Assembly: GCF_009811555.1 (NCBI RefSeq)
Contig: NZ_BLIN01000005.1
Span: forward strand, 1,373,501 to 1,437,500
Direction: 5' to 3'
Length of the DNA stretch: 64,000 nucleotides
Source of the DNA: Streptomyces caniferus
GTDB taxonomy: Bacteria; Actinomycetota; Actinomycetes; Streptomycetales; Streptomycetaceae
How positions within the stretch are numbered: position 1 is the first letter of the stretch; each line of letters starts with the position of its first letter. The position numbers and the translations under genes are program-made. Below, piece by piece: positions 1 to 64,000 of the stretch. Below the pieces are notes generated by a model. It was not told the origin of the DNA and ran no database searches. It worked only from the letters and a program-made list of their open reading frames with translations.

Positions 1-534
1 GTTGTTGTTGCGGTCGATGCCGTGCTGCACGATGTGCAGGTCCTTGATGTGGTCGACCACGGCCTGGGAGACGGGGATCGTGCGCTGGTAGGAGAGCTTG
101 CCCTGCGCGTCCGCCACGGGCATGCGGTCGACGGCGAGGCCGCTCATCATGTCCGTGGGTCCCTTGGTGGTGAGGGAGATGTTGATGTTGCCGTAGTCGA
201 CCGTGGCTTCGGTGTTGTCGAGGACGCCGTCGCGGTTCGTGTCGTCGCTCGCGTCCGGGCAGTGGAAGTCATGGCCATCGGTGGAGCCGTGGAGGTGCTG
301 CGCCGACGGCTGCCCGGGGACGAGCCCCTCGGACTCGATCTTCACGGTCAGCTGCCTGCCCTGGACGCTGAGCATCGCCGTGCCCTTGGAACCGGAGTCG
401 TTCAACTGCGACAGGTTGATCTGGAACGCTCCGGTGCCCTCGGCGACGGCCTGGGAAGAGGCGCCCACGGTGAGGGCCAGGGCGGCGGGCAGAGCGAAGA
501 GTGCGGCGAGGCGGCTGGTGCGCTTGGCTATCAC
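1..534 (-). CDS. Secreted CHRD-like protein (C-terminus outside window)
   Basis: The reading frame starts with GTG at 534 and runs off the left edge, so 178 codons are visible. The start is supported by a purine-rich GGAAAAGGA just upstream. The first 31 residues form a Sec signal peptide: basic residues, a leucine/alanine-rich core, then an AVA-type cleavage site. The mature part is beta-rich and His-rich, with HLHGSTDGHDFHC, a calcium-loop-like DTNRDGVLD stretch, and a late IVQHGIDRN motif. The spacing of His motifs resembles the CHRD or superoxide-dismutase-like fold seen in actinobacterial secreted proteins. Function is unknown; the fold assignment is an inference. Confidence 0.7.
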   Translation of the reverse strand, partial: MIAKRTSRLAALFALPAALALTVGASSQAVAEGTGAFQINLSQLNDSGSKGTAMLSVQGRQLTVKIESEGLVPGQPSAQHLHGSTDGHDFHCPDASDDTNRDGVLDNTEATVDYGNINISLTTKGPTDMMSGLAVDRMPVADAQGKLSYQRTIPVSQAVVDHIKDLHIVQHGIDRNNN

Positions 535-877
535 GTTCGATCCTTTTCCGGCGGTCTCCCAGGGGAAGGGAGGAGACCGCACGTCGTCCGGCTTCGAGAG
601 CGACACCTCGGTGAGGTGCCGACCCTTATTCGGAGCCGCAACGCCCTTGGATGGGTGACGTATGGAAAAAAATTCCGGGAGCCGTCGCACGAGGCTCCCC
701 CACGGCGCCCGGCGCCCTACGCACCGTGGCCGGACACACCGTATGACCAGGTGCGGAAGCCTCTCGGGGGTTCCCGGGGGCAACGGCGAACTCGGTGACC
801 GCCGCGGCCGTGATGACGTCGAGGCGTCTCGGCCATCAGCCCGGGGACGGGCGGCCCGACGCCGTGCACGGGCCGGC
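535..877. other. Intergenic region with a perfect inverted repeat at 604-618
   Basis: No convincing gene lies here. It holds the upstream region of the secreted-protein gene and the downstream region of the dehydrogenase gene. At 604-618 there is a perfect 6-bp inverted repeat (CACCTC, 3-nt spacer, GAGGTG), about 70 bp upstream of the GTG start at 534, in a place where an operator would fit. A short A-rich patch (GGAA, five A, TTCC, 664-676) stands out against the GC-rich background. No classical promoter could be assigned with confidence. Confidence 0.4.
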
Positions 878-2062
878 TCAGGGCGTGAGGACCGTCTTGA
901 TCATTCCGTCCTCCTTGGCCTGGAAGGTCTTGTATGCCTGGGGGCCTTCTTCCAGGGGGAGGGTGTGGGTGGCGAAGTGGTCGACGCCCAGGACGTCGTC
1001 GTCGTTCAGGAGGGGCAGGATGTCGTCGACCCAGCGCTTGACGTTGGCCTGCCCCATCCTCAGCTGAATCTGCTTGTCGAACAGGGTGAGCATGGGGACG
1101 GGATCGACCGCACCGCCATAGACCCCGATCAGGGAGATGGTGCCGCCTCGGCGCACCGCGTCCACGGCCATGTTGAAGGCCGTCATGCTGTCCACGCCCG
1201 CGCGCGCCATCAGCTTCTTGCCCAGGGCGTCGGGCAGCATCCCCGCCATGTTCTGGGCGGCCCGTGTGAGGGGGGCGCCGTGGGCCTCCATACCGACCGC
1301 TTCGATGACGGAGTCCGTACCGCGTCCGTCGGTGAGCCGCCGGATCTCCTGGGCCACGTCCTTGCCGTGTTCGTTCAGGTCGAGGGGGTGCACACCCCGC
1401 TCCCGGGCCCGGGCGAGGCGTTCGGGGACCAGGTCGACGCCGATGACCTGGCCCGCGCCCTGGTGGAGGGCGATGCGGGCGGCCATGTCACCGATCGGAC
1501 CGAGTCCCAGCACGGTGACGCTGCCGCCCGGCGGGACGGCGGCGTACACGACGGACTGCCAGGCCGTGGGCAGGACGTCGGAGAGGTAGACGAACCGCTG
1601 GTCCGGCGGCCCCTCGGGGACCTTGATGGGGAGCGTGTTCCCGAACGGCACGCGGAGGAACTCGGCCTGCCCGCCGGGGACTTGGCCGTAGAGCTTGGTG
1701 AACCCGAAGAGGGCGGCGCCCATGCCCCGGTCCGTGACCTGAGTGGTCTCGCACTGGGAGTGCAGACCGCGCCGGCACATCCAGCACGTACCGCAGGAGA
1801 CATTGAACGGAACGACCACCCGGTCGCCCACGGACAGCGCGGTGACGCCGCTGCCGACCTCCTCGACGATGCCCATGGGCTCATGGCCAAGGATGTCGCC
1901 GGGGTCGAGGTAGGGGCCGAAGACTTCGTAGAGGTGCAGGTCCGAGCCGCAGATGCCGGTGGAGGTGATGCGCACGATGACGTCGGTCGGTTCCTGGATC
2001 GTCGGATCCGGGACGGTCTCCACGCGCACGTCGCGCCTGCCGTGCCAGGTCAGAGCTCTCAT
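878..2062 (-). CDS. Zinc-dependent alcohol dehydrogenase, formaldehyde dehydrogenase-like
   Basis: A 394-residue medium-chain dehydrogenase. The ATG at 2062 is preceded by GAGGGAG; a longer frame upstream is low-complexity and was rejected. Catalytic zinc ligands are visible as Cys38 (TGICGSDLH) and His60-Glu61 (GHEPMG). The structural zinc site is Cys90, Cys93, Cys96 and Cys104. A GLGPIG Rossmann motif follows near residue 190. The insert containing DALGKKLMARAGVDSM is like that of glutathione-independent formaldehyde dehydrogenase-type enzymes, so an aldehyde or alcohol with NAD is the likely substrate pair. It stands alone: the hemerythrin gene is divergent, with 376 bp between the two starts. 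Confidence 0.88.
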   Translation of the reverse strand: MRALTWHGRRDVRVETVPDPTIQEPTDVIVRITSTGICGSDLHLYEVFGPYLDPGDILGHEPMGIVEEVGSGVTALSVGDRVVVPFNVSCGTCWMCRRGLHSQCETTQVTDRGMGAALFGFTKLYGQVPGGQAEFLRVPFGNTLPIKVPEGPPDQRFVYLSDVLPTAWQSVVYAAVPPGGSVTVLGLGPIGDMAARIALHQGAGQVIGVDLVPERLARARERGVHPLDLNEHGKDVAQEIRRLTDGRGTDSVIEAVGMEAHGAPLTRAAQNMAGMLPDALGKKLMARAGVDSMTAFNMAVDAVRRGGTISLIGVYGGAVDPVPMLTLFDKQIQLRMGQANVKRWVDDILPLLNDDDVLGVDHFATHTLPLEEGPQAYKTFQAKEDGMIKTVLTP

Positions 2063-2438
2063 CGTCACTCCCTCACGAGTCCTCCGTGCCAGGTGCCCCC
2101 TTCCACCATGCGACTGATGGGGAGGAGACGCAGGGCAGGGTCGCGTTCCGGGCCGGGGCGGGGCGGGGCGGGGCGGGGCAGTATCGGGCCAGCCGGTGTC
2201 GGACCGGGGCACGCCCACGCCCCGTACCGGGCGCCGGCGCGGCAGGAACGACGGATGCGCACCTCCCGCGCGCCCTTCGCGAAGGTCCCGCTTCGACGGG
2301 TGCGGGCGTGCGGATCGCCCGCCCGCCTGTCAGGCAGTGGAGGCAATTCCGTACGCCGCGGTGATAAGGGTGCGGCGTCCGGGAACTCCTTGTCCGTCAG
2401 CCGGAGAAGCCGGCCGACCCTAGGAGAGGCGGTGTGCC
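2063..2438. other. Divergent intergenic region with five tandem GGGGC repeats
   Basis: This gap separates the divergent dehydrogenase and hemerythrin genes and must hold both promoters. At 2155-2179 the pentamer GGGGC is repeated five times without interruption. This gives five G4 runs with one-base spacers on the + strand, a strong G-quadruplex motif. No other gene is seen; long frames across it are compositional. No standard -35/-10 pair was recognised. Confidence 0.6.
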
Positions 2439-2996
2439 GTGGGGCATGGCGGCGATGTGATTGCGGAGCTGACCACCGACCACCGTGAGGTCGACGACCT
2501 CTTCGAGCGGTTCGAAGACGCTCCGCCCGGCAGCGAGGACCGCAGGCGCATCGTGGATGCGCTGACGATCGAGCTGGTACGGCACTCCGTGGCCGAGGAG
2601 GAGTACCTCTACCCCGCGGTGCGCGAGCACCTGGAGGAGGGGGACGCGCTGGCGGACAAGGAGCTCGCCGACCACGCCCGCGTCGAGCAGCTGCTCGACG
2701 ACCTCCAGCACCGGGACGCCACGGACAAGGACTTCGACCGGCTGATGGTGAAGCTCCGCACGGAGGTGAGGGCGCATGTGGAGGACGAGGAGAACCGCCT
2801 CTTCGCCCAGCTCCGCACCGGCGTCCACCCCTACGTCCTGGAGGAGCTGGGCAACAAGATCCGCCAGGCGAAGAAGTCCGCGCCCACCCGCCCCCACCCC
2901 GGTGCCCCGACCAAGCCCCCGGCCAACAAGCTCCTCGCCCCGGGCGTGGGACTCGTGGACCGGGTACGCGACTACGTCACCGGCCGCGGCCAGTAG
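2439..2996 (+). CDS. Hemerythrin HHE-domain protein
   Basis: A 185-residue protein starting with GTG and preceded by AGGAGAGG nine bases upstream. It has the four-helix hemerythrin pattern with likely iron ligands His15, His49, His79 and His113 plus Glu53 and Glu117 (RHSVAEEEYLYP; HVEDEEN). The last 50 residues form a Pro/Lys-rich tail, as in many Streptomyces HHE proteins. The family binds a di-iron centre and is linked to oxygen, NO or iron sensing and to stress resistance; the specific role is not visible here. Probably cytoplasmic. Confidence 0.88.
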   Translation: MGHGGDVIAELTTDHREVDDLFERFEDAPPGSEDRRRIVDALTIELVRHSVAEEEYLYPAVREHLEEGDALADKELADHARVEQLLDDLQHRDATDKDFDRLMVKLRTEVRAHVEDEENRLFAQLRTGVHPYVLEELGNKIRQAKKSAPTRPHPGAPTKPPANKLLAPGVGLVDRVRDYVTGRGQ

Positions 2997-3268
2997 CCCT
3001 CGCCCGCGCGGCCTCCCCCATGGTCCTGGCGGCCGCCCGGGAACGAGCTGATCGCGGACCTCACCCGCGCGGCCGAGGGCGTCGCCCTGGCCACGGGCAC
3101 CGGGGCGGAGGTCACACAGGCCGCCACGATCGGCGGAGCACGGTCGGCCACCCGGTCGCCGGAGCCACCGTTCGTACTCCTCTCCGGCACGGAATCTCGA
3201 CGTGCGGGGCCGTTGCGCGGCACCGCAGACTACGGAGGAGACCGACTTCGTCGCGGAGAGGAGCTGAG

Positions 3269-4300
3269 GTGGGGACCCCGCTGACCCCCGCAGGAACCGG
3301 AGCGGCCTCCGACGCCCGGCCGGGCCCTCCGGGCTCGCCGGATCCTCTCCGGACGGTGGCCGAGCAGTTCGTCGGCCTGGTGGAGAGCGGCGCTCTGGAT
3401 CTTCCCCGGCCCGGTTCCGGGAGGACGGGCGAGCGGTTCCGTGAGCTGAAGGACCTCGCGCGCCGGGACCTGTGCCTGGCCCGATTGGCCGAAGGGCATG
3501 TCGACGCCCTGGCCATCCTGGAAGAGCTGGGCGGGCCGACGGTGTATCCGGGCGAACGGTGGGGGGTGTGGGCGGCTCACCCGCCCGGCCCGGCCTTGCA
3601 GGCGGTCAGCGGCGGAGCCGACTGGCGGGTCAGGGGCGTCAAGCAGTACTGCTCCGGGGCGCGGATCTGCACCCACGCCCTGGTGACGGCCGACACCGGC
3701 CAAGGGCGGCGCCTGTTCGCCGTCCACCTCGCCGACCGGGGCGTCGCGGCGGTGCCGGGCACCTGGAAGGCCGTCGGGATGGCGGCCAGCGACACCCTCG
3801 ACGTCGCCTTCCACGACGTCCCGGCGGAACCGGTCGGTGAGGTGGACGGCTATGTGCAGCGACCTGGCTTCCAGCACGGCGGCGTCGGGGTCGCGGCGTG
3901 CTGGCTGGGCGGGGCACAGGCCGTCGCCGACACCCTCCTGGACGAGGCCGGGAAGCATCCGCTCGACGAGCATGCCGCCGCGCACCTGGGTCAGGTGGAC
4001 GTCCTGCTGCATGCGGCCGAGGTGGTGCTCGACCGCGCGGCGGAGGAGATCGACGACGACGCCCTGGACCGCCGTGGCGGGGCCCGGGTGCGCGGTCTTC
4101 GGGTGCGGGCCCTCGTGGAGAAGGTCTGCACGGAGGTCCTGCACCACGTCGGCAGGGCCACCGGAGCCGGCCCGCTGTGCCGGGACGCCGCCCATGCCCG
4201 AGCCGTGGCCGACCTCACGGTCTATCTGCGACAGCATCACGCGGAACGCAGCGACGCGGAGCTGGGCGGTCTGCTGGCGTACGGCGGAGGGGCGAAGTGA
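3269..4300 (+). CDS. Acyl-CoA dehydrogenase family protein
   Basis: First gene of a four-gene overlapping operon. GTG at 3269 is chosen because GAGAGGAG lies directly upstream and the frame before it has no protein-like composition, giving 343 residues. The middle part shows the flavoprotein beta-domain pattern (WRVRGVKQYCSGA and TWKAVGMAASDTLDVAFHDV). The C-terminal half is helical with an RGLRVRALVEKVCTEVLHHV stretch typical of the last domain. It is a little shorter than catabolic acyl-CoA dehydrogenases (about 380). In this conserved gene set the substrate is unknown; oxidation of an acyl or sugar-linked intermediate is an inference. Its stop overlaps the next start (GTGA). Confidence 0.82.
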   Translation: MGTPLTPAGTGAASDARPGPPGSPDPLRTVAEQFVGLVESGALDLPRPGSGRTGERFRELKDLARRDLCLARLAEGHVDALAILEELGGPTVYPGERWGVWAAHPPGPALQAVSGGADWRVRGVKQYCSGARICTHALVTADTGQGRRLFAVHLADRGVAAVPGTWKAVGMAASDTLDVAFHDVPAEPVGEVDGYVQRPGFQHGGVGVAACWLGGAQAVADTLLDEAGKHPLDEHAAAHLGQVDVLLHAAEVVLDRAAEEIDDDALDRRGGARVRGLRVRALVEKVCTEVLHHVGRATGAGPLCRDAAHARAVADLTVYLRQHHAERSDAELGGLLAYGGGAK

Positions 4301-5064
4301 GCGGTGATCTCCGGCAGGCCGCTGCCGACGCCATCGGTGCCCCGGGCACGCCGGAAGGGCTGTGGGCCTCCTGGGAGGCCCTTCGCCGCCTGCCCGCCGT
4401 CGGTGTGCCCGACGGACCGGTCGTCGTCGTGGCTGCCCACCCCGATGACGAAGTACTGGGATTCGGCGGCACCATGGCCCGTCTGGCCGCCCTCGGCACC
4501 GACGTCCACCTCGTCTCGATCACCGACGGCGAGCTGTCGCATCCGCGGAGCACCCTCATCACGGCGGAACGGCTCGCCGAGGTCCGTCATGCCGAACTCC
4601 GCACCGCGCTGGCGGACCTCGGGCTGCCCCACGTCCACACGGAGCGGCTCCGTGTCCCCGACACCCGGGTGGACCAGCACGAGAGCGCGGTGGCCGGACG
4701 GATCGCCACGCTGCTGCGCGAGGTCGGCGCGGCCCTGTGCGTCGCTCCCTGGGCCCGGGACCTGCACAGCGATCACGAGGCGGCCGGGCGGGCGGCCGGC
4801 CGGGCCTGCCAGGACTCGGGGGTGCCGCTGTGGACGTATCCGGTGTGGATGTGGCACTGGTCCCGTCCGGGCGACCCGCGCGTCCCGTGGCACGACGCCG
4901 TGCGTCTGACGCTGCCGGCCGAGGCACTGGCGCGCAAGACCTCGGCGATCGGGCAGTTCGTCAGCCAGATCCACGCCTTGGGCGAGGGCGAGGAGAATGC
5001 CGCGATCCTTCCCCCGGAGGAGGTCGAGCACCACACCCGGCCGTTCGAGGTGGTGTTCCGTTGA
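4297..5064 (+). CDS. PIG-L family N-deacetylase
   Basis: A 255-residue protein that starts in the GTGA overlap with the acyl-CoA dehydrogenase stop, so translation is probably coupled. The zinc motif AHPDDE sits at residues 47-52, and the second motif LHSDHEAAG supplies another His ligand. PIG-L enzymes remove N-acetyl groups from GlcNAc-type sugars, as in GPI, mycothiol and bacillithiol synthesis. The neighbouring glycosyltransferase and methyltransferase suggest deacetylation of a sugar in a small glycoconjugate pathway. In related clusters this protein and the following methyltransferase can be fused, which fits the tight overlap here. Confidence 0.87.
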   Translation: MSGDLRQAAADAIGAPGTPEGLWASWEALRRLPAVGVPDGPVVVVAAHPDDEVLGFGGTMARLAALGTDVHLVSITDGELSHPRSTLITAERLAEVRHAELRTALADLGLPHVHTERLRVPDTRVDQHESAVAGRIATLLREVGAALCVAPWARDLHSDHEAAGRAAGRACQDSGVPLWTYPVWMWHWSRPGDPRVPWHDAVRLTLPAEALARKTSAIGQFVSQIHALGEGEENAAILPPEEVEHHTRPFEVVFR

Positions 5065-5684
5065 GCACGCCGCCCGGCTACTTCGCCACCCTGTACGCCG
5101 CCTCGGCCGACCCCTGGGATCTGGCCGGCCGCTGGTACGAGCAGCGCAAGTACGCGCTCACCCTCGCCTCGTTGCCCCGGCGGCGCTACCGCGCGGGCTT
5201 CGAGCCCGGCTGCTCCGTCGGCGTCCTGACCCGCCAACTCGCCGACCGCTGCGACCGGTTGATCGCGGCCGACCGCATCTCCGCCGCCGTCGCCGCCGCG
5301 GCAGCGCGCACCGGCGACCTGCCGCAGGTGGACGTACGCTGCCTCGCCGTCCCCGACCAGTGGCCCGAGGGCGAGGGCAGCTTCGACCTCGTCGTCCTGT
5401 CCGAGCTGCTCTACTACTTCGACGACGCCACGTTGCAGGCCACGCTCGACCGGGCCGTCGCCGGACTCGAACCCGGCGGCACCTTGGTCACCGTGCACTG
5501 GAACCACCCTGTCCCCGAGCACGTGCGCACCGGTCCCGAGGTCGCCGGCGCGGTCGCCGCCGTGCCGGGGCTGTACCTGCTCTCCGAGCTACGGGACGCC
5601 GACTTCACGCTGCAGATCCTCTTGCGCCGGAACCGCGACGGCAGCGCCCCGCGTTCTCCCGCCGAGCAAGAGGGTCTGGTGTGA
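5061..5684 (+). CDS. Class I SAM-dependent methyltransferase, NodS-like
   Basis: Starts with TTG in a TTGA overlap with the deacetylase stop, giving 207 residues. Motif I is FEPGCSVGVLTRQLA (SAM binding); the acidic end of beta-2 is AADRIS, and the post-I motif is FDLVVLSELLYYF. The opening (ADPWDLAGRWYEQRKYALTLASLP) matches NodS-type methyltransferases, which act on de-N-acetylated amino sugars in Nod-factor synthesis. That fits a deacetylase encoded directly upstream: deacetylation may expose an amine that is then methylated. The substrate remains an inference. Confidence 0.83.
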   Translation: MSTPPGYFATLYAASADPWDLAGRWYEQRKYALTLASLPRRRYRAGFEPGCSVGVLTRQLADRCDRLIAADRISAAVAAAAARTGDLPQVDVRCLAVPDQWPEGEGSFDLVVLSELLYYFDDATLQATLDRAVAGLEPGGTLVTVHWNHPVPEHVRTGPEVAGAVAAVPGLYLLSELRDADFTLQILLRRNRDGSAPRSPAEQEGLV

Positions 5685-6475
5685 AGGGGGTCCGCGCACG
5701 TCCGCCCACGGCCCTCGCCGTCGTCGTCCCCGCACACAACGAGGCCCGGGAGCTTCCGGCCGCACTGGAAGCCCTCCGGGAAGCCGGCCTCCACCCCGCT
5801 CTGGCCGGTCTTCCGGTCATCACGGTGGTCGCCGCCGACGCCTGTACGGACGCCACCCCCGCCATCGCTGCGCGATGGGGCGCGGCGCTCGTGGAAGTTC
5901 CGGCCCACAACGTAGGGGCGGCCCGGGCAGCCGGTGTGGCCCGCGCCCTCCGGCTGCTCGGCTCCGCCGGCGAGCACGCGTGGATCGCGACCACCGATGC
6001 CGACTCGCTCGTTCCGCCGCAATGGCTGGCTCACCAGCTGCGTTGCGCCCGTCAGGGCTGGCACTGCGTCGTCGGCACCGTGCGCCTGCGCCGCAGCGCC
6101 GCCCTCGCCTCGCACACCCTGGCCCGTCACCATGCCCATTACTTCGCCGGCCGGCCCGATCCGCCCCGCCCATGGGGACACCCGCACGTCCACGGCGCCA
6201 ACCTCGGTGTGGGAGCCGAGCCCTACCGTGCAGCCGGCGGATTTCCCGCCCTCACCCATGGCGAGGACCGCGCTCTCGTCACCGCTCTCGCACAACGCGC
6301 CTGCCGGATCCTGCGCACCGACGAGTGCCCGGTGCGCACCTCGGCCCGTCTCGACCCCCGAGCCCCCCACGGCTTCGGAGCCTTCCTCCAGCGCATGGTC
6401 CTCGAGGACGCCCGGCAGACGCACGCTCTCCCCCACCCCGAAGCCCCGGGTGCGGCGCCCTACGCCGACCGGTAG
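5681..6475 (+). CDS. GT2 family glycosyltransferase
   Basis: A 264-residue GT-A enzyme starting in a GTGA overlap with the methyltransferase stop. The N-terminus VVVPAHNEARELP is the nucleotide-sugar entry motif; the metal-binding motif is DAD at residues 106-108, and GEDRAL carries the acidic catalytic pair. There are no transmembrane segments, so it is probably cytosolic. It closes the four-gene set and probably transfers a sugar onto the compound processed by the other three enzymes. Donor and acceptor cannot be read from sequence. Confidence 0.85.
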   Translation: MKGVRARPPTALAVVVPAHNEARELPAALEALREAGLHPALAGLPVITVVAADACTDATPAIAARWGAALVEVPAHNVGAARAAGVARALRLLGSAGEHAWIATTDADSLVPPQWLAHQLRCARQGWHCVVGTVRLRRSAALASHTLARHHAHYFAGRPDPPRPWGHPHVHGANLGVGAEPYRAAGGFPALTHGEDRALVTALAQRACRILRTDECPVRTSARLDPRAPHGFGAFLQRMVLEDARQTHALPHPEAPGAAPYADR

Positions 6476-6818
6476 GCGCGACGAAGCCCCCTGCCCATGG
6501 GCGGAGTCGCACCGGGCGCGGCACGAGCGGACGCACCACCGTCAGGCCCGCCCTCGCGTCGTACCGGCCGGACAGCGAGGCACGATCCACGTACGACCGC
6601 AACCAGGCGCCGCCGGGCGCATCACGATGGCTGTCTCGCGCTGGGGGTGAGCTGCACACCCTGTCGCCCGCGGTGCGCGCCGCGTACAACCCTTCACCCA
6701 AAGACGTGGCTTTCCTCCATTCCCGACCTCTTTACAGCCTTTGGCCCGCTACGGTCTGGCCGATGTCGACGGCATCAGCCCGCCTTCAGCGGGAGAGGAC
6801 ATACGAGAGGGAGAGAAC
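6476..6818. other. Intergenic region upstream of the small secreted protein
   Basis: No gene is supported. The stretch lies between the glycosyltransferase stop and the next start. The last 140 bp are less GC-rich (around 6690-6750) and probably carry the promoter of the following gene, but no spaced -35/-10 pair could be fixed. Long frames across it are shadows of GC composition. Confidence 0.4.
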
Positions 6819-7175
6819 ATGACGTTGCGCGGAGCTTCACGAATTGAGCCTGCACGCCGCCGGCGTCGGCTCGGTCTGGCGGCTGTCGCACTCGCCGGCG
6901 CCCTGGCCTGTTCCGTGGCCGCGCCGGCGACCGCGGCCGCGCCGGCGAAGATCAACTCCTGCGGCTGGAACAACCCCCACGGCGAACACGCCTACTACGA
7001 GCACTGCGCCACCGACACCAATGTCTGGATCCAGGTCAAGCGCTGGTCACGAGGCAGCTACCACCGCTGTGTCGGACCGGGCCGTACCGTCCTGGACTTC
7101 GACGCCACAGGAGCCTGGTACGACAGCAACTACCGCGGCGGCCTCTGCTCCCACCCCGGGGACACCGGCCCCTGA
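6819..7175 (+). CDS. Small secreted protein, DUF6355-like
   Basis: A 118-residue protein; the ATG at 6819 has GAGAGGGAGAG upstream. Residues 1-43 form a signal peptide (arginine-rich n-region, LGLAAVALAGALACSVAA core, ATAAAPA cleavage region). The mature domain has four cysteines in the order CGW, YYEHC, YHRCVGPG and GGLC, suggesting two disulfides. This layout matches the short DUF6355 family, which is sometimes annotated as natural product biosynthesis proteins, though no activity is established. It is monocistronic and converges on the DNA glycosylase gene. Confidence 0.75.
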   Translation: MTLRGASRIEPARRRRRLGLAAVALAGALACSVAAPATAAAPAKINSCGWNNPHGEHAYYEHCATDTNVWIQVKRWSRGSYHRCVGPGRTVLDFDATGAWYDSNYRGGLCSHPGDTGP

Positions 7176-7220
7176 CCTGACGTGCCACGGGACGCACGAG
7201 CGTAGGCGCCCCGCCCTCTT

Positions 7221-7250
7221 GCCGCCTGCCGCCCACCGCCGGCAGGCGGC
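7221..7250. terminator. Bidirectional terminator-like hairpin
   Basis: A perfect 11-bp stem (7221-7231 with 7240-7250, GCCGCCTGCCG and its complement) around an 8-nt loop. It sits between the convergent stops at 7175 and 7265 and has no T-tract, as is common in high-GC actinobacteria. Confidence 0.7.
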
Positions 7251-7264
7251 CCTGCGGCCGGCGT

Positions 7265-8041
7265 TCAGGGCTGACAGTGCGGGCACCAGACGGTACGGCG
7301 CCCGGCGAGACGACCGGAACACAGTGCCCCCCGGCAGCGAGGACACCGCGGCTCACTGTCGTCCCTGCGCCCCGTGAGCCACGAGCGCCGCGGCGGGACG
7401 CACCCGGCACGCACGGAAGAGCGGAGCACCCGGCCCATCGCCGCATGGATGCCCCGACAGGCCGTCTCGCTCAGGTCCCGCGCCGGAGTGCGGGGAGCGA
7501 AGCGGGCCCGCCAGAGGATCTCGTCACACAGAAGATTTCCGAGACCCGCGATCACGGACTGATCCATCAGCGCACTTTTGACGGCACCGCGCCGTCCGGA
7601 CAGCAGTTCCGCCAACTCCGCTCGGTCCACGGCCAGGGCATCGGGGCCCAGCCGGTCCAGGATCCTGCCGACGGCGCTGTCGCCGAGCAACTGCACTCCC
7701 TGCAGCTTGCGTTGGTCCCGAAAGCGCAGGCTGCGCACATCGTCGAGCGTCAGCACGAGGCGGTCATGGGCTGCCAGGGGTTCGTCGGGCGAACAGCACC
7801 ACAGCGATCCCGTCATGCCGAAATGAAAGACAAGCGTGGGGCCGCCGTCCATGGGCGCAAAGAGCCATTTGCCGTGACGCCACGCCGTCCCGAGCCGCCT
7901 TCCCTCTCCGTCCTTCCGCAGCCGTTTCTCGGTGACGCCCCGCAGAACCCCCGCGTCACGCACCTCGATGTCCGTGACACACCGCCGGCCACAGGCGATC
8001 AGCACCCGACGGAATCCTTCGACGTCCGGCAGTTCGGGCAT
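7265..8041 (-). CDS. Formamidopyrimidine-DNA glycosylase family protein
   Basis: A 258-residue base-excision repair enzyme. Two ATGs are adjacent; the second (8041) is chosen because it gives Met-Pro-Glu-Leu-Pro, so that Pro becomes the N-terminal catalytic residue, and because GGAGGG is better spaced from it. Other features are the conserved Lys58 (HGKW), the helix-two-turn-helix region MDQSVIAGLGNLLCDEILW, and a C-terminal zinc finger with two CxxC pairs (CPRC and CPHC). The family excises oxidised purines and cleaves the AP site. Asp replaces the usual Glu in PELPEVE, which suggests a divergent Fpg/Nei paralogue rather than the housekeeping mutM. Confidence 0.87.
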   Translation of the reverse strand: MPELPDVEGFRRVLIACGRRCVTDIEVRDAGVLRGVTEKRLRKDGEGRRLGTAWRHGKWLFAPMDGGPTLVFHFGMTGSLWCCSPDEPLAAHDRLVLTLDDVRSLRFRDQRKLQGVQLLGDSAVGRILDRLGPDALAVDRAELAELLSGRRGAVKSALMDQSVIAGLGNLLCDEILWRARFAPRTPARDLSETACRGIHAAMGRVLRSSVRAGCVPPRRSWLTGRRDDSEPRCPRCRGALCSGRLAGRRTVWCPHCQP

Positions 8042-8237
8042 CATCCCTCCGCGGCTTTCCCTCCAGCGTGACCAGGCCGAAGGCCGTCGAACCGGTCCGC
8101 ATGGGGCGTGCCTTGGGCCGTACCTCCGGCGCACCAGTCGTGTGCCAGAGCTGCCTCCAGAGAACGACCGATCGGCGGTGATCGCATCCCCGCCACAGCG
8201 GCCGCTCCGGCACGGTTCCGGAGTCTTGCCGCCCGGT

Positions 8238-8771
8238 TCAGAAGAGTTCCTCGGATTGGACGATGCGGGCCTGCATATTGCGTTCCATCATGCGCAGGGC
8301 GGCCTCCGCGAGGTCCTGGTGGATATGGGCGCAGGCGTCCTCGGCGACGGTGACAGCGATGTGCCGGATATGTGCGTCGAGCGCCGAATAGAGCACGCAC
8401 TGTTCGGTGACCTGGCCGCAGAGCACGATCGTGCCGATGCCGTGCTGGCGCAGCAGGTATTCCAGGGGCGTCTGGTAGAAGATCGAGTGTCGGCCCTTGA
8501 CCACGAACAGGGAGTTCTCGTCGGGCCGGACCGGTTCCACCAGGTCCCTGTGCGGGCCGCTGAGGACGGTGTCCAGAAGCTCGTCATGGTGCGAGCGCCA
8601 CAGCCCGAAGTTGTCGTTGACGTAGATGACCTCGATATCGCTCCGCCGGGCCCGTTCGATCAGTGAGGTGACGCGCGGCAGGACCGTGCGTACCGAGGGC
8701 AGCAGTAGTTCGGCGTCCTCATGGTCGTAGGAGTTGAGCATGTCGATCACGATGAGTGCGGTGTCGGACAT
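8238..8771 (-). CDS. Isochorismatase-like cysteine hydrolase
   Basis: A 177-residue alpha/beta hydrolase of the isochorismatase superfamily. The ATG at 8771 is chosen because the longer frame upstream is arginine-rich noise; the ribosome site is weak. The catalytic triad is visible as Asp10 (VIDMLNSY), Lys92 (VVKGRHSIFY) and Cys125 (QVTEQCVLY). A cis-peptide GQVTE motif precedes the cysteine, as in nicotinamidase-like members. The substrate (isochorismate, nicotinamide, ureidoacrylate or other amide) cannot be decided. It stands alone on the minus strand. Confidence 0.85.
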   Translation of the reverse strand: MSDTALIVIDMLNSYDHEDAELLLPSVRTVLPRVTSLIERARRSDIEVIYVNDNFGLWRSHHDELLDTVLSGPHRDLVEPVRPDENSLFVVKGRHSIFYQTPLEYLLRQHGIGTIVLCGQVTEQCVLYSALDAHIRHIAVTVAEDACAHIHQDLAEAALRMMERNMQARIVQSEELF

Positions 8772-9117
8772 GGCGCGGGCCCCTGTCAGTCGCGCACCGC
8801 GGTCCGGCCGAAGTGCCGTCCGTACGTCCGATGCCGCACTGCCGGCGTCGGAGAGCCACCTCGGCCACGATCCGTAATCAGAACGTTTCCGCTGGTCACG
8901 TGCCCACCCGCCTTTCTCCGGAGGCCACATCTCTCACTGTGGCGCGCGGCGGGCGAGGGCGCATGTGCGCCCGCGGGACAGCCGTGGGACACCCGGACTC
9001 CACACCGGCGGCGGCCCGGCCCGGTGTCCTGCGCAGCCCGACGGAGCCCGAACAGCGCCGCTCAGGATCTGCCGATCAGGACCCGCCGATCAAGACCCAC
9101 CACACAACGGGCTCGCC
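8772..9117. other. Intergenic region with a short direct repeat
   Basis: No gene is supported between the beta-galactosidase stop and the isochorismatase start. It must hold the isochorismatase promoter, which was not recognised. At 9065-9092 there are two adjacent 14-bp imperfect copies, each ending in GCCGATCA. Nothing else stands out. Confidence 0.4.
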
Positions 9118-10968
9118 CTACCCGACATCGGGCGCGGACCGTAGTTCGATCCCGTCCCCGGTCCGCTCCATCTCCAGCACGACGAGCTCGTTACGCCCCT
9201 TCCGCCACAGATGGCTTGGTGCGTACAGGGTGACCTGTGGCCCGAGGGACCAGTACCGGCCGAGCGCGAATCCGTTGAGCCAGACCATGCCCTTGTCCCA
9301 GCCCGGGAAGGCGAGGAAGCCGTCCGCGGGGGTGTCCACATGAATCCGGGCCCGATGGAACGCGGGGCCGGTCGGCATGTCGTCGCCGGTGAATTTCAGG
9401 GCCGCGAGGTTGTCCAGCGGCAGTCGCCGGATCTCCCAGTCGTGCAGTTCTTCGTCGTCGAGGAGCACCTTGCCGCTGATGCCCTTGGGGTCGTTGAGGC
9501 CGGGGCCGAAGTTGATCCGCCCGGTGGGGTCCACCAGGAGGTCCAGGGTGCTCGACGCGCCGGCCACGGTGAAGGCGACGGAGTGGTCCGGCTGGTTGCG
9601 GTCGAAGGTGCCGATCCGCTTGCCGTCGCCGAAGACCAGCGCGCGGTCGCCCAGCCCCGTGAGCCGCAGCGCCCTGGCCCCCTGCTGCCCGCGTACCCGA
9701 GTGCGGTAGTGGATCAGCCCGTGCGCCTGCCCGAGGGCCTCCATGTGGACGGGGAGGGTACGCCGCACCGGAGTGCCGAGTGCGTCGAGGGACGCCATGA
9801 GCGACGCCGATTCGCGGACGGCGACCCGCTGGGCCGGCATGCGGTGGGGCGTGGGCGGCAGGGGCGTATTCGGCAGAGTGGTGTATTTGGCGAGCACATC
9901 GCGCACCCTGTGGAACTTCTCGGTGAGTTCGCCGGATTCACTGATCGGGGAGTCGTAGTCGTAGCTGGTGACGGTGGGCTGATAGAAACTGCCCGTCAGG
10001 TTGGCACCCGCGGACCAGCCGAAGTTCGTTCCGCCCACCGCCATATAGAAGTTGATCGACCCGCCCGCTTCGAGGATCTTCTCCACGTCGGCGGCGGTCT
10101 GCGCCGGGTCGGTGGTGTGGTGCCGCTCTCCCCAGTGGTCGAACCAGCCGTCCCAGAACTCCGTGCAGAACAGCGGCTTGTCCGGCTGGAAGGCGCGCAG
10201 CTCCGCGAAGGGGCCGGTGGGGTCCCCGCCGAAGTTGACGGTGGACAGGAGGTCGGGAAGGCTGCCGGCCTTCAGCGCGTCCTGGGTGGCTCCGTTGGAA
10301 CAGAACAGCAGGCTGTCCACGCCCTGGGCCCGCATGGAGTCCCGTAGATGTTCCAGGTACGCGTGGTCGTCGCCGTAGCTGCCGTACTCGTTCTCGACCT
10401 GCATGGCGATGACCGGTCCGCCGCGGGTGGCCTGCAGATCGACGAACCGGGGCAGGAGTTCGGCGAACCAGGCGTCGACCGCTCGCTCGAATGCGGGGTC
10501 GGAACGGCGCAGCGGCGCGTCCTTGTCCTTGAGGAGCCAGGCGGGCAGGCCGCCGAAGTCCCACTCGGCGCAGATGTACGGCCCCGGTCGCACGATCACC
10601 TTCAGCCCGACCTCGTCCGCGGTCCGCACGAAGGCGGCGACGTCGCGCCACCCGGTGAAGTCGGCCTTCCCCTCGTACGGTTGGTGGAAGTTCCAGGCGA
10701 CATAGGTCTCCACCGTGTTCAGGCCCATGGCCCGCATCCGCGTCAACCGGTCGCGCCAGTCCTTGGGATGTGTCCTGAAGTAATGGAAGGCGCCCGAGAG
10801 AATCCGGAACGGCTCGCCGTCCAGCAGGAATGCGTCTCCGCGGATGGTCAGCCCCCGCGGGTCTTCGGCCTGGGCGAAGGCCGTCCGGCCGCCGCCCACG
10901 GCGACACCCACGGACGCGGCCCCCACCATGGCCGCGCTCAGAAATCTACGTCGACTGAAGTGCGTCAT
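9118..10968 (-). CDS. GH35 beta-galactosidase, Tat-exported
   Basis: A 616-residue glycoside hydrolase. The ATG at 10968 has GAGGAG eight bases upstream. Residues 1-33 form a twin-arginine signal (SRRRFLSAAMVG, then an alanine/glycine core ending AFA). The catalytic TIM barrel carries the GH35 acid/base Glu194 (VENEYGSYG) and nucleophile Glu270 (FCTEFWDGWFDHWG). Later beta-sandwich domains end with a jelly-roll (GMVWLNGFALGRYW). GH35 enzymes release terminal beta-galactose from glycans. The gene has its own upstream region rich in inverted repeats, so it may be controlled independently. Confidence 0.92.
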   Translation of the reverse strand: MTHFSRRRFLSAAMVGAASVGVAVGGGRTAFAQAEDPRGLTIRGDAFLLDGEPFRILSGAFHYFRTHPKDWRDRLTRMRAMGLNTVETYVAWNFHQPYEGKADFTGWRDVAAFVRTADEVGLKVIVRPGPYICAEWDFGGLPAWLLKDKDAPLRRSDPAFERAVDAWFAELLPRFVDLQATRGGPVIAMQVENEYGSYGDDHAYLEHLRDSMRAQGVDSLLFCSNGATQDALKAGSLPDLLSTVNFGGDPTGPFAELRAFQPDKPLFCTEFWDGWFDHWGERHHTTDPAQTAADVEKILEAGGSINFYMAVGGTNFGWSAGANLTGSFYQPTVTSYDYDSPISESGELTEKFHRVRDVLAKYTTLPNTPLPPTPHRMPAQRVAVRESASLMASLDALGTPVRRTLPVHMEALGQAHGLIHYRTRVRGQQGARALRLTGLGDRALVFGDGKRIGTFDRNQPDHSVAFTVAGASSTLDLLVDPTGRINFGPGLNDPKGISGKVLLDDEELHDWEIRRLPLDNLAALKFTGDDMPTGPAFHRARIHVDTPADGFLAFPGWDKGMVWLNGFALGRYWSLGPQVTLYAPSHLWRKGRNELVVLEMERTGDGIELRSAPDVG

Positions 10969-11261
10969 GCCTGGTCTCCTCGACTCGACCGGTCGTCACC
11001 CCGACGCGAACATGCCCGTACCGCCATGTTCAGTACTGCGTGTTTCTGTGCAGTGAGAGTGTTGTAGAGAACAGAAACGAGCACAAGGGTTCGTGACCGA
11101 ACACAGTGCAACACGGCGCGAACGAGTCGTACACGAACTGCCGGGCGGGGAAGCGACGTTCAGGTCGGCAGGGGAGCAACTGGTAGCTGCACGCCGATCG
11201 GAGAGGCGCGTCCCGCACGCATCCACAATGCAGCGCGCCGCCGGTCCGACGTCCTGCGCGG
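10969..11261. promoter_or_regulatory. Control region of the beta-galactosidase gene with two inverted repeats
   Basis: Upstream of the GH35 start there are two perfect inverted repeats: GAACATG (11008-11014) with CATGTTC (11025-11031), 10-nt spacer; and GTTTCTGT (11042-11049) with ACAGAAAC (11071-11078), 21-nt spacer. The region around 11040-11110 is clearly less GC-rich than its surroundings. Paired dyads in this position would suit a sugar-responsive repressor, but the regulator is not identified. No gene is seen in the remaining bases up to 11261. Confidence 0.5.
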
Positions 11262-11912
11262 TCAGGTGGTCGCCCGCGCCGGACTCCGCTGCTCGGTGGC
11301 CCCGGGAGTGGGGGCGATCAGCAGCTTGGCATGGAGCCTGGGGCCCAGGACGGTCACCGTGACGGCGATGGCGGCTGCGATGTACACCTGCGCCTCGGCC
11401 ACATAAGGGTCGATCGCCATCTGGAGCAGCAACGCGGCGGCGATGAGGCCCAGTTTGGCGCAGATCACCCGGGGCGCCGACAGGGTGGGACGGGACGAGG
11501 GGTGCGCCCCCGCGGCCCGTGCGCGGTGTGCGGCGCGGATCTGCAGCGGGATGGTCAGCAGGATGCACAGCTCACGGATGCCGAGCGCTCGGAGGTCGTT
11601 GCCGCCGCCCGGGTCCATCACGCGGCCGAGGAGGGCGCTGGCGACGAGGGCCACCGAGACGATGAGGATCCGGGCGGCGATCAGGCGGGCGAGCACCCGG
11701 CGAGGGTGCGCGGACTCGTGGAACGCGGCGGTGAGGCTGCGGTTGGTCCGCAGGAGGACGGGCGGGATGAGCAGCAGGAGCAGGGCGGCCCGCACCGCAT
11801 GGGCCCAGGCCGGCTCGTTGGCTTCCCCCAGCCACATGAAGGCGAGGACCGCACCGGCCACGGCGTAGCCCCTGCGGACACCCCGGGCAGGCGGCTGCCG
11901 TTGCGGGTTCAT
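11262..11912 (-). CDS. Integral membrane protein of unknown function
   Basis: A 216-residue protein; the ATG at 11912 has AAGGAG upstream. About five or six hydrophobic segments are visible (for example the runs around residues 16-28, 42-55, 79-95, 112-122, 151-165 and 173-190), with charged loops between. The pattern is like a CcdC/DUF1453-type membrane protein, but I do not recognise the family securely. No catalytic motif is seen. Its neighbour, the TetR gene, lies upstream on the same strand with a tandem repeat in between. Confidence 0.65.
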   Translation of the reverse strand: MNPQRQPPARGVRRGYAVAGAVLAFMWLGEANEPAWAHAVRAALLLLLIPPVLLRTNRSLTAAFHESAHPRRVLARLIAARILIVSVALVASALLGRVMDPGGGNDLRALGIRELCILLTIPLQIRAAHRARAAGAHPSSRPTLSAPRVICAKLGLIAAALLLQMAIDPYVAEAQVYIAAAIAVTVTVLGPRLHAKLLIAPTPGATEQRSPARATT

Positions 11913-12036
11913 GAAAGCGGCTCCTTGCGGGAGGAGTGGTGAGTGGGGTGGTCCGGGGGCCTACGGGGGCGGGCGGAGGCATCCGCTGCCGCTGACCGCC
12001 GCGGGGCGGTCCGGGTGCCGCGCGCCGGTCCGCCAC

Positions 12037-12146
12037 GGTCGGCGCGGTGTTCAGACTCGGTCGGCATGGCTGTCACGCTCGGTCGGCGCTGCGGTCAGGT
12101 TCGGTCGGTGCCGCAGTCAGGCTCGACCGGTGCTGCGGTCGGTCCC
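12037..12146. repeat. Five imperfect 22-bp tandem repeats
   Basis: Five head-to-tail 22-bp units begin at 12037, 12059, 12081, 12103 and 12125. Four start with GGTCGG and the fifth with GACCGG, and each contains a variable GTC-rich centre. The array crosses the stop codon of the TetR gene (12117-12119), so its last one and a half units encode the TetR C-terminus and the rest is intergenic. Confidence 0.75.
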
Positions 12147-12806
12147 GGTCTCGGCGGGGCCGTCCGGTGCGAGGTCCGCGCCGATGCCGCGGAACAGCCA
12201 TCGCAGCGCCTGGCCGAAGAGTTCTTCCGGAACACTGCCGGGGTCGACGCGCCGCAAGCGCACCAGTCCGTGGAAGAGCGCCGCCACGACCGTGGCCACG
12301 GAGTCGGCGGGGACCTCGGTGGATGCGCCCTGCTCCGCGAGCCAGGTGCCGATCAGGCCCTCCAGCGCCTGGCGCGGTTCGCGCAAGGCGGTGGCCATCG
12401 TGTCGAGGACATGGGGGTTGCGTACGGCGTAGAGCCAGAACTCGGCCTGGAGCGGCGCGAAGTCGGTGTCCTTGTCGGCGACGTGCACCAGCAGACGCCC
12501 CAGCTCGGCGGCGGCCTCCCCGGTGCCCACCTCATGCCGGTCGAGGGTCTGGGCCGCCTCGGCGACGCGGCCCATACCGCGTTCGGCCATCAGCGCCAGG
12601 AAGAGAGCCTCCTTGCCGCTGAAGTTGGAGTACAGCGCGCCGATGGAGAAGCCCGCGGACTCGGCGATCTCCTCCACCGAGGCACCGGCGAAGCCCTTGC
12701 GGGCGAAGACCCGGGCCGCGGCGTCCAGCAGCAGTCGCCGGGTGCGGGCCTTGGCCTCCGCACGGGTGAGCCGCGGCCGTGCGGGTTCCTCTTGGTCGGT
12801 ACTCAT
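12117..12806 (-). CDS. TetR family transcriptional regulator
   Basis: A 229-residue repressor-type protein. The HTH is at about residues 17-63 (LLLDAAARVFARKGF, then VEEIAESAGFSIGALYSNF). The C-terminal half is helical and ligand-binding-like. It diverges from the ferredoxin-reductase-P450 operon, and the 190-bp gap carries two matching palindromes, so it very probably represses that operon and itself. No Shine-Dalgarno precedes the ATG at 12806, and a TANNNT box ends seven bases before it, so the mRNA may be leaderless. The last residues are encoded by the 22-bp repeat array. Confidence 0.88.
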   Translation of the reverse strand: MSTDQEEPARPRLTRAEAKARTRRLLLDAAARVFARKGFAGASVEEIAESAGFSIGALYSNFSGKEALFLALMAERGMGRVAEAAQTLDRHEVGTGEAAAELGRLLVHVADKDTDFAPLQAEFWLYAVRNPHVLDTMATALREPRQALEGLIGTWLAEQGASTEVPADSVATVVAALFHGLVRLRRVDPGSVPEELFGQALRWLFRGIGADLAPDGPAETGTDRSTGRA

Positions 12807-12813
12807 ATCGCCG

Positions 12814-12888
12814 ATGCTATTCAGATAGTGCGCACTATGTCAATGCGCCGATAGCGTGTACAGTCCGAATAGTGGTTGCTATCTGAAT
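12814..12888. promoter_or_regulatory. Divergent promoter with two TetR-type operators
   Basis: On the minus strand TTGACA (12843-12838) is followed, 18 bp on, by TAGCAT (12819-12814), which fits a sigma-70-like promoter for the TetR gene. A perfect 14-bp palindrome, ATAGTGCGCACTAT (12825-12838), lies between them. A second related site, ATAGTGGTTGCTAT (12869-12882), lies 44 bp away. The outer parts form a perfect 10-bp inverted pair, ATTCAGATAG (12819-12828) and CTATCTGAAT (12879-12888). On the + strand TACAGT (12859-12864), between the two sites, is a possible -10 box for the ferredoxin operon. Confidence 0.7.
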
Positions 12889-12996
12889 GGCGGGTGCGAT
12901 CGATCCGCGGAACCGTCCCGCAGCGACGCCCGACGCCCGGCCGTCACCCGCCGAAGAACCGCCGAACCCCCGCCGACCTGGGAGGAGAGCGAAGAA

Positions 12997-13251
12997 ATGC
13001 CCACCGATCCGCCACCCGAGGAGCTCCGGCTCGTCGTGGATCTGAACCGATGCCAGAGCTATGGACAGTGCGTCTACGCCGCACCGACCGTCTTCCGCTT
13101 CCACGGTGAGGAGGCGCTGGAATACGACTACGCGCCCGATCCGGGGACGCGCCGCGAGGTCGAGCGGGCCGCCGCGGCGTGCCCGGTGCAGGCCATCCTT
13201 CTGGCCAGGGCGACCGAGCCCGCGCCCCTGGCCCCAGAGCGTGCACGATGA
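12997..13251 (+). CDS. Ferredoxin, [3Fe-4S] type, P450 partner
   Basis: An 84-residue ferredoxin; the ATG at 12997 follows GGAGGAG. Cluster ligands are Cys19, Cys25 and Cys62, the last followed by Pro. Only three cysteines in the C-x5-C pattern are present, as in the single-[3Fe-4S] ferredoxins that serve actinobacterial P450s. It is cytoplasmic and passes electrons from the reductase encoded next to the P450. Its stop overlaps the reductase start (ATGA), so the two are probably made together. Confidence 0.9.
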   Translation: MPTDPPPEELRLVVDLNRCQSYGQCVYAAPTVFRFHGEEALEYDYAPDPGTRREVERAAAACPVQAILLARATEPAPLAPERAR

Positions 13252-14645
13252 TCGGCCCCGAGCGCATCGTCGTGGCCGGAGCCTCCCTGGCCGGCCTGCG
13301 CGCCGCCGAGGCGCTGCGCGACGAAGGATTCGACGGTGAGCTCACGCTCATCGGCGACGAACCGCACGCCCCTTACGACCGTCCGCCGCTGTCGAAGGCG
13401 GTCCTGTCCGGCTGGCTGCCCACGGACCGCACCGTGCTGCCCAGGGCCCGCAACATCGACGCCCGATGGCTGCTCGGCTCCCCCGCGACCGGTGTGGACC
13501 TGGCCGCTCGCCGGGTGGCGCTGGCGGACGGACGGGAGGTGCCGTATCACCGGCTGCTGATCGCCACCGGCACCCGGGCCCGGCCCTGGCCCCGGCAGCA
13601 GGGCGGTGACCTGCACGGCGTGCATGTGCTGCGCTCCCGCGACGACGCCGACCGGCTGCGCGCGGCGCTGGCCGCGGGGCCGGGCCGGGTGCTGGTGATC
13701 GGCGCCGGCTTCACCGGCGGCGAGGTGGCCTCCGTCTGCCGTGACCTGGGCCTCGACGTGACCGTGACCCACCGCGGCGGTGCCCCCTTGGCGAGTGCGC
13801 TGGGCGGTGTGATCGGCGACGCCGTGACCCGCTGGTACCGCGACGCCGGGGTGGACCTGCGGCTCGGCACCACGGTCCGGACCCTGGAGGGCGACGCGCA
13901 CGGCAGGTTGCGGCGGGCGGTCCTCGCCGACGGCACCGTGGTGGAGGCCGAGGTGGCCGTGGTCGCGGCCGGCGCGCTCGCCAACACCGAGTGGCTGAAC
14001 GGCTCCGGGCTGGCCGCCGATGCCCGCGGAGTGGTGTGCGACGCCTCCTGCCGGGCCCTGACCGTCGACGGGACACCGGTGGCGGACGTCTTCGCCGCCG
14101 GCGACGTCGCCCGCTGGCCGCACCCCCTCTACCCCGGGCAGCTCCTGCGCCTGGACCACTGGGACAACGCCGTTGCCCAGGCCAGGACCGCCGCGCACAA
14201 CATGGCCCACGGGTCACGGGCGCCTCGCACCCACGACCCCCTGCCGGCCTTCTGGTCCAACCAGTTCGGGGTCAACCTCAAGTGCGTGGGGCTGCCCGCC
14301 CTGGCCGATCAGGTCGTCCTCACGCAAGGCTCGCTCGACCAGCGGCAGTTCGTGGCCGCCTACGGCCGGCGCGGCCGTCTGATCGCCGCCGTCGCGGTGG
14401 ACTCCCCCCGCGTGCTGGACGGATACGCCGCCCTCATCGAGGCCGGAGCGCCCTTCCCCCCGGTGCTCAACGCCACCGACGGACCGGGCCGGGCCGACCC
14501 GCTCGACCCTGCGTTCCCCCGCCCCGCCGACCCCGCCCCGGGTGACCCGTCCATGCCACCCACCCCACCCGCTTCGTCCGCCCCCTCCCCCCAGCCCGAC
14601 CCGTCCGCCTCATCCGCCCCGTCCGTCCTGGCCGGACACGAGTGA
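13248..14645 (+). CDS. NAD(P)H-dependent ferredoxin reductase
   Basis: A 465-residue FAD-dependent reductase starting in the ATGA overlap with the ferredoxin. It has an N-terminal FAD motif (VVAGASLAGLRAAEAL), a mid-protein NAD motif (VLVIGAGFTGGEVA), and the second FAD motif (TPVADVFAAGDVARWP). The C-terminal domain (FWSNQFGVNLKCVG) is typical of putidaredoxin-reductase-like enzymes. The last 60 residues are Pro/Ser-rich and low-complexity, longer than usual, perhaps a disordered tail. It takes electrons from NAD(P)H for the ferredoxin. Confidence 0.9.
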   Translation: MIGPERIVVAGASLAGLRAAEALRDEGFDGELTLIGDEPHAPYDRPPLSKAVLSGWLPTDRTVLPRARNIDARWLLGSPATGVDLAARRVALADGREVPYHRLLIATGTRARPWPRQQGGDLHGVHVLRSRDDADRLRAALAAGPGRVLVIGAGFTGGEVASVCRDLGLDVTVTHRGGAPLASALGGVIGDAVTRWYRDAGVDLRLGTTVRTLEGDAHGRLRRAVLADGTVVEAEVAVVAAGALANTEWLNGSGLAADARGVVCDASCRALTVDGTPVADVFAAGDVARWPHPLYPGQLLRLDHWDNAVAQARTAAHNMAHGSRAPRTHDPLPAFWSNQFGVNLKCVGLPALADQVVLTQGSLDQRQFVAAYGRRGRLIAAVAVDSPRVLDGYAALIEAGAPFPPVLNATDGPGRADPLDPAFPRPADPAPGDPSMPPTPPASSAPSPQPDPSASSAPSVLAGHE

Positions 14646-14659
14646 GAGGGAAATCCACC

Positions 14660-15910
14660 ATGACCGCGACGACGACCACGCCCACGGCCTCGACCGCCCA
14701 CCAGCACACGGCCACCGTGCTGTTCGCGCAGGGCCTCCGCTACGAGCACCGCGCCGACCCCTACCCCTACTACGAGCAGCTGCTCCGGCAGCCGGTCGTG
14801 CGCATGGACGACGGCACCTGGCTGGCAGGCGGCCACCGCGAGATCAGCCTGCTGCTGCGGGACCCGCGCATCAGCGCCGACCGGCTTCCCCCGCCGCAAC
14901 AGCGGCCGATCCGCAAGAGCCTGCTGGTCGAGGACCCGCCCCGGCACGACCAGTTGCGCCATCTGGTCACCCAGCAGTTCGTCCCCCGCATCATGGGCAT
15001 GCGCGACCACATCGAGGCACTCGTCACCGGGCTGCTCGACGCGCACACCAGCGCCCGGCCGGGACAGCTGGACGTCGTCGCGGACCTGGCCTACCCGCTG
15101 CCCGTCACCGTCATCTGCGAACTGCTCGGCGTGCCACGCGAGGACGAAGCCCTCTTCGGCAGCCTCGCCCGCCGGCTCACCCGGGGCCTGGACCCCATCG
15201 ACACCCAGACCGAGGACGAGATCCGCGAACTCCAGCAGACGCGGAACGAGTTGCAGCAGTACCTCGAAGGGCTCATCGCGCGGCACGACACCGCCCCCGG
15301 CGACGACCTGCTCGCCGGCCTGATGCACAGCCATGGCCCCGAGGGCCCCATCGACCCCATCGACCTCCGCGTCACCCTCGGCCTGCTGCTCATCGCCGGC
15401 CACGAGACCACCGTCAACCTCATCGCCAACGGCACCCTCGCCCTGCTGCGCCACCCCGACGCCCTCGCCCGGCTGCGGACCGACCCCGATCTCGCCACCC
15501 CGCTCGTGGAGGAGGTGCTGCGGTACGACCCGCCGGTCCAGATGTCCGGACGCAGCACCCTGGCCGACATCGACCTCGCCGGCACCACCATCCCCAAGGG
15601 CTCACGCATCCGCCTGCTCCTCGCCGCCGGCAACCGCGACCCCCGGCGCTTCGCGGACCCGGACCGGTTCGTCGCCGACCGCACCGACAACGCCCACCTC
15701 GGATTCGGCGGCGGCATCCACTACTGCATCGGCGCCACCCTCGCCCGCGCCGAAGCCCAGATCGCCCTGACGGCACTCGCCCGCCGCCTGGAGTCGCCCC
15801 GCCTGGTCGCCGACCCCCCGCCCTACCGGGAAAACGCCATCCTGCGCGGCCCGGAAAGCCTCCCGGTCTCCTTCACCCGCCTGATCGCCGACGACGGCGG
15901 GGCCGGGTGA
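14660..15910 (+). CDS. Cytochrome P450
   Basis: A 416-residue soluble bacterial P450; ATG at 14660 with GAGAGGG upstream. The I-helix oxygen motif AGHET is at 246-250, the K-helix ExxR is E285-R288 (EEVLRYDPP), and the heme Cys is Cys356 within FGGGIHYCIGATLAR. The layout resembles CYP105/CYP107-like actinobacterial enzymes, but the subfamily is not certain. With its own ferredoxin and reductase this is a self-contained class I monooxygenase system under the divergent TetR. The substrate is unknown; induction by a xenobiotic or metabolite is likely. Confidence 0.93.
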   Translation: MTATTTTPTASTAHQHTATVLFAQGLRYEHRADPYPYYEQLLRQPVVRMDDGTWLAGGHREISLLLRDPRISADRLPPPQQRPIRKSLLVEDPPRHDQLRHLVTQQFVPRIMGMRDHIEALVTGLLDAHTSARPGQLDVVADLAYPLPVTVICELLGVPREDEALFGSLARRLTRGLDPIDTQTEDEIRELQQTRNELQQYLEGLIARHDTAPGDDLLAGLMHSHGPEGPIDPIDLRVTLGLLLIAGHETTVNLIANGTLALLRHPDALARLRTDPDLATPLVEEVLRYDPPVQMSGRSTLADIDLAGTTIPKGSRIRLLLAAGNRDPRRFADPDRFVADRTDNAHLGFGGGIHYCIGATLARAEAQIALTALARRLESPRLVADPPPYRENAILRGPESLPVSFTRLIADDGGAG

Positions 15911-16389
15911 CGCCTGCTCCCCCACCGATGCCTCCCGGGCCGCGGGTGAGGTGAAGAAGTCCGCCAGGCCCGCGAGCCAGTAGGCCGACGACACCGACGT
16001 GGCGGCCACCGGCGCAGAGAACAGCGCCGGTGGCCGCCACGTTCACGAAGGCCGCGAAGGCCGCGAAGGCCGCACGCAACGCGGCCTGGGGAGGACAGGG
16101 AACTCCTCATCGGCAAGAGGTGGCGGGGCAGCAGGAGAGGTGAGCATCGCAGAGGACCGGGATCTGTACCGGAGACACGGGTGATCGCGGCTTCGCGATG
16201 ACCGCGGCGCGCGTCGCTCGTGGCCGGCCGTGGCACCCTGATCCGCGGCCGAGGAGCAGGGCGTCATGGTGCCCGCCCGCATGCTCCGGGCCCGAAGTGT
16301 GGTGTGCCACCACATGTGCGCCTGACCTGCGCATTCCTACGGTGTGGCGACACGGAAACGTCCCTGTCCCTCGTCAGGAAGTGGTGCCG
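15911..16389. other. Intergenic region between P450 and transporter
   Basis: No gene is supported. Besides the large hairpin at 15997-16042, a 9-bp unit GCGAAGGCC is repeated about three times around 16046-16073. Nothing else is recognised before the transporter start; its promoter probably lies in the last 100 bp. Confidence 0.45.
15997..16042 (+). terminator. Long perfect hairpin downstream of the P450
   Basis: A perfect 19-bp stem (15997-16015 and 16024-16042) with an 8-nt loop, AGAGAACA. It lies 86 bp after the P450 stop and has no T-tract. It is a good candidate terminator for the ferredoxin-reductase-P450 operon. Confidence 0.75.
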
Positions 16390-17796
16390 ATGTCCTCTCC
16401 CGCGACCGCTCCCCCACCACCCACCAGCCTCCGGCGCATCGTCGCCGCGAGCCTGATCGGCACCACCGTCGAGTGGTACGACTTCTTTCTCTACGGCTCC
16501 GCCGCGGCCCTGGTGTTCAACAAGCTGTTCTTCCCCGGCTCCGATCCGCTCGTCGGGACCCTGCTGTCGTTTCTGACATACGCGGTGGGCTTTGCGGCGC
16601 GGCCCATCGGGGCGCTGGTCTTCGGGCATTACGGGGACCGGCTGGGGCGTAAGAAGCTGCTGGTGCTGAGCCTGCTGATGATGGGCGGGGCGACCTTCGC
16701 CATCGGGTTGCTGCCGACACATGCGACGGTCGGTACCGCGGCGCCGGTGCTGCTGACCGTGCTGCGGCTGGTCCAGGGGTTCGCGCTGGGCGGTGAGTGG
16801 GGCGGCGCGGTGCTGCTGGTGTCGGAGCACGGTGACGCACGACGGCGCGGATTCTGGGCGTCCTGGCCGCAGACCGGCGCCCCCGCCGGGCAGTTGCTGG
16901 CCACCGGCGTGCTGTCGGTGATGACGGCGCTGCTGTCGGATGCGGCGTTCGCGTCCTGGGGATGGCGGGTGCCGTTCCTGCTCTCCGGCGTGCTGGTGGT
17001 CGTGGGGCTGTGGGTCCGGCTCTCGGTGGATGAATCGCCGGTGTTCAAGGCCGCGTTGGCGAACGCCGAGGTACGGCGGGCCGAGGGCGCCGCCGTCGAG
17101 AAGCTGCCCCTGGTGGCGGTGCTCACGCACCACTGGCGGGATGTGCTGATCGCGATGGGCGCCCGGATGGCCGAGAACATCTCGTACTACGTGATCACGG
17201 CGTTCGTGCTCGTCTACGCGACCTCGCACACGGGGCTGTCACAGCAGACCGCCCTCAACGCCGTACTGATCGCTTCGGCGCTGCACTTCGCGGTCATCCC
17301 GGCCTGGGGCGCGCTCTCGGACCGGATCGGACGCCGGCCGGTCTATCTTCTGGGCGCGGTCGGCGTCGCCGCCTGGGCGTTTCCGTTCTTCGCGCTGGTG
17401 GACTCCCGCCAGTTCGGGCTGCTGCTGCTCGCGGTGAGCGTCGGACTGGTCTTCCACGGGGCGATGTACGCGCCGCAGGCGGCCTTCTTCGCGGAGATGT
17501 TCGCGACCCGGATGCGGTACTCGGGTGCCTCGATCGGTGCCCAGTTCTCCTCGGTCGCGGCCGGTGCGCCCGCCCCGCTGATCGCGACAGCGCTGCTCGC
17601 CGACTTCGACAGCCCGACGCCGATCGCCCTGTACGTCATCGCCGCGGCGCTGTTGACGCTGCTCGCGGTGGGCGTGGCGCGGGAGACCCGCAGCCGGGAT
17701 CTCGCCGCGGTGGACGGCACGGCGACGGCCGGCGCGCTCCGGGCCACCGGCGCCGGAGCGCCGGAGGGCGGAACCTCGTCGGCCGTACCGTACTGA
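16390..17796 (+). CDS. MHS-family MFS transporter
   Basis: A 468-residue, 12-helix proton symporter; ATG at 16390 with CAGGAAG upstream. Family signatures are the opening TTVEWYDFFLYG, the loop motif GHYGDRLGRKK between helices 2 and 3, and GGEWGGAVLLVSEH. MHS transporters bring in organic acids, shikimate, betaines or 3-hydroxybutyrate with protons. The nearby 3-hydroxybutyrate dehydrogenase makes a hydroxy acid a reasonable guess, though the two genes are not co-transcribed. Confidence 0.9.
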   Translation: MSSPATAPPPPTSLRRIVAASLIGTTVEWYDFFLYGSAAALVFNKLFFPGSDPLVGTLLSFLTYAVGFAARPIGALVFGHYGDRLGRKKLLVLSLLMMGGATFAIGLLPTHATVGTAAPVLLTVLRLVQGFALGGEWGGAVLLVSEHGDARRRGFWASWPQTGAPAGQLLATGVLSVMTALLSDAAFASWGWRVPFLLSGVLVVVGLWVRLSVDESPVFKAALANAEVRRAEGAAVEKLPLVAVLTHHWRDVLIAMGARMAENISYYVITAFVLVYATSHTGLSQQTALNAVLIASALHFAVIPAWGALSDRIGRRPVYLLGAVGVAAWAFPFFALVDSRQFGLLLLAVSVGLVFHGAMYAPQAAFFAEMFATRMRYSGASIGAQFSSVAAGAPAPLIATALLADFDSPTPIALYVIAAALLTLLAVGVARETRSRDLAAVDGTATAGALRATGAGAPEGGTSSAVPY

Positions 17797-17825
17797 GCGG
17801 GCCAAGGGGCCGGGTACCTGATGTT

Positions 17826-17893
17826 CGGCGGGGGCGTGGCGGGCCCGGGGACGCTCCGGGAGACGGGGCAGCAGGTCCGCCACGCCCCCGCCG
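17826..17893. terminator. Bidirectional terminator-like inverted repeat
   Basis: A perfect 17-bp inverted repeat (17826-17842 and 17877-17893) with a 34-nt loop. It lies between the convergent transporter (stop 17796) and CsbD-like gene (stop 17898). Confidence 0.65.
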
Positions 17894-17897
17894 GGCG

Positions 17898-18092
17898 TCA
17901 GGAGTGGTTCTTGCTCTTCAGGGAGTCCTTCATCCCCTGGATGTTCTCCTTGGCGTTGCCCATCGCGCCCTTGGCCTTGCCCTTGGCCTCGTCGGTGCGG
18001 CCTTCGCTCTTCAGGCGCTCGTCGCCCATGGCCTTGCCGGCCTTCTGCTTGGCCTTGCCCTTCATCTTGTCCATCGCGCCTCTGTCACCCAT
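17898..18092 (-). CDS. CsbD-like stress protein
   Basis: A 64-residue, highly charged, Lys/Ala/Gly-rich protein with the CsbD repeats MDKMKGKAKQKAGKAMGDE and TDEAKGKAKGAMGNAKENIQG. The ATG at 18092 has AGAGGAGT at good spacing. CsbD proteins are general stress proteins, SigB-controlled in Bacillus and common in Streptomyces; their biochemical role is not established. It is predicted to be helical, soluble and cytoplasmic. Confidence 0.88.
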   Translation of the reverse strand: MGDRGAMDKMKGKAKQKAGKAMGDERLKSEGRTDEAKGKAKGAMGNAKENIQGMKDSLKSKNHS

Positions 18093-18223
18093 GACGTACT
18101 CCTCTGTCCGGTGGGAAGGGGGAAAGCTTCGGCACCACGCTGCCGCAGGTCGCGGCGGCCCGCACCCGGAGGCGGCTACCGGTACTGACCGGTTCGCGGG
18201 CACGGCGCGGAACACCGTCCCGG

Positions 18224-20365
18224 CTACCTGCCGGTATCGCGTGCCACGGCGGAGGACAACTGGTGCAGCCGCAGCGCCAGCTGGATCTCCAGGGCGCGTG
18301 CCGGGGTCTGCCAGTCGGGTCCCAGCAGCCGGCTCACCCGCTCCAGGCGCTGGGCGACGGTGTTCACATGGACGTGCAGGGAGTCCTTGGTGCGGGCCGG
18401 GCTCATACCGCAGGCGAAGTAGGCCCCGAGGGTGCGCAGCAACTCCGTCCCGCGCCGGGCGTCGTAGTCGGCGACCGGGCCGAGCGTCCGGTGGACGAAC
18501 CCGTCCACGTCACGGGTGTCGGCGAGCAGCAGACCGAGGAAGCCGAAGTCGGCGGCGGCCGCGCCCTGGCCGGCCCGGCCCAGGACGCGGAGCGCCTCCC
18601 GGCAACGCCGGGCCTCCGCGTAGGCGTCCACGACCGCCGCGGGGCGGACGGCCGGCGCCGGGACGGGGGCCGAGGCGCCGACCGTGACGGGCTGGTGCAG
18701 CGCGGCACCGAGCCGGGCGGCGATCTCGCGGGCGGTGTGCGCCGGGTCGCCGTCGGGGCCGAGCGGCAGCAGCAGGACGGCGCCGCCGTCCCGTACGGCG
18801 GCCAGTCCCCGGCGGGTGGCGGCGAGATGGGAGGCCGCCGACCACAGGCGGCGGCGGTCGGCGCCGTCGGGGTGGGACGCGGCCTCGCCGTCGGCTTCCG
18901 GCGCCCCGTGGGCCGGTGGGACCTCGTCGGTCCGGGCCGCCAGGACGATATGCGGCGCATCGAGGTCGGCGCCGACCCGGGCCGCGCGTTCGCCGAGCAG
19001 GCGGGGATCGCGGTCGGCGGCGTTCAGCAGGTCGTCCAACAGTTCGCCGCGCACCCGCTGTTCGGCCTCGCCGGCCGTCCGCCGGGCGAGCAGCAGCAGC
19101 GAGGTGACCATGGCGGCCCGCTCCAGGGTGCGCTGGTCGACCGGGTCGAGGGCCGGGTGACCGCGCAGGACGAGCGCGCCCAGGACCTCACCGCCCGCCC
19201 CGACCGCCGCGACCCAGTCGGCGCCCTCCCGTACGGCGTGACCGTCGGCGCGGGAGCGGTCCAGCGCCGCGGCCGGTGCCCGGCCGGGGTCGGTGAACTC
19301 GACGTCGCCGTGCAGGACTTCCGCCAGCGCCTGCGCCACGTCCGCGACCCCGCCGCCGCGCAGCACCAGTTCGGTCAGCCGGTCGTGGATGTCCGAGGCG
19401 CGTTCGATGACCGAGCTGCGGTCGCGGATGATCTCGTTCGCGGCTTCCAGTTCGGTGAGCGTCTTACGGGTCTCGGCGAGGAGGCGGGCGGTGTCGATCG
19501 CGACGGCGGCATGCGCCGCGTGGGCGGCGAGCAGGGCTATCTCCCCGTGTTCGAAGACCCGCTCGCGGCGGTCGGCGGCGAAGAGTACGCCGATCACGCC
19601 GCTGCCGAGCATCAGCGGGACCCCGAGGATCGCCACCAGGCCCTCGTCGTGGACGCCCGAGTCGATGGTGCGGGTGTGCCGGAACCGCTCGTCGTGGAAG
19701 TAGTTGTCGGTGACGTAGGGGCGGGCGGTCTGGGCGACCAGCCCGCCCAGGCCTTCGCCCATGCCGAGCCGCAGCTGCTGGAACCGCGCGGAGACCGAGC
19801 CGTCGGTGACGCGCATGTAGGTGTCGCCGGCGGCGGGGTCGTTGAGGGTGAGGTAGGCGACCTCGGTGCCCAGGAGGGAGCGGGCCCGGCGCACGATCGC
19901 CCGCAGCACCGCGTCGAGGTCGCGCAGCCCGGCGAGGTCGTGGGCGGTGGCGTACAGCGCCGACAGTTCGGCCTCGCGCCGTCGGCGGCCCTCCAGCTCG
20001 GCACGTACCCGCAGGGCGAGGAGCTTGGCCCGCTCCAGTGCGGCGAGCCGGCCGGCGGACGCCCCGTCGGCGCGGGCGCGCAGCACCGGCCGCTCGTAGT
20101 CCTCGGCCGCGGCACCGGCGGCCAGCAGCCTCAGGAAGGCGGTCTCGGCCGGGTCGTGGGCGAGGCCGTCGGCCGGGGCGCGATCCCGGTCGTGGGGAAC
20201 GGGCGCCGGCGGACGTGCGTCCACGGGGCGGGGCGCCGGCAGAGGCACCGCGTCCACGGCGGCGGGCGCCGGCGGGGGCACGTCCGCGCGTCCCGGTACC
20301 GGCGGGGACGCGTCCGCGGGTCCTGGTTCCGGCTCGGGCATCGGCTGATCGGAGGACATGGTCAC
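18224..20365 (-). CDS. GAF-domain PucR/CdaR-type transcriptional regulator
   Basis: A 713-residue regulator. GTG at 20365 is favoured because GGAGGTA is five bases upstream; an ATG lies two codons later. Residues 1-65 are a Pro/Ala-rich tail, then a short helical stretch, then a GAF domain at about 130-300 (TEVAYLTLNDPAAGDTYMRV to GVIGVLFAADRRERVFEHGE). The C-terminus carries the PucR HTH (TKDSLHVHVNTVAQRLERVS). Such proteins activate catabolic genes in response to a small ligand. The hydroxybutyrate dehydrogenase gene is 64 bp upstream on the same strand, so the regulator probably controls it. Confidence 0.87.
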   Translation of the reverse strand: MTMSSDQPMPEPEPGPADASPPVPGRADVPPPAPAAVDAVPLPAPRPVDARPPAPVPHDRDRAPADGLAHDPAETAFLRLLAAGAAAEDYERPVLRARADGASAGRLAALERAKLLALRVRAELEGRRRREAELSALYATAHDLAGLRDLDAVLRAIVRRARSLLGTEVAYLTLNDPAAGDTYMRVTDGSVSARFQQLRLGMGEGLGGLVAQTARPYVTDNYFHDERFRHTRTIDSGVHDEGLVAILGVPLMLGSGVIGVLFAADRRERVFEHGEIALLAAHAAHAAVAIDTARLLAETRKTLTELEAANEIIRDRSSVIERASDIHDRLTELVLRGGGVADVAQALAEVLHGDVEFTDPGRAPAAALDRSRADGHAVREGADWVAAVGAGGEVLGALVLRGHPALDPVDQRTLERAAMVTSLLLLARRTAGEAEQRVRGELLDDLLNAADRDPRLLGERAARVGADLDAPHIVLAARTDEVPPAHGAPEADGEAASHPDGADRRRLWSAASHLAATRRGLAAVRDGGAVLLLPLGPDGDPAHTAREIAARLGAALHQPVTVGASAPVPAPAVRPAAVVDAYAEARRCREALRVLGRAGQGAAAADFGFLGLLLADTRDVDGFVHRTLGPVADYDARRGTELLRTLGAYFACGMSPARTKDSLHVHVNTVAQRLERVSRLLGPDWQTPARALEIQLALRLHQLSSAVARDTGR

Positions 20366-20429
20366 AGGGATACCTCCGGATCGTCGCGGTGCGCCAGCCT
20401 CCGCGGCGGGCTCCCGGACCGGGGACCGC

Positions 20430-21224
20430 TCAATGCGCGGTCCAGCCCCCGTCCAGTACCAGAGAGGTACCGGTCATGAAGGACGCCTGCGGAGTGCAGA
20501 GGTAGGCGACGGCCTCGGCGACCTCCTCCGGTTCGAGCAGCCGCTTGAGGGCGGAGTCGGCGAGCAGGAGGTCGGCCAGTACGCGTTCCTCGGGGATGCC
20601 GTGGGCGGCCGCCTGGTCGGCGAGCTGCCGTTCGACGAGGGGGGTGCGGACATAGCCGGGGTTGATGCAGTTGCTGGTGACGCCGTGCCGGGCGCCCTCC
20701 AGGGCCGCGGTCTTCGAGAGCCCCTCCAGGCCGTGCTTGGCCGCGACGTACGCGGACTTGAAGGGGGACGCCCGCAGACCGTGCACGGACGAGATGTTGA
20801 TGACGCGGCCCCAGCCCTGCGCGTACATATGGGGCAGCGCGCCCCGCAGCAGCCGGAAGGGCGCCTCCAGCATGACGGTCAGGACCTGGTGGAAGACCTC
20901 GGGCGGGAACTCCTCGATGGGGCGCACGAGCTGGAGGCCCGCGTTGTTGACGAGCAGATCGGCGCCGGCCGCGGCCCGCTCGGCGGCGTCCAGATCGGTG
21001 AGGTCCAGCGGCCACGGTTCGATGCCGCCCCGGCCGCCGTCCGGGTGATCCGCCACGAGGGCGGCCAGCCCGTCGGCGTCCCGGTCGACCGCGCGCACCG
21101 TCGCGCCGGCCGCCGCCAGCCGCAGGGCGCAGGCGCGTCCGATGCCGCCGGCCGCTCCGGTGACGAGCGCGGTGCGGCCGTCGAGGTCGAGGGATACCGG
21201 GCCTGGGGTGCCGATCACGGTCAT
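20430..21224 (-). CDS. 3-hydroxybutyrate dehydrogenase, SDR family
   Basis: A 264-residue classical short-chain dehydrogenase. The NAD motif GAAGGIG is at 23-29, NNAG at 93-96, catalytic Ser146 (NISSVHG), Tyr159 and Lys163 (SAYVAAKHG). The loops VHGLRASPFKSAYVAAKHG and PGYVRTPLVERQL are characteristic of D-3-hydroxybutyrate dehydrogenases, which turn 3-hydroxybutyrate into acetoacetate with NAD. It is the first gene of a probable two-gene unit with the PucR regulator. ATG at 21224 has only a weak ribosome site. Confidence 0.87.
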   Translation of the reverse strand: MTVIGTPGPVSLDLDGRTALVTGAAGGIGRACALRLAAAGATVRAVDRDADGLAALVADHPDGGRGGIEPWPLDLTDLDAAERAAAGADLLVNNAGLQLVRPIEEFPPEVFHQVLTVMLEAPFRLLRGALPHMYAQGWGRVINISSVHGLRASPFKSAYVAAKHGLEGLSKTAALEGARHGVTSNCINPGYVRTPLVERQLADQAAAHGIPEERVLADLLLADSALKRLLEPEEVAEAVAYLCTPQASFMTGTSLVLDGGWTAH

Positions 21225-21503
21225 GTCCGCACCTTAGGCAGCGGCCTGGTCCGCCACCGATGTGTCCCGGCGCCACAGTTCACCGGGCGATGGTGGTGGC
21301 CGCCCACGTCAGATGTGGTGCCCGCGCCCTGCCCCGGCCGCCCTCGCGGACGGTGCGCCGCCGTTCCCGGCGGCCCGTCCGCTTCACCCGATCGGCCGTC
21401 CCGGATCGCCGGGCGGCCCCAGGGCCCCTAGCGTCGTACGACGCAGCGTGCCGTCTGCGCACCGCCGTCCCATCCGCGCACCGCCGCCCCGAGGGAGACC
21501 GAC

Positions 21504-22073
21504 ATGCGGAGGCTCATCGCCGTGCCGACGGTGCTGCTCGCCCTGGCCGCGGCGGGCTGCGGGGACGCGGACGGCGACCGGGATCCGGCGGCCGCCGCGC
21601 CGTCCGCCACAGGCACCGGTGCGGGCCCGGACGAGCATCCGGACCAGGACGCGGGTTCCGCGTCCCCCACCGTCCCCGGGCAGCCGCTGAACTGCGGCGA
21701 GCTGACCGACGCACTGGGCAAGGCGGGGGACGTCACCCTCTACGCGGATCCCGCGGCCGGCGGCACGGTGGACTGCGCGGAGGCCCGCCAGGTGATGTCC
21801 GAGTTCTTCGTACGGGTTCCGCACGAGGGCCGGGACGACCGGGGCACGCTGGCCGTCCGCGGCTGGTTCTGCCAGTACGAGAGCGGCCCCACCGGCACCT
21901 GGATCACGACCTGCCGCAAGGACAAGCGGGAGATGCACACCGAGGAGCCGTCCGATCAGCCGTCCGCCCCGGACCCGTCCGAGGAGCCCGGCGATCCGGA
22001 CGGCTCCCAGCTGCCCACGCTTCCCGGCGCGCCCTCCGACCCGACGGACGAGCCGTCGACGGAGGAGCTGTAG
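21504..22073 (+). CDS. Secreted lipoprotein of unknown function
   Basis: A 189-residue protein; ATG at 21504 with GAGGGAG upstream. The signal ends in a clear lipobox, LAAAGC, with the acylated cysteine at residue 19. A Pro/Asp/Glu-rich linker leads to a compact domain with four cysteines (NCGEL, VDCAEA, WFCQYE, TTCRKD), suggesting disulfides. The last 45 residues are acidic and proline-rich. I do not recognise the family; it is anchored to the outer face of the membrane. Confidence 0.8.
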   Translation: MRRLIAVPTVLLALAAAGCGDADGDRDPAAAAPSATGTGAGPDEHPDQDAGSASPTVPGQPLNCGELTDALGKAGDVTLYADPAAGGTVDCAEARQVMSEFFVRVPHEGRDDRGTLAVRGWFCQYESGPTGTWITTCRKDKREMHTEEPSDQPSAPDPSEEPGDPDGSQLPTLPGAPSDPTDEPSTEEL

Positions 22074-22152
22074 CCACTGACGGACGAGCCATGGCCCCGC
22101 CGGCCGCCGGAGGAGCCCGGAGCACCGCGGGGGCGCGCCCCTGGACGGCCGC

Positions 22153-22650
22153 TCAGGGCTGCTGCCCCTCCGGCTCCTCCTCCATCGTGTGGAACCAGGT
22201 CGGTCCGGCCTCCAGCGCCCGCTTGATGCGGGTCAGCGCGTACTCCTCGAGCTCCGGCAGGGCGTCCACGTCGAACCAGCCCACCTCCAGCGACTCGTCG
22301 TCATTGACCTTCGCCTCGCCGCCGACCGCCCGGCAGCGCAGCGTCACGTCCATGAACTGGCAGACATCGCCGTTGGGGTAGTGGGTGGGCGGCATGGTCT
22401 CGACGAGGACGACGCCCTCGGCGACGACCCGCACCGCGGTCTCCTCGTAGACCTCGCGCATCGCGGTCTCGGCGGGCTGTTCGCCGGGCTCGGGAATGCC
22501 ACCGATCACCGACCAGCCACCCGTGTCGGCCCGCTTGCCCAGCAGGACCCGGCCCTGGTCGTCGAAGACGACCGCGCTCACCCCGGGCAGCCAGAGCAGC
22601 TGCCGGCCGATGGAGTTCCGGAGGTGACGGATGAATTCGGGGGTTGCCAT
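22153..22650 (-). CDS. Nudix hydrolase
   Basis: A 165-residue protein with the Nudix box at about 51-73 (GGIPEPGEQPAE, then REVYEETAV). The final Gly of the consensus is replaced by Ala. The N-terminal IRHLRNSIGRQLLWLPGVSAVVFDD matches a common Streptomyces subgroup of unknown substrate. It hydrolyses a nucleoside diphosphate linked to another group, using Mg through the REXXEE glutamates. The ribosome site is weak. Confidence 0.9.
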   Translation of the reverse strand: MATPEFIRHLRNSIGRQLLWLPGVSAVVFDDQGRVLLGKRADTGGWSVIGGIPEPGEQPAETAMREVYEETAVRVVAEGVVLVETMPPTHYPNGDVCQFMDVTLRCRAVGGEAKVNDDESLEVGWFDVDALPELEEYALTRIKRALEAGPTWFHTMEEEPEGQQP

Positions 22651-22727
22651 GCTCCGACCCTACGGGACGTCCCTGACGGCACCCGGCCCCTGGGGTGATC
22701 CGGCCGCGTACGCGCTCCGCACGGCGT

Positions 22728-23345
22728 TCAGGCACCCGCCGGGGTCCCCTTGCGCGGCCGCAGCCGGCCCCGGATCGCGCGGACGGCACCCTCGGCGTCG
22801 TCGACGGTGACGGTGAAGTCGCGTCCGTCGCCGAGCCGCACCACCACGCCCTCACCGCGGCGTACGACCACGGCCGTTCCCTGCTCGGGGCGCCAGCGAT
22901 AGCCCCAGCCGCCCCAGTGGCGCGGGGTGACCTGGGGGGTGAAATCGGCGCCGACGACGGTGTCGAGGGGGATGCGGCGGCGCGGCACCCCTATATGGCC
23001 GCACCGCACCTCCAGGCAGTCCTTGTCGATGCGTACCGCGACATGGACGTAGGCGAGCGTGCCGAAGAGCACCAGCAGGCCGACCGCGACACAGCCGACC
23101 ACCGACATCACCAGGGGCGCGAGGCCCGCGGTCCAGTTGCTCTCGACGGCGAGCTCGATGCCCAGCGCGAGGCAGCCCGCGCCGACCGCGGCCAGCAGCC
23201 ACTGGATGCGGTTGGTGGCACTGCCGTGCCAGACCTCGGGAATTTCCGCATGGGAGCCGCCGGTGGGGCGCGCTCCGCTGTCGGCGCCATCGGTCGTGCC
23301 AGGGTCTTCGGGGGCTGCTGCCCCCTCGTGGGGGTGGTCCCTCAT
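22728..23345 (-). CDS. Membrane protein with two helices and a PH-like domain
   Basis: A 205-residue protein. The first 45 residues are polar; two hydrophobic segments follow at about 47-66 and 72-96, then a beta-rich tail (VRIDKDCLEVRCGHIGVPRRRIPLDTVVGADF and VVVRRGEGVVVRLGDGRDFTVTV). That tail looks like a bacterial PH-type domain as in DUF3093-like membrane proteins. No function is known. The start is ATG at 23345 without a strong ribosome site. Confidence 0.65.
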   Translation of the reverse strand: MRDHPHEGAAAPEDPGTTDGADSGARPTGGSHAEIPEVWHGSATNRIQWLLAAVGAGCLALGIELAVESNWTAGLAPLVMSVVGCVAVGLLVLFGTLAYVHVAVRIDKDCLEVRCGHIGVPRRRIPLDTVVGADFTPQVTPRHWGGWGYRWRPEQGTAVVVRRGEGVVVRLGDGRDFTVTVDDAEGAVRAIRGRLRPRKGTPAGA

Positions 23346-23416
23346 GAGACGCAGCGTACGCGTCTTTGCACGCTACGGCAGGGCGTCGGCCGGTCGTTCA
23401 GGGCCAGGCGCGCGGT

Positions 23417-23446
23417 GCCGCCGACGTCATGGCCGACGTCGGCGGC
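23417..23446 (-). terminator. Hairpin downstream of the racemase gene
   Basis: A perfect 12-bp stem (23417-23428 and 23435-23446, GCCGCCGACGTC and its complement) around a 6-nt ATGGCC loop. It lies just past the racemase stop at 23452 on the minus strand. Confidence 0.7.
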
Positions 23447-23451
23447 GGGCA

Positions 23452-24300
23452 TCAGCGCCGGGCGGCCGTGGCGACGCCGTCGGCCCGGGCAGGGCGCTCG
23501 GCCGGGGTCCCCGGGGCGAGGTCCGTACGGCTCGCGGCGAGCAGCCGGCCCTCGGCGAAGGTGAGCGCCTCGGCCGGCAGCCCGCCGGGACGGCCGCTGA
23601 GGATCACGCTGAGTGCGCCGGTCGGGGCGGCGGCCGGCGCCGGCTCGGCACCGATGCGGCGCAGCGCCTGGGCGGCGACCGCCTCGGCGGAACCGTGCAG
23701 GACGAGGGCGGGGGCGCCGGGCTGCTGGAGGGCGGCGCGGATCCGTTCGGCGACCAGCTCGTAGTGGGTGCAGCCCAGGACGACGCTGCGCACGTCCCGG
23801 GGGGTGCGCGCCGCGGCGGCCGCGATGGCGTCGTCGATCGCGGCCTCGTCGGCGGCCTGGACGGCGTCGGCGAGCCCGGGGCAGGGCACCCCGGTGACCT
23901 CCACGCCGTGCCCGAACCGCTCGATCAGGTCCCGCTGGTAGGGGCTGCCGGTGGTGGCGGGGGTGGCCCAGATGGCGACCGGGCCGCCGCCGACCGTGGC
24001 GGGCTTGATGGCCGGGACGGTGCCGATGACCGGGACCTCGGGTTCCAGTTCGGCGCGGAGCGCCGGCAGCGCATGCACGGACGCGGTGTTGCAGGCGACG
24101 ATCAGGGCGTCGGGGCGGTGTGCGGCCGCGGAGCGGGCCACCGCCAGTGCGTGTGCGGTGACGTCCTCGGGGGTGCGGGGGCCCCAGGGCATGCCGTCGG
24201 GATCGGAGGAGAGGACCAGATCCGCGTCCGGCCGCAGTCGCCGCATGGCGGCGGCCGCCGCGAGCAGCCCGGTCCCGGAGTCTATCAGCGCGATCTTCAC
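23452..24300 (-). CDS. Aspartate/glutamate racemase family protein
   Basis: A 282-residue protein starting with GTG at 24300. The two catalytic cysteines of PLP-independent racemases are present: Cys70 (VACNTAS) and Cys177 (GCTHYE). The opening IALIDSGTGLLAAAAAMRRLRPDADL fits MurI. The HPDALIVACNTASVHALPALR stretch is typical of glutamate racemase, but the active-site surroundings and the Ala-rich tail are divergent. It may be a second racemase rather than the cell-wall murI. It is divergent from the HpnB-like gene. Confidence 0.8.
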   Translation of the reverse strand: MKIALIDSGTGLLAAAAAMRRLRPDADLVLSSDPDGMPWGPRTPEDVTAHALAVARSAAAHRPDALIVACNTASVHALPALRAELEPEVPVIGTVPAIKPATVGGGPVAIWATPATTGSPYQRDLIERFGHGVEVTGVPCPGLADAVQAADEAAIDDAIAAAAARTPRDVRSVVLGCTHYELVAERIRAALQQPGAPALVLHGSAEAVAAQALRRIGAEPAPAAAPTGALSVILSGRPGGLPAEALTFAEGRLLAASRTDLAPGTPAERPARADGVATAARR

Positions 24301-24494
24301 CCGGACACTTTACTCAGTCGCCCGCAGGGCTTGTCATACCGGGCGCGCGGCGGGCGGGCGGCCCGCCGGGGCCGCGGGCGCACGGCGGACGGCCGCCTCC
24401 CGGCTGGGCCCCGGCCCGGTCCCGGCCCGATCCGGTCCCGGGACACCGTGTCGATCGCCGCTGCGCCCTGGTGGAGGTGCGGCAGACTGCGGCC

Positions 24495-25706
24495 GTGAGC
24501 GCGATGGAGTGGATCGGTGCCGGGTCGCTGCTGGCCTGGGTGTGGCTGCTGCTGGGGCAGGGCTTCTTCTGGCGGACGGACGTACGGCTGCCCAAGCGCC
24601 GCGATCCGGAGCGCTGGCCGTCGGTCGCGGTGGTGGTCCCGGCGCGGGACGAGGCCGCGGTGCTGCCGGACAGCCTGCCGTCGCTGCTCGGGCAGAAGTA
24701 CCCGGGCCGGGCGGAGGTGTTCCTGGTCGACGACGGCAGTACGGACGGGACGGGCGCGCTGGCCCGGGAGCTGGCGGACGCGCGCGGCGGACTGCCGCTG
24801 ACGGTGTCCTCGCCGGGTGAGCCCGAGCCGGGGTGGACGGGGAAGCTGTGGGCCCTGCGGCACGGCATCGCGCTGGCGCGGGAGCGGGTCGCTCCGGAGT
24901 ATCTGCTGCTGACCGACGCGGACATCGCCCACGATCCGGACAGTCTGCGGGAGTTGGTGGCCGCGGCCCGGTCGGCCGGCCTGGATCTGGTGTCGCAGAT
25001 GGCCCGGCTGCGGGCGGTGACCTTCTGGGAGCGGCTGATCGTGCCGGCGTTCGTGTACTTCTTCGGGCAGTTGTATCCGTTCCGGTGGGTCAACCGTCCC
25101 GGAGCGCGGACCGCGGCGGCGGCCGGCGGCTGTGTGCTGCTGCGGCGGGAGGCGGCGGAGCGGGCGGGCATTCCGGAGGCGATCCGGCATGCGGTGATCG
25201 ACGATGTGACGCTGGCCCGTGCGGTGAAGCGCTCCCCGACGGACGGGGGCATCGCGCAGCGATCCGGCTCGGGGCGGCGGCGGGCGGCGGGCGGGCCGAT
25301 CTGGCTGGGGCTCGCGGACCGGGTGGACAGCGTGCGGCCGTATCCGCGGCTGGCCGGACTGTGGCGGATGGTCTCGCGCAGCGCCTACGCCCAACTGCGG
25401 CACCGGCCACTGCTGCTGCTCGGCACGGTGCTCGGCCTCGCGCTGGTGTATCTCGCCCCGCCCGTCGCGCTGGTGGCCGGGCTGGCCGGCGGCAGGCCGA
25501 CGGTCGCCGCGCTCGGCGGGGCGGCCTGGGCGGTGATGTGCGGGACGTATCTGCCGATGCTGCGCTACTACGGGCGAAAGCCGTGGTGGGCGCCGCTGCT
25601 GCCGTTCACCGCGCTGCTGTATCTGCTGATGACCGTGGACTCGGCGGTGCAGCACTACCGGGGGCGCGGAGCGGCCTGGAAGGGGCGGACGTATCCGGCG
25701 CCCTGA
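24495..25706 (+). CDS. HpnB-like membrane glycosyltransferase (GT2)
   Basis: About 403 residues. The start is uncertain among GTG 24471, GTG 24477, GTG 24495 and ATG 24504; 24495 leaves a short tail before the first membrane helix. A GT-A domain follows (VAVVVPARDEAAVLP, VDDGSTDGT, LTDADIAHD), then a QMARLRAVTFWERLIVPAFVYFF stretch and three C-terminal helices. The GEPEPGWTGKLWALRHG motif is characteristic of hopene-associated HpnB proteins. No other hopanoid genes are in this window, so the hopanoid role is only by family. Confidence 0.82.
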   Translation: MSAMEWIGAGSLLAWVWLLLGQGFFWRTDVRLPKRRDPERWPSVAVVVPARDEAAVLPDSLPSLLGQKYPGRAEVFLVDDGSTDGTGALARELADARGGLPLTVSSPGEPEPGWTGKLWALRHGIALARERVAPEYLLLTDADIAHDPDSLRELVAAARSAGLDLVSQMARLRAVTFWERLIVPAFVYFFGQLYPFRWVNRPGARTAAAAGGCVLLRREAAERAGIPEAIRHAVIDDVTLARAVKRSPTDGGIAQRSGSGRRRAAGGPIWLGLADRVDSVRPYPRLAGLWRMVSRSAYAQLRHRPLLLLGTVLGLALVYLAPPVALVAGLAGGRPTVAALGGAAWAVMCGTYLPMLRYYGRKPWWAPLLPFTALLYLLMTVDSAVQHYRGRGAAWKGRTYPAP

Positions 25707-25730
25707 GCAGCGCCCCCGGCGCTCCGGGCA

Positions 25731-25754
25731 GGGCCCCGTGCTCCGGCGGGGCCC
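25731..25754. terminator. Bidirectional terminator-like hairpin
   Basis: GGGCCCCG (25731-25738) pairs with CGGGGCCC (25747-25754) around an 8-nt loop. It lies between the convergent glycosyltransferase stop (25706) and TerD stop (25767). Confidence 0.55.
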
Positions 25755-25766
25755 CCGGCGCCGTCG

Positions 25767-27137
25767 TCATTTGCGGGCCGGTGACCAGTCCAGGCCCCAG
25801 CCGTAGGCGTGGTCGACGGTGCGCTGCGGGCTGACACCGGGCTCGGGGACGAGGTAGCGGGACTCGCGCTGGACGACGAGTTCGCCGCCGGTGTTGGTGA
25901 TCAGGGCGAGCGCGCAGACGTTGGAGGGCACCGTGCAGGCGTCGAGCGAGAAGTCGACGGGGGCGCCGTACTGGGGCTGGAGGGTGACCGTCGCGCTCAG
26001 GCCCTCGAAGCTGCGGGCGCCGGCGTAGACGGTGACGAAGATCAGGATGCGTTTGATGTGTGCCTGGTGGTCGAGGTTGATGGTCATGTTCTCGCCGCCC
26101 GCGACGGCTCCGGTGCGGTCGTCGCCGTCGAGCTGGATGAACGGCGGGGAGTGCAGCGCGCCGAAGTTGCTGCCGAGCGGGTGGACCACGCCGGCGGCGC
26201 CGTCGGTGAGTTCGTAGAGCGCGCACAGGTCGAGGTCGAGCTCGCCGGACGGGGGCAGCAGCGCGCCACGGGCGCCCATGGCCTGCATCGCCTTGCGGCC
26301 GAGTGTCTTGCCGAGCCGCTTGCCCGCCGAGCCGCCGCTCCAGTTGAGGTTCACCCGCATCGCCCCGGAGGTGCCGCCCTGCTTCGTCAAGGAGACGGCA
26401 GGGGCGTCCTTCGTGAGGGTGACTTTCGTCAGACGAACGGGAGGGGGCGCCGGTGCGGGCGCGGGCTGCCCCGGCGGGGGCGGGAAGGACCCCCCGAGCT
26501 GTCCCGCCGACAGCGGCGGCGCGGGGGCCGCGGGCGGCGGAGCCATGGGAGGCGCGGGGGCCGGGGCGGGCGGCGGCGGGGCCATGGCCGGCGGCGCGGG
26601 CCGGGCCGGCGCCGGTTCCTCGACGCTGATGCCGAAGTCGGTGGCCAGTCCGGCGAGCCCGGTGTCGTACCCCTGCCCCACCGCGCGGAACTTCCAGGCG
26701 CCCTGACGGCGGTAGAGCTCGCCGAGCACGAAGGCGGTCTCGGCGCCGGCGTCGTGGCTGTCGAAGCGGGCGAGCTCCGCGCCGCTCGCCGCGTCCAGCA
26801 CCCGGATGTGCAGCCCGGGGACGCTCCCGAAGGTGCCGCCGTCGGCGGAGGCGGCCAGCACCACCTTGTCGACGGCGGGTTCGACGGAGGCCAGGGCGAC
26901 GGTGAGGGTGTCGGTCATCGTGCCGCCGGCCGGGCGCTTGCCTTCGTGGCGTACGGCGCCGGAGGCGTGCGCGGCCTGGTTGTAGAAGACGAAGTCCCCG
27001 TCGTCGCGGACCTTTCCGGACACCAGGAGCAGGGCGGAGGCGTCCACGTCCGGTGTCCCCGGGGCCGCCTGCCAGCCCAGTTCCACCCGGACCTCCGGGG
27101 CCGGGACCGGGACATTGCTGCCCTTGAGCATCGACAT
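25767..27137 (-). CDS. Tandem TerD-domain protein
   Basis: 456 residues. ATG at 27137 is preferred over the next in-frame ATG two codons later because AGGAAGG is seven bases upstream. It has two TerD-type calcium-binding domains: about 1-180 ([24 protein letters not shown]-type acidic loop) and about 265-456 ([40 protein letters not shown]). A proline/alanine linker rich in PAP and MAPPP motifs joins them at about 190-265. TerD proteins bind Ca and take part in tellurite-resistance-type stress systems, often with other ter genes, which are not adjacent here. Confidence 0.88.
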
Positions 27138-27370
27138 CGCCGCGCCTTCCTCTCGTCCGCCGTGCCCCCTGTCCGGTGGCACTCCCAACCTACTTGGCCC
27201 GAACCGCTCCGAACGCCCCTTGTTCACCTGCGAGAAGCGGGGTCTTTACACGATCCCTACGGGCGATCGCGACCGATTTCCACAAGTTCGCTCGCATTGG
27301 CGCTCCATGGCCGCTCCGAACACGCAAAACAACCCTCTTTTCAGGCTCCCCAATCGGCACATCGTGGGCT

Positions 27371-27383
27371 TAACTTATGAGGC
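27371..27383 (+). promoter_or_regulatory. Possible -10 box for a leaderless gene
   Basis: TAACTT (27371-27376) fits the TANNNT -10 pattern and ends seven bases before the ATG at 27384. There is no proper Shine-Dalgarno between them. Transcription may therefore begin at or next to the start codon. No clear -35 was found. Confidence 0.5.
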
Positions 27384-27833
27384 ATGACCTCCCCCCGCTC
27401 TACCTACGGCGGCTACTACGCTTCGCCGTCCTTCCCGGACACCCCGATCTACGACAGCCTCGTCGCCGAACGGGGTACGCCGCAGATCGCCCCGATCCGG
27501 GTGAACCCCTCCCCTTACGACACGGGTTCGTCCTATATGCCGGCGCGCCCCTCGGCGCTGCCGGCGCTTCCCGCCGCGCCTTCCCACCCGTCGCCCGGCC
27601 ACGGCTACCCGGGAGCGGCCGCACAGCCGGTCGCCCCGCTGCAGCAGGCTCCGGCGCCGTACATCCCGCAGCAGGCGGGCGGCCGCGGCTATCAGTCCCC
27701 GCAACAGCAGCAGCCCCAGCGCCCGCCCATGGGCACGGGGTACGAGGCGATGCGGCCGGCCGCCCCGGTGGCGCCCCGGCAGGCCTCGCCGTACGACGAC
27801 CCGTACGGTCGTCAGTACCCGCGCGGGTACTGA
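27384..27833 (+). CDS. Pro/Gln/Tyr-rich protein, DUF6643-like
   Basis: A 149-residue low-complexity protein. It opens with a distinctive MTSPRSTYGGYYASPSFPD and then the ordered stretch TPIYDSLVAERGTPQIAPIRV, which is conserved in a Streptomyces family I recall as DUF6643. The rest is disordered and rich in Pro, Ala, Gln and Tyr, ending DPYGRQYPRGY. It has no signal peptide or membrane helix. The function is unknown; tyrosine/proline repeats suggest an assembly or scaffold role, which is speculation. Confidence 0.72.
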   Translation: MTSPRSTYGGYYASPSFPDTPIYDSLVAERGTPQIAPIRVNPSPYDTGSSYMPARPSALPALPAAPSHPSPGHGYPGAAAQPVAPLQQAPAPYIPQQAGGRGYQSPQQQQPQRPPMGTGYEAMRPAAPVAPRQASPYDDPYGRQYPRGY

Positions 27834-27880
27834 CCTGGGCCATCGGTCAACTGTCCGAGGCTGCTGGCAGGATGGACGGC

Positions 27881-28705
27881 ATGCCGAAGCCTGCTCTCCA
27901 GTCGATCCATCTCTACCCGGTCAAATCCATTGCGGGGTCCGGTCCCGGCGAGGCGGTCGTGGAGCCGTGGGGGCTCGCCGGGGACCGACGCTGGCTGCTG
28001 GTGGACGCCGAGGGCAGGCAGCTCACCCAACGACAGCAGCGGACTCTCGCGTTGGCGCACGCCGAGGAGCAGGCGGACGGTGGCCTCGTGTGCACCGCGC
28101 CCGGAAGGGAGCCGCTGACGGTCGAGGTGCCCTCATCCGGGGAGACGATCACGGTCGAGGTCTGGAGCGACAAGGTCGAGGCGGTACCCGCGGACCCGAC
28201 GGCGTCCGAGTGGTTCAGCGGGTACCTGGGCATCGAGTGCCGGCTGGCGCACCTCGATGCCCCGGAGAAGCGCCGGCCCATCGACCCGGACCACTCCAGG
28301 CCCGGCGACACGGTCAGTTTCGCCGACGGCTTCCCGCTGCTGCTGACGACCGCCTCGTCGCTGGACGCCCTCAACTCGCTCATCGCGCAGGGCGACCACG
28401 CCGACGAGGGCCCCCTGCCCATGAACCGTTTCCGGCCCAATGTGGTGGTGGACGGCACCGCCCCCTGGGCGGAGGACGACTGGCAGCGGATCCGTATCGG
28501 CGACGTGGTGTTCGAGGTGGCCAAGCCCTGCTCGCGCTGCGTGGTCACCACCACCGACCAGCGCACCGCCGAGCGCGGCAAGGAGCCGCTGCGCACCCTC
28601 GCCCGGCATCGCCGGTTCGGTGACCGGCTGGTCTTCGGCCAGAATCTGATCCCCCGCGGGGTCGGCACGATCCGTATCGGCGACCCGTTCGAGATACTCG
28701 GCTGA
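27881..28705 (+). CDS. MOSC-domain protein (YcbX-like)
   Basis: 274 residues from ATG 27881; an ATG three codons earlier is an alternative. The N-terminal MOSC_N part is SIHLYPVKSIAGSGPGEAVVEPWGLAGDRRW. The MOSC domain contains the key cysteine motif KPCSRCVVTTTDQRTAERGKEPLRTL and FGQNLIPRG. MOSC proteins handle sulfur or molybdenum cofactor chemistry, for example reducing N-hydroxylated compounds with Moco in YcbX. It is downstream of the DUF6643-like gene with a 47-bp gap, so the two may be co-transcribed. Confidence 0.9.
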   Translation: MPKPALQSIHLYPVKSIAGSGPGEAVVEPWGLAGDRRWLLVDAEGRQLTQRQQRTLALAHAEEQADGGLVCTAPGREPLTVEVPSSGETITVEVWSDKVEAVPADPTASEWFSGYLGIECRLAHLDAPEKRRPIDPDHSRPGDTVSFADGFPLLLTTASSLDALNSLIAQGDHADEGPLPMNRFRPNVVVDGTAPWAEDDWQRIRIGDVVFEVAKPCSRCVVTTTDQRTAERGKEPLRTLARHRRFGDRLVFGQNLIPRGVGTIRIGDPFEILG

Positions 28706-28706
28706 C

Positions 28707-28746
28707 GGGCCGGCGCGGCCGTTCGCCAAGGTCGCGCCGCCGGCCC
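28707..28746 (+). terminator. Terminator-like inverted repeat after the MOSC gene
   Basis: GGGCCGGCG (28707-28715) pairs with CGCCGGCCC (28738-28746) with a 22-nt loop, directly after the stop at 28705. Confidence 0.45.
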
Positions 28747-28841
28747 TCGGCAGCCACGGGCCGCCGCGGCCGGTGACCACCCGTCGGCGGGGAGCGCCCG
28801 GCGCCGCCGACGGCGAAGCCCGACGGAAGACGGAGAGCTGG

Positions 28842-29738
28842 GTGTCGATGCCCGCGAGGGACACCGGTGGCGACCGCCTCCTCCCCGTCCAGCATCTGCG
28901 GTCCGGGGACCATGCCTTCGTGAGTTACGGCGACGACGAGGTGCGCTGGGAGGTCGTCACGGCATTCGTGCGGCTCGGGCTGGCCCGCGGCGAAAAGGTC
29001 CTGGTGCTGCCCTGCCCCGGGGTGCCCGAGGACGAGGTGCTGGCCAGGATCGACTTCCCCAGCCGCAGCACGGCTGCGGCCCGTGAGCGGGGCCAGTTGG
29101 TGGTGACCAGCATGCGTGCGGTGATCCTGCCGGACACCGCGTTCACCGCCGCGCGCCAGATGGGCCGGCTGTACGCGGAGACGGACCGGGCGACGGCCGA
29201 GGGGTACGCGGGCCTGCGGGCGTTCATCGACATGGGCTGGGTGCGTGCGCTCGGCGCGGACGTCGAGGTGATGGCGTGCCGCGAGAGCGGTGCGCAGGCG
29301 CTCTTCACCGGCCGGCCGTACACGGAGATCTGCGCCTACGACCGCCGCCGGTTCGACCGCGCGGTGCTCACCGCCATGGAACGGGCGCATCCGCGGGCCC
29401 TCCTGGAACGCCTGGGCAGCCTGCGGTCGCTGCGCGCCCCGGACGGCACGCTGTGCTTCGTCGGCGAGGCGGACGCCGCGCACCGGACCGCGTTCGGCCG
29501 GTCGCTGGAGCTCGCGCTGGCGCAGACGCCACCGGTCCGGTGGCTCACGGTGGATCTGACCCGGCTGCACTTCCTGTCGGTCGGCTGCGCCGTCGGCCTG
29601 CTCCGCTCGGCCCGCTGCGCGGCGGGCCACGATCTGGTCGAGGTGCGCTGCGACCGCGGGCAGCACCGGCTGCTGCGCCGGCTGGGCGCGGGGACGGTGC
29701 CGCGGCTGGCGCTGACGGAGGTGGTGCGGGCGTGGTGA
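28842..29738 (+). CDS. MEDS-domain sensor fused to a STAS-like domain
   Basis: 298 residues from GTG 28842, which follows GGAGAG; an ATG two codons later is an alternative. Residues 18-185 resemble the MEDS sensory domain (LRSGDHAFVSYGDDEVRWEVVTAFVRLGLARGEKVLVLP). The last 95 residues look like a STAS anti-anti-sigma fold (PPVRWLTVDLTRLHFLSVGCAVGLLRSAR). Its stop overlaps the start of an RsbW-like kinase gene (GTGA), the usual arrangement of partner-switching pairs. It is probably a signal-controlled anti-sigma antagonist; its signal is unknown. Confidence 0.8.
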   Translation: MSMPARDTGGDRLLPVQHLRSGDHAFVSYGDDEVRWEVVTAFVRLGLARGEKVLVLPCPGVPEDEVLARIDFPSRSTAAARERGQLVVTSMRAVILPDTAFTAARQMGRLYAETDRATAEGYAGLRAFIDMGWVRALGADVEVMACRESGAQALFTGRPYTEICAYDRRRFDRAVLTAMERAHPRALLERLGSLRSLRAPDGTLCFVGEADAAHRTAFGRSLELALAQTPPVRWLTVDLTRLHFLSVGCAVGLLRSARCAAGHDLVEVRCDRGQHRLLRRLGAGTVPRLALTEVVRAW

Positions 29739-30175
29739 GCCCCGGTCCGGCCGAGGTGCCGGCGGAGGAGTCCGGCTGCCGGCTGCTGCAGCGGCGCTTC
29801 ACCGCCCGGCTGCTGCCGCAGTTGCGGCTGCTGGTCGAGGAGTGTGCGGCCCGCGAGGGGCTGTGCGAGCCGCGGCGCGGCGAATTCGTCCTGGCGGTGG
29901 ACGAGATCGCGGGGAATGCCGTGGAGCATGCGGGCGGTTCGGGGCGGCTGGTGCTGCGGCGGGTGGGCGATGAGCTGGAGTGCCGGATCAGCGATGCGGG
30001 CCCCGGGTTCAGCGAGGAGGTGATCCCCGAGCTGCTGCCGGGCCTGGACGGCGCGCCGAACGGGCGCGGGCTGTGGCTGGCACGGCTGGTGGCGGACCGT
30101 TTCGCGGTGGCCGCGAAGGCTCCGGAGACGGGTGTGACGGGCGCCGTGGTGACGCTGGCGGTACGGCTGCGCTGA
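29735..30175 (+). CDS. RsbW-like ATP-binding anti-sigma factor
   Basis: 146 residues starting in the GTGA overlap with the MEDS-STAS gene. It has the GHKL ATP motifs: N-box VDEIAGNAVEHAG, G1 box DAGPGFSEE, and G2 NGRGLWLARLV. Such serine-kinase-type proteins bind a sigma factor or phosphorylate a STAS partner. The coupled neighbour is the most likely partner. No sigma factor gene is nearby, so the sigma target is unidentified. Confidence 0.83.
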   Translation: MSPGPAEVPAEESGCRLLQRRFTARLLPQLRLLVEECAAREGLCEPRRGEFVLAVDEIAGNAVEHAGGSGRLVLRRVGDELECRISDAGPGFSEEVIPELLPGLDGAPNGRGLWLARLVADRFAVAAKAPETGVTGAVVTLAVRLR

Positions 30176-30335
30176 GCGCGGTGCCACCGCGGCCGGGACT
30201 CCGGGACGCGGTCCCCGGACACGTTCCATACGTCCGGTTGTCGCTCTTTGTACCGGGTGAAGTTGCTCTCTCTTCGCGGAACTCTCGCATGGACCACCCC
30301 TGATGAGGTATCCACGGACACGGAGAGGGGGCAGG

Positions 30336-30938
30336 ATGCGAGCGATGAGAGGTGTATGGCGCTGGCGGCGCAATCCGCTGCGGCGCCGGACCGATCGGAT
30401 CGAGGCCTGGGTGGCGCTCGCCGCCGCCCTGCTGATCGCCCTCGGGGCGACCTCCGTGGGCTGGCTCGCCGGACGGGCCACGCACGGCGCGCTGCTGGAG
30501 ACCGTACGGATACAGCACCAGCAGCGGCATCTGGAGTGGGTCACCGTCGACCGGCTGGTCTCCCGGACCCCGCTCGACCCCGATCCCGAGACCTCGTCGC
30601 AGCGCGATGCGCACCGCCGGGTCGTCGCCCGCTGGACGGCACGGGACGGCACGGCACACATCGGACAGCTCGCCGCGCCGCGTCCGGTGGAGACCGGGGA
30701 GCGGTTCCGGATCTGGACGGACGGCCGGGGCCGGGTGGCGCCGCGGCCGATGGACGCCAGTACGGCGGGGACGCACGCGGTGCTGGCCGGTCTGGGCACC
30801 ACGGCCGGGGTCGGCATGATGATCGAGGGCGCCCGGCGGATGGTCGTCTGGCTGCTGATGGTGCGTCGCTTCCGCCGCTGGGACGAGGAGTGGGAGCGCG
30901 CCGGCCAGGACTGGGGCCGGGCCGGCGCGGGGAGTTGA
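30336..30938 (+). CDS. Rv1733c-type two-helix membrane protein
   Basis: 200 residues; ATG at 30336 with GGAGAGGGG five bases upstream. The opening RGVWRWRRNPLRRRTDRIEAWVALAAALLIAL combines a basic stretch and the first helix (about 32-53). A polar extracytoplasmic domain of about 90 residues follows (TARDGTAHIGQLAAPRPVETGERFRIW), then a second helix (around 150-175). This matches the Rv1733c family of mycobacteria and streptomycetes, whose function is unknown. It is placed 160 bp after the anti-sigma gene. Confidence 0.85.
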   Translation: MRAMRGVWRWRRNPLRRRTDRIEAWVALAAALLIALGATSVGWLAGRATHGALLETVRIQHQQRHLEWVTVDRLVSRTPLDPDPETSSQRDAHRRVVARWTARDGTAHIGQLAAPRPVETGERFRIWTDGRGRVAPRPMDASTAGTHAVLAGLGTTAGVGMMIEGARRMVVWLLMVRRFRRWDEEWERAGQDWGRAGAGS

Positions 30939-31105
30939 AGGGCCGCCTTTCCAGGCGGCTGACCGTGTCAACTACCGCCCGCCGGGCGCGCTACGGTGGT
31001 GGCGCCAGCCTCTCGGCTGGGGCCTCGCAGACCGGAAAACGGACATCCGCGGACGGATGGTGCCGGGCCGACGACAGCCGCACGAAGTGGGGGCACGACA
31101 GCGCC

Positions 31106-33541
31106 ATGGCACAGGGCTCGGTCCAGGTGACGCACTCCGGAACGTCGCGTTGGCGGCGCCGCACAGGGGAGTACAGCTCGCTCGCCGCCGCCCTGGAGGC
31201 CGCCGGGGACGGCGATGTGCTGACCGTCCCGGCCGGTACCTACCGCGAGAACCTGGTGCTGGTGCGCGCCGTGACGCTGCGCGGACCGGACGGGGCGCGC
31301 GGGTCGGTGCGGATCGCCCCGGCCGACGGAGTGGCGCTGACGGTCCGCGCCTCGGCCACCGTCCACGATCTGCATCTGGAGGCGACGGATTCGGCCTCCC
31401 CCGCGCTGCTGGTCGAGGACGGCGCCCCCGAGCTGACCGGCCTGCGGGTGGTGACCCGGTCCGCTTCCGGTATCGAGGTCCGCGGCGGCGCCCGCCCGAC
31501 GGTGCGGCGCTGCACGGTCGACAATGCGGGCGGGGTCGGCATCAGCGTCCTGGACGGCGCGGGCGGCGTCTTCGAGGAGTGCGAGGTGATGGCCGCCGGG
31601 CAGACCGGGGTGGCGGTGCGCGGCGGGGCCCACCCCCGGCTGGAGAACTGCCGGATCCACCACGCCTCGGGCGCCGGCCTGTCGGTCAACGGCGAGGGCA
31701 GCGCGGTCGAGGCGGTGGGCTGCGAGCTGTACGAGATCAAGGGCGCGGGGATCCAGGTGGCCGCGCGGGCCACCGGCCATTTCACCGACTGCACGGTGCA
31801 CCGCACCTCCGCCGACGGCGTCACCCTGGACACCGACGCGGTGCTCACCCTCGCCGACTGCGACATCCACGACATCCCGGAGAACGCGGTCGATCTGCGG
31901 TCGCGTTCGGTGCTGACGCTGACCCGCAGCACGGTGCGGCACTTCGGACGCAACGGTCTGTCCGTATGGGACCCGGGCACCCGCGTGGACGCCAACCAGT
32001 GCGAGATCCACGACAGCACGGGCGACTATCCGGCGGTCTGGGTCAGCGACGGCGCCACCGCCCTGCTGGACTCGACGCGGGTGCACGATGTGCCGGACGC
32101 CCTGTTCGTGCTGGACCGGGGCTCCCGCGCCGACGTCGTGGACTGCGACATCGCGCAGGTCCGCAACACCGCGGTGTCGGTCAGCGACGGCGCGACCGTA
32201 CAGCTCGACGACTGCCGGATCAGGGAGGCGGCGACCGGTGCGTGGTTCCGCGACCACGGCAGCGGCGGCACCCTCGCCAACTGCACCATCGACGGTGCGC
32301 AGACCGGGGTGATCGTCACCAAGGGCGCGGACCCCACGATCGAGGGCTGCACGGTCAGTTCACCGGCCGAGGCCGGTTTCTACGTCTCCGCGGAGGGCCG
32401 CGGCACCTTCCACGGCTGCCGGGTCACCGGGAGTTCGGGGTTCGGCTTCCATGTGATCGACGGCTGCCGTACGGCGCTGACCCGGTGCCGTACGGAGCGG
32501 TGTGCGCGCGGCGGCTACGAGTTCGCCGAGGGCGGCGCCGGGCAGAGCGACGGGCCCACGGTCCAGGACTGCACCAGTGACGAGAGCCGCGCCGTACAGG
32601 AACCGGCCGCCGGAGCGGTGACGGCCCCGGCGGTGCAGCAGGCCACGCAGACGGCGGGACTGCTGGGCACCGTCCCGGCGCAGCTCCCGCCGCCGGCCGC
32701 CCCGGCCGCACCGGAACCGGCGGTCAGCAGCCGGCCCTCCGACGAGGTGCTGGGCGAACTGGACACCCTCGTGGGGCTGGAGAGCGTCAAGCGCGAGGTG
32801 CGCAGCCTGATCAACATGATCGAGGTGGGGCGCCGCCGGCAGGAGGCGGGGCTGAAGGCCGCCTCGGTGCGCCGCCATCTGGTGTTCACCGGCTCTCCCG
32901 GCACGGGCAAGACGACCGTGGCGCGCCTGTACGGCGAGATCCTCGCCGCCCTCGGGGTGCTGGAGCGCGGGCATCTGGTCGAGGTGTCCCGGGTGGACCT
33001 GGTCGGCGAGCACATCGGCTCGACGGCGATCCGTACCCAGGAGGCGTTCGACCGGGCGCGCGGCGGGGTGCTGTTCATCGACGAGGCGTACGCCCTCTCT
33101 CCCGAGGACTCCGGACGGGACTTCGGCAAGGAAGCCATCGACACCCTGGTGAAGCTGATGGAGGACCACCGGGAGGCCGTGGTGGTGATCGTCGCGGGCT
33201 ACACCGCCGAGATGGAACGCTTCCTGGCGGTCAACCCCGGCGTGGCGTCCCGTTTCTCACGCACCATCACCTTCGGCGACTACGCGCCCGAGGAGTTGCT
33301 GCGGATCGTCGAGCAGCAGGGCGAGGAGCACGAATACCGCCTCGCCGAGGGGGCCGGCGAGGCGCTGCTGAAGTACTTCACGGCGCTGCCCAAGGGGCCG
33401 TCGTTCGGCAACGGCCGTACCGCGCGGCAGACCTTCGAGGCGATGGTCGAGCGGCACGCGGGGCGGGTGTCGCAGCTGACCGCCCCGAGCACCGACGACC
33501 TGTCACTCCTCTACGCGGACGATCTGCCCGAACTCCCCTGA
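31106..33541 (+). CDS. Right-handed beta-helix repeat protein fused to a CbxX/CfqX-type AAA+ ATPase
   Basis: 811 residues; ATG at 31106. Roughly residues 30-500 are parallel beta-helix repeats of 22-24 residues, each with a G-I-x-V-x-G/D-G-A and C-x-I/V pattern (for example VRGGAHPRLENCRIHHASGAG). A Pro/Ala linker follows, then an AAA+ domain from about 545 to 800. This domain has Walker A GSPGTGKTT (about 596-604), Walker B VLFIDEAY (about 655-662), and an arginine-finger region VASRFSRTITF. The ATPase part resembles CbxX/CfqX and the EccA ATPases of type VII secretion. The fusion suggests a substrate-binding helix that delivers to a motor. Its stop overlaps the convergent gene by 31 bp. Confidence 0.85.
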   Translation: MAQGSVQVTHSGTSRWRRRTGEYSSLAAALEAAGDGDVLTVPAGTYRENLVLVRAVTLRGPDGARGSVRIAPADGVALTVRASATVHDLHLEATDSASPALLVEDGAPELTGLRVVTRSASGIEVRGGARPTVRRCTVDNAGGVGISVLDGAGGVFEECEVMAAGQTGVAVRGGAHPRLENCRIHHASGAGLSVNGEGSAVEAVGCELYEIKGAGIQVAARATGHFTDCTVHRTSADGVTLDTDAVLTLADCDIHDIPENAVDLRSRSVLTLTRSTVRHFGRNGLSVWDPGTRVDANQCEIHDSTGDYPAVWVSDGATALLDSTRVHDVPDALFVLDRGSRADVVDCDIAQVRNTAVSVSDGATVQLDDCRIREAATGAWFRDHGSGGTLANCTIDGAQTGVIVTKGADPTIEGCTVSSPAEAGFYVSAEGRGTFHGCRVTGSSGFGFHVIDGCRTALTRCRTERCARGGYEFAEGGAGQSDGPTVQDCTSDESRAVQEPAAGAVTAPAVQQATQTAGLLGTVPAQLPPPAAPAAPEPAVSSRPSDEVLGELDTLVGLESVKREVRSLINMIEVGRRRQEAGLKAASVRRHLVFTGSPGTGKTTVARLYGEILAALGVLERGHLVEVSRVDLVGEHIGSTAIRTQEAFDRARGGVLFIDEAYALSPEDSGRDFGKEAIDTLVKLMEDHREAVVVIVAGYTAEMERFLAVNPGVASRFSRTITFGDYAPEELLRIVEQQGEEHEYRLAEGAGEALLKYFTALPKGPSFGNGRTARQTFEAMVERHAGRVSQLTAPSTDDLSLLYADDLPELP

Positions 33542-35952
33542 GCGGGACGGTCGTCCGGGCAGTCGGCAGCGGCACCGCGGCCCGCGTGACCGGCGGGCCG
33601 CTGGCCCGGCAGGTCCGGGCCGAGCCGGGCGATCAGCTCGGCGCGCACCCTGCCGAAGACCGGGTCGGCCTGATAGTCGCCGTGGCCCAGGATCTGGGCG
33701 GGCAGCGGGTTCTGCAGGGTGCGGCCGAAGGCGAGCGGGTCGCGCAGCGGCCCCTCGTCGATCCGGCGGCCGTCGTCGCAGGTGAGGCGGATCGGGCCGC
33801 CAATGGGGTCGGTGAAGCGCCACAGGTTGCGCCAGTCGTCCATCTGACGGTGCAGTCCGGTCAGCGCGGGCGGCCCGAAGAAGGCGGGGAACCAGCGTCC
33901 GTAGAGCCGCTCCAGGGGACTGCCGTACGTCAGCAGGGCGACGCGGCTGCGGGTGACCAGGTCCAGCTGCCAGACGGCGGCGGCCGCCAGCACGCTGCCC
34001 TGCGAATGCCCGGAGAGCACAAGCCGGCCGTCGAACCGCTCGGTCCAGGTGGCCATCCGCCAGGTGAGGTCGGGGACCGCGCGCTCGGCGTAACAGGGCG
34101 GCGCGAAGGGGTGGGCGGCGCGCGGCCAGAACGTACCGACGTCCCAGAGGATGCCGATGGTGCGGCGCGCGGAGTGGTCGCGATAGGCCCGCCGGCCCAT
34201 GGTGATCAGCAGTATGACACCGGCGCTCATCAGCCAGGAGCCCAGGGACTCGGCGGTCTCGGCGGCGGCGTGCACGACCGGCGGCGCGCCTTCGGTGGCG
34301 CGACCCGGTGCCAGGTCGCTGAGCCAGGCGCCGGCCACCGCGCCCGCTCCGAGTACGAGGGTGACGGCGGCGGTGGCCGCGACCAGGACCGGCGCGGAGT
34401 CGGTGAGTCCGGCGCCCGCGATGGTGCCGGCGATCCGCTTCGTACGACGCTCGTCGGGGTGCTCGCGCGGGTCGTAGAGCCCGGGGACGTCCTTGGCCAC
34501 CCGGCCGCTGACGACCATCACGCGGACGGCGGCCAGCACGACGACGATCGCGACCACGACCAGCAGGACGGGGATGACCGAGGCCTGCCAGGACAGCAGC
34601 ACCGGCGGCCCGGGGATGGGAGCGTGTTCCTGGCCGGGGGTCGCGCCGCCGTCCAGCCAGTCCGCGAAGCGCTGGGCCACTCCCCCGGACAGCACCCCGC
34701 CGACCGCGCAGGCCAGCAGGGCGACGGCGGGTCCGCCCATGCCGCACAGGGCGGTCCGGGCATCGTCGGGGGCGGAGCGCTGCAGGACCCAGGCGGTCAG
34801 GGCCAGCGCGAGGACCAACAGGCCCTGGAAGACGGCGATTCCCCCGAAGGCGGCGGCGCCGGGCAGCGCACCGTGGCTGTGGGACCCGGGGCGCGCCCAG
34901 CCGGTGTGCACGACGACCAGCGCCAGCACCCCGAGGGAGGCGAACGGGAGCGCCCGCACGACCAGATGGTCGGACTCGTCGTCCGGTGCCGCCTCGCTGC
35001 GGGCGGTGCGCCAGACGACCACGACGGTGACGGCCGCGAGCAGGATGACCAGGGCGGTCAGGGCCCGGCCGGTGACCGCGAGGGCGGTGTGGCCGTCGCC
35101 GCGCCCGTCGGCCCGGGCGCCGGCGGCGAGGAGGACGGCGGCGATGGTCAGCACGCCGGCCGTGGTGTGGGCGGCGCGCAGCCGGGCGACCAGCCGGCGG
35201 CCGTACCAGAAGCCCTTCAGGCTGAGCGGGGTGCGTTCGGCGACCGGGGTGTCGCGGGAGGTGCCGGGCAGCCGCGGCGGCGGCGAGGCGGATTCGTAGG
35301 CACTCCACGTACGGCGCGAGAGCCACCACAGGAAGCCGATGACGAGCAGCGGCACCATGGAAGCGAGCGCGAGGCGGCGGCCCGGGGCGCTCCACCAGCC
35401 GGAGTTGTCGGGGCTGAGGAAGCCCATCCAGGACTTGCCGGCGGCGCAGACGGTGGTGCCGGCGCACTGCCAGGCGGTGAGGTCGAGGGCGACCTCGCAG
35501 GCCGCGGCGGCGAGCAGGACGGTGAGGGTGAGGGCGAGGATGCGCACCAGGAGGTCGTAGAGCCGCTGGGCCGGGTGCTCGGGCGGGGCGGCCGGGCGCA
35601 TCCAGTGGGCGAGGTTGGCGACCATGAAGGGCACCAGGAGCAGCCACAGGGCCCGGGCCCCGTTGCCCGAGGTGAGGTTGGACCAGCAGTACGCCTCGCG
35701 CACCGGCTCGCCGCGGTAGTCGTCGGGCCGCTGCTCGGCGTCCGCGTCGTCCGTACGGCGGTAGCAGGCGGCGGTGTCGTCGCCGGTGATCAGCTGGACG
35801 CGCGGGTCGCCGAGCATCTCCTGTGCGGTGGTGCCGCCGACGCCGTGCACCAGCAGCTCCAGGGAGAGGTGCGGTGCGGCGGGTGGCGGGCCATCTGCCG
35901 TGCTCTCACGGCCCGTTGGGCGCGCGTGCGGTGTCGGATCCGCGGTCTCCAC
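33511..35952 (-). CDS. Large polytopic membrane protein with a lipase-like motif
   Basis: 813 residues starting with GTG at 35952, GGGGGAC upstream. The N-terminus has an odd LELLVHGVGGTTAQEML, which looks like the oxyanion HGG segment of an alpha/beta hydrolase. About ten hydrophobic helices follow between residues 100 and 600. The C-terminal part has the nucleophile elbow LSGHSQGSVLAA near residue 647 (GxSxG type). The split of hydrolase motifs around a membrane domain suggests a membrane-embedded serine hydrolase. It overlaps the beta-helix/AAA gene tail to tail. Confidence 0.78.
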   Translation of the reverse strand: METADPTPHARPTGRESTADGPPPAAPHLSLELLVHGVGGTTAQEMLGDPRVQLITGDDTAACYRRTDDADAEQRPDDYRGEPVREAYCWSNLTSGNGARALWLLLVPFMVANLAHWMRPAAPPEHPAQRLYDLLVRILALTLTVLLAAAACEVALDLTAWQCAGTTVCAAGKSWMGFLSPDNSGWWSAPGRRLALASMVPLLVIGFLWWLSRRTWSAYESASPPPRLPGTSRDTPVAERTPLSLKGFWYGRRLVARLRAAHTTAGVLTIAAVLLAAGARADGRGDGHTALAVTGRALTALVILLAAVTVVVVWRTARSEAAPDDESDHLVVRALPFASLGVLALVVVHTGWARPGSHSHGALPGAAAFGGIAVFQGLLVLALALTAWVLQRSAPDDARTALCGMGGPAVALLACAVGGVLSGGVAQRFADWLDGGATPGQEHAPIPGPPVLLSWQASVIPVLLVVVAIVVVLAAVRVMVVSGRVAKDVPGLYDPREHPDERRTKRIAGTIAGAGLTDSAPVLVAATAAVTLVLGAGAVAGAWLSDLAPGRATEGAPPVVHAAAETAESLGSWLMSAGVILLITMGRRAYRDHSARRTIGILWDVGTFWPRAAHPFAPPCYAERAVPDLTWRMATWTERFDGRLVLSGHSQGSVLAAAAVWQLDLVTRSRVALLTYGSPLERLYGRWFPAFFGPPALTGLHRQMDDWRNLWRFTDPIGGPIRLTCDDGRRIDEGPLRDPLAFGRTLQNPLPAQILGHGDYQADPVFGRVRAELIARLGPDLPGQRPAGHAGRGAAADCPDDRPAQGSSGRSSA

Positions 35953-36310
35953 TGGTGTCCCCCGTAGTCATGCGGTGTGTGAGGCGTGCGCAGGGTCGTG
36001 CGTGCGCTGTGGGTAGTGGTTGCGCTGCGTGGTGCGTGGTGCGTGGTGCGTGCGATGTGTTGGTGGTGCGTTTGCGCGGGCTTGGCAACGTGCGCGGGGC
36101 GGTGCGTGCGCGGTGGCTCGCGCCGTGTGGTGGTGCCCCGTTGTTCGTACGGCGCCGTGCGGTGCGGCGCTCCCGGATTGTCTCTTCCCCCGGGAAGCAC
36201 ATCCAGTACCCACTCCGGGGCGGTACTTGGTCGGTGGGCGGGTGGGCGGGGTTTTGCGCGCCCCCGCGTCCCCCCCACCCCCGAACCCACCCCCCGCCCC
36301 CTCCCCCGAA

Positions 36311-36335
36311 GGGGGAGAGGGGGAGGGGGCGGGGG
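36311..36335 (+). other. G-quadruplex motif with four G5 runs
   Basis: Four runs of five guanines are separated by AGA, A and C. This is a very strong quadruplex pattern with minimal loops, next to a C-run-rich stretch on its left that could form an i-motif. Confidence 0.75.
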
Positions 36336-36342
36336 AGCGATC

Positions 36343-36432
36343 CCGGCCGCCCCGGCCGCCCCGGCCGCCCCGGCAGGCCCGGCAGGCCCGGCAGGCCCGG
36401 CAGGCCCGGCAGGCCCGGCAGGACCAGCAGGC
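36343..36432. repeat. Ten tandem 9-bp repeats
   Basis: Three copies of CCGGCCGCC are followed by seven copies of CCGGCAGGC with minor changes in the last two. In the frame beginning at 36343 this reads Pro-Ala-Ala then Pro-Ala-Gly triplets, a collagen-like Gly-X-Y pattern. There is no ribosome site or credible start, so coding is not supported. Confidence 0.8.
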
Positions 36433-36452
36433 CCTGCGGCAGGGCGGCAGGG

Positions 36453-36558
36453 CCGCGCCCCACCGCAGGCCACGTCCCACCCCATAGGCCGCGCCCCGTC
36501 GCAGGCCAGGTCCACCCCATAGGCCGCGCCCCGCCGCAGCCCACGCCCCACCGCAGCC
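36453..36558. repeat. Three imperfect 35-bp direct repeats
   Basis: Units start at 36453, 36489 and 36524. Each begins with CCGCGCCCC and contains CGCAG; the first two end in CCACCCCATAGG, which the third has lost. They lie about 240-340 bp upstream of the DeoR start and have no known function. Confidence 0.65.
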
Positions 36559-36795
36559 CGCCCAGCCCCGCCGCCAACCACCACCGGCCACAGCGCACGC
36601 GCCACCCCCGCCGGGCCCCCTCCCCCAACCCCATCCACATGCCCATCCCCCACCCCCTCCCCACCAGCAATCACTTCCCCCGTCACCAGCACCACTGTCA
36701 GTACCTCGTGCGAGGATGAGGGCATCAGTGATCGCGGGCGGCAGCCAGCGCGTACGACCCGACACAGCGAGCCGGGGCGGAAGGGACGGGCCGGG

Positions 36796-37641
36796 GTGAG
36801 CGACAACCAGAACCTCCTCGCGGAGCAGCGGCGTGCCCTGATTCTCGACGAGATCAGGCGACGCGGAGGGGTGCGGGTCAATGAACTCACCCGCAAGCTG
36901 AACGTGTCCGATATGACGGTCCGTCGCGATCTGGACGCACTGGCCCGCCAGGGCCTGGTGGAGAAGGTGCACGGCGGCGCGGTGCCGGTCAGCGAGCCGA
37001 GTGCGCACGAGCCCGGTTTCGAGGCGAAGTCGGCGCTGGAGCTGAGCGCCAAGGAGGACATCGCCAAGGCGGCGGCCGAGATGGCGGCACCGGGCAGCGC
37101 GATCGCCCTGGCGGGCGGCACGACCGCGTTCGCGCTGGCGCAGCAGTTGCTGGACGTGCCGGATCTGACGGTGGTGACGAATTCGGTACGGGTGGCCGAT
37201 GTGTTCTACGGCGCGCAGCGGGCGGCGGCCAGCGGTGGCGCCGGGCCTCGCGCGGGCGCCGCGACGGTCGTGCTGACGGGCGGGGTGCGGACGCCGTCGG
37301 ACACCCTGGTGGGCCCGGTGGCCGATGCCGCGATCCGGTCGCTGCACTTCGATGTGCTCTTCCTCGGGGTGCACGGCATATCGGTGGAGGCGGGGCTGTC
37401 GACTCCCAATCTGGCGGAGGCGGAGACCAACCGGCATTTCGTGCGGTCCGCGCGCCGCGTGGTGGTGGTCGCGGACCACACCAAGTGGGGCACCGTCGGC
37501 CTGAGTTCGTTTGCGACGCTGGACCAGGTGGAGGTGCTGGTGACGGATGCCGGGCTGTCCGCCGAGGCGCGCGCGGAGTTCGCCGAGCTGCCGCCGGAGC
37601 TGGTGGTGGCGGGCGAGCGGCCGGCCGACGCGGACATCTGA
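36796..37641 (+). CDS. DeoR/GlpR family transcriptional regulator
   Basis: 281 residues starting with GTG, GAAGGGACGGG upstream. The N-terminal HTH (RRALILDEIRRRGGVRVNEL, VSDMTVRRDLDALARQGL) and HGGAV hinge are diagnostic. The sugar-phosphate-binding C-terminal domain has the GGTT, VVTNS and DTLVGPVAD motifs of the DeoR sensor fold, with GVHG and ADHTKWG. It probably represses a sugar-phosphate gene set, but no sugar operon is adjacent, so the target is unknown. Confidence 0.92.
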   Translation: MSDNQNLLAEQRRALILDEIRRRGGVRVNELTRKLNVSDMTVRRDLDALARQGLVEKVHGGAVPVSEPSAHEPGFEAKSALELSAKEDIAKAAAEMAAPGSAIALAGGTTAFALAQQLLDVPDLTVVTNSVRVADVFYGAQRAAASGGAGPRAGAATVVLTGGVRTPSDTLVGPVADAAIRSLHFDVLFLGVHGISVEAGLSTPNLAEAETNRHFVRSARRVVVVADHTKWGTVGLSSFATLDQVEVLVTDAGLSAEARAEFAELPPELVVAGERPADADI

Positions 37642-37645
37642 CGAA

Positions 37646-37660
37646 CTGACAGATCGTCAG
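37646..37660. promoter_or_regulatory. Palindrome upstream of the SRPBCC gene
   Basis: CTGAC (37646-37650), AGATC spacer, GTCAG (37656-37660): a perfect 5-bp dyad 78 bp upstream of the start at 37738 and five bases after the DeoR stop. It is a possible operator. Confidence 0.4.
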
Positions 37661-37737
37661 CTAAAGTGAGCCGCTGCGGCGGCGTTCCCGGCCGCCGCTC
37701 CGCAGGCCGCCGACCGTCCCGTAGGGGGTGCTCGTAC

Positions 37738-38211
37738 ATGGCACGCCGACTCCGCCCCGTCGAGCTCGCATTCGTCGAGTCCGCCCCGCTGCGGCTGGTG
37801 TTCGCGGCGGAGGCCGCCGCGCCACCGGAAGCGGTGTATGCGGCGCTGGCGGACGATGTGGCGGGCTGGTCGCGCTGGTTCACGGGCGTGGCCCGGTCCG
37901 CGTCGACGCACGGCGGCAAGGGCCGTGAGGTGCACCTCACGGGCGGCACCCGCTTCACGGAGACGGTCCTGGCGGCCGAGCCCGACGTGCGCTACGCCTA
38001 CCGGGTCGACACCACCAACACCCCCGGGCTGCATGCCCTGTTGGAGGACTGGCGGCTGACACCGACGGATGGCGGCACCCGACTGCGGTGGACGTTCGCG
38101 GCGGACGGCCCCGCACCGTTCCGCTTCCTGCTGACGCTGGCCAGGCCCGGCCTGGGCCGCGCCTTCCGGAAGTCGGCGCGGGCCCTGGACCGCAGGCTCG
38201 CCAAGGCCTGA
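37738..38211 (+). CDS. SRPBCC / polyketide-cyclase-like protein
   Basis: 157 residues; ATG at 37738 with TAGGGGG upstream. The Bet v 1-like fold is seen in order: VESAPLRLVFAAEAAAPPEAVYAALAD, WSRWFTG, TRFTETVLAAEPDVRYAYRV, and WRLTPTDGGTRLRWTF. SRPBCC proteins bind hydrophobic ligands in a deep cavity; some cyclise polyketides or carry lipids. No biosynthetic genes adjoin it. It follows the DeoR gene by 96 bp and may be separately regulated. Confidence 0.87.
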   Translation: MARRLRPVELAFVESAPLRLVFAAEAAAPPEAVYAALADDVAGWSRWFTGVARSASTHGGKGREVHLTGGTRFTETVLAAEPDVRYAYRVDTTNTPGLHALLEDWRLTPTDGGTRLRWTFAADGPAPFRFLLTLARPGLGRAFRKSARALDRRLAKA

Positions 38212-38259
38212 GGCAGCTCGGGACGCCGGCCGGCGCGACGGACTCGGACGGGCCAGGAG

Positions 38260-39477
38260 TCAGACGGGCCAGGAGCCGGTGGCCAGGAACGTGTCGAGGG
38301 TGCGCGCGTAGGGCGCGATGTCCAGCCCTTGGGAGGCCAGCCAGTCGTCGGAGTAGTACTTGTCGAGGTAGCGGTCGCCGGGATCGCACAGCAGGGTGAC
38401 CACGGACCCCCGTTGCCCCTCGGCGACCATCTCCGCGACGATCTTCAGGGCGCTCCACAGCCCCGTGCCGGTCGAGCCGCCCGCCTTGCGGCCGATCGCG
38501 GTCTCCAGGGCACGTACGGCGGCGATGCTGGCCGCGTCCGGCACCTTCATCATCCGGTCTATCGCGCCCGGCACGAAGCTCGGCTCCATACGGGGCCGCC
38601 CGATGCCCTCGATGCGGGAGGCGGTGGCGCAGTCCGTCTTCGCATCACCGGTGAGCCAGCCGTCGAAGAAACAGGAGTTCTCCGGGTCGGGGACACAGAT
38701 GCGGGTGTCGTACTGCATGTAGTGGACATAGCGGGCGATGGTCGCGGAGGTGCCGCCGGTGCCCGCGGTCGCCACGATCCAGGCGGGCTCGGGATAGCGT
38801 TCCAGCCGCAGCTGCTGGTAGATCGACTCGGCGATGTTGTTGTTGCCGCGCCAGTCCGTGGCCCGTTCCGCGTAGGTGAACTGGTCCATGTAATGACCGC
38901 CGGATTCCGCGGCGAGCCGGGCGGAGACCTCGTAGACGGTCCGCGGGTCCTGCACCAGATGGCAGGTGCCGCCGTGGAACTCGATCAGCCGGGTCTTCTC
39001 GCGGCTGGTGGTGGCCGGCATCACCGCGATGAACGGCACCCCGATGAGCGAGGCGAAATACGCCTCCGACACGGCCGTGGAGCCACTGGAGGCCTCGATG
39101 ACGGGCTTCCCGGGCCGGATCCAGCCGTTGCACAGCCCGTAGAGGAACAGCGAGCGGGCCAGCCGGTGCTTGAGGCTGCCGGTGGGGTGCGTCGACTCGT
39201 CCTTGAGGTAGAGGTCGATGCCCCACTCCTCGGGCAGCGGGAAGCGCAGGAGGTGGGTATCGGCGGTGCGGTTGGCGTCCGCCTGGACCTTGCGGACGGC
39301 TTCTTTGAGCCAGCTCCGGTAGGCCGGATCCGTACGGTCGCCGTCCACGGTCGGCATCGGGGTACTGCCCACGGCCTCGGTCGGCACCGAGGCGCCGGGT
39401 GCGGCCTCGGTCGGCGTCGGGGTACCGGCCACGGCCTCCTGGTCGGGCCGGCTCTGCGGCTGCTGTGCGGTGCTCAC
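38260..39477 (-). CDS. PLP-dependent cysteine desulfhydrase/cysteine synthase-like enzyme
   Basis: 405 residues from GTG 39477, with GGAGGAG upstream. Residues 1-48 are a low-complexity tail of imperfect TPTPTEA-like repeats. The fold-type II PLP domain then begins: the PLP lysine is Lys103 ([12 protein letters not shown]), the substrate loop is [13 protein letters not shown], and the phosphate loop is [10 protein letters not shown]. It resembles actinobacterial Cds1-like L-cysteine desulfhydrases, which release H2S, pyruvate and ammonia. The reaction is inferred from that resemblance. Confidence 0.82.
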
Positions 39478-39727
39478 CGGCGCGCTCCTCCGGGGTGGGT
39501 TCGAAAGCCCGCGCACGACGGCGAGCAGACTCCGACTATAACCACCCTCTGCACCCTTCTCACCTGCATAAACATCACTTTGGGATACCCCAAGCAGGTC
39601 GTGGGGCAGGATCGTTGCGTGCTGTGCACACCGGGGGGGGGCACTGGTGCACCGGGCGCGGCACCGGCAGACTTCTTCTCAAGGGGCGGTGGAGGGCAAC
39701 TGCCCGTCCAACCGAGGAGGTGCCGGC

Positions 39728-40015
39728 ATGGCGGAGGCCGAGTTCAACGCGACCGGCGTACGGATCGAGCGATGGCTGCGGTCCTTGACCCGCGCCGGAC
39801 AGGTCGTCATCCGAGACGGCCGCCTGGCGCTGCTGACCAGCTACGGCACGGAGATCGACAGCGCCCCGCTGCAGGCCGTAGAGGCCCATAAACCGCTGTT
39901 CGCGGCCCGGGACCGGGCGCTCGCCACGCTCAACGGCCACCGCTATTCGCTCACCCTGGGCGCCCCGGAACTGTTCTTCAAGGCCCTGGAGGCGGCGCGT
40001 CCGCAGCGCTCCTGA
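39728..40015 (+). CDS. Small conserved protein of unknown function
   Basis: 95 residues; ATG at 39728 with GAGGAGG nine bases upstream. The sequence is soluble and mixed alpha/beta (GVRIERWLRSLTRAGQVVIRDGRLALLTSYGTEIDSAP), with LFAARDRALATLNGHRYSL later. No signal, membrane helix or metal motif. I do not recognise the family, but strong GC3 and a good ribosome site support it. It stands alone, divergent from the desulfhydrase-like gene. Confidence 0.78.
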   Translation: MAEAEFNATGVRIERWLRSLTRAGQVVIRDGRLALLTSYGTEIDSAPLQAVEAHKPLFAARDRALATLNGHRYSLTLGAPELFFKALEAARPQRS

Positions 40016-40190
40016 CGGCCCCCTCCGGACGTGGAGGTGCGGTTGCGGGAGCGGACCGGCTGCATGACCCTGGACTCGTATCACTGAGGGTTCACCAGCG
40101 GTGACGCTGTGGCGCAGTCGGCATCGCTGGATCCGATCTTCGCCCCTGCCCGGTGAGAGGGGCGCCCGGCCTCATCAGGGAGTCGCGGTC

Positions 40191-40697
40191 GTGATCAGGC
40201 AGCCCAGCAGGCACTGCACGGTGGAGCTCCAAGCCGTTCCGGCTCGCATCGGACATGTGCGCAGAATCGTCTCCGCGCAGCTGCGGTACTGGCGTCTCGA
40301 CGCCTTGATAGACCCGGCGGCGCTCGGGGTGACCGAACTCCTCGCCAATGTCCACCGGCACGCCCGCCCCAGCAAACAGTGCACCGTGGAACTGTGCGTC
40401 CTACTGGACCAGTTGACGGTCTCGGTGCACGACGAGGATCCCCGGCTGCCGCGGATCCGGGCCGCGGACACCTGGGACACCTGCGGTCGCGGCCTGGCAC
40501 TGATCGCGGCGCTCAGCGAGAGCTGGGGGGTGCGGCCGGACGGCAGCGGCAAGGTCGTGTGGTTCACCCTTCCGGCGCTGACCACCGCTCCCGAAGAGGC
40601 CTGTACGGTCCGTGGCTATCTGGAGCCCCTGCCGCTGGCGGACACCGGTACGGCGGCCGGCCCGTGCCCCGGGATACGGGGTACGAGGGTCGGCTGA
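40191..40697 (+). CDS. RsbW-like ATP-binding regulatory protein
   Basis: 168 residues from GTG 40191, which has AGGGAG upstream; a longer frame is possible but unsupported. It has the GHKL motifs TELLANVHRHAR (N-box), VHDEDPRLPRI (G1) and CGRGLALIAALSESWG (G2), followed by GKVVWFTL. The last 40 residues are extra and proline/glycine-rich. It is one of many anti-sigma-like ATPases typical of Streptomyces. No partner gene is adjacent. Confidence 0.83.
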   Translation: MIRQPSRHCTVELQAVPARIGHVRRIVSAQLRYWRLDALIDPAALGVTELLANVHRHARPSKQCTVELCVLLDQLTVSVHDEDPRLPRIRAADTWDTCGRGLALIAALSESWGVRPDGSGKVVWFTLPALTTAPEEACTVRGYLEPLPLADTGTAAGPCPGIRGTRVG

Positions 40698-41348
40698 CGG
40701 GGTGGCCCGCGGCTGGCCGCGGGCGGGGCGGTCAGGCCGGATCGCGCCCTGCCCTCATGTCGGTCATGCCGCCCAAGAGCCGGGTTCGCAGCGGTCAACC
40801 CGTCCACACCCAACAGCCCGCGCCGATCGGCCGGTCCGTGCCCGACCCTCGCACCGGGCTGCCGGTTCTTACCGGACACTCACACCGGTGAGGGGTGGCT
40901 GGATATCGCCGAGGCCGGTGATTTCCGGCCGGTGATCGAGGCCGGTGATCGGCGCGGGCGGGTGATCAACGAGCGTGAGTGATCAACGAGCGTGGGTGAC
41001 CGCCGAGGAGTTCGCCGATGCGGCCCGCGCGACCGCGGGCACGGGGCCCGGTGACCGGCGCGCCCACGATGCCCCTCCCACCGACCCCGCGCCGTTTTCC
41101 CGTATCCCGCCGCCCAGTTACCCTCTGCGGCCCCTACTGATCGGTCCGGTCACTACGGCCCGCGGCGCATCCAGCCGCGCTGAAGGCGGCCACCCGGTCC
41201 AACTCCCGACGGGTCATGGCAGCGTCGTGTCCGCCGCGTACCGCATCGGCACGCGCCTTCCTGCCCCTGGTTACGAGCCGCGCACCCAACGGCCCAGGGG
41301 CCCCGGCGACCTGGCGGCGGTGATCCCCCCCCGGCATCGCCACCACGC
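40698..41348. other. Intergenic region with repeats, no supported gene
   Basis: A terminator-like hairpin lies at 40706-40723 (CCCGCGG, CTGG loop, CCGCGGG). Around 40910-40950 the words GCCGGTGAT recur, and at 40962-40995 a 17-bp unit GTGATCAACGAGCGTGA is repeated once with one change. An open frame from about 40975 begins MSDQRAWVTAEEFADAARA but then loses protein-like composition and was not accepted. Nothing else is recognised before the decayed ABC gene. Confidence 0.5.
40706..40723 (+). terminator. Hairpin after the RsbW-like gene
   Basis: A perfect 7-bp GC stem with a 4-nt loop nine bases after the stop at 40697. It has no T-tract. Confidence 0.5.
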
Positions 41349-41512
41349 TCACGCCGAGCCGGACGGGCCCATGACCGCGGCGAATTGACCGGCCGGGAGG
41401 TCGAGGTTCACCCCCTCCGGGGTCCGCACCCGCGCCTCGTCCGCCCCGTAGGCCTTGAGGGCTCGACGTCCCTCGCAGTGGGCGCGGCCCCGGTGCGGCA
41501 GGCGGCGGTCAT
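41349..41512 (-). pseudogene. Decayed ABC-transporter ATPase fragment
   Basis: The start ATG at 41512 overlaps the SHOCT gene stop (ATGA), the usual coupled arrangement of a small SHOCT protein and an ABC ATPase. The first frame reads MTAACRTGAAPTARDVE, then a frame change is needed to continue as LKAYGADEARVRTPEG, VNLDLPAGQFAAVMGPSG. It ends with a stop right where the Walker A lysine should be (GPSGSGKST expected). Both a frameshift and a truncation have destroyed it. No permease remnant was found downstream. Confidence 0.72.
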
Positions 41513-41817
41513 GCCGTGCCTCCCTTGGGGCCGGCGCCGAAGTGCTCCTCCAGGACGGAGAGCCGGCGCCAGTACTCCTCCTCGTCGATCTCCCCGGCGG
41601 CAAAGCGCCGGCCCAGTACGGCGAGGGGCGAGGGGGCGTCGGCACGGGCGGAGTACTGCGGGCCACGGAACCGCCCGCCGGGCCCGCCATGGCGTCGGCC
41701 GGTGCGGCGCAGCAGCGTGACGACGCCGACGATGACCAGCGCCCACAGAACGGGGACGAACAGGAACCAGGGCCCCGGGCCACCGCCGGCCCAGGGTTCG
41801 GCGAGTTCGAACATCAT
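41509..41817 (-). CDS. SHOCT-domain membrane protein
   Basis: 102 residues; the first of two adjacent ATGs (41817) is better spaced from GAGGAG. One hydrophobic helix at about 15-37 (GPWFLFVPVLWALVIVGVVTLL) is followed by a basic stretch and a C-terminal SHOCT motif (PLAVLGRRFAAGEIDEEEYWRRLSVLEE). SHOCT motifs are short oligomerisation-type helices. It normally pairs with the ABC ATPase encoded next to it, which is now a pseudogene, so its role may be lost. Confidence 0.83.
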   Translation of the reverse strand: MMFELAEPWAGGGPGPWFLFVPVLWALVIVGVVTLLRRTGRRHGGPGGRFRGPQYSARADAPSPLAVLGRRFAAGEIDEEEYWRRLSVLEEHFGAGPKGGTA

Positions 41818-42020
41818 GATCAGCTCCTCGCTGAGGCAAGGGGCCGGAGGGTTCCGGCCCCGGGGAGGACCGGGGGTTCCGGTCTCCTTCGAGCCTCGCC
41901 CGCGGAAGGCCGCCGGTCGTCGTACGGCCAGCGGCTCTGTCCGTACGCCACGGGAAGTACGCGGGGCCTCCCCGCCTGCTCCGACCGCTAAGGCCCGCCC
42001 TCCCCCCGCTCCGGCGCCCC

Positions 42021-42056
42021 TTGAGCTCTGTAACTACTAGTATGTACAGTGCTCGC
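42021..42056 (+). promoter_or_regulatory. TetR promoter with palindromic operator
   Basis: TTGAGC (42021-42026) and TACAGT (42045-42050) are spaced 18 bp, a reasonable sigma-70-like pair. An imperfect palindrome (42030-42047) with a perfect TACTAGTA core at 42035-42042 lies between them, in operator position for autoregulation. The -10 box ends six bases before ATG 42057 and there is no Shine-Dalgarno, suggesting a leaderless mRNA. Confidence 0.6.
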
Positions 42057-42803
42057 ATGAGCACTCAGGAACCGCTCGGCACACAAGAACCGCCCGGTGC
42101 ACACGAACGGCTCGCCCCCCAGGAACCGCCCGGCGTTTCAGCACCGCCCGGCACTCCAGCACCGCCCAGCCCATGGACACCGCCCGGCACCCGCACCGCA
42201 CCCGGCACGCACCACGCCCCCAGCACCCAGGAACGCCTCGTGCGGAGCACCCAGGAACTCCTGTGGGAGCGCGGGTACGTCGGTACCAGCCCCAAGGCGA
42301 TCCTGGACCGCGCGGGCGTCGGCCAGGGCAGCATGTACCACCATTTCGCCGGCAAGTCCGCGCTCGCGGTGGCCGCGATCCGGCGCACCGCCGAGGGGAT
42401 GAAGGCGGTCGCCGAGGAGTCCCTGAGCGCCCCCGGTACGGCGTACGAGCGGGTCGCGGGTTATCTGCTGCGCGAGCGGCAGGTGCTGCGCGGCTGCCCG
42501 GTCGGCAGGATGACCCAGGACCGCGATGTGGTGGACAGCCCCGAGCTGCGGCAGCCGCTGGACGAGATGTTCGGCTGGCTCCAGGGCCGGATCGCCGAGG
42601 TCCTCGCCGAGGGGCGGCGCCGTGGCGAACTGGCCGCCGGACTGGACCCGTCGGCCGTCGCCGCCACCGTCGCGGCCGTCGTCCAGGGCGGTTACGTCCT
42701 GGCCCGCGCGGCCGATGACAGCGCCCCCTTCGACGTGGCCGTCCGGGGCGTGCTGTCACTGCTCGCCGCACAGGTCACGCCCGGCACGGGCACCACCGCC
42801 TGA
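42057..42803 (+). CDS. TetR family transcriptional regulator
   Basis: 248 residues from ATG 42057; an ATG at 42042 gives five more residues. Residues 1-55 are a disordered Pro/Gly tail with repeating QEPPG, APPGT motifs, unusual in front of a TetR HTH. The HTH follows (RLVRSTQELLWERGYVGTSPKAILDRAGVGQGSMYHHFAGK), then a TetR C-terminal domain with LLRERQVLRGCPVGRMTQD. It is the first gene of a probable three-gene unit with the DUF4865 and phosphotriesterase genes, which it likely controls. Confidence 0.88.
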   Translation: MSTQEPLGTQEPPGAHERLAPQEPPGVSAPPGTPAPPSPWTPPGTRTAPGTHHAPSTQERLVRSTQELLWERGYVGTSPKAILDRAGVGQGSMYHHFAGKSALAVAAIRRTAEGMKAVAEESLSAPGTAYERVAGYLLRERQVLRGCPVGRMTQDRDVVDSPELRQPLDEMFGWLQGRIAEVLAEGRRRGELAAGLDPSAVAATVAAVVQGGYVLARAADDSAPFDVAVRGVLSLLAAQVTPGTGTTA

Positions 42804-42833
42804 CCGCCCTCCCCGCACCGTACGGAGCCCGCC

Positions 42834-43427
42834 ATGCCTGCCCTGCACGCCATGCAGTACGCGATCACCCTGCCCGCCGACTACGACATGCAGATCATCC
42901 GGAAACGGGTGAAGTCCAGGGGCCACCTCCTGGACGACTTCGCCGGACTCGGCCTCAAGGCCTACGGCATCCGGGAGCGAGGAGTCGACGGCTCACCGGT
43001 CAACCAGTACGCGCCGTTCTACCTCTGGGCCGACCCGGAGGCCATGAACCGCTTCCTCCTCGGTGACGGATTCCGCGGTGTGGTCCGCGACTTCGGCCGC
43101 CCGTCCGTCCAGCACTGGCAAGGGCTGTTCCACCGGCCGGGTCCGGCCGTGGGCACGCTCCCGCACGCCTTCACCCGGCGGACGGAGACGCTCGCCGAGG
43201 ACGCCGACGTGGCCGATGCCCTCGCGGGTGCGGTGGCCGGGCACGAGGAGCTGGCCACGACGGACGGGGTGCACACCACCGCGCTCGCCCTGGACCCGCG
43301 GCGCTGGGAGCTGGTCCACTTCACCCTCTGGTCCCACGCCTCCCCCGGGTCCGCGGGCGACCGTTACGAGGTGCTGCATCTGTCCGCCCCGGACACCGGC
43401 CGGCTCGGCACGGGACGGCAGTGGTGA
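42834..43427 (+). CDS. DUF4865 family protein
   Basis: 197 residues; ATG at 42834, with an in-frame ATG six codons later (MQYAITLP) as a second candidate. The opening MQYAITLPADYDMQIIRKRV, then GHLLDDFAGLGLKAYGIRERG and NQYAPFYLW match DUF4865, a family often next to TetR regulators. It is soluble; no catalytic residues are known. Its stop overlaps the phosphotriesterase-type gene start (GTGA). Confidence 0.82.
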   Translation: MPALHAMQYAITLPADYDMQIIRKRVKSRGHLLDDFAGLGLKAYGIRERGVDGSPVNQYAPFYLWADPEAMNRFLLGDGFRGVVRDFGRPSVQHWQGLFHRPGPAVGTLPHAFTRRTETLAEDADVADALAGAVAGHEELATTDGVHTTALALDPRRWELVHFTLWSHASPGSAGDRYEVLHLSAPDTGRLGTGRQW

Positions 43428-44407
43428 ACGGGCCCCTCGCCGCCCCGCCGGCCGCCCCCGCCGTCCGTACGGTCCTCGGCGACATCCCCCCGGCCGACCT
43501 CGGCATCTGCGACGCACACGACCATCTCTTCCTGCGCAGCCCGCTGCTGCCGGGCCAGGAGCTGGACGACCCCGGGGCCGCGGCCGCCGAGCTGCGCGCC
43601 TTCCGCGCGGCGGGCGGTGCGGCGGTGATCCAGTGGACGCCGTACGGCATGGGCCGGGGCGCCGCCGAACTTCCGCGACTGGCACGGGAGTCGGGGGTGC
43701 GGATCGTCGCCGCCACGGGGCTGCACCAGGCGGCGCACTACACGTCCGAGGTGCTGGAGCACGTTCGCTCCGGTCTGGCCGGGCGGTTCGTCGCCGAACT
43801 GACCGAAGGGATCGGCGGCACCGGCCCGCGCGCCGGGATGATCAAGGTGGCGGGCGGCTTCCACGGTCTGGACGCGCACGCCCGGCACACCATGGCCGCG
43901 GCCGCCGAGGCCCAACGGGCGACCGGTGCGGTCATCGGCGTCCACCTGGAGCTGGGCACCGGGGCCCTGGACGTACTCGACCTGCTCTGCGGCACGTTGG
44001 CGGTCCCGCCGGACCGGGTGATCCTCGGCCACCTCAACCGCTCACCGGACCTCGTCGTCCACCGGACGGCCGCAGCAGCCGGTGCGTATCTGGCCTTCGA
44101 CGGTCCCTCGCGGGCCCACCATGCGACCGACTGGCGGCTGCCCGAGGCGCTGGCGGCACTGGCCGAGGCGGGCTTCGGCGACCGGATCCTGCTGGGCGGC
44201 GACACCACGACGGCCGCCGCCCGGTCGGTGAACGGCGGCCCCGGCATGCCCCATCTGCTGCGCCGTCACCGGGAGCGCCTCGAAACCGCCCTGGGTACGG
44301 ACCTGGTGGCCCGGTTCCTGACGGCCAACCCGGCCCGGGCCTTCGCCGCCACCTGGCCGCGGGGCCCGCAGCCGGGCCGCGGGACGGAGCCGGCGCCTAC
44401 CGCGTGA
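43424..44407 (+). CDS. Phosphotriesterase-family amidohydrolase
   Basis: 327 residues from GTG 43424 in an overlap with the DUF4865 stop. The binuclear metal ligands of the PTE family are all present: His32 and His34 (DAHDH), the bridging Lys141 (MIKVAGG), His174 (GVHLELG), His203 (LGHLNRSPD), and Asp260 (LLGGDTTT). PTE-fold enzymes hydrolyse lactones, phosphotriesters or cyclic esters; the natural substrate is often a lactone. The TetR-DUF4865-hydrolase order suggests an inducible detoxification unit. Confidence 0.88.
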   Translation: MNGPLAAPPAAPAVRTVLGDIPPADLGICDAHDHLFLRSPLLPGQELDDPGAAAAELRAFRAAGGAAVIQWTPYGMGRGAAELPRLARESGVRIVAATGLHQAAHYTSEVLEHVRSGLAGRFVAELTEGIGGTGPRAGMIKVAGGFHGLDAHARHTMAAAAEAQRATGAVIGVHLELGTGALDVLDLLCGTLAVPPDRVILGHLNRSPDLVVHRTAAAAGAYLAFDGPSRAHHATDWRLPEALAALAEAGFGDRILLGGDTTTAAARSVNGGPGMPHLLRRHRERLETALGTDLVARFLTANPARAFAATWPRGPQPGRGTEPAPTA

Positions 44408-44780
44408 CCGAGATCCCCACATGTGGCCGCTTGCCGCCGCGCACCAGCGCTCCGACGCTGTCCATCAGCCGGAACCGCAGCCCGTATTTGCCCGCCATCG
44501 CCCTGCGCACCCGCCCGAGTTCGTCCTTCCCCTCCAGGAGCCGGCCGGTCCCCTCGACGGCCTGCGCGCCCTCGGCGATCCGGCCGCGCACATCGCACGG
44601 GGTGACGGTCACCCGCGCGTCGTTGCGCAGCCGCTTCACCTTCCAGCTGTCGTCCCGCGTCCACACCAGGAGTTCGTCGCCCTCGGCCACCGCCCATACG
44701 GGGGTGGCCACCGGGGTCCCGCTCTTGCGGTACGTGACCAGGCTGACGTAGGGGCTGCGGGCGACCGCGTCGGGAATCAT
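44397..44780 (-). CDS. PPOX-class F420/FMN-dependent oxidoreductase family protein
   Basis: 127 residues from ATG 44780 (GTG 44786 is another option). The split-barrel fold is visible (SPYVSLVTYRKSGTPVATPVWAVAEGDELLVWT), followed by TRDDSWKVKRLRNDARVTVTPCDVRG. The pattern is that of the PPOX-type F420-dependent family in actinobacteria. It may bind F420 or flavin; activity is not proven. It overlaps the phosphotriesterase gene by 11 bp, tail to tail. Confidence 0.85.
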   Translation of the reverse strand: MIPDAVARSPYVSLVTYRKSGTPVATPVWAVAEGDELLVWTRDDSWKVKRLRNDARVTVTPCDVRGRIAEGAQAVEGTGRLLEGKDELGRVRRAMAGKYGLRFRLMDSVGALVRGGKRPHVGISVTR

Positions 44781-45050
44781 GGCCACAGCCTAGGACGGGT
44801 CCGGACGGCCCCGCCGTCCGCCCGGAAGGCGGCGTACCAGATGCCGCGAGCCGGACGGGCGAGACGGTCCCCGCGCCGGCACCGGTGCGGATCAGCCCCG
44901 GCAGCAGCGCACCCCAGGGCGAGCCGGCGTCGACCGGCAGCATGAGCAGGTCGCCCACGCCGACGGTCGCCGTGCCGCCGTGCCGCCACCGAGCGTCCCG
45001 TGCACGGGGAACCGGTGCGGCGCGCTGCGCCCCGCCGCCGCCCTGCTCCC

Positions 45051-46271
45051 CTACCGCTCCAGGATCACCAGCGGATCGTCCAGCACCGGCTGCCAGGCCA
45101 ACTCCGCCGCGCCGACCAGGCTGTTGTGGTCGAGGCTGCTGGGCAGGATCGGCACTCCGCCGCTGCGGCCCCACAGGCTGCGGTCGGCGACCACCGCGCG
45201 CAGCCGCTCCGGGTCGGCCTCCAGCAGGGCGCGGTGCAGTCCGCCGAGGACGATGCGGTCGGGGTTGAGGATGTTGACGAGGCCGGCGATGCCTAGGCCG
45301 AGGCGGTCGATGAGGAGATCGGCGGCGGCGCGGACGCCCGGATCGGCGTACTCGTCCCGCAGCAGGTCGGCGGCCTGCTGGAGCAGGGAGACCTCGGGGC
45401 CGGGTGCGCGGCCCGCGGCACCGAGGAAGGCGAGCGGGTCCGCCTCGACGTCCAGGCAGCCGCGGCTGCCGCAGTGGCAGGGTGCCCCCTCGGGGTTCAC
45501 CGTCAGATGGCCGACCTCCAGGGCCAGGCCCGAACTGCCGCTGTGCAGGCGGCCGTCGAGCACCAGCGCCCCGCCGACACCGCGGTGGCCGGACCCCACA
45601 CAGAGCAGATGGCGGGCGCCCTGCCCGGCGCCGTGCCGGTGTTCGGCGAGCGCCATGAGGTTCACGTCGTTGCCGGTGAAGCCGATCGCGTCGGTCACTC
45701 CGGGGATGCCGGCGTCGGCCAGCGACCGCAGGAACAGGGCGCGCACGGGGGCGCCGGCGGGCCAGGCGAGGTGGAGCGGGTTGAGGGCCTCGCCGTCCGG
45801 TTCGGCGACCGCGGAGGGCACCGCGAGGCCGGCGCCGAGGCAGCGGCGCCCGGTCTCGCGCAGCAGGTCCGAGCCGGCCGCGACCACGTCGGCGAGGACG
45901 TGCGCGGGATCGGCGGGGATGGTGCCGCAGCCGGTCGAGGTCGCGACGATGCGGCCGCCGAGGCCCACCAGCGCGACCCGGAAGCCGTCGGCGTGGATCT
46001 GCGCGGCGAGCACGACCGGTCCGCGCTCGGCGACGAACAGCCGGTGGGAGGGGCGCCCTTGCGAGCCGGCCGAGGCCGTCGGCCGCGAATCGACGGTGAT
46101 CAGGCCGAGCGCTTCGAGCTCGGCGGCCACCGCCCCCGCGGTCGCGCGGGTCACGCCGAGTTCGGAGGTCAGGACGGCGCGGGTGGGCGCGCGTCCGGTG
46201 TGTACGAGCTCCAGTGCGGGTCCGAGGGCGCCGCGGCCCCGCTCCAGCCTGGTTGTCCGAGTCTGGGTCAC
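45051..46271 (-). CDS. ROK family transcriptional regulator
   Basis: 406 residues from GTG 46271; GTG at 46298 would add nine residues and overlap the divergent gene. The N-terminal HTH (ALELVHTGRAPTRAVLTSELGVTRATAGAVAAELEALGLI) is followed by the ROK sugar-kinase-like domain. The zinc motif GHLTVNPEGAPCHCGSRGCLDVEA is intact. Such regulators bind a sugar or sugar-phosphate and control nearby transport genes. It is divergent from an MFS gene only 17 bp away, so it probably controls that gene. Confidence 0.87.
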   Translation of the reverse strand: MTQTRTTRLERGRGALGPALELVHTGRAPTRAVLTSELGVTRATAGAVAAELEALGLITVDSRPTASAGSQGRPSHRLFVAERGPVVLAAQIHADGFRVALVGLGGRIVATSTGCGTIPADPAHVLADVVAAGSDLLRETGRRCLGAGLAVPSAVAEPDGEALNPLHLAWPAGAPVRALFLRSLADAGIPGVTDAIGFTGNDVNLMALAEHRHGAGQGARHLLCVGSGHRGVGGALVLDGRLHSGSSGLALEVGHLTVNPEGAPCHCGSRGCLDVEADPLAFLGAAGRAPGPEVSLLQQAADLLRDEYADPGVRAAADLLIDRLGLGIAGLVNILNPDRIVLGGLHRALLEADPERLRAVVADRSLWGRSGGVPILPSSLDHNSLVGAAELAWQPVLDDPLVILER

Positions 46272-46288
46272 CCCTCTATTCTGGCTTT
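46253..46288 (+). promoter_or_regulatory. Promoter of the MFS gene, inside the ROK gene
   Basis: TTGTCC (46253-46258) and TATTCT (46277-46282) are 18 bp apart. The -35 lies within the ROK coding sequence. The -10 ends six bases before GTG 46289, and no Shine-Dalgarno precedes that start, so the mRNA may be leaderless. Confidence 0.6.
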
Positions 46289-47518
46289 GTGCCGACACTA
46301 AACAAAATACGGAGGGTCCTTACGACGCAGAGGGGCCCCGCCCCCGCCGGTCCGCGCCTGACCCGTCTCCGTATCGCCCTCACCGCATTCTTCGCCATGG
46401 ACGGCTTCCTCTTCGCCGGATGGGTCGTCCGCATCCCCGCGATCAAGGCGCAGACCAGCGCCGGCGCGGGCGCGCTCGGGCTCGCGCTGCTCGGCGTGTC
46501 GGCGGGCGCGGTCGCCTTCATGATGATCACCGGCAGGCTGTGCCGGCGGTTCGGCAGCCACGCCGTGACGACCGCTTCCGGTGCCGCCCTCGCGCTGAGC
46601 ATCGTGCTGCCGCCGCTCGCCCACTCGGCGACCGCGCTGGGCCTGGTCCTGCTGGTCTTCGGCGCCGCGTACGGCTCGCTCAACGTCGCGATGAACAGCG
46701 CCGCGGTCGACCTCATCGGCGCCCTGCGGCGCCCCGTGATGCCCGGCTTCCACGCCGCCTTCAGCCTCGGCGGCATGCTCGGCGCGGGCCTGGGCGGGCT
46801 GCTCGCGGGCAGCCTGTCCCCCACCGTCCACCTGCTGCTGCTCGCCGCGATCGGGCTGCTGGTGACGGCCGTCGCGGGCCTCGTCCTGCGCGCACATCCG
46901 GCCCCGGCCGTCCCCGAGCGGCTGTCCACGACGGAGGAGAAGAGCGGACCGCGGCAGGGCCGGGCGGGCCGCCGCCTGGTGCTGGTCTTCGGGCTGATCG
47001 CGCTGTGCACCGCGTACGGCGAGGGCGCCATGGCCGACTGGGGCGCGCTGCACCTCTCCCAGGACCTGGCCGCCGGACCCGGTACGGCCGCCGCCGGATA
47101 TGCGGTGTTCGCGCTGGCGATGACGATCGGGCGGCTGTCCGGGACCGCGCTCGTGCAGCGCTTCGGCGCGGCACGGGCGCTGATCGCGGGCGGGACGACG
47201 GCCACCGCCGGCATGCTGCTCGGCGCGCTTGCCCCGTCGGCCGGTGCGGCCTGTGCCGGCTTCGCCGTCGCGGGCCTGGGGCTCGCCAACATCTTCCCGA
47301 TCGCCATCGCCCGGGCCGGCGAGAGCGGCGGCCCGGACGGGGTCGCCGTGGCCTCCACGGTCGGCTACGGCGGCATGCTGCTCGGCCCGCCCGCCATCGG
47401 CTTCCTGGCCGAGGCCGTCGGCCTGCCGACGGCCCTGACGACGCCGGCACTGCTGGCCGCGGTCGCCGCGGTCATCGCGTACGCCACCCGCGGGGCACAC
47501 CACACCGGGCGGCGGTGA
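46289..47518 (+). CDS. MFS transporter, exporter-like
   Basis: 409 residues from GTG 46289. The GGAGGG at 46311-46316 has no usable start after it, so the GTG is kept. About 12 helices; opening FFAMDGFLFAGWVVRIPAIKAQT and the loop LCRRFGSHAVTT with MNSAAVDLIGALRRPVMPGFHAAFSLGG resemble YbjJ-like and FucP-like sugar/drug MFS proteins. With a ROK regulator divergent by 17 bp, a sugar or glycoside substrate is likely, but direction of transport is unknown. Confidence 0.85.
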   Translation: MPTLNKIRRVLTTQRGPAPAGPRLTRLRIALTAFFAMDGFLFAGWVVRIPAIKAQTSAGAGALGLALLGVSAGAVAFMMITGRLCRRFGSHAVTTASGAALALSIVLPPLAHSATALGLVLLVFGAAYGSLNVAMNSAAVDLIGALRRPVMPGFHAAFSLGGMLGAGLGGLLAGSLSPTVHLLLLAAIGLLVTAVAGLVLRAHPAPAVPERLSTTEEKSGPRQGRAGRRLVLVFGLIALCTAYGEGAMADWGALHLSQDLAAGPGTAAAGYAVFALAMTIGRLSGTALVQRFGAARALIAGGTTATAGMLLGALAPSAGAACAGFAVAGLGLANIFPIAIARAGESGGPDGVAVASTVGYGGMLLGPPAIGFLAEAVGLPTALTTPALLAAVAAVIAYATRGAHHTGRR

Positions 47519-47629
47519 AGCGACCGGCGCGTCACCGTCCGCGCATGCCGCTCCGCACGCCCCGCGTGCGGGCCGGCGGCCCCGACCCGCGCGGGTCCAC
47601 TGTCAGTACCGGCTGGCACACTCGTGACC

Positions 47630-48397
47630 ATGGAGATCACTGAGTTCGTCGATTCGCTGCGACTGGACGGAAGCCTGCTGGCCGACGCCGCCGAGGAGGC
47701 GGGGCCGGACGCCCGCATTCCGGCCTGTCCCGAGTGGCAGATGCGGGATCTGGTCACCCACACCGGGCGGGTCCACCGCTGGGCGGCGGATTTCGTGACG
47801 CAGGGCGTGCAGCAGCCCGGCCCTCCCCCCGAGGCCCCGGACCTGGCCGACGACGACCTCGTGGCCTGGCTGCGCGAGGGCCATCACCACCTCGTCCTGG
47901 CGCTGCACTCCGCCCCGCAGGACCTGACGGCCTGGACCTTCCTGCCCGCTCCGTCCCCGCTGGCGTTCTGGGCCCGCCGGCAGGCGCACGAGACGTCGGT
48001 GCACCGCGTGGACGCACAGCAGGCGGCCGGTGCCTCCCTGACGCCCCTGCCGTCCGCCTTCGCGGCCGACGGGATCGACGAACTCCTGACGGGTATTCAC
48101 GGCCGTGACCGCAGCCGGGTCCGGACGGACGTCCCCCGGACGCTGCGGGTGCGCGCGACCAACGCGCCCGGCGCCGACTGGACCGTGCACCTCTCCGACG
48201 CGCCGCCGCACACGGTGCGCACCACCGCGGACGACGGCGCCGACGGAGCGGACGCCGCGAAGCCCGCGGACTGCACGGTCGAGGGCCCGGCCGAGGAGCT
48301 CTACCTCGCGCTGTGGAACCGTCTGCCCTGGGACGCCCTGACGATCACCGGCGAGGAGACGGTGGCCCGGCTGTGGCAGGAGCGCTCCGGCATCTGA
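47630..48397 (+). CDS. Maleylpyruvate isomerase family mycothiol-dependent enzyme
   Basis: About 255 residues; ATG 47630, or GTG 47624 two codons earlier. It has the MDMPI N-terminal DinB-like helical bundle (RIPACPEWQMRDLVTHTGRVHRWAADFV) with metal ligands in HTGRVHRW and ARRQAHETSVHRVDA. A C-terminal TIGR03083-type domain ends LYLALWNRLPWDAL. The family uses mycothiol and a divalent metal in isomerase or detoxification reactions; the actual substrate is open. Confidence 0.86.
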   Translation: MEITEFVDSLRLDGSLLADAAEEAGPDARIPACPEWQMRDLVTHTGRVHRWAADFVTQGVQQPGPPPEAPDLADDDLVAWLREGHHHLVLALHSAPQDLTAWTFLPAPSPLAFWARRQAHETSVHRVDAQQAAGASLTPLPSAFAADGIDELLTGIHGRDRSRVRTDVPRTLRVRATNAPGADWTVHLSDAPPHTVRTTADDGADGADAAKPADCTVEGPAEELYLALWNRLPWDALTITGEETVARLWQERSGI

Positions 48398-48433
48398 CGG
48401 ACCGGAGCGGGCGGCGCCTGGAAGACTGACGGT

Positions 48434-48745
48434 ATGTCACCCAGCCGTACGCAGGCGGAACGCGACGCGATCACCGTCGAGATCATGTTTGCCCTGTTCA
48501 GCGGCGCCTTCCTGGGCGCGGCCGCGTTCGGGGTGCTGGCCGGAGCGGCGGTCTGGGGCCCGGTGCCGGGCCCGTGGCGCGGGCCGTGGCTCACGGTGAG
48601 CGGTGCCCTCGGCGGGGTGCTGTGCTGCGTCCAGGTGGTGCGGGTGCTGCGGCGTCCGCCCGGCCGGCCACGGCCCGGGCCGTCCCCCGGGGACGTCGTC
48701 TGGCGTCAGCCCAGCCAGCCGGGCCGCACCAATCCCGACTCGTAG
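48434..48745 (+). CDS. Small membrane protein, DUF6332-like
   Basis: 103 residues. Two hydrophobic helices (about 16-44 and 53-75) follow a short polar RTQAERDAITVE start. The end QPSQPGRTNPDS fits a Streptomyces family I recall as DUF6332. The last 13 codons lie opposite the C-terminus of the convergent response regulator gene (40-bp overlap). Function unknown. It follows the isomerase-like gene by 36 bp. Confidence 0.68.
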   Translation: MSPSRTQAERDAITVEIMFALFSGAFLGAAAFGVLAGAAVWGPVPGPWRGPWLTVSGALGGVLCCVQVVRVLRRPPGRPRPGPSPGDVVWRQPSQPGRTNPDS

Positions 48746-49371
48746 GCCAGGACGACGAGTTGGGCGCGGTCACGGGCGCCCAGTTTGACCATGGTGCGGC
48801 TGACATGCGTCTTGGCGGTGAGCGGGCTGACGACCAGCCGGCGGGCGATCTCCTCGTTGGAGAGGCCGATGCCGACCAGCGCCATCACCTCGCGCTCCCG
48901 CTCCGTCAGTCCGGACAGCGCGTCCGCCGCGGCCGGCTCCTTGGAACGGGCCGCGAACTCGGCGATGAGGCGGCGGGTCACGCCCGGCGAGAGCAGCGCG
49001 TCACCTGCCACGACCGCGCGCACGGCCCGTAGCAGCTCCTCCGGTTCGGTGTCCTTGACCAGGAAGCCGGAGGCACCGGAGCGGATCGCCTCGAAGACGT
49101 ACTCGTCCAGCTCGAAGGTGGTCAGCATGACGACCTTCACCTCCGGCAGCCGCGGGTCCTCGGTGATCCGCCGGGTGGCGGCCAGACCGTCCACCACCGG
49201 CATCCGGATGTCCATCAGGACGATGTCCGGGCGGTGTTCACGGACCGCCGCCAGCGCCTGCTGCCCGTCCCCGGCCTCGGCGACCACCTCGATATCGGGC
49301 TGGGCGTCCAGCAGCACCTTGAACCCGGCCCGGACCAGCAGCTGGTCGTCGGCGAGCAGTACCCGGATCAC
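48706..49371 (-). CDS. NarL/LuxR-family response regulator
   Basis: 221 residues from GTG 49371, with GGAGGA upstream. The receiver has the acidic pair DD at 8-9, phospho-acceptor Asp54 (VLMDIRMP), and the lysine in GFLVKD. The LuxR-type HTH is at about 150-210 (LTEREREVMALVGIGLSNEEIARRL, TAKTHVSRTMVKLGARDRAQLV). It overlaps the histidine kinase stop (GTGA), so the pair is co-translated. Target genes are unknown; a palindrome upstream of the kinase may be its own site. Confidence 0.93.
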   Translation of the reverse strand: MIRVLLADDQLLVRAGFKVLLDAQPDIEVVAEAGDGQQALAAVREHRPDIVLMDIRMPVVDGLAATRRITEDPRLPEVKVVMLTTFELDEYVFEAIRSGASGFLVKDTEPEELLRAVRAVVAGDALLSPGVTRRLIAEFAARSKEPAAADALSGLTEREREVMALVGIGLSNEEIARRLVVSPLTAKTHVSRTMVKLGARDRAQLVVLAYESGLVRPGWLG

Positions 49372-50663
49372 GACTCCTCCTCGGTGGCGGCCGGGGTCAC
49401 CGTATCCGTGCACGGGGCCCGGCCCGGGTCGTGCGCCCCGGGCAGCGGGATACGGGCCCGTACCCGGAAGCCGCCGTCCGGGCGCGGGCCCGCCTCCACG
49501 GTGCCGCCCAGTGCGGCCGCCCGCTCCCGCATCCCCACCAGACCGTTGCCGCCGCCCTCCGGACCGTCCGCCGCGGAGGTCGCCGGGCCGTCGTCGTCGA
49601 CCCGGATCTCCAGCGCTCCGGGCGTACGGACGAGCAGCACCCGGGCGGTGCGCGAGCCGGAGTGCCGGACGATGTTGGTGAGCGCCTCCTGGACGATGCG
49701 GAAGGCGGCGAGGTCGGTGCCGGGCGCCAGGGCGACGGGGGCGCCCTCGGCGGTGACCTCCACGGCGAGACCGGCGCTGCGGGCCTGCTCGGTGAGTTCG
49801 GGCAGCCGGTCCAGGCCGGGGGCCGGGGAGCGCGGCGCGTCCCCCGGGGTGCGCAGGGTGTCGAGGACCTGGCGGACCTCGCCGAGCGCCTCCTTGCTCG
49901 CGTCCTTGATGGTGCTCAGCGCGGACCGCGCCTGCTCCGGGTCGCTGTCGAGCAGCGCCAGGCCCACGCCCGCCTGGACGTTGATGACCGAGATGCTGTG
50001 GGCGAGGACGTCGTGCAGCTCGCGGGCGATCCGCAGCCGCTCCTCGTCCGCCCTGCGGCGCTCCGCCGCGGCCCGCTCGGCCCGCGCCCTCGCGAGCTGC
50101 TCGCGGCGCACCCGTGCCAGCTCGGAGAGGGCCACCACGGCCACCACCCAGGCGAGGACGAAGAATTCCTGCTCCCAGGGGGCGGGCCCGTCGTGCGGGG
50201 GCGGCAGCCGGCGGTAGAGCCAGTAGGCCACCAGGACGTGACAGACCCACACCCCGCCCAGAGCGCACCAGGCGACCTTGCGGTACCCGGCGACGATCGC
50301 CGCGAAGGCGCCGAGGGCGAGGGTGAGGAAGACCGGGCCGTACGGATAGCCGGCCGCGAGATAGACCGCGGTGGTGGCGGCGGTGCCGAGGGCGACGGTG
50401 CGCGGGCAGCGGTGCCGGAACAGCAGCAGGGCCGTGCCGGTGACCAGCAGCACGCGGGCGAAGGCGTCCAGCGGGACGCGGCCCGGCTGGTCGTGCCCCG
50501 CGAAACCGGAGCCGACCAGCACGAGGGCCGTCACGGCGAGCGTCGAGAGCCACGGCAGCCGGGTGCCGGACCGGCTCAGGGCGCCCTCGGCCGGGGGCGA
50601 CGGCCACCGCTCCCGCGCCGGACCGGGGCAGCGCCGCGCCCAGGGCGGCCATGCGTTCTCCAT
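49368..50663 (-). CDS. Membrane histidine kinase (HisKA_3 type)
   Basis: 431 residues from ATG 50663, chosen because a TAGCGT box ends seven bases before it; GTG 50672 is an alternative. Four or five helices lie between residues 40 and 180. The phospho-acceptor is His217 in ARELHDVLAHSISVINVQAG (HisKA_3). The ATPase domain has FRIVQEALTNIVRHSG (N-box), DDDGPATS (G1) and GNGLVGMRERAAALGG (G2). No large sensor domain is visible, so it may sense the membrane state, as in DesK-like kinases. Confidence 0.92.
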   Translation of the reverse strand: MENAWPPWARRCPGPARERWPSPPAEGALSRSGTRLPWLSTLAVTALVLVGSGFAGHDQPGRVPLDAFARVLLVTGTALLLFRHRCPRTVALGTAATTAVYLAAGYPYGPVFLTLALGAFAAIVAGYRKVAWCALGGVWVCHVLVAYWLYRRLPPPHDGPAPWEQEFFVLAWVVAVVALSELARVRREQLARARAERAAAERRRADEERLRIARELHDVLAHSISVINVQAGVGLALLDSDPEQARSALSTIKDASKEALGEVRQVLDTLRTPGDAPRSPAPGLDRLPELTEQARSAGLAVEVTAEGAPVALAPGTDLAAFRIVQEALTNIVRHSGSRTARVLLVRTPGALEIRVDDDGPATSAADGPEGGGNGLVGMRERAAALGGTVEAGPRPDGGFRVRARIPLPGAHDPGRAPCTDTVTPAATEEES

Positions 50664-50670
50664 GCCCGTC

Positions 50671-50741
50671 ACGCTAGACCGCGGCGGGGCACGGCGGCGT
50701 CACCCCGGCGCGGTGCTCCGGCGTACTCCCGGGGGAGTACG
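50671..50741 (-). promoter_or_regulatory. Promoter box and palindrome upstream of the histidine kinase
   Basis: TAGCGT on the minus strand (50676-50671) is a possible -10 for a leaderless ATG at 50663. At 50722-50741 the perfect 8-bp dyad CGTACTCC / GGAGTACG with a CGGG spacer lies about 60-80 bp upstream, a plausible binding site for the partner response regulator. Confidence 0.5.
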
Positions 50742-50822
50742 GACCGGGGTACGGGGCCCACGGGCCGCGACGCGCGCCGGTGACACGCCCCGCGCCGCTG
50801 CCCGGCGCCGACCGGCCCCGGC

Positions 50823-52028
50823 TCACCCCCGGTCCATCGCCTCCAGCGCACGGCGCGCCACCGAGTGGGTGCGGACGATCTCGGCCAGTGTGGTCGTCCC
50901 GCGGGTGATCTTCGCGAAGGCGAGCCAGGCCGGGCGGAAGCCGGTGACCGCGGCGTGCATCAGGCCGGGGCGGCGAGAGAAGACCTTGAGCATCTGGCGC
51001 CCCACGCCCATCTCCACACCGAGGCCCGCCTTGATGGCGAAGGCGTAGTTGAGGGCCTGACGACGGGCGTCCACCGCGTCATGGGCCTCGGAGACGCGCA
51101 CCGCCCACTCCCCCGCGAGCCGCCCCGACCGCAGCGCGAAGGAGATGCCCTCCCGCGTCCAGGGCTCCAGCAGCCCGGCCGCGTCGCCGCACACCAGCAC
51201 CCGGCCGCGGGACAGCGGGGAGTCCTCCGCGCGGCAGCGCGTCAGATGCCCGGACGAGATGCTCGGCTCGAACCCGGCAAGGCCCAGCCGGCCGATGAAG
51301 TCCTCCAGATAGCGCTTGGTCGCCGCCCCCTCGCCCCGCGCGGAGATGACACCGACGGTGAGGGTGTCGCCCTTGGGGAAGACCCAGCCGTAGCTGCCGG
51401 GGATCGGGCCCCAGTCGATGAGCACCCGGCCCGCCCAGTCCTCGGCGACCGGTGCCGGTACCGGGATCTCCGCCTCCAGGCCGAGGTCGACCTGGTCGAG
51501 CTTGACCCCGACATGGGCTCCTATCCGGCCCGCGCTGCCGTCCGCGCCGACCACGGCGCGCGCCAGCACCACCTCGCCGTCGCCCAGCACCACCGCGACG
51601 GTCCTCCGGTCCGGCACCTCGGCGCCGTGCTGCTCCACCCGCGAGACCGTGACGCCCGTACGGACCGTGGCGCCCGCTTCCTTGGCCGACTCGACCAGCC
51701 GCGCATCGAAGTCGGGGCGGTTGATCAGCCCGAACAGCATGTTCTTGGAGCGGCGGGTGCGGGTCAGCCGGCCGTTCAGCGAGAACGTCACCGCATGCAC
51801 CCGGTCGCGCAGCGGCAGCTCGAAGCCGGGCGGCAGCGCATCCCGCGACGGGCCGATGATGCCGCCGCCACAGGTTTTGTAGCGCGGCAGTTCCGCTTTC
51901 TCCAGGAGCAGCACCCGGCGTCCTGTACAGGCCGCGGCATGCGCGGCCGAGGCGCCCGCCGGCCCCGCACCCACCACCACGACGTCCCACACCTGCTGGT
52001 TGTCCTCGGCTGCGTGCTCGCTGCTCAC
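50823..52028 (-). CDS. Geranylgeranyl reductase family flavoprotein
   Basis: 401 residues from GTG 52028. It has the FAD fold VWDVVVVGAGPAGASAAHAAA, the redox/substrate motif KTCGGGI, and the second FAD motif VLVCGDAAGLLEPWTREGISFAL. This is the pattern of geranylgeranyl reductases and related isoprenoid-reducing or tryptophan-halogenase-like flavoproteins. In actinobacteria such proteins reduce menaquinone side chains (MenJ-like), a likely but unproven role. The divergent M20 peptidase starts 177 bp away. Confidence 0.88.
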   Translation of the reverse strand: MSSEHAAEDNQQVWDVVVVGAGPAGASAAHAAACTGRRVLLLEKAELPRYKTCGGGIIGPSRDALPPGFELPLRDRVHAVTFSLNGRLTRTRRSKNMLFGLINRPDFDARLVESAKEAGATVRTGVTVSRVEQHGAEVPDRRTVAVVLGDGEVVLARAVVGADGSAGRIGAHVGVKLDQVDLGLEAEIPVPAPVAEDWAGRVLIDWGPIPGSYGWVFPKGDTLTVGVISARGEGAATKRYLEDFIGRLGLAGFEPSISSGHLTRCRAEDSPLSRGRVLVCGDAAGLLEPWTREGISFALRSGRLAGEWAVRVSEAHDAVDARRQALNYAFAIKAGLGVEMGVGRQMLKVFSRRPGLMHAAVTGFRPAWLAFAKITRGTTTLAEIVRTHSVARRALEAMDRG

Positions 52029-52205
52029 CTGTGCTTCTGCTCCCGTCCGATGCCTGGCTGCGCGTACCGCCCGCATCCTACGGGCCGGTGTTGCGCAAGG
52101 GTCCTGTGGGAAGATCGGGAGCACTGATGCCCGTACGTCCCGCCCGTCCGGCTCACGAGGCCGGACGGCCCGTACGCACAACGTCGCGCCCACAAGGAGC
52201 GTTCC

Positions 52206-53567
52206 ATGTCTGACAGCACGCTCGCACAAACCGTCGCCGCCCTGCAGCCGCGCGCCAGGACCGAGCTGGCCGAGCTGGTGGCCTTCAAGTCCGTGGCGGA
52301 TCCGGCCCAGTTCCCCAAGAGCGAGTGCGAGGCGGCGACCGAATGGGTCGCCGGGGCACTGCGGGGGGACGGTTTCCAGGACGTGGCGCTGCTGGACACC
52401 CCGGACGGCACCCAGTCCGTGTACGGCTTCCTGCCCGGCCCGGCAGGCGCCCCGACGGTGCTGCTGTACGCGCACTACGACGTGCAGCCGCCGCTGGACG
52501 AGGCCGCCTGGATCTCCCCGCCGTTCGAGCTGACCGAGCGCGACGGCCGCTGGTACGGCCGCGGCGCCGCCGACTGCAAGGGCGGCCTGATCATGCACCT
52601 GACGGCGCTGCGGGCGCTGCGGGAGCACGGCGGTGTGCCGGTCAACGTCAAGGTGATCGTGGAGGGTTCGGAGGAACAGGGCACCGGCGGCCTGGAGCGC
52701 TACGCCGAGGCGCACCCCGAGCTGCTGACCGCCGACGCCATCGTGATCGGCGACACCGGCAACTTCCGGGTCGGTCTGCCGACGGTGACCGCGACGCTGC
52801 GCGGCATGACGCTCGTACGGGTGCAGGTCGACACCCTGGAGGGCAATCTGCACTCCGGCCAGTTCGGCGGCGCGGCCCCCGACGCGCTGGCGGCGCTGAT
52901 CCGGATCCTGGACTCGCTGCGCGCCGAGGACGGTTCGACCACGGTGAACGGGCTGGCCGCGGACGCCTCCTGGGAGGGCCTGGAGTACGCGGAGGAGGAC
53001 TTCCGCAAGGACGCCAAGGTGCTCGACGGCGTCGGCCTGGTGGGCAGCGGTTCGATCGCGGACCGGGTCTGGGCGCGTCCGGCCGTCACGGTGCTCGGCA
53101 TCGACTGCCCGCCGGTGATCGGCGCCACCCCGTCCGTACAGGCCGGCGCGCGGGCACTGGTGAGCCTGCGGGTGCCGCCGGGCACCGACGCCCTCGAAGC
53201 CACGAAGCTGCTGACCGCACACCTGGAGAGCGCCGCCCCCTGGGGTGCGCGGGTCGCGGTCGAACAGGTCGGACAGGGCCAGGCGTTCCGCGCGGACACC
53301 GACAGCCCGGCGTACGCCTCGATGGCGGCGGCGCTGCGCGAGGCGTACGACGGCGAGGAGATGCAGATCGCCGGCATGGGCGGCTCGATCCCCCTGTGCA
53401 ACACGTTGGCCGGGCTCTACCCGGACGCGGAGATGCTGCTGATCGGCCTGAGCGAGCCGGAGGCCCAGATCCACGCGGTCAACGAAAGCGTTTCGCCGCG
53501 GGAACTGGAGCGGCTGTCTCTGGCGGAGGCGTTGTTCCTCCGTCGGTTTGCGGCTAGCGGTAGCTAG
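52206..53567 (+). CDS. M20 family metallopeptidase (dipeptidase)
   Basis: 453 residues; ATG at 52206 with AAGGAG upstream. Zinc ligands and catalytic residues are seen: His90 and Asp92 (LLYAHYDVQPP), Asp123 (GAADCKGG), Glu156-Glu157 (EGSEEQG), an Asp in GDTGNF, and a late His in QIHAVNESV. A dimerisation domain lies between them (about 195-300). It cleaves small peptides; exact substrate unknown. Its stop lies directly beside the large inverted element, so transcription probably reads into it. Confidence 0.93.
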   Translation: MSDSTLAQTVAALQPRARTELAELVAFKSVADPAQFPKSECEAATEWVAGALRGDGFQDVALLDTPDGTQSVYGFLPGPAGAPTVLLYAHYDVQPPLDEAAWISPPFELTERDGRWYGRGAADCKGGLIMHLTALRALREHGGVPVNVKVIVEGSEEQGTGGLERYAEAHPELLTADAIVIGDTGNFRVGLPTVTATLRGMTLVRVQVDTLEGNLHSGQFGGAAPDALAALIRILDSLRAEDGSTTVNGLAADASWEGLEYAEEDFRKDAKVLDGVGLVGSGSIADRVWARPAVTVLGIDCPPVIGATPSVQAGARALVSLRVPPGTDALEATKLLTAHLESAAPWGARVAVEQVGQGQAFRADTDSPAYASMAAALREAYDGEEMQIAGMGGSIPLCNTLAGLYPDAEMLLIGLSEPEAQIHAVNESVSPRELERLSLAEALFLRRFAASGS

Positions 53568-53783
53568 TCGTTTCCCACGTTTTTGTCTTTTCCGCCGTGG
53601 TGGTTTGTCGCCGTTGCCCGCCCGCTGCGCGGTGCGCCCGCCGTTTCGCCTGGCGGCGGGCCGGTCCGGTGCGCTTTGCCTGTCCGCTGCGCTTTGCCTG
53701 TCCCGTCGTGGTGGTTGTTCGCCGTTGCGCCTGCGGCGGGCGGGGTCCGCTGCGCGGGGCTGTGGGTGCGGTGACGGACCTGC

Positions 53784-53832
53784 GGGGCCTGGTGTGTGGA
53801 CTGCTGCGCTTTACGTCCACACACCAGGCCCC
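53784..53832. repeat. Left hairpin of the inverted element
   Basis: A perfect 18-bp stem (53784-53801 with 53815-53832, GGGGCCTGGTGTGTGGAC and complement) closes a 13-nt loop, TGCTGCGCTTTAC. Read on the minus strand the loop is GTAAAGCGCAGCA. Confidence 0.9.
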
Positions 53833-53986
53833 TCCGGCCCGCCCCCTCCCGTGGGGGAAGTGAGTGAAGGCCGGTGGGGGCGGGCCGCCGATAGCTGTTT
53901 CGGTAAGACCCGCGAGGCGCACCGGACCACCCACCTGCAGCCCCACCACCGTTTTCCCTACCACCCACGGGAGGGGACGGGTCGGA

Positions 53987-54039
53987 GCGGGTGGGGGTGT
54001 CCGGACGTAAAGCGAAGCAGTCCGGACACCCCCACCCGC
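53987..54039. repeat. Right hairpin of the inverted element
   Basis: A perfect 20-bp stem (53987-54006 with 54020-54039) closes a 13-nt loop, GTAAAGCGAAGCA, differing from the left loop (minus strand) at one position. The loop core GCGAAGC is the well-known stable DNA mini-hairpin sequence. Confidence 0.9.
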
Positions 54040-54311
54040 GCAGACCCGTCACCGCACCCCGACAGCCCCGCGCAGCGGACCCGGCCCGCCGCAGGCGCAA
54101 CGACGGGCGCACCGCGTCAGCGGGCGACAAACGGCGAGCAACCACTACGGCGGCAAAGCCAAAAACGAGGCGCGGCAAAGCGCAGCGGACGGGCCCGCCG
54201 CAGGCGCAACAGCGGAAAAGCCAAAAACGAGCCGAGGCAAAGCGCAGCGAAAGGGCAACGACGGGCGTACCGCGTAGCGGGCGATGAACGGCGAAAAACC
54301 ACCACGGCGCG

Positions 54312-54340
54312 AAAGACAAAAACGTGGGGCTCACCCCACG
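54312..54340 (-). terminator. Intrinsic terminator of the kinase-Nudix gene
   Basis: CGTGGGG (54323-54329), CTCA loop and CCCCACG (54334-54340) form a 7-bp hairpin whose loop contains the gene's stop codon. On the minus strand it is followed by TTTTTGTCTTT, a rare true T-tract in this DNA. The downstream half is part of the inverted element. Confidence 0.75.
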
Positions 54341-55365
54341 GGCACACCGGCCTCAAGGTGAAGCGGACACCCCCGCTCCCGGGCGCGAAGCGCCCACCGC
54401 AGGCGGTTCCAGCGGACCGGCGGCAGCATCGTCTCGGCCTCGGCCTCGGTGGCGAAACGCCACCCCCGCAACTCCGCGCCGGGCAGCAGAAGCTTGCTGA
54501 TGCGGTCGTCGGTCAGGGTGCCGCCGTCGTAGAGCAGGCGCAGGCCGCCGAAGCCGGGTGGTTTGGGGGCTTCCCAGTCCAGGACCAGCAGCCGGGGGGC
54601 TCGGGGGAGCTCGATGCCCAGTTCCTCGGCGACCTCCCGTACGCCGGCATGGGCGGGCGCCTCGCCGGGTTCGACGATGCCGCCGGGGAATTCCCAGCCG
54701 GCCTTGTAGGTCGGGTCGACGAGCAGCACCCGGTCCTGGTCGTCGAAGAGGAGTACGCCGGACGCGAGCGTCTCGGCGGTCGGTTCGGGGGTCTGCACGA
54801 TGTCGCAGGCGCCGGCGCCGGTGCGGACGGCCTCGGCGACGCGTTCGGCGGTCTGCCGGGGGGTGAGCCGGGTGGTGTCGACGACGTGGGCGTCGCCCTG
54901 GAGCCAGGGCAGTGCGTCGGCGTACGGGCCCAGGTGTTCCAGGCTCCAGCGGCGCGTCGACGCGGTGGCCTCGGCGTCCCCCGACACGTCCTCCCGCTCC
55001 GCTATTCGGGCTCGAAGGATCGTTTCCTCCGCGTGCAGCAGGACGTGCCGTACGGGGATCCGGCGGGCTGCCAGGGCGCCGAAGATCTCGTCGCGGTACT
55101 CCTGACGCAGCAGCGTCATCGGCGTGACCAGCGGACCCGGCACCTCGGTGAGCAGCGCCGCGGCGGTGTCCACGACCATCCGGCGCCAGGCCGGCAGGTC
55201 CTGGTAGTCGTCGATCTCCTCGAACCGCTTGGCCGGCAGCATCAACCGCAGTCCGCTGCCGAGGAGTTCGGGGTCGTAGAGCGTGCTTCCGGGAAGCAGG
55301 TCGAGCAATTCATGAGCCGTAGTGGTCTTGCCCGCACCGAACGTGCCGTTCAGCCAGACGATCAC
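54331..55365 (-). CDS. ATP-binding kinase-like domain fused to a Nudix hydrolase
   Basis: 344 residues from GTG 55365, with GAGGGG upstream. The N-terminal P-loop domain has Walker A GTFGAGKTT (7-15) followed by an AAA/zeta-toxin or chloramphenicol-phosphotransferase-like fold (about 1-190). The Nudix box is at 228-250 (GGIVEPGEAPAHAGVREVAEE, then LG). Both active sites look intact. The fusion suggests a kinase plus house-cleaning of nucleoside diphosphates on one chain. The gene ends in an intrinsic terminator inside the inverted element. Confidence 0.87.
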   Translation of the reverse strand: MIVWLNGTFGAGKTTTAHELLDLLPGSTLYDPELLGSGLRLMLPAKRFEEIDDYQDLPAWRRMVVDTAAALLTEVPGPLVTPMTLLRQEYRDEIFGALAARRIPVRHVLLHAEETILRARIAEREDVSGDAEATASTRRWSLEHLGPYADALPWLQGDAHVVDTTRLTPRQTAERVAEAVRTGAGACDIVQTPEPTAETLASGVLLFDDQDRVLLVDPTYKAGWEFPGGIVEPGEAPAHAGVREVAEELGIELPRAPRLLVLDWEAPKPPGFGGLRLLYDGGTLTDDRISKLLLPGAELRGWRFATEAEAETMLPPVRWNRLRWALRARERGCPLHLEAGVPVG

Positions 55366-55716
55366 GGTTTCCCCTCTTCCCTAGACCCAGGTGAGTTGCC
55401 CGCCACACCCTGCCACGGAAACGCTCGGGGTCACGGGCCGCGCGCACGACCGGGAACGTTGCGCATTCGACTATCGGCGCGGCCAGGGAGGGTTCCCACC
55501 CCCGGGGACGCGCCGGTCGCGAAATGCCCCGCGCGGAGGATGTCGGTCACCGTATCCGCCGCCGCGAAGCCCCCGGCAAACAAGCGCTCCCCCGCCCCTC
55601 CTGTACCGAAACCCTCATGGGCATGCCGAGTTCCCGGGCCGGCGGGGGCCCGGGAGGGGCCGCATATGACGGCGGCCCCTCGTGCGGCGGCGGCATGTTC
55701 CACGCGGCCGGGTCGG
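55366..55716. other. Intergenic region with a terminator-like hairpin
   Basis: No gene is supported. AGGGGCCGC (55655-55663) pairs with GCGGCCCCT (55672-55680) around an 8-nt loop; it is the likely terminator of the ABC-transporter operon, whose stop is at 55717. The promoter of the kinase-Nudix gene must lie near 55366-55420 but was not recognised. Confidence 0.5.
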
Positions 55717-56625
55717 CTACCCCTTGCTCGCGCCGAGGGTCAGTCCGGCGATGAAATGCCGCTGGAGGAGCAGGAAGACCACGATCGTGGGGAGCGCGAC
55801 GAGGACGGATCCCGCGGCGAGAAGGTTGTAGTCGGTGAAGAATTGGCCGCGCAGATTGTTGAGGGCCGAGGTGACGGGGAGTTTGTCGCCGTCGGAGAGG
55901 AATACCAGGCCCCAGAGGAAATCGTTGTACATCCAGGTGAATTGCAAGGTGCCCAGGGCAGCGAGGGCGGGCCGGCACAGCGGAAGGGTGACCCGCCAGT
56001 ACTGCGCCCAGACGCCGGCGCCGTCGACGATCGCGGCCTCCAGGATTTCCCGTGGCAGGGTACGCATGAAATTCGCCAGGACGAAGACGCAGAAGCCGAG
56101 TTGGAAGGCGGTCTGCACGGCGATGACGGCCCAGTAGGAGTCGTACATCGTCAGGGAGTCGGACATCCAGTACGGCAGCGGAACCTTGTTGAACAGGACG
56201 TAGAGCGGGGTGACGATCACCTGCTGGGGCAGCAGGTTGCCGGCGGTGAAGACCATCAGCAGGACGAGGCCTCCGCGGATGCGCAGCCGGGCGACGGCGA
56301 AGGCCACGAACGAGGCCAGGAAAAGGGTGAGCAGGACGCCGGGGACGGCGATGAGAAGCGAGTTGAGAAAGTACCGGCTCATCCCGGAGTCGGCGAAGGC
56401 CTGTCGGTAATAGTCGAAGGAGAGATGCCGCGGGAGGGAGAAATAGCCGTATCGCGCGGTCTCTTCGTAGGGGCGCAGCGAGGCGTAGACCGCCAGCAGC
56501 AGCGGGGCGAGGAAGGCGAGCGAGACGGCGGAAAGGAAGAGGTGGACGCCGAAGCGGCCGCGGTGGCGGGCCGGCGCGCGGGTGGGCCGCGTGGCGGACG
56601 GCGCGGTAGCGGCGGGTGCGGTCAT
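55717..56625 (-). CDS. Sugar ABC transporter permease (MalG-like)
   Basis: 302 residues from ATG 56625, which has GGAGGAG upstream and overlaps the previous permease stop (ATGA). Six helices and the permease EAA-like motif (EILEAAIVDGAGVWAQYWRVTLP) are present. It has the short QQVIVTPLYVLFNKVPL segment of MalG-type permeases. With the partner permease it forms the membrane channel of a carbohydrate importer. Confidence 0.93.
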   Translation of the reverse strand: MTAPAATAPSATRPTRAPARHRGRFGVHLFLSAVSLAFLAPLLLAVYASLRPYEETARYGYFSLPRHLSFDYYRQAFADSGMSRYFLNSLLIAVPGVLLTLFLASFVAFAVARLRIRGGLVLLMVFTAGNLLPQQVIVTPLYVLFNKVPLPYWMSDSLTMYDSYWAVIAVQTAFQLGFCVFVLANFMRTLPREILEAAIVDGAGVWAQYWRVTLPLCRPALAALGTLQFTWMYNDFLWGLVFLSDGDKLPVTSALNNLRGQFFTDYNLLAAGSVLVALPTIVVFLLLQRHFIAGLTLGASKG

Positions 56626-57533
56626 CGCCGCTCCTCCCCTCGGAGTTCCTGGACGAGATAGGTCACGATGAATCCCAGCGAGACCAGCAGCAGGACGACG
56701 GCGATGGCCGAGCCGAATCCGATCCGGCCTGCCTCCCCGATGATGTTGTCGGTGACCAGCACGGACAGCAGTTCCAGGCCGTTGCGGCCCTTGTTGATGG
56801 CGTAGACGATGTCGAAGGCGCGCAGCGATTCGATGACGGTGATGACGCCGACGATGACGTTCACCGGGCGCAGGGTGGGCAGTACGACCCGGAAGAAGGC
56901 CTGCCGTTCGCTGGCGCCGTCGAGGGCGGCGGCCTCTTTGAGGCCGGGGTCGACGGATTTCAGTCCGGCGAGATAGAGGATCATGACATAGCCGGCGTGC
57001 CGCCAGCAGGCGGCCAGCAGGACCATCCAGATATTGATTCCGGGATTCCCCAGCCAGTCGGTGGGATTCCGGCCACCGATGACGGCGTTCAGCGCGCCCT
57101 GGTCCCTGGAGAGGATCAGCTGGGCGATAAAGCCGACGACGGCGAGCGAGAGCACCACCGGCATATAGAGCGTCGACTGGTAGAAGCGGCTGAAGCGGAC
57201 CCCGCGGTCGATGAGGACGGCGAGCAGCAGGCCGAACGGGGCCGCGAGGAACCCGAGGAAGCCCAGCCACAGAAGGTTGTGGCGGACCGCCGGCCAGAAC
57301 TGGGGGTAGGTGGTGAAGAGGTTGTCGTAATTCTTCAGGCCCGCCCATCGGATATCGCCGATGCCGTCCCAGGTGGTGAAGGACAGTCCGATGGAGGCCA
57401 GTGTCGGGCCCCAGATCAGGGCGAGGTCGAGCAGGAGGGGTATGCCCAGCAGCACGCCGAGGACGACGAGGTCACGGCGGGTGTGGCGCCGCGGCCCCGG
57501 TCTTCCGGCGCGCCGTGCGCGGGTGTTCGGCAC
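56622..57533 (-). CDS. Sugar ABC transporter permease (MalF-like)
   Basis: 303 residues from GTG 57533, which has GGGGAG nine bases upstream; an earlier GTG at 57557 lacks one. Six helices with the EAA-like motif KEAAALDGASERQAFFRVVLP. It is the first permease of the operon, 43 bp after the binding-protein stop. The ATPase is not encoded here and is probably a shared MsiK-type subunit, as is usual for Streptomyces sugar importers. Confidence 0.92.
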   Translation of the reverse strand: MPNTRARRAGRPGPRRHTRRDLVVLGVLLGIPLLLDLALIWGPTLASIGLSFTTWDGIGDIRWAGLKNYDNLFTTYPQFWPAVRHNLLWLGFLGFLAAPFGLLLAVLIDRGVRFSRFYQSTLYMPVVLSLAVVGFIAQLILSRDQGALNAVIGGRNPTDWLGNPGINIWMVLLAACWRHAGYVMILYLAGLKSVDPGLKEAAALDGASERQAFFRVVLPTLRPVNVIVGVITVIESLRAFDIVYAINKGRNGLELLSVLVTDNIIGEAGRIGFGSAIAVVLLLVSLGFIVTYLVQELRGEERR

Positions 57534-57576
57534 GGCGGTTCGCTCCCCGTCTTTCACAGCGGCCGTCTGACGGCGC

Positions 57577-58890
57577 TCATTCGGCGGAAAAGATCTGCTT
57601 CTTCTGGCGTTCAATGTCGTTGACCAGGCCGTCGATGTCATCCGGATTGCTGAGGAACTGCTGGATCGCCTGGATCATCACGGTCGAGGCGAAATCGGGC
57701 CGGGTGTCGCGGTCCATGAACTGCGATATCTGCCGGGCGCCCGATACGAGTTGGACGGCCTTCTTCTGCAGCGGGGTGTACGCGGCGGTGTCCGCACCGC
57801 TGTTGACCGCGACGTTGTTGGGGTCGGACGCGAGATAGACGTCCTCCGCCTCGGGCGTGGCGAGGAACGTCAGCAGGTCCTTCGCCCCGTCCTTGTCCTT
57901 GGCCTTCTTCGACATCAGAAATCCGTCGATCGGGGCCTCGACCGCGTCCTGTCCATGGGCCGGATCGATTTCCGGGAAGGGGAAGAAGTCCAGGTCCTCC
58001 CGGTCGGCGGTGCTGAACTGCTGGCCGGGGTGCGGCAGTCCGAGCACGGTCATACCGGCTTTCTTCTGCGCGAGGGACTGTGCGGCCTCCTGCCAGGTAC
58101 GGCCGTTGGCGCCCTTTTGGTGATAGGGCATCAGGCCTCGCCACAGGTCGAAGACCTGCTTGACCTGCGGGCTGTTCCAGGCCTTCTGTCCGCGCATCAG
58201 CGCGATATGGAAGTCGTAGCCGTTGGCGCGCATATTGAGGTAGTCGAAGGTGCCCATCGCCGGCCAGCCGTCCTTGTCGCCGAAGGCGAACGGCACGATT
58301 CCGTCCTTCTGCATCTGCCGTGCGAGCGCCCGGTATTGGTCGAAGGTCCTGGGGATGTCGTACCCCTTCTCCCGGAACACGCTCTTCCGGTGGAAGACGG
58401 CCCACGGATAGTAGTAGTACGGCACCAGGTACTGCTTGCCGTCCAGCCCCGTCGACTGCTTCTTCAGCGCGGCGGAGAACCCGTCGAAGCCCCGCCACAG
58501 ATCGCTGATGTCGGAGAGCAGCCCCTTCTGTGCGAAGTACTGCATACGGTTGCCGGCGAACCACATGAAGACATCGTCCGGAGTGCCCTGAAGGTAGCGG
58601 TTGATGTTCTCCTGGAAATTCTCGTGATTGACGGTGTTGACCCGCACCGTCTTCTTCGACTTCTTCTCATAGGCCTTGAAGGCCCCGGCGAAGGCCTTCT
58701 TCGGCACGGCGTCCGAGGCATTCGACCCCATCGTGACGCCCGGTGGACCGCTGCCGCAGGCGGCGAGCAGGGACGGGAGGGCCACGGCCCCCGCGCCGAG
58801 CGCCGCGCTCCGCAGCAGCGTCCGGCGGGACATCCGACGACCTGCCGTCTCCCCGTACATATCCGAGCCGCTGATCGTGAACTGGACCAT
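57577..58890 (-). CDS. Sugar ABC transporter substrate-binding lipoprotein
   Basis: 437 residues from ATG 58890 with GGAGGGGGAC upstream. The leader has a twin-arginine-like MSRRTLLRSAALGAGAVALP and a lipobox ending in Cys45 (LLAAC), so it is exported and anchored. The rest is an extracellular binding-protein fold (TPDDVFMWFAGNRMQYF, YYYYPWAVFHRKSVF, DGFLMSKKAKDKDGAKDLLTFL). With the divergent alpha-galactosidase gene the ligand may be an alpha-galactoside. Confidence 0.92.
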   Translation of the reverse strand: MVQFTISGSDMYGETAGRRMSRRTLLRSAALGAGAVALPSLLAACGSGPPGVTMGSNASDAVPKKAFAGAFKAYEKKSKKTVRVNTVNHENFQENINRYLQGTPDDVFMWFAGNRMQYFAQKGLLSDISDLWRGFDGFSAALKKQSTGLDGKQYLVPYYYYPWAVFHRKSVFREKGYDIPRTFDQYRALARQMQKDGIVPFAFGDKDGWPAMGTFDYLNMRANGYDFHIALMRGQKAWNSPQVKQVFDLWRGLMPYHQKGANGRTWQEAAQSLAQKKAGMTVLGLPHPGQQFSTADREDLDFFPFPEIDPAHGQDAVEAPIDGFLMSKKAKDKDGAKDLLTFLATPEAEDVYLASDPNNVAVNSGADTAAYTPLQKKAVQLVSGARQISQFMDRDTRPDFASTVMIQAIQQFLSNPDDIDGLVNDIERQKKQIFSAE

Positions 58891-59103
58891 GTCCCCCTCC
58901 TCAGGGGTGGAACCAAACAGAACCGAACGCGAGTGGATGGGATCTCACTCCGAACAGCAGGTCCAGTCAAGGGTTTTGGCAGGCGAACCAGGAACCGTTA
59001 CCGCTCCTCTTCCAACAGACTCCAACAAGCCCTACCGTAAACACTCGCACGCGACCGGTTGCACCACCCCACACACCTCTCGCGAAGACGGAGGACGCGA
59101 ACC
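58891..59103. promoter_or_regulatory. Divergent control region of the sugar operon and alpha-galactosidase
   Basis: This 213-bp gap must hold both promoters. It is less GC-rich than its surroundings and contains short direct repeats (AACCAAACAGAACCGAAC-like, TCCAACAGACTCCAACA). No perfect LacI- or DeoR-type palindrome was found. The shared position suggests one regulator for both sides, not visible in this window. Confidence 0.45.
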
Positions 59104-61161
59104 ATGCGCGTTCACATCCGCACCATCCACCGGCGAGGTCACCGAAGAATCGTCGGAGCGCTGTCCGCCGCCCTGCTGTGTACGGCAGGGGTGACCGCCC
59201 TGCCCGCCGCGGCCCGTACGCCCGACTCCCCGGGAGCCGGCCCCGCCTCCACCGCCGCGGCCCCCCGGCTCCCCGACGGGCTCGCCAAGACGCCCCCGAT
59301 GGGCTTCAACAACTGGAACTCCACCCACTGCCGGGCCGAGTTCAACGAGGAGATGGTCAAGGGCATCGCCGATCTCTTCATCGCCAAGGGCCTCAAGGAC
59401 GCCGGCTATCAGTACGTCAACCTCGACGACTGCTGGGCACTGCCCACCCGCGACGGGAACGGCAAGCTGGTGCCGGATCCGCAGCGCTTCCCCCACGGCA
59501 TCAAGGCGGTGGCCGACTATGTCCACTCCAAGGGACTGAAATTCGGCATCTACACGAGCGCCGGTATCAAAACCTGCAATCCGGCCGGATTCCCCGGCGG
59601 CCTGGGCCATGAGAAGTCCGACGCCCAGCAGTTCGCGGACTGGGGCGTGGACTACCTCAAGTACGACAACTGCAATAACCTCGGTGTGGACGCCAAGCAG
59701 CGGTACCGCACGATGCGGGACGCGCTCAAGGCCACCGGGCGGCCCATCGTCTACAGCATCTGCGAATGGGGCGAGAACAAGCCCTGGGAGTGGGCGTCGG
59801 ACGTAGGGCATCTGTGGCGCACGACCGGGGACATCAGTGACTCCTGGTCGAGCATGCTCGGGATCGCCAAGCAGAATCTGCCGCTCGCCCCGCACGCCGG
59901 TCCCGGCCACTGGAACGACCCGGACATGCTGGAGGTCGGCAACGGCGGCATGACCGACACCGAGTACCGCAGCCACTTCGCCCTGTGGTCGATGATGGCC
60001 GCCCCGCTGCTGATCGGCTCCGATCTGCGCAAGGCCACCCCGGAGACGTTCGAGATCCTGGCCAACAAAGACCTCATCGCCATCGACCAGGACCCGCTCG
60101 GCAAGCAGGCCACAGTGGTGAAGTCCGAGTCCGGCCGCTGGACGCTGGTCAGGCAACTGGCCGATGGCGCCCGCGCGGTGGCGCTGTTCAACGAGACCGG
60201 CCGGCCGCAGCGGATCACCACCACCGCCGGGGAACTGGGCCTCCCGCAGGCCGACGGCTACCGGCTGCGCGATCTGTGGCGGCACCAGAACACCCACACC
60301 ACGGGCACGGTCTCGGCGACCGTCCCGGCGCACGGCACCACCGTCTACCGGATCTCCGCCGACAAGCGCTGGGCCGCCTACCCACCGGCCGTCGAGACCG
60401 GCACCGACCGTACGCCGCTGGTCGAGGCCGGAACGCCCGGCGGCCTCCGCTCCACCGTCCGCAACCTGGGCGGCACCCCCGCGACGCACCTCACCGTCAC
60501 GCTGAAGGCCCCGCAGGGCTGGCGGGTCCGGGCCACCTCTCCGGCAACGGACCGCGCGCTGCCCGGCGGCAGGACGCTCACCACCGGCTGGAAGATCACC
60601 GCACCGGCCGGCACCGCCCCCGGCGCCTACGATCTCCCGCTCACCGCCGACTACCGCTCACCACGCGGCGAGCGGATCACCACCACGCTGCCCGGCACCG
60701 CCCATGTCGTGGTGCCGCCACCGGCCGGGACCGCGGACGCCGCCGACCTCCCCTGGCTCACCGCCACCAACGGCTGGGGCCCGGTCGAGAAGAACACCAG
60801 CGTCGGCGAGAGCGACGCCGGGGACGGCAGGCCGCTCAGCATCGGCGGCACCGGCTTCGCGAAGGGCCTCGGGGTGCACGCCCCCAGCGAGGTGAGCTTC
60901 TACACCGGCGGGCGGTGCTCCGTGTTCACGGCCCAGGTCGGCATCGACGACGAGTCCGGTGACCGCGGGTCGGTGGGCTTCGAGGTGTGGGCCGACGGCA
61001 AACAGGTCGCCACCAGTCCCTCGGTGACCGGGGCCGACGCCGCCAGGACCGTCAGTGCGCCGGTCGCCGGAGCGCGGACCGTCCAGCTCGTCGTGACCGA
61101 CGGCGGGGACGGCATCGACTACGACCACGCCGACTGGGCGGACGCAAAGTTCCAGTGCTGA
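59104..61161 (+). CDS. Secreted GH27 alpha-galactosidase with NEW3 and NPCBM domains
   Basis: 685 residues; ATG at 59104 with GGAGGACG upstream. Residues 1-38 are a signal peptide. The GH27 barrel (about 60-330) has PPMGFNNWNSTHC, nucleophile Asp188 (YLKYDNC) and acid/base Asp243 (WRTTGDISDSW). A C-terminal beta domain, a NEW3-like domain (about 430-525) and an NPCBM module (about 540-685, LGVHAPSEVSFYTGGRC) follow. It releases alpha-galactose from melibiose-type sugars or galactomannan; the divergent importer probably takes up the products. Confidence 0.94.
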   Translation: MRVHIRTIHRRGHRRIVGALSAALLCTAGVTALPAAARTPDSPGAGPASTAAAPRLPDGLAKTPPMGFNNWNSTHCRAEFNEEMVKGIADLFIAKGLKDAGYQYVNLDDCWALPTRDGNGKLVPDPQRFPHGIKAVADYVHSKGLKFGIYTSAGIKTCNPAGFPGGLGHEKSDAQQFADWGVDYLKYDNCNNLGVDAKQRYRTMRDALKATGRPIVYSICEWGENKPWEWASDVGHLWRTTGDISDSWSSMLGIAKQNLPLAPHAGPGHWNDPDMLEVGNGGMTDTEYRSHFALWSMMAAPLLIGSDLRKATPETFEILANKDLIAIDQDPLGKQATVVKSESGRWTLVRQLADGARAVALFNETGRPQRITTTAGELGLPQADGYRLRDLWRHQNTHTTGTVSATVPAHGTTVYRISADKRWAAYPPAVETGTDRTPLVEAGTPGGLRSTVRNLGGTPATHLTVTLKAPQGWRVRATSPATDRALPGGRTLTTGWKITAPAGTAPGAYDLPLTADYRSPRGERITTTLPGTAHVVVPPPAGTADAADLPWLTATNGWGPVEKNTSVGESDAGDGRPLSIGGTGFAKGLGVHAPSEVSFYTGGRCSVFTAQVGIDDESGDRGSVGFEVWADGKQVATSPSVTGADAARTVSAPVAGARTVQLVVTDGGDGIDYDHADWADAKFQC

Positions 61162-61197
61162 ACACCGGCCAAGCCCGCCACGGCGGGAGTTGACGAC

Positions 61198-61226
61198 TCC
61201 GGGCGGGCCTCCTCGGCCCGCCCGGA
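61198..61226. terminator. Bidirectional terminator-like hairpin
   Basis: A perfect 12-bp stem (61198-61209 and 61215-61226, TCCGGGCGGGCC and complement) with a 5-nt loop, between the convergent alpha-galactosidase and protein-kinase genes. Confidence 0.75.
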
Positions 61227-61250
61227 CCCGGTACGCCGCACCGGAAGCGG

Positions 61251-63509
61251 TCAGCAGGTGGGCAGGCCGGGGACGGGCTGATCGTTCGCCCCACCCTTGA
61301 GGTAGACCACGCTGACGTAGACACCGGAGTTGCCGCTGTCGTCATCGGTCCTCGCCCACCAGACGTTCGTCCACTTCCCGTACGTCTCCCGGTGGCCCAG
61401 CTTCGTCTGGCAGTAGAAGTAGTTGGTGCCCGAATTGAGGGTGCCGACCTGCCGGAAGGACCGGTCGTACGAGCTCGCGGTGCGCCACACCTCGCAGTTG
61501 GCCTTGCCGCCGCCGATCGACGCACACGACGGCCCTTGGGTCGGCTCACCGCCGCCGCTGCCGCCGCTGTCGCCGCCGGAACCGCCGGACGTGCCGCCCT
61601 GGCCATCACCGCCTCCACCGTCCGTGCCGCCCTGGGCGCCACCGCTCCCGTCCGAACTCCCGCCCGTGGCAGCAGTCTTGGACTGCCCCTTGGACGTACC
61701 CGCACCGGAGGGCCGGTCCGAAGCGGACGGCACTGTTCCCTCTCCGCCGTTCCCGCCCCTCGCCTCGCCCTTGCCGTCGGACCTCCCCCCGGAGCTCCCG
61801 CCGGACTTCCCCTCGGCCTTGTCGCCGCCCTTGCCGGCGGACACGCCCGGCGCACCCTGCCCGTCCGGCGTCCCGGCCGGCGGAGCCGACTGCCGCCCGC
61901 GGTCCGCGACCGCAGCGCTCGGGCCCCCGCCGACCAGCGCATAGGTCGCACCGCCCCCGGCCGCGAGCACGGCGAGCACGGCCGCCGCGGCAAGGCCCAC
62001 ACGGCGCCGCCCGCGGGCGGGGACCCGTTCGGTATCCCGCCCGGCCGGGTTTCCCGCGTACGGAGGGGCACCCGCACCGCCCATGGACGGACCGGCCACC
62101 ACGCCGGGCGGGTCACCGGCGGGGCCGGCGGTCGGGAACGTGTAACCCGGTGCCTGGTTCCTGGTGGCGTCGGCCTGCCCCTGGGGGGCCTGGTGTGGCG
62201 ACGGGGGCGTGAGGTGCGGGTCGTGCCCGGGGTGTCCAGGCGGCGACGGCGTTGGTGGCGACGGCGGCGTGGGCCCGGTCTCCGGTACGCCCTGGGACCC
62301 GGAACCGGAAAGCCAACCGGGCGGCGGAGAAGCCGCGTCGGCGGCGGGACCGGACGGCTCCTGCGGCGGGGACTGCGGGGCGACCGCCCGTACGTCGGTC
62401 GCCGTGGGCAGGTACGAAGCCCCGAGCCCGGGGTCGCGCCCCTCGGCCACGGCCTCCAGCAGGCTCCGGGCGCGAGCGGCGGTGGGCCGGTCGGCCGGGT
62501 TCTTGGCCATCAGGGCGTGCAGTACGGGGGTGAGCGGCCCGGCCCGCCGGGGCTCGGGGAGCGCCTCGGTGACGATCGCGGTGAGCGTCGACCACACCGA
62601 CGTACGCCGGAACGGCGCACCGCCGCCCTCGACGGCCGCGTACAGGGTCATCCCGAGGGACCAGATGTCCGAGGCCGGGGTGGGGTCCTGTCCCTGCGCC
62701 CGCTCGGGCGGCAAGTAGTCGAGCGAGCCGACCAGTTCGCCGCTGCGGGTGAGATGGGTGGTCGCGCCGTCGCCCGGGGCCTCGATACTGGCGATGCCGA
62801 AGTCGGTGAGGACCACCCGGCCCTCCCCGGCGCCCGAACGGCCCGCGCGCTGACCCCAGTTGTCCAGCAGGACATTGCCGGGCTTCACATCGCGGTGCAG
62901 CACACCGGCCCGGTGGGCGGCGTCCAGGGCATCCATCACCTGGGCGCCGATCCGGGCGATCTCCCTCGGAGCGAGCGGGCCCCGCTGGTCCAGGACGTCG
63001 TCCAGCGAGGGGCCGTCCACCAGCTCCATGACGATGACGGGGCGCCCGTCCTCGTCGATGACGTCGTGGACGGTGACCACACCGGAGTGCCGGATGCGGG
63101 CCGCGGCCCGTGCCTCGCGCTGCATACGGGTGCGCAGATCGGCCAGTTCGGGGGCGGAGGCATCGGTGTAGGCGCGCAGGACCTTGACCGCGACCTCGCG
63201 GCCCAGCACCTCGTCGACGGCGCGGCAGACCACGCCCATGCCGCCGCGCCCGATCCGGCCGGTCACGCGGTACCTGCCGCCCAGCAACCGCCCGGTCAGG
63301 TCGGCGTCATGGCCGCGGCGCGGCCCGCTCGCGGCGGCGGCAGGTGGCGCTCCATGGCCGGCCTCCCCGGCGGCGTCGCCCGGTGGGGTGGCGCCGCCCG
63401 GTGGGGTGGCGCCGCCCGGTGGGGTGGCGCCCGTTCCGTCGGAGCCGCTCGCGCCGTCCGCCCCGCGCTCCTCGTCCGCTCCGCCCTGCTCGGGCTCCCC
63501 CGGTGTCAC
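61251..63509 (-). CDS. Membrane Ser/Thr protein kinase
   Basis: 752 residues from GTG 63509. Residues 1-65 are a Gly/Pro tail with three ATPPGG repeats. The kinase domain (about 78-345) has the glycine loop IGRGGMG, Lys109 (VAVKVL), HRD at 205-207 (VLHRDVKPGNVLL) and DFG at 236-238. A Pro-rich linker leads to one helix (around 515-535), then a Gly/Ser-rich extracellular stalk and a small cysteine domain (four Cys: SCASI, NCEVW, YFYCQT, final PTC). There are no PASTA repeats. The extracellular cysteine domain is the likely sensor. Confidence 0.92.
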   Translation of the reverse strand: MTPGEPEQGGADEERGADGASGSDGTGATPPGGATPPGGATPPGDAAGEAGHGAPPAAAASGPRRGHDADLTGRLLGGRYRVTGRIGRGGMGVVCRAVDEVLGREVAVKVLRAYTDASAPELADLRTRMQREARAAARIRHSGVVTVHDVIDEDGRPVIVMELVDGPSLDDVLDQRGPLAPREIARIGAQVMDALDAAHRAGVLHRDVKPGNVLLDNWGQRAGRSGAGEGRVVLTDFGIASIEAPGDGATTHLTRSGELVGSLDYLPPERAQGQDPTPASDIWSLGMTLYAAVEGGGAPFRRTSVWSTLTAIVTEALPEPRRAGPLTPVLHALMAKNPADRPTAARARSLLEAVAEGRDPGLGASYLPTATDVRAVAPQSPPQEPSGPAADAASPPPGWLSGSGSQGVPETGPTPPSPPTPSPPGHPGHDPHLTPPSPHQAPQGQADATRNQAPGYTFPTAGPAGDPPGVVAGPSMGGAGAPPYAGNPAGRDTERVPARGRRRVGLAAAAVLAVLAAGGGATYALVGGGPSAAVADRGRQSAPPAGTPDGQGAPGVSAGKGGDKAEGKSGGSSGGRSDGKGEARGGNGGEGTVPSASDRPSGAGTSKGQSKTAATGGSSDGSGGAQGGTDGGGGDGQGGTSGGSGGDSGGSGGGEPTQGPSCASIGGGKANCEVWRTASSYDRSFRQVGTLNSGTNYFYCQTKLGHRETYGKWTNVWWARTDDDSGNSGVYVSVVYLKGGANDQPVPGLPTC
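63380..63433. repeat. Three 18-bp repeats encoding the kinase tail
   Basis: Three near-identical 18-bp copies, each starting CCGGTGGGGTGGCG, encode the ATPPGG repeats near residue 27-44 of the kinase. Such arrays easily gain or lose units. Confidence 0.75.
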
Positions 63510-63617
63510 CGTCGCCGATCCCCTCGATACCCGTGCCTGTGCCCCTACGCCGTGGACGCCACGGTGTACGGCGCGGTCGGCAACAGACTAAGGGGCGCGC
63601 GGGGGCCCGTGGGGGCG

Positions 63618-64000
63618 TCAGGGCGCGGGGACGAAGGCATCGGTACGGGACCGTTGCCGGGCGGCCGCGGCGGCGCCCACCACCCCGGCGTCCGTTCCCA
63701 TTTGAGCCGGTACGACCGTCAGGCCCCGCACGAACGACAGCGTCGCGTACTCCCGCAGGGCAGCCCGCAAGGGGGCGAAGAGGACGTCACCCGCGCCCGC
63801 GACTCCCCCGCCGATGACGGCGATATCGATCTCCACGAGCGTGGCGGTCGCGGCGATCCCGGCGGCCAGCGCCCGCGCGGCCCGTTCGAAGGAGCGCAGG
63901 GCGACCGGGTCGCCGGCGCGCGCGGCGGCGGCGACGGCCACGGCGCTGGTGTCGCCGTCGGGTCCCGGCTGCCAGCCGTTGGCCAGCGCCCGGCGGGCGA
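63618..64000 (-). CDS. ROK family sugar kinase, C-terminal part
   Basis: The frame continues through the right edge (upstream residues RRALANGWQPGPDGD), so only the C-terminal half, about 127 residues, is seen. The pattern AALAAGIAATATLVEIDIAVIGGGVAGAGDVLFAPLRAALREYA is that of glucokinase/ROK sugar kinases (VIGGGV near the nucleotide pocket). The ending TVVPAQMGTDAGVVGAAAAARQR is also typical. It probably phosphorylates glucose or a related sugar; the N-terminal ATP motif lies outside the window. Confidence 0.85.
   Translation of the reverse strand, partial: ARRALANGWQPGPDGDTSAVAVAAAARAGDPVALRSFERAARALAAGIAATATLVEIDIAVIGGGVAGAGDVLFAPLRAALREYATLSFVRGLTVVPAQMGTDAGVVGAAAAARQRSRTDAFVPAP

Follow-up and report, generated by a model that had tools for sequence, protein, structure and literature searches.

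BIMEs are intergenic mosaics of inverted hairpin modules located at the ends of genes. REP units are described as 20–40 bp long and either carry a GTAG tag and are tied to RAYT transposases, or carry a CGTC tag and lack a dedicated transposase (PMC3733652). Gene conversion has been proposed for their evolution, as indicated by a title ending in '...evolution by gene conversion?' in the reference list of PMC4681348. In Streptomyces, sheared G:A pairs close the GCA loops of telomere palindromes II and III, which have been likened to the 'rabbit ears' of parvoviruses (PMC4513846).

An element with likeness to these systems was found in the 64,000-nucleotide stretch of the Streptomyces caniferus genome (G000) analyzed here, referred to as the window. 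It is a palindrome with inverted arms at positions 53574-54328 and fills nearly all of the space between two convergent genes. Its parts and neighbors are:

52206..53567, plus strand: left flanking gene, peptidase family M20 (Pfam), with its TAG stop 6 nt before the element
53574..54328, no strand: whole palindromic mosaic element, with a 39/42 terminal match and dispersed copies in its own genome
53574..53782, plus strand: left outer arm of repeated modules, with a CCCACGTTTTTG... end and the words CGCTGCGCTTTGCC and GCGCCTGCGGCGGGC; boundary to the hairpin approximate
53784..53832, plus strand: left hairpin, allele CCACACACCAGGCCCC, 18 pairs in the fold
53800-53816, minus strand: left-hairpin loop motif, reading ACGTAAAGCGCAGCAGT, with a C(GCA)G loop
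53839..53855, plus strand: left half of the core stem (CTCCCGTGGG side), from inverted repeat and fold
53856..53963, no strand: core spacer, very variable, with a glyoxalase-like gene there in the relative G080
53964..53980, plus strand: right half of the core stem (CCCACGGGAGG side), from inverted repeat and fold
53984..54039, plus strand: right hairpin, allele CCGGACACCCCCACCC, 20 pairs in the fold
54005-54021, plus strand: right-hairpin loop motif, reading ACGTAAAGCGAAGCAGT, with a C(GAA)G loop
54040..54328, minus strand: right outer arm, ending ...CAAAAACGTGGG; boundary approximate
54331..55365, minus strand: right flanking gene, AAA_33 and NUDIX (Pfam), with its TGA stop 2 nt after 54328

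The original prediction had placed the element at 53574..54329; its left end was correct and its right end is 54328. The inversion it described for the outer arms was confirmed, as 39 of 42 positions agree between 53574-53615 and the inverted copy of 54287-54328. Over the whole element the best inverted match of this length reaches 40, compared with a maximum of 33 and a mean of 27.7 in 200 first-order Markov control sequences. Pairing of the arms extends inward for 72 nt at 88% and then through further blocks whose order is kept in both arms, and the inner portions of the arms are hairpins. Folded as a single strand with DNA parameters, the element reaches -354 kcal/mol, whereas 20 shuffled versions averaged -207 (z -17.2). 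The predicted fold is a four-armed cloverleaf consisting of an outer stem, the left hairpin, a core stem and the right hairpin; the outer stem comprises 178 base pairs from arm to arm, with some small side loops, and ends in the four-way junction. Repeat analysis and fold thus bear out the earlier description of arms that share words in the same order and carry hairpins toward the center. In line with the proposed lack of coding potential, none of the long open frames that cross the element passed the codon-position filter. A scan of positions 53000-55000 against Rfam gave 27 matches at E≤1, none of which reached the gathering score, and matches to microRNA families were rejected as spurious hairpins.

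A BLASTN search of the 9.15 Mb host genome returned 117 matching pieces, which were merged by hand to about 31 sites including the one in the window; this list may be incomplete as 40 of 192 candidates were scored, and among the 31, L046, with a weak match of 43 nt, could be a chance hit and L045 is a short form. Full copies span about 480–760 bp, have CCCACGTTTTTG-type ends and contain the same modules in the same order as the window element. The earlier expectation of repeated copies was therefore correct, with arms and hairpins conserved among the copies, and in some relatives the orthologous intergenic region is short and lacks the element. Allowing up to three mismatches, this genome contains 50 occurrences of the loop motif GACGTAAAGCGAAGCAGTC and one of the reversed control. 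Four sites (L041-L044) belong to a second element type, which has the loop hairpins in common with the first but differs in its arms and contains a separate inverted repeat, AAAAACCAGAAGCTCGGCC...GGCCGAGCTTCTGGTTTTT, in its core. A different short palindrome of the CTCCCCCACTGCC...AAGGGCGTGGGGGAG type is located at L045:4063-4145 and also at L306 and L309 of G106, inside element parts or replacing them, and is apparently another small Streptomyces repeat.

The exact motif GACGTAAAGCGAAGCAGTC was present in 15 of the 392 Streptomyces genomes searched, one of them G000, and its control in none of the genomes listed; counts per genome range from none to dozens. Among named genome contigs at least 120 stretches contain the exact motif, 119 of those listed being from Streptomyces and one not. 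With the whole element as DNA query, 9 of 41 relatives matched, including its own genome; matches outside G000 were pieces of 26–65 bases with E-values of 8e-7 or worse, and two of these genomes belong to other genera. A covariance model of the hairpin half reached E≤1e-5 in 9 of 150 genomes of the genus, several of them weakly. In the set covering the order it matched 6 of 99 genomes, all of the same genus, whereas the 15 from other genera gave no match. As judged from these searches, no relative outside Streptomyces showed the whole layout. In the plasmid collection a single record, a 2.8 Mb Streptomyces replicon, harbors eight places. The suggestion that the element might be a packaging site was not supported, since phage records gave no match to the window element and viral contigs none to the exact loop motif.

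Two further observations concern the loop motif. On the minus strand of a metagenome-assembled Acidothermaceae contig (L197, locus about 3866-3884) the exact motif sits atop a different stem; this hairpin lies just past a predicted gene, and the element arms are absent in the 60 bases inspected on each side. In draft genomes the motif is often located within 60 bases of a contig end, as in the 14 loci checked (L110, L117, L119, L132, L145, L146, L149, L152, L156, L160, L161, L165, L166 and L170). This indicates that the repeats break assemblies, so that copy numbers in drafts may be underestimates.

Most sites are old. For 24 of the 31 sites in G000, flanking sequence could be matched, in collinear order, to a G080 locus that bears an element: both flanks to a single locus at 22 sites, only the left flank at L028 and only the right flank at L043. 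The comparison resolved all sites but L030, L042, L044 and L046. Among the 20 regions fetched from G406, 16 of the 31 sites match with both flanks. The elements occupying these shared sites nevertheless group by species and not by site. In a tree of 17 two-hairpin elements from G000 and 16 from G080 the species are separated by a 99/97 branch. Two of the G080 rows sit on long branches, and support is weak for 17 of the 30 inner branches. Twelve of the 13 named orthologous pairs were comparable, and in 11 of them 10 to 16 of the 16 G000 paralogues were closer than the orthologue (identities exclude gap columns). The exception is the window element, for which pairwise identity puts the G080 orthologue ahead of 15 of the 16 paralogues. 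All 38 two-hairpin elements examined have two unlike hairpin stems, and each of the two species has its own common stem on one side: the right-hairpin allele CCGGACACCCCCACCC occurs in 17 of 17 type-1 pairs of G000, and CCGGAAACCCCCACCC is carried by 9 of the 12 listed G080 elements, the other three lacking the common allele. Grouping by species at old shared sites indicates concerted evolution. The comparisons thus show that the copies mostly stay at fixed orthologous sites and are homogenized within species. Of 20 elements compared for their outer arms, including two from G080, all but L029 could be used, and likeness was 0.855 within an element and 0.858 between elements. As the outer arms are no closer within than between elements, they are shuffled among copies and not corrected in place; self-correction of the palindrome within an element was accordingly rejected for the outer arms.

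The intergenic region between the M20 and NUDIX genes was followed through the best 30 of 384 genomes, read by eye. Twelve of the 30 contain the element or a clear remnant: G000, G364, G310, G106, G382, G153, G210, G327, G080, G281 (at a contig end), G207 and G191 (arm end only). It is absent from the remaining 18, where the gaps measure 18 to 1016 bp. G310 harbors a single-hairpin form of 272 bp. In G080 the core contains an intact glyoxalase-like reading frame (PF18029, L271:3169-3534, minus strand), which indicates that cores can hold cargo. The loop differs at four of the 12 occupied sites (G106, G382, G153 and G210), where it reads GGACG(A/G)AGTCC or something closely related. With up to two mismatches allowed, this second loop, CGCAGGACGAAGTCCGGAG, gave 93 matches in G106 and 35 in G153; it is present in 12 of 17 genomes examined (a single match each in G365 and G191), and the reversed control matched once in six of the 17 and not in the rest. 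In exact form (A or G) it occurs in 4 of 150 genomes of the genus. The two loops share the form C(GNA)G (GAA, GCA or GGA), and d(GCGAAGC) and GNA loops are described as extraordinarily stable, nuclease-resistant DNA mini-hairpins (PMC4686876). In G052 (C1:2661187-2661790) the second motif is repeated four times on one strand at a spacing of about 195 bp, which suggests a tandem array. A replichore polarity, considered because loop motifs of G080 had appeared on one strand, was rejected as the full list includes inverted pairs.

The coding sequences next to the elements were also more divergent. Synonymous differences were counted among codons for the same residue in gap-free matches of at least 70% identity, comparing genes that end within 30 nt of an element with controls, genes from these loci whose ends lie more than 300 nt from it. 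Over the final 20 codons 143 of 398 differed synonymously between G000 and G080, versus 112 of 856 in controls (p 2e-19), and between G000 and G406 the values were 71 of 251 versus 58 of 624 (p 9e-12). This shows for two species pairs that element-adjacent codons diverge about three times faster synonymously than control gene ends. For the last 10 codons, codons 10-19, 20-49 and 50+ from the end, respectively, the fractions near elements were 0.42, 0.31, 0.23 and 0.18 for G080 (25 genes) and 0.34, 0.23, 0.25 and 0.17 for G406 (15 genes), compared with 0.15, 0.12, 0.13 and 0.15 (48 genes) and 0.09, 0.09, 0.12 and 0.11 (35 genes) in the respective controls. Most of the excess is thus located within about 150 bp of the element, with a smaller excess beyond. 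Amino acid differences in the last 10 codons were 0.15 near elements versus 0.08 in controls for G080 and 0.12 versus 0.06 for G406. In G000, gene ends within 45 nt of an element also contain more T-ending codons among the last five (27/180 versus 63/1210 in controls) and more TAG stops (18/36 versus 47/242). The 11 gene ends located more than 45 nt away showed 5.5% T in the last five codons and 20% in codons 5-10 (55 codons). This codon signature is not general across element-bearing genomes: 23 element-adjacent gene ends of G106 and G153 had TAG stops in 3 of 23 and T-ending codons in 11 of 115 cases. Deamination of C to T on the coding strand was rejected as the sole cause, as it cannot alone explain a change from TGA to TAG.

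The elements are best read as lineage-specific, dispersed, non-coding mosaic DNA palindromes of Streptomyces at the 3' ends of genes. We give about even chances to the explanation that this BIME-like family consists of fragile sites which are repaired with frequent copying between elements; that a palindrome is broken and repaired at all is inferred from comparative data. The hairpins would be cut in vivo by a nuclease of the SbcCD type, and the break would be repaired by recombination with another copy, so that new hairpin alleles spread, arms are shuffled and the family is homogenized. Error-prone synthesis or resection would scar the adjacent coding ends, and purifying selection on the proteins would stop the scarring at the stop codons and leave the element flush with them. 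A benefit to the host, if any, would be secondary, such as the separation of convergent transcripts. Homologues of SbcD were present in all three genomes tested (G000, G080 and G106). Cutting of hairpins and recombination at palindromes are established in E. coli, where SbcCD and RecA control an interrupted palindrome of 246 bp (PMC3315005). In yeast inverted repeats raise mutation nearby, around breaks (PMC3681665), an effect that spans at least 8 kb, whereas the increase seen here is mostly confined to about 150 bp. Several further points argue against fragile sites. Strong palindromes are usually unstable, but these long palindromes persist at fixed sites; in addition, the window element itself is an exception to concerted evolution, three of the 12 listed G080 elements lack the common allele, the outer arms are not explained by simple self-correction, and the codon signature is not general.

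A more far-reaching version, possible but tentative, regards the element as a DNA-only 'drive' element, a telomere-like rabbit-ear palindrome without an enzyme of its own that would spread its alleles by being breakable. Host hairpin nucleases would cut it and host recombination would copy family members in, so that hairpin and loop dialects shift together while the sites remain fixed, and the mutations in flanking codons would be the price.

A function at the RNA level, as a bidirectional terminator or 3'-end stabilizer between convergent genes that is selected through RNA hairpins, is rather doubtful. It is suggested by the placement of the elements. According to codon-bias gene calls, not annotation, all 31 sites in G000 are internal with genes on both sides, 17 of them between convergent genes, 13 between genes of the same direction and one called divergent (L025, where the call of the right gene is 1.7 kb off). 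As a baseline 46 of 229 adjacent pairs are convergent (binomial p 2e-5 for 17/31), and stable stem-loops favored convergent intergenic regions in every bacterium included in one survey (PMC1590033). Many sites directly follow stop codons, the BLAST-defined element starting within 10 nt of the stop of the incoming gene at 19 of 31. In G106 and G153, 16 of 20 loci were resolved, as 8 convergent, 7 same-direction and 1 divergent, and the elements are often not flush. The stems, however, argue for another level of pairing. In an alignment of 34 sequences 17 of 27 predicted pairs changed on both sides, and 88 distinct 14-bp stems contain 93.9% Watson-Crick pairs, 1.6% G.T and 4.5% other mismatches; selection on RNA would tolerate G.U, which here is rarer than the other mismatches. 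Paired changes together with rare G.T point to pairing at the DNA level. Termination would also need far less than some 750 nt of structure, and neither the species-wide homogenization nor the gradient in the flanks would be explained. By eye, a copy in G106 (L308) lies beyond an ordinary terminator-like hairpin. Where the original prediction left the choice between a structured RNA and a structured DNA element, the DNA version thus fits better.

Movement as a non-autonomous, MITE-like element by some enzyme, with a strong site preference, is unlikely. Terminal inverted repeats and many copies speak for it, and occupied or empty sites and motif counts from none to dozens differ between relatives. 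However, the sites are largely fixed and collinear between species (24 of 31), and no target duplication was seen by eye in the flanks of the copies inspected; a classic MITE is therefore not supported. The orthologous G080 stretches of L033, L040 and L045 are present without the motif, and the clearest filled and empty pair is the G080 element L270, which spans from stop codon to stop codon (532 bp between stops), and its G000 orthologue L263, which has an unrelated 157 bp intergenic region instead; these differences may reflect gain or loss. Here the whole intergenic region was exchanged and not interrupted, which leaves no clean empty site, and to the right the final three residues agree but their codons differ (TAC CGC TAC TGA in G000, TAT CGT TAT TAG in G080). 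No coding copy was found in a search of 25 genomes for the transposase family PF01797 (RAYT/Y1), and we know of no parent transposon. PF01797 was present in three of the 25 (G210, G235 and G382) and absent from G000, G080, G406, G364, G207, G310, G281, G191, G327, G153 and G106. G210 and G382 have PF01797 but fewer copies of the element (14 and 6 second-loop matches), and the absence of PF01797 from the highest-copy genomes tested, among them G000, G080, G106, G153 and G406, does not support a RAYT-driven REP.

That the elements are hotspots of recombination with diverged strains, their flanks carrying imported alleles and not new mutations, would give raised divergence decaying with distance but is improbable, because imported Streptomyces DNA should keep normal codon use and the enrichment of T-ending codons and TAG at G000 junctions argues against import of normal alleles, an argument limited to G000 as TAG is not enriched in G106 and G153.

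If breakage and repair with copying between elements is the correct explanation, these genomes would contain dozens of natural long palindromes that are tolerated in evolution. The fragility of bacterial palindromes, ectopic gene conversion and repair-associated mutagenesis could then be read from comparative data and tested by deletion. Dispersed non-coding repeats would have a mechanism of homogenization that requires no transposase, and the unusual accumulation of rare codons together with TAG stops that marks certain gene ends of G000 would be accounted for. The literature consulted on intergenic and palindromic repeats of Streptomyces, their mechanism and loops gave no account of this family; most subscription journals were outside its scope, which makes this weak evidence.

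Compared with known systems, the family shares with MITEs the terminal inverted repeats, the dispersed copies and the absence of a detected gene inside, but differs in its mostly fixed old sites, its concerted evolution and the lack of target duplications visible by eye. With the 'rabbit ears' of Streptomyces telomeres (palindromes I-IV) it shares two neighboring hairpins with GCA-type loops between mutually pairing segments (PMC4513846). In contrast to telomeres, the elements are internal, occur in dozens of copies and have longer stems, and none of the 31 G000 sites is at a replicon end; the kinship is a resemblance. The nearest known kind is the REP/BIME class. Like its members the elements are dispersed, intergenic and near the 3' ends of genes, forming a BIME-like mosaic of inverted hairpin modules with arms shuffled between copies. 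They are set apart by size, fold and loops: instead of a 20–40 bp palindrome with a GTAG or CGTC tag, full copies have CCCACGTTTTTG-type ends, a length of about 480–760 bp, a cloverleaf layout and C(GNA)G loops.
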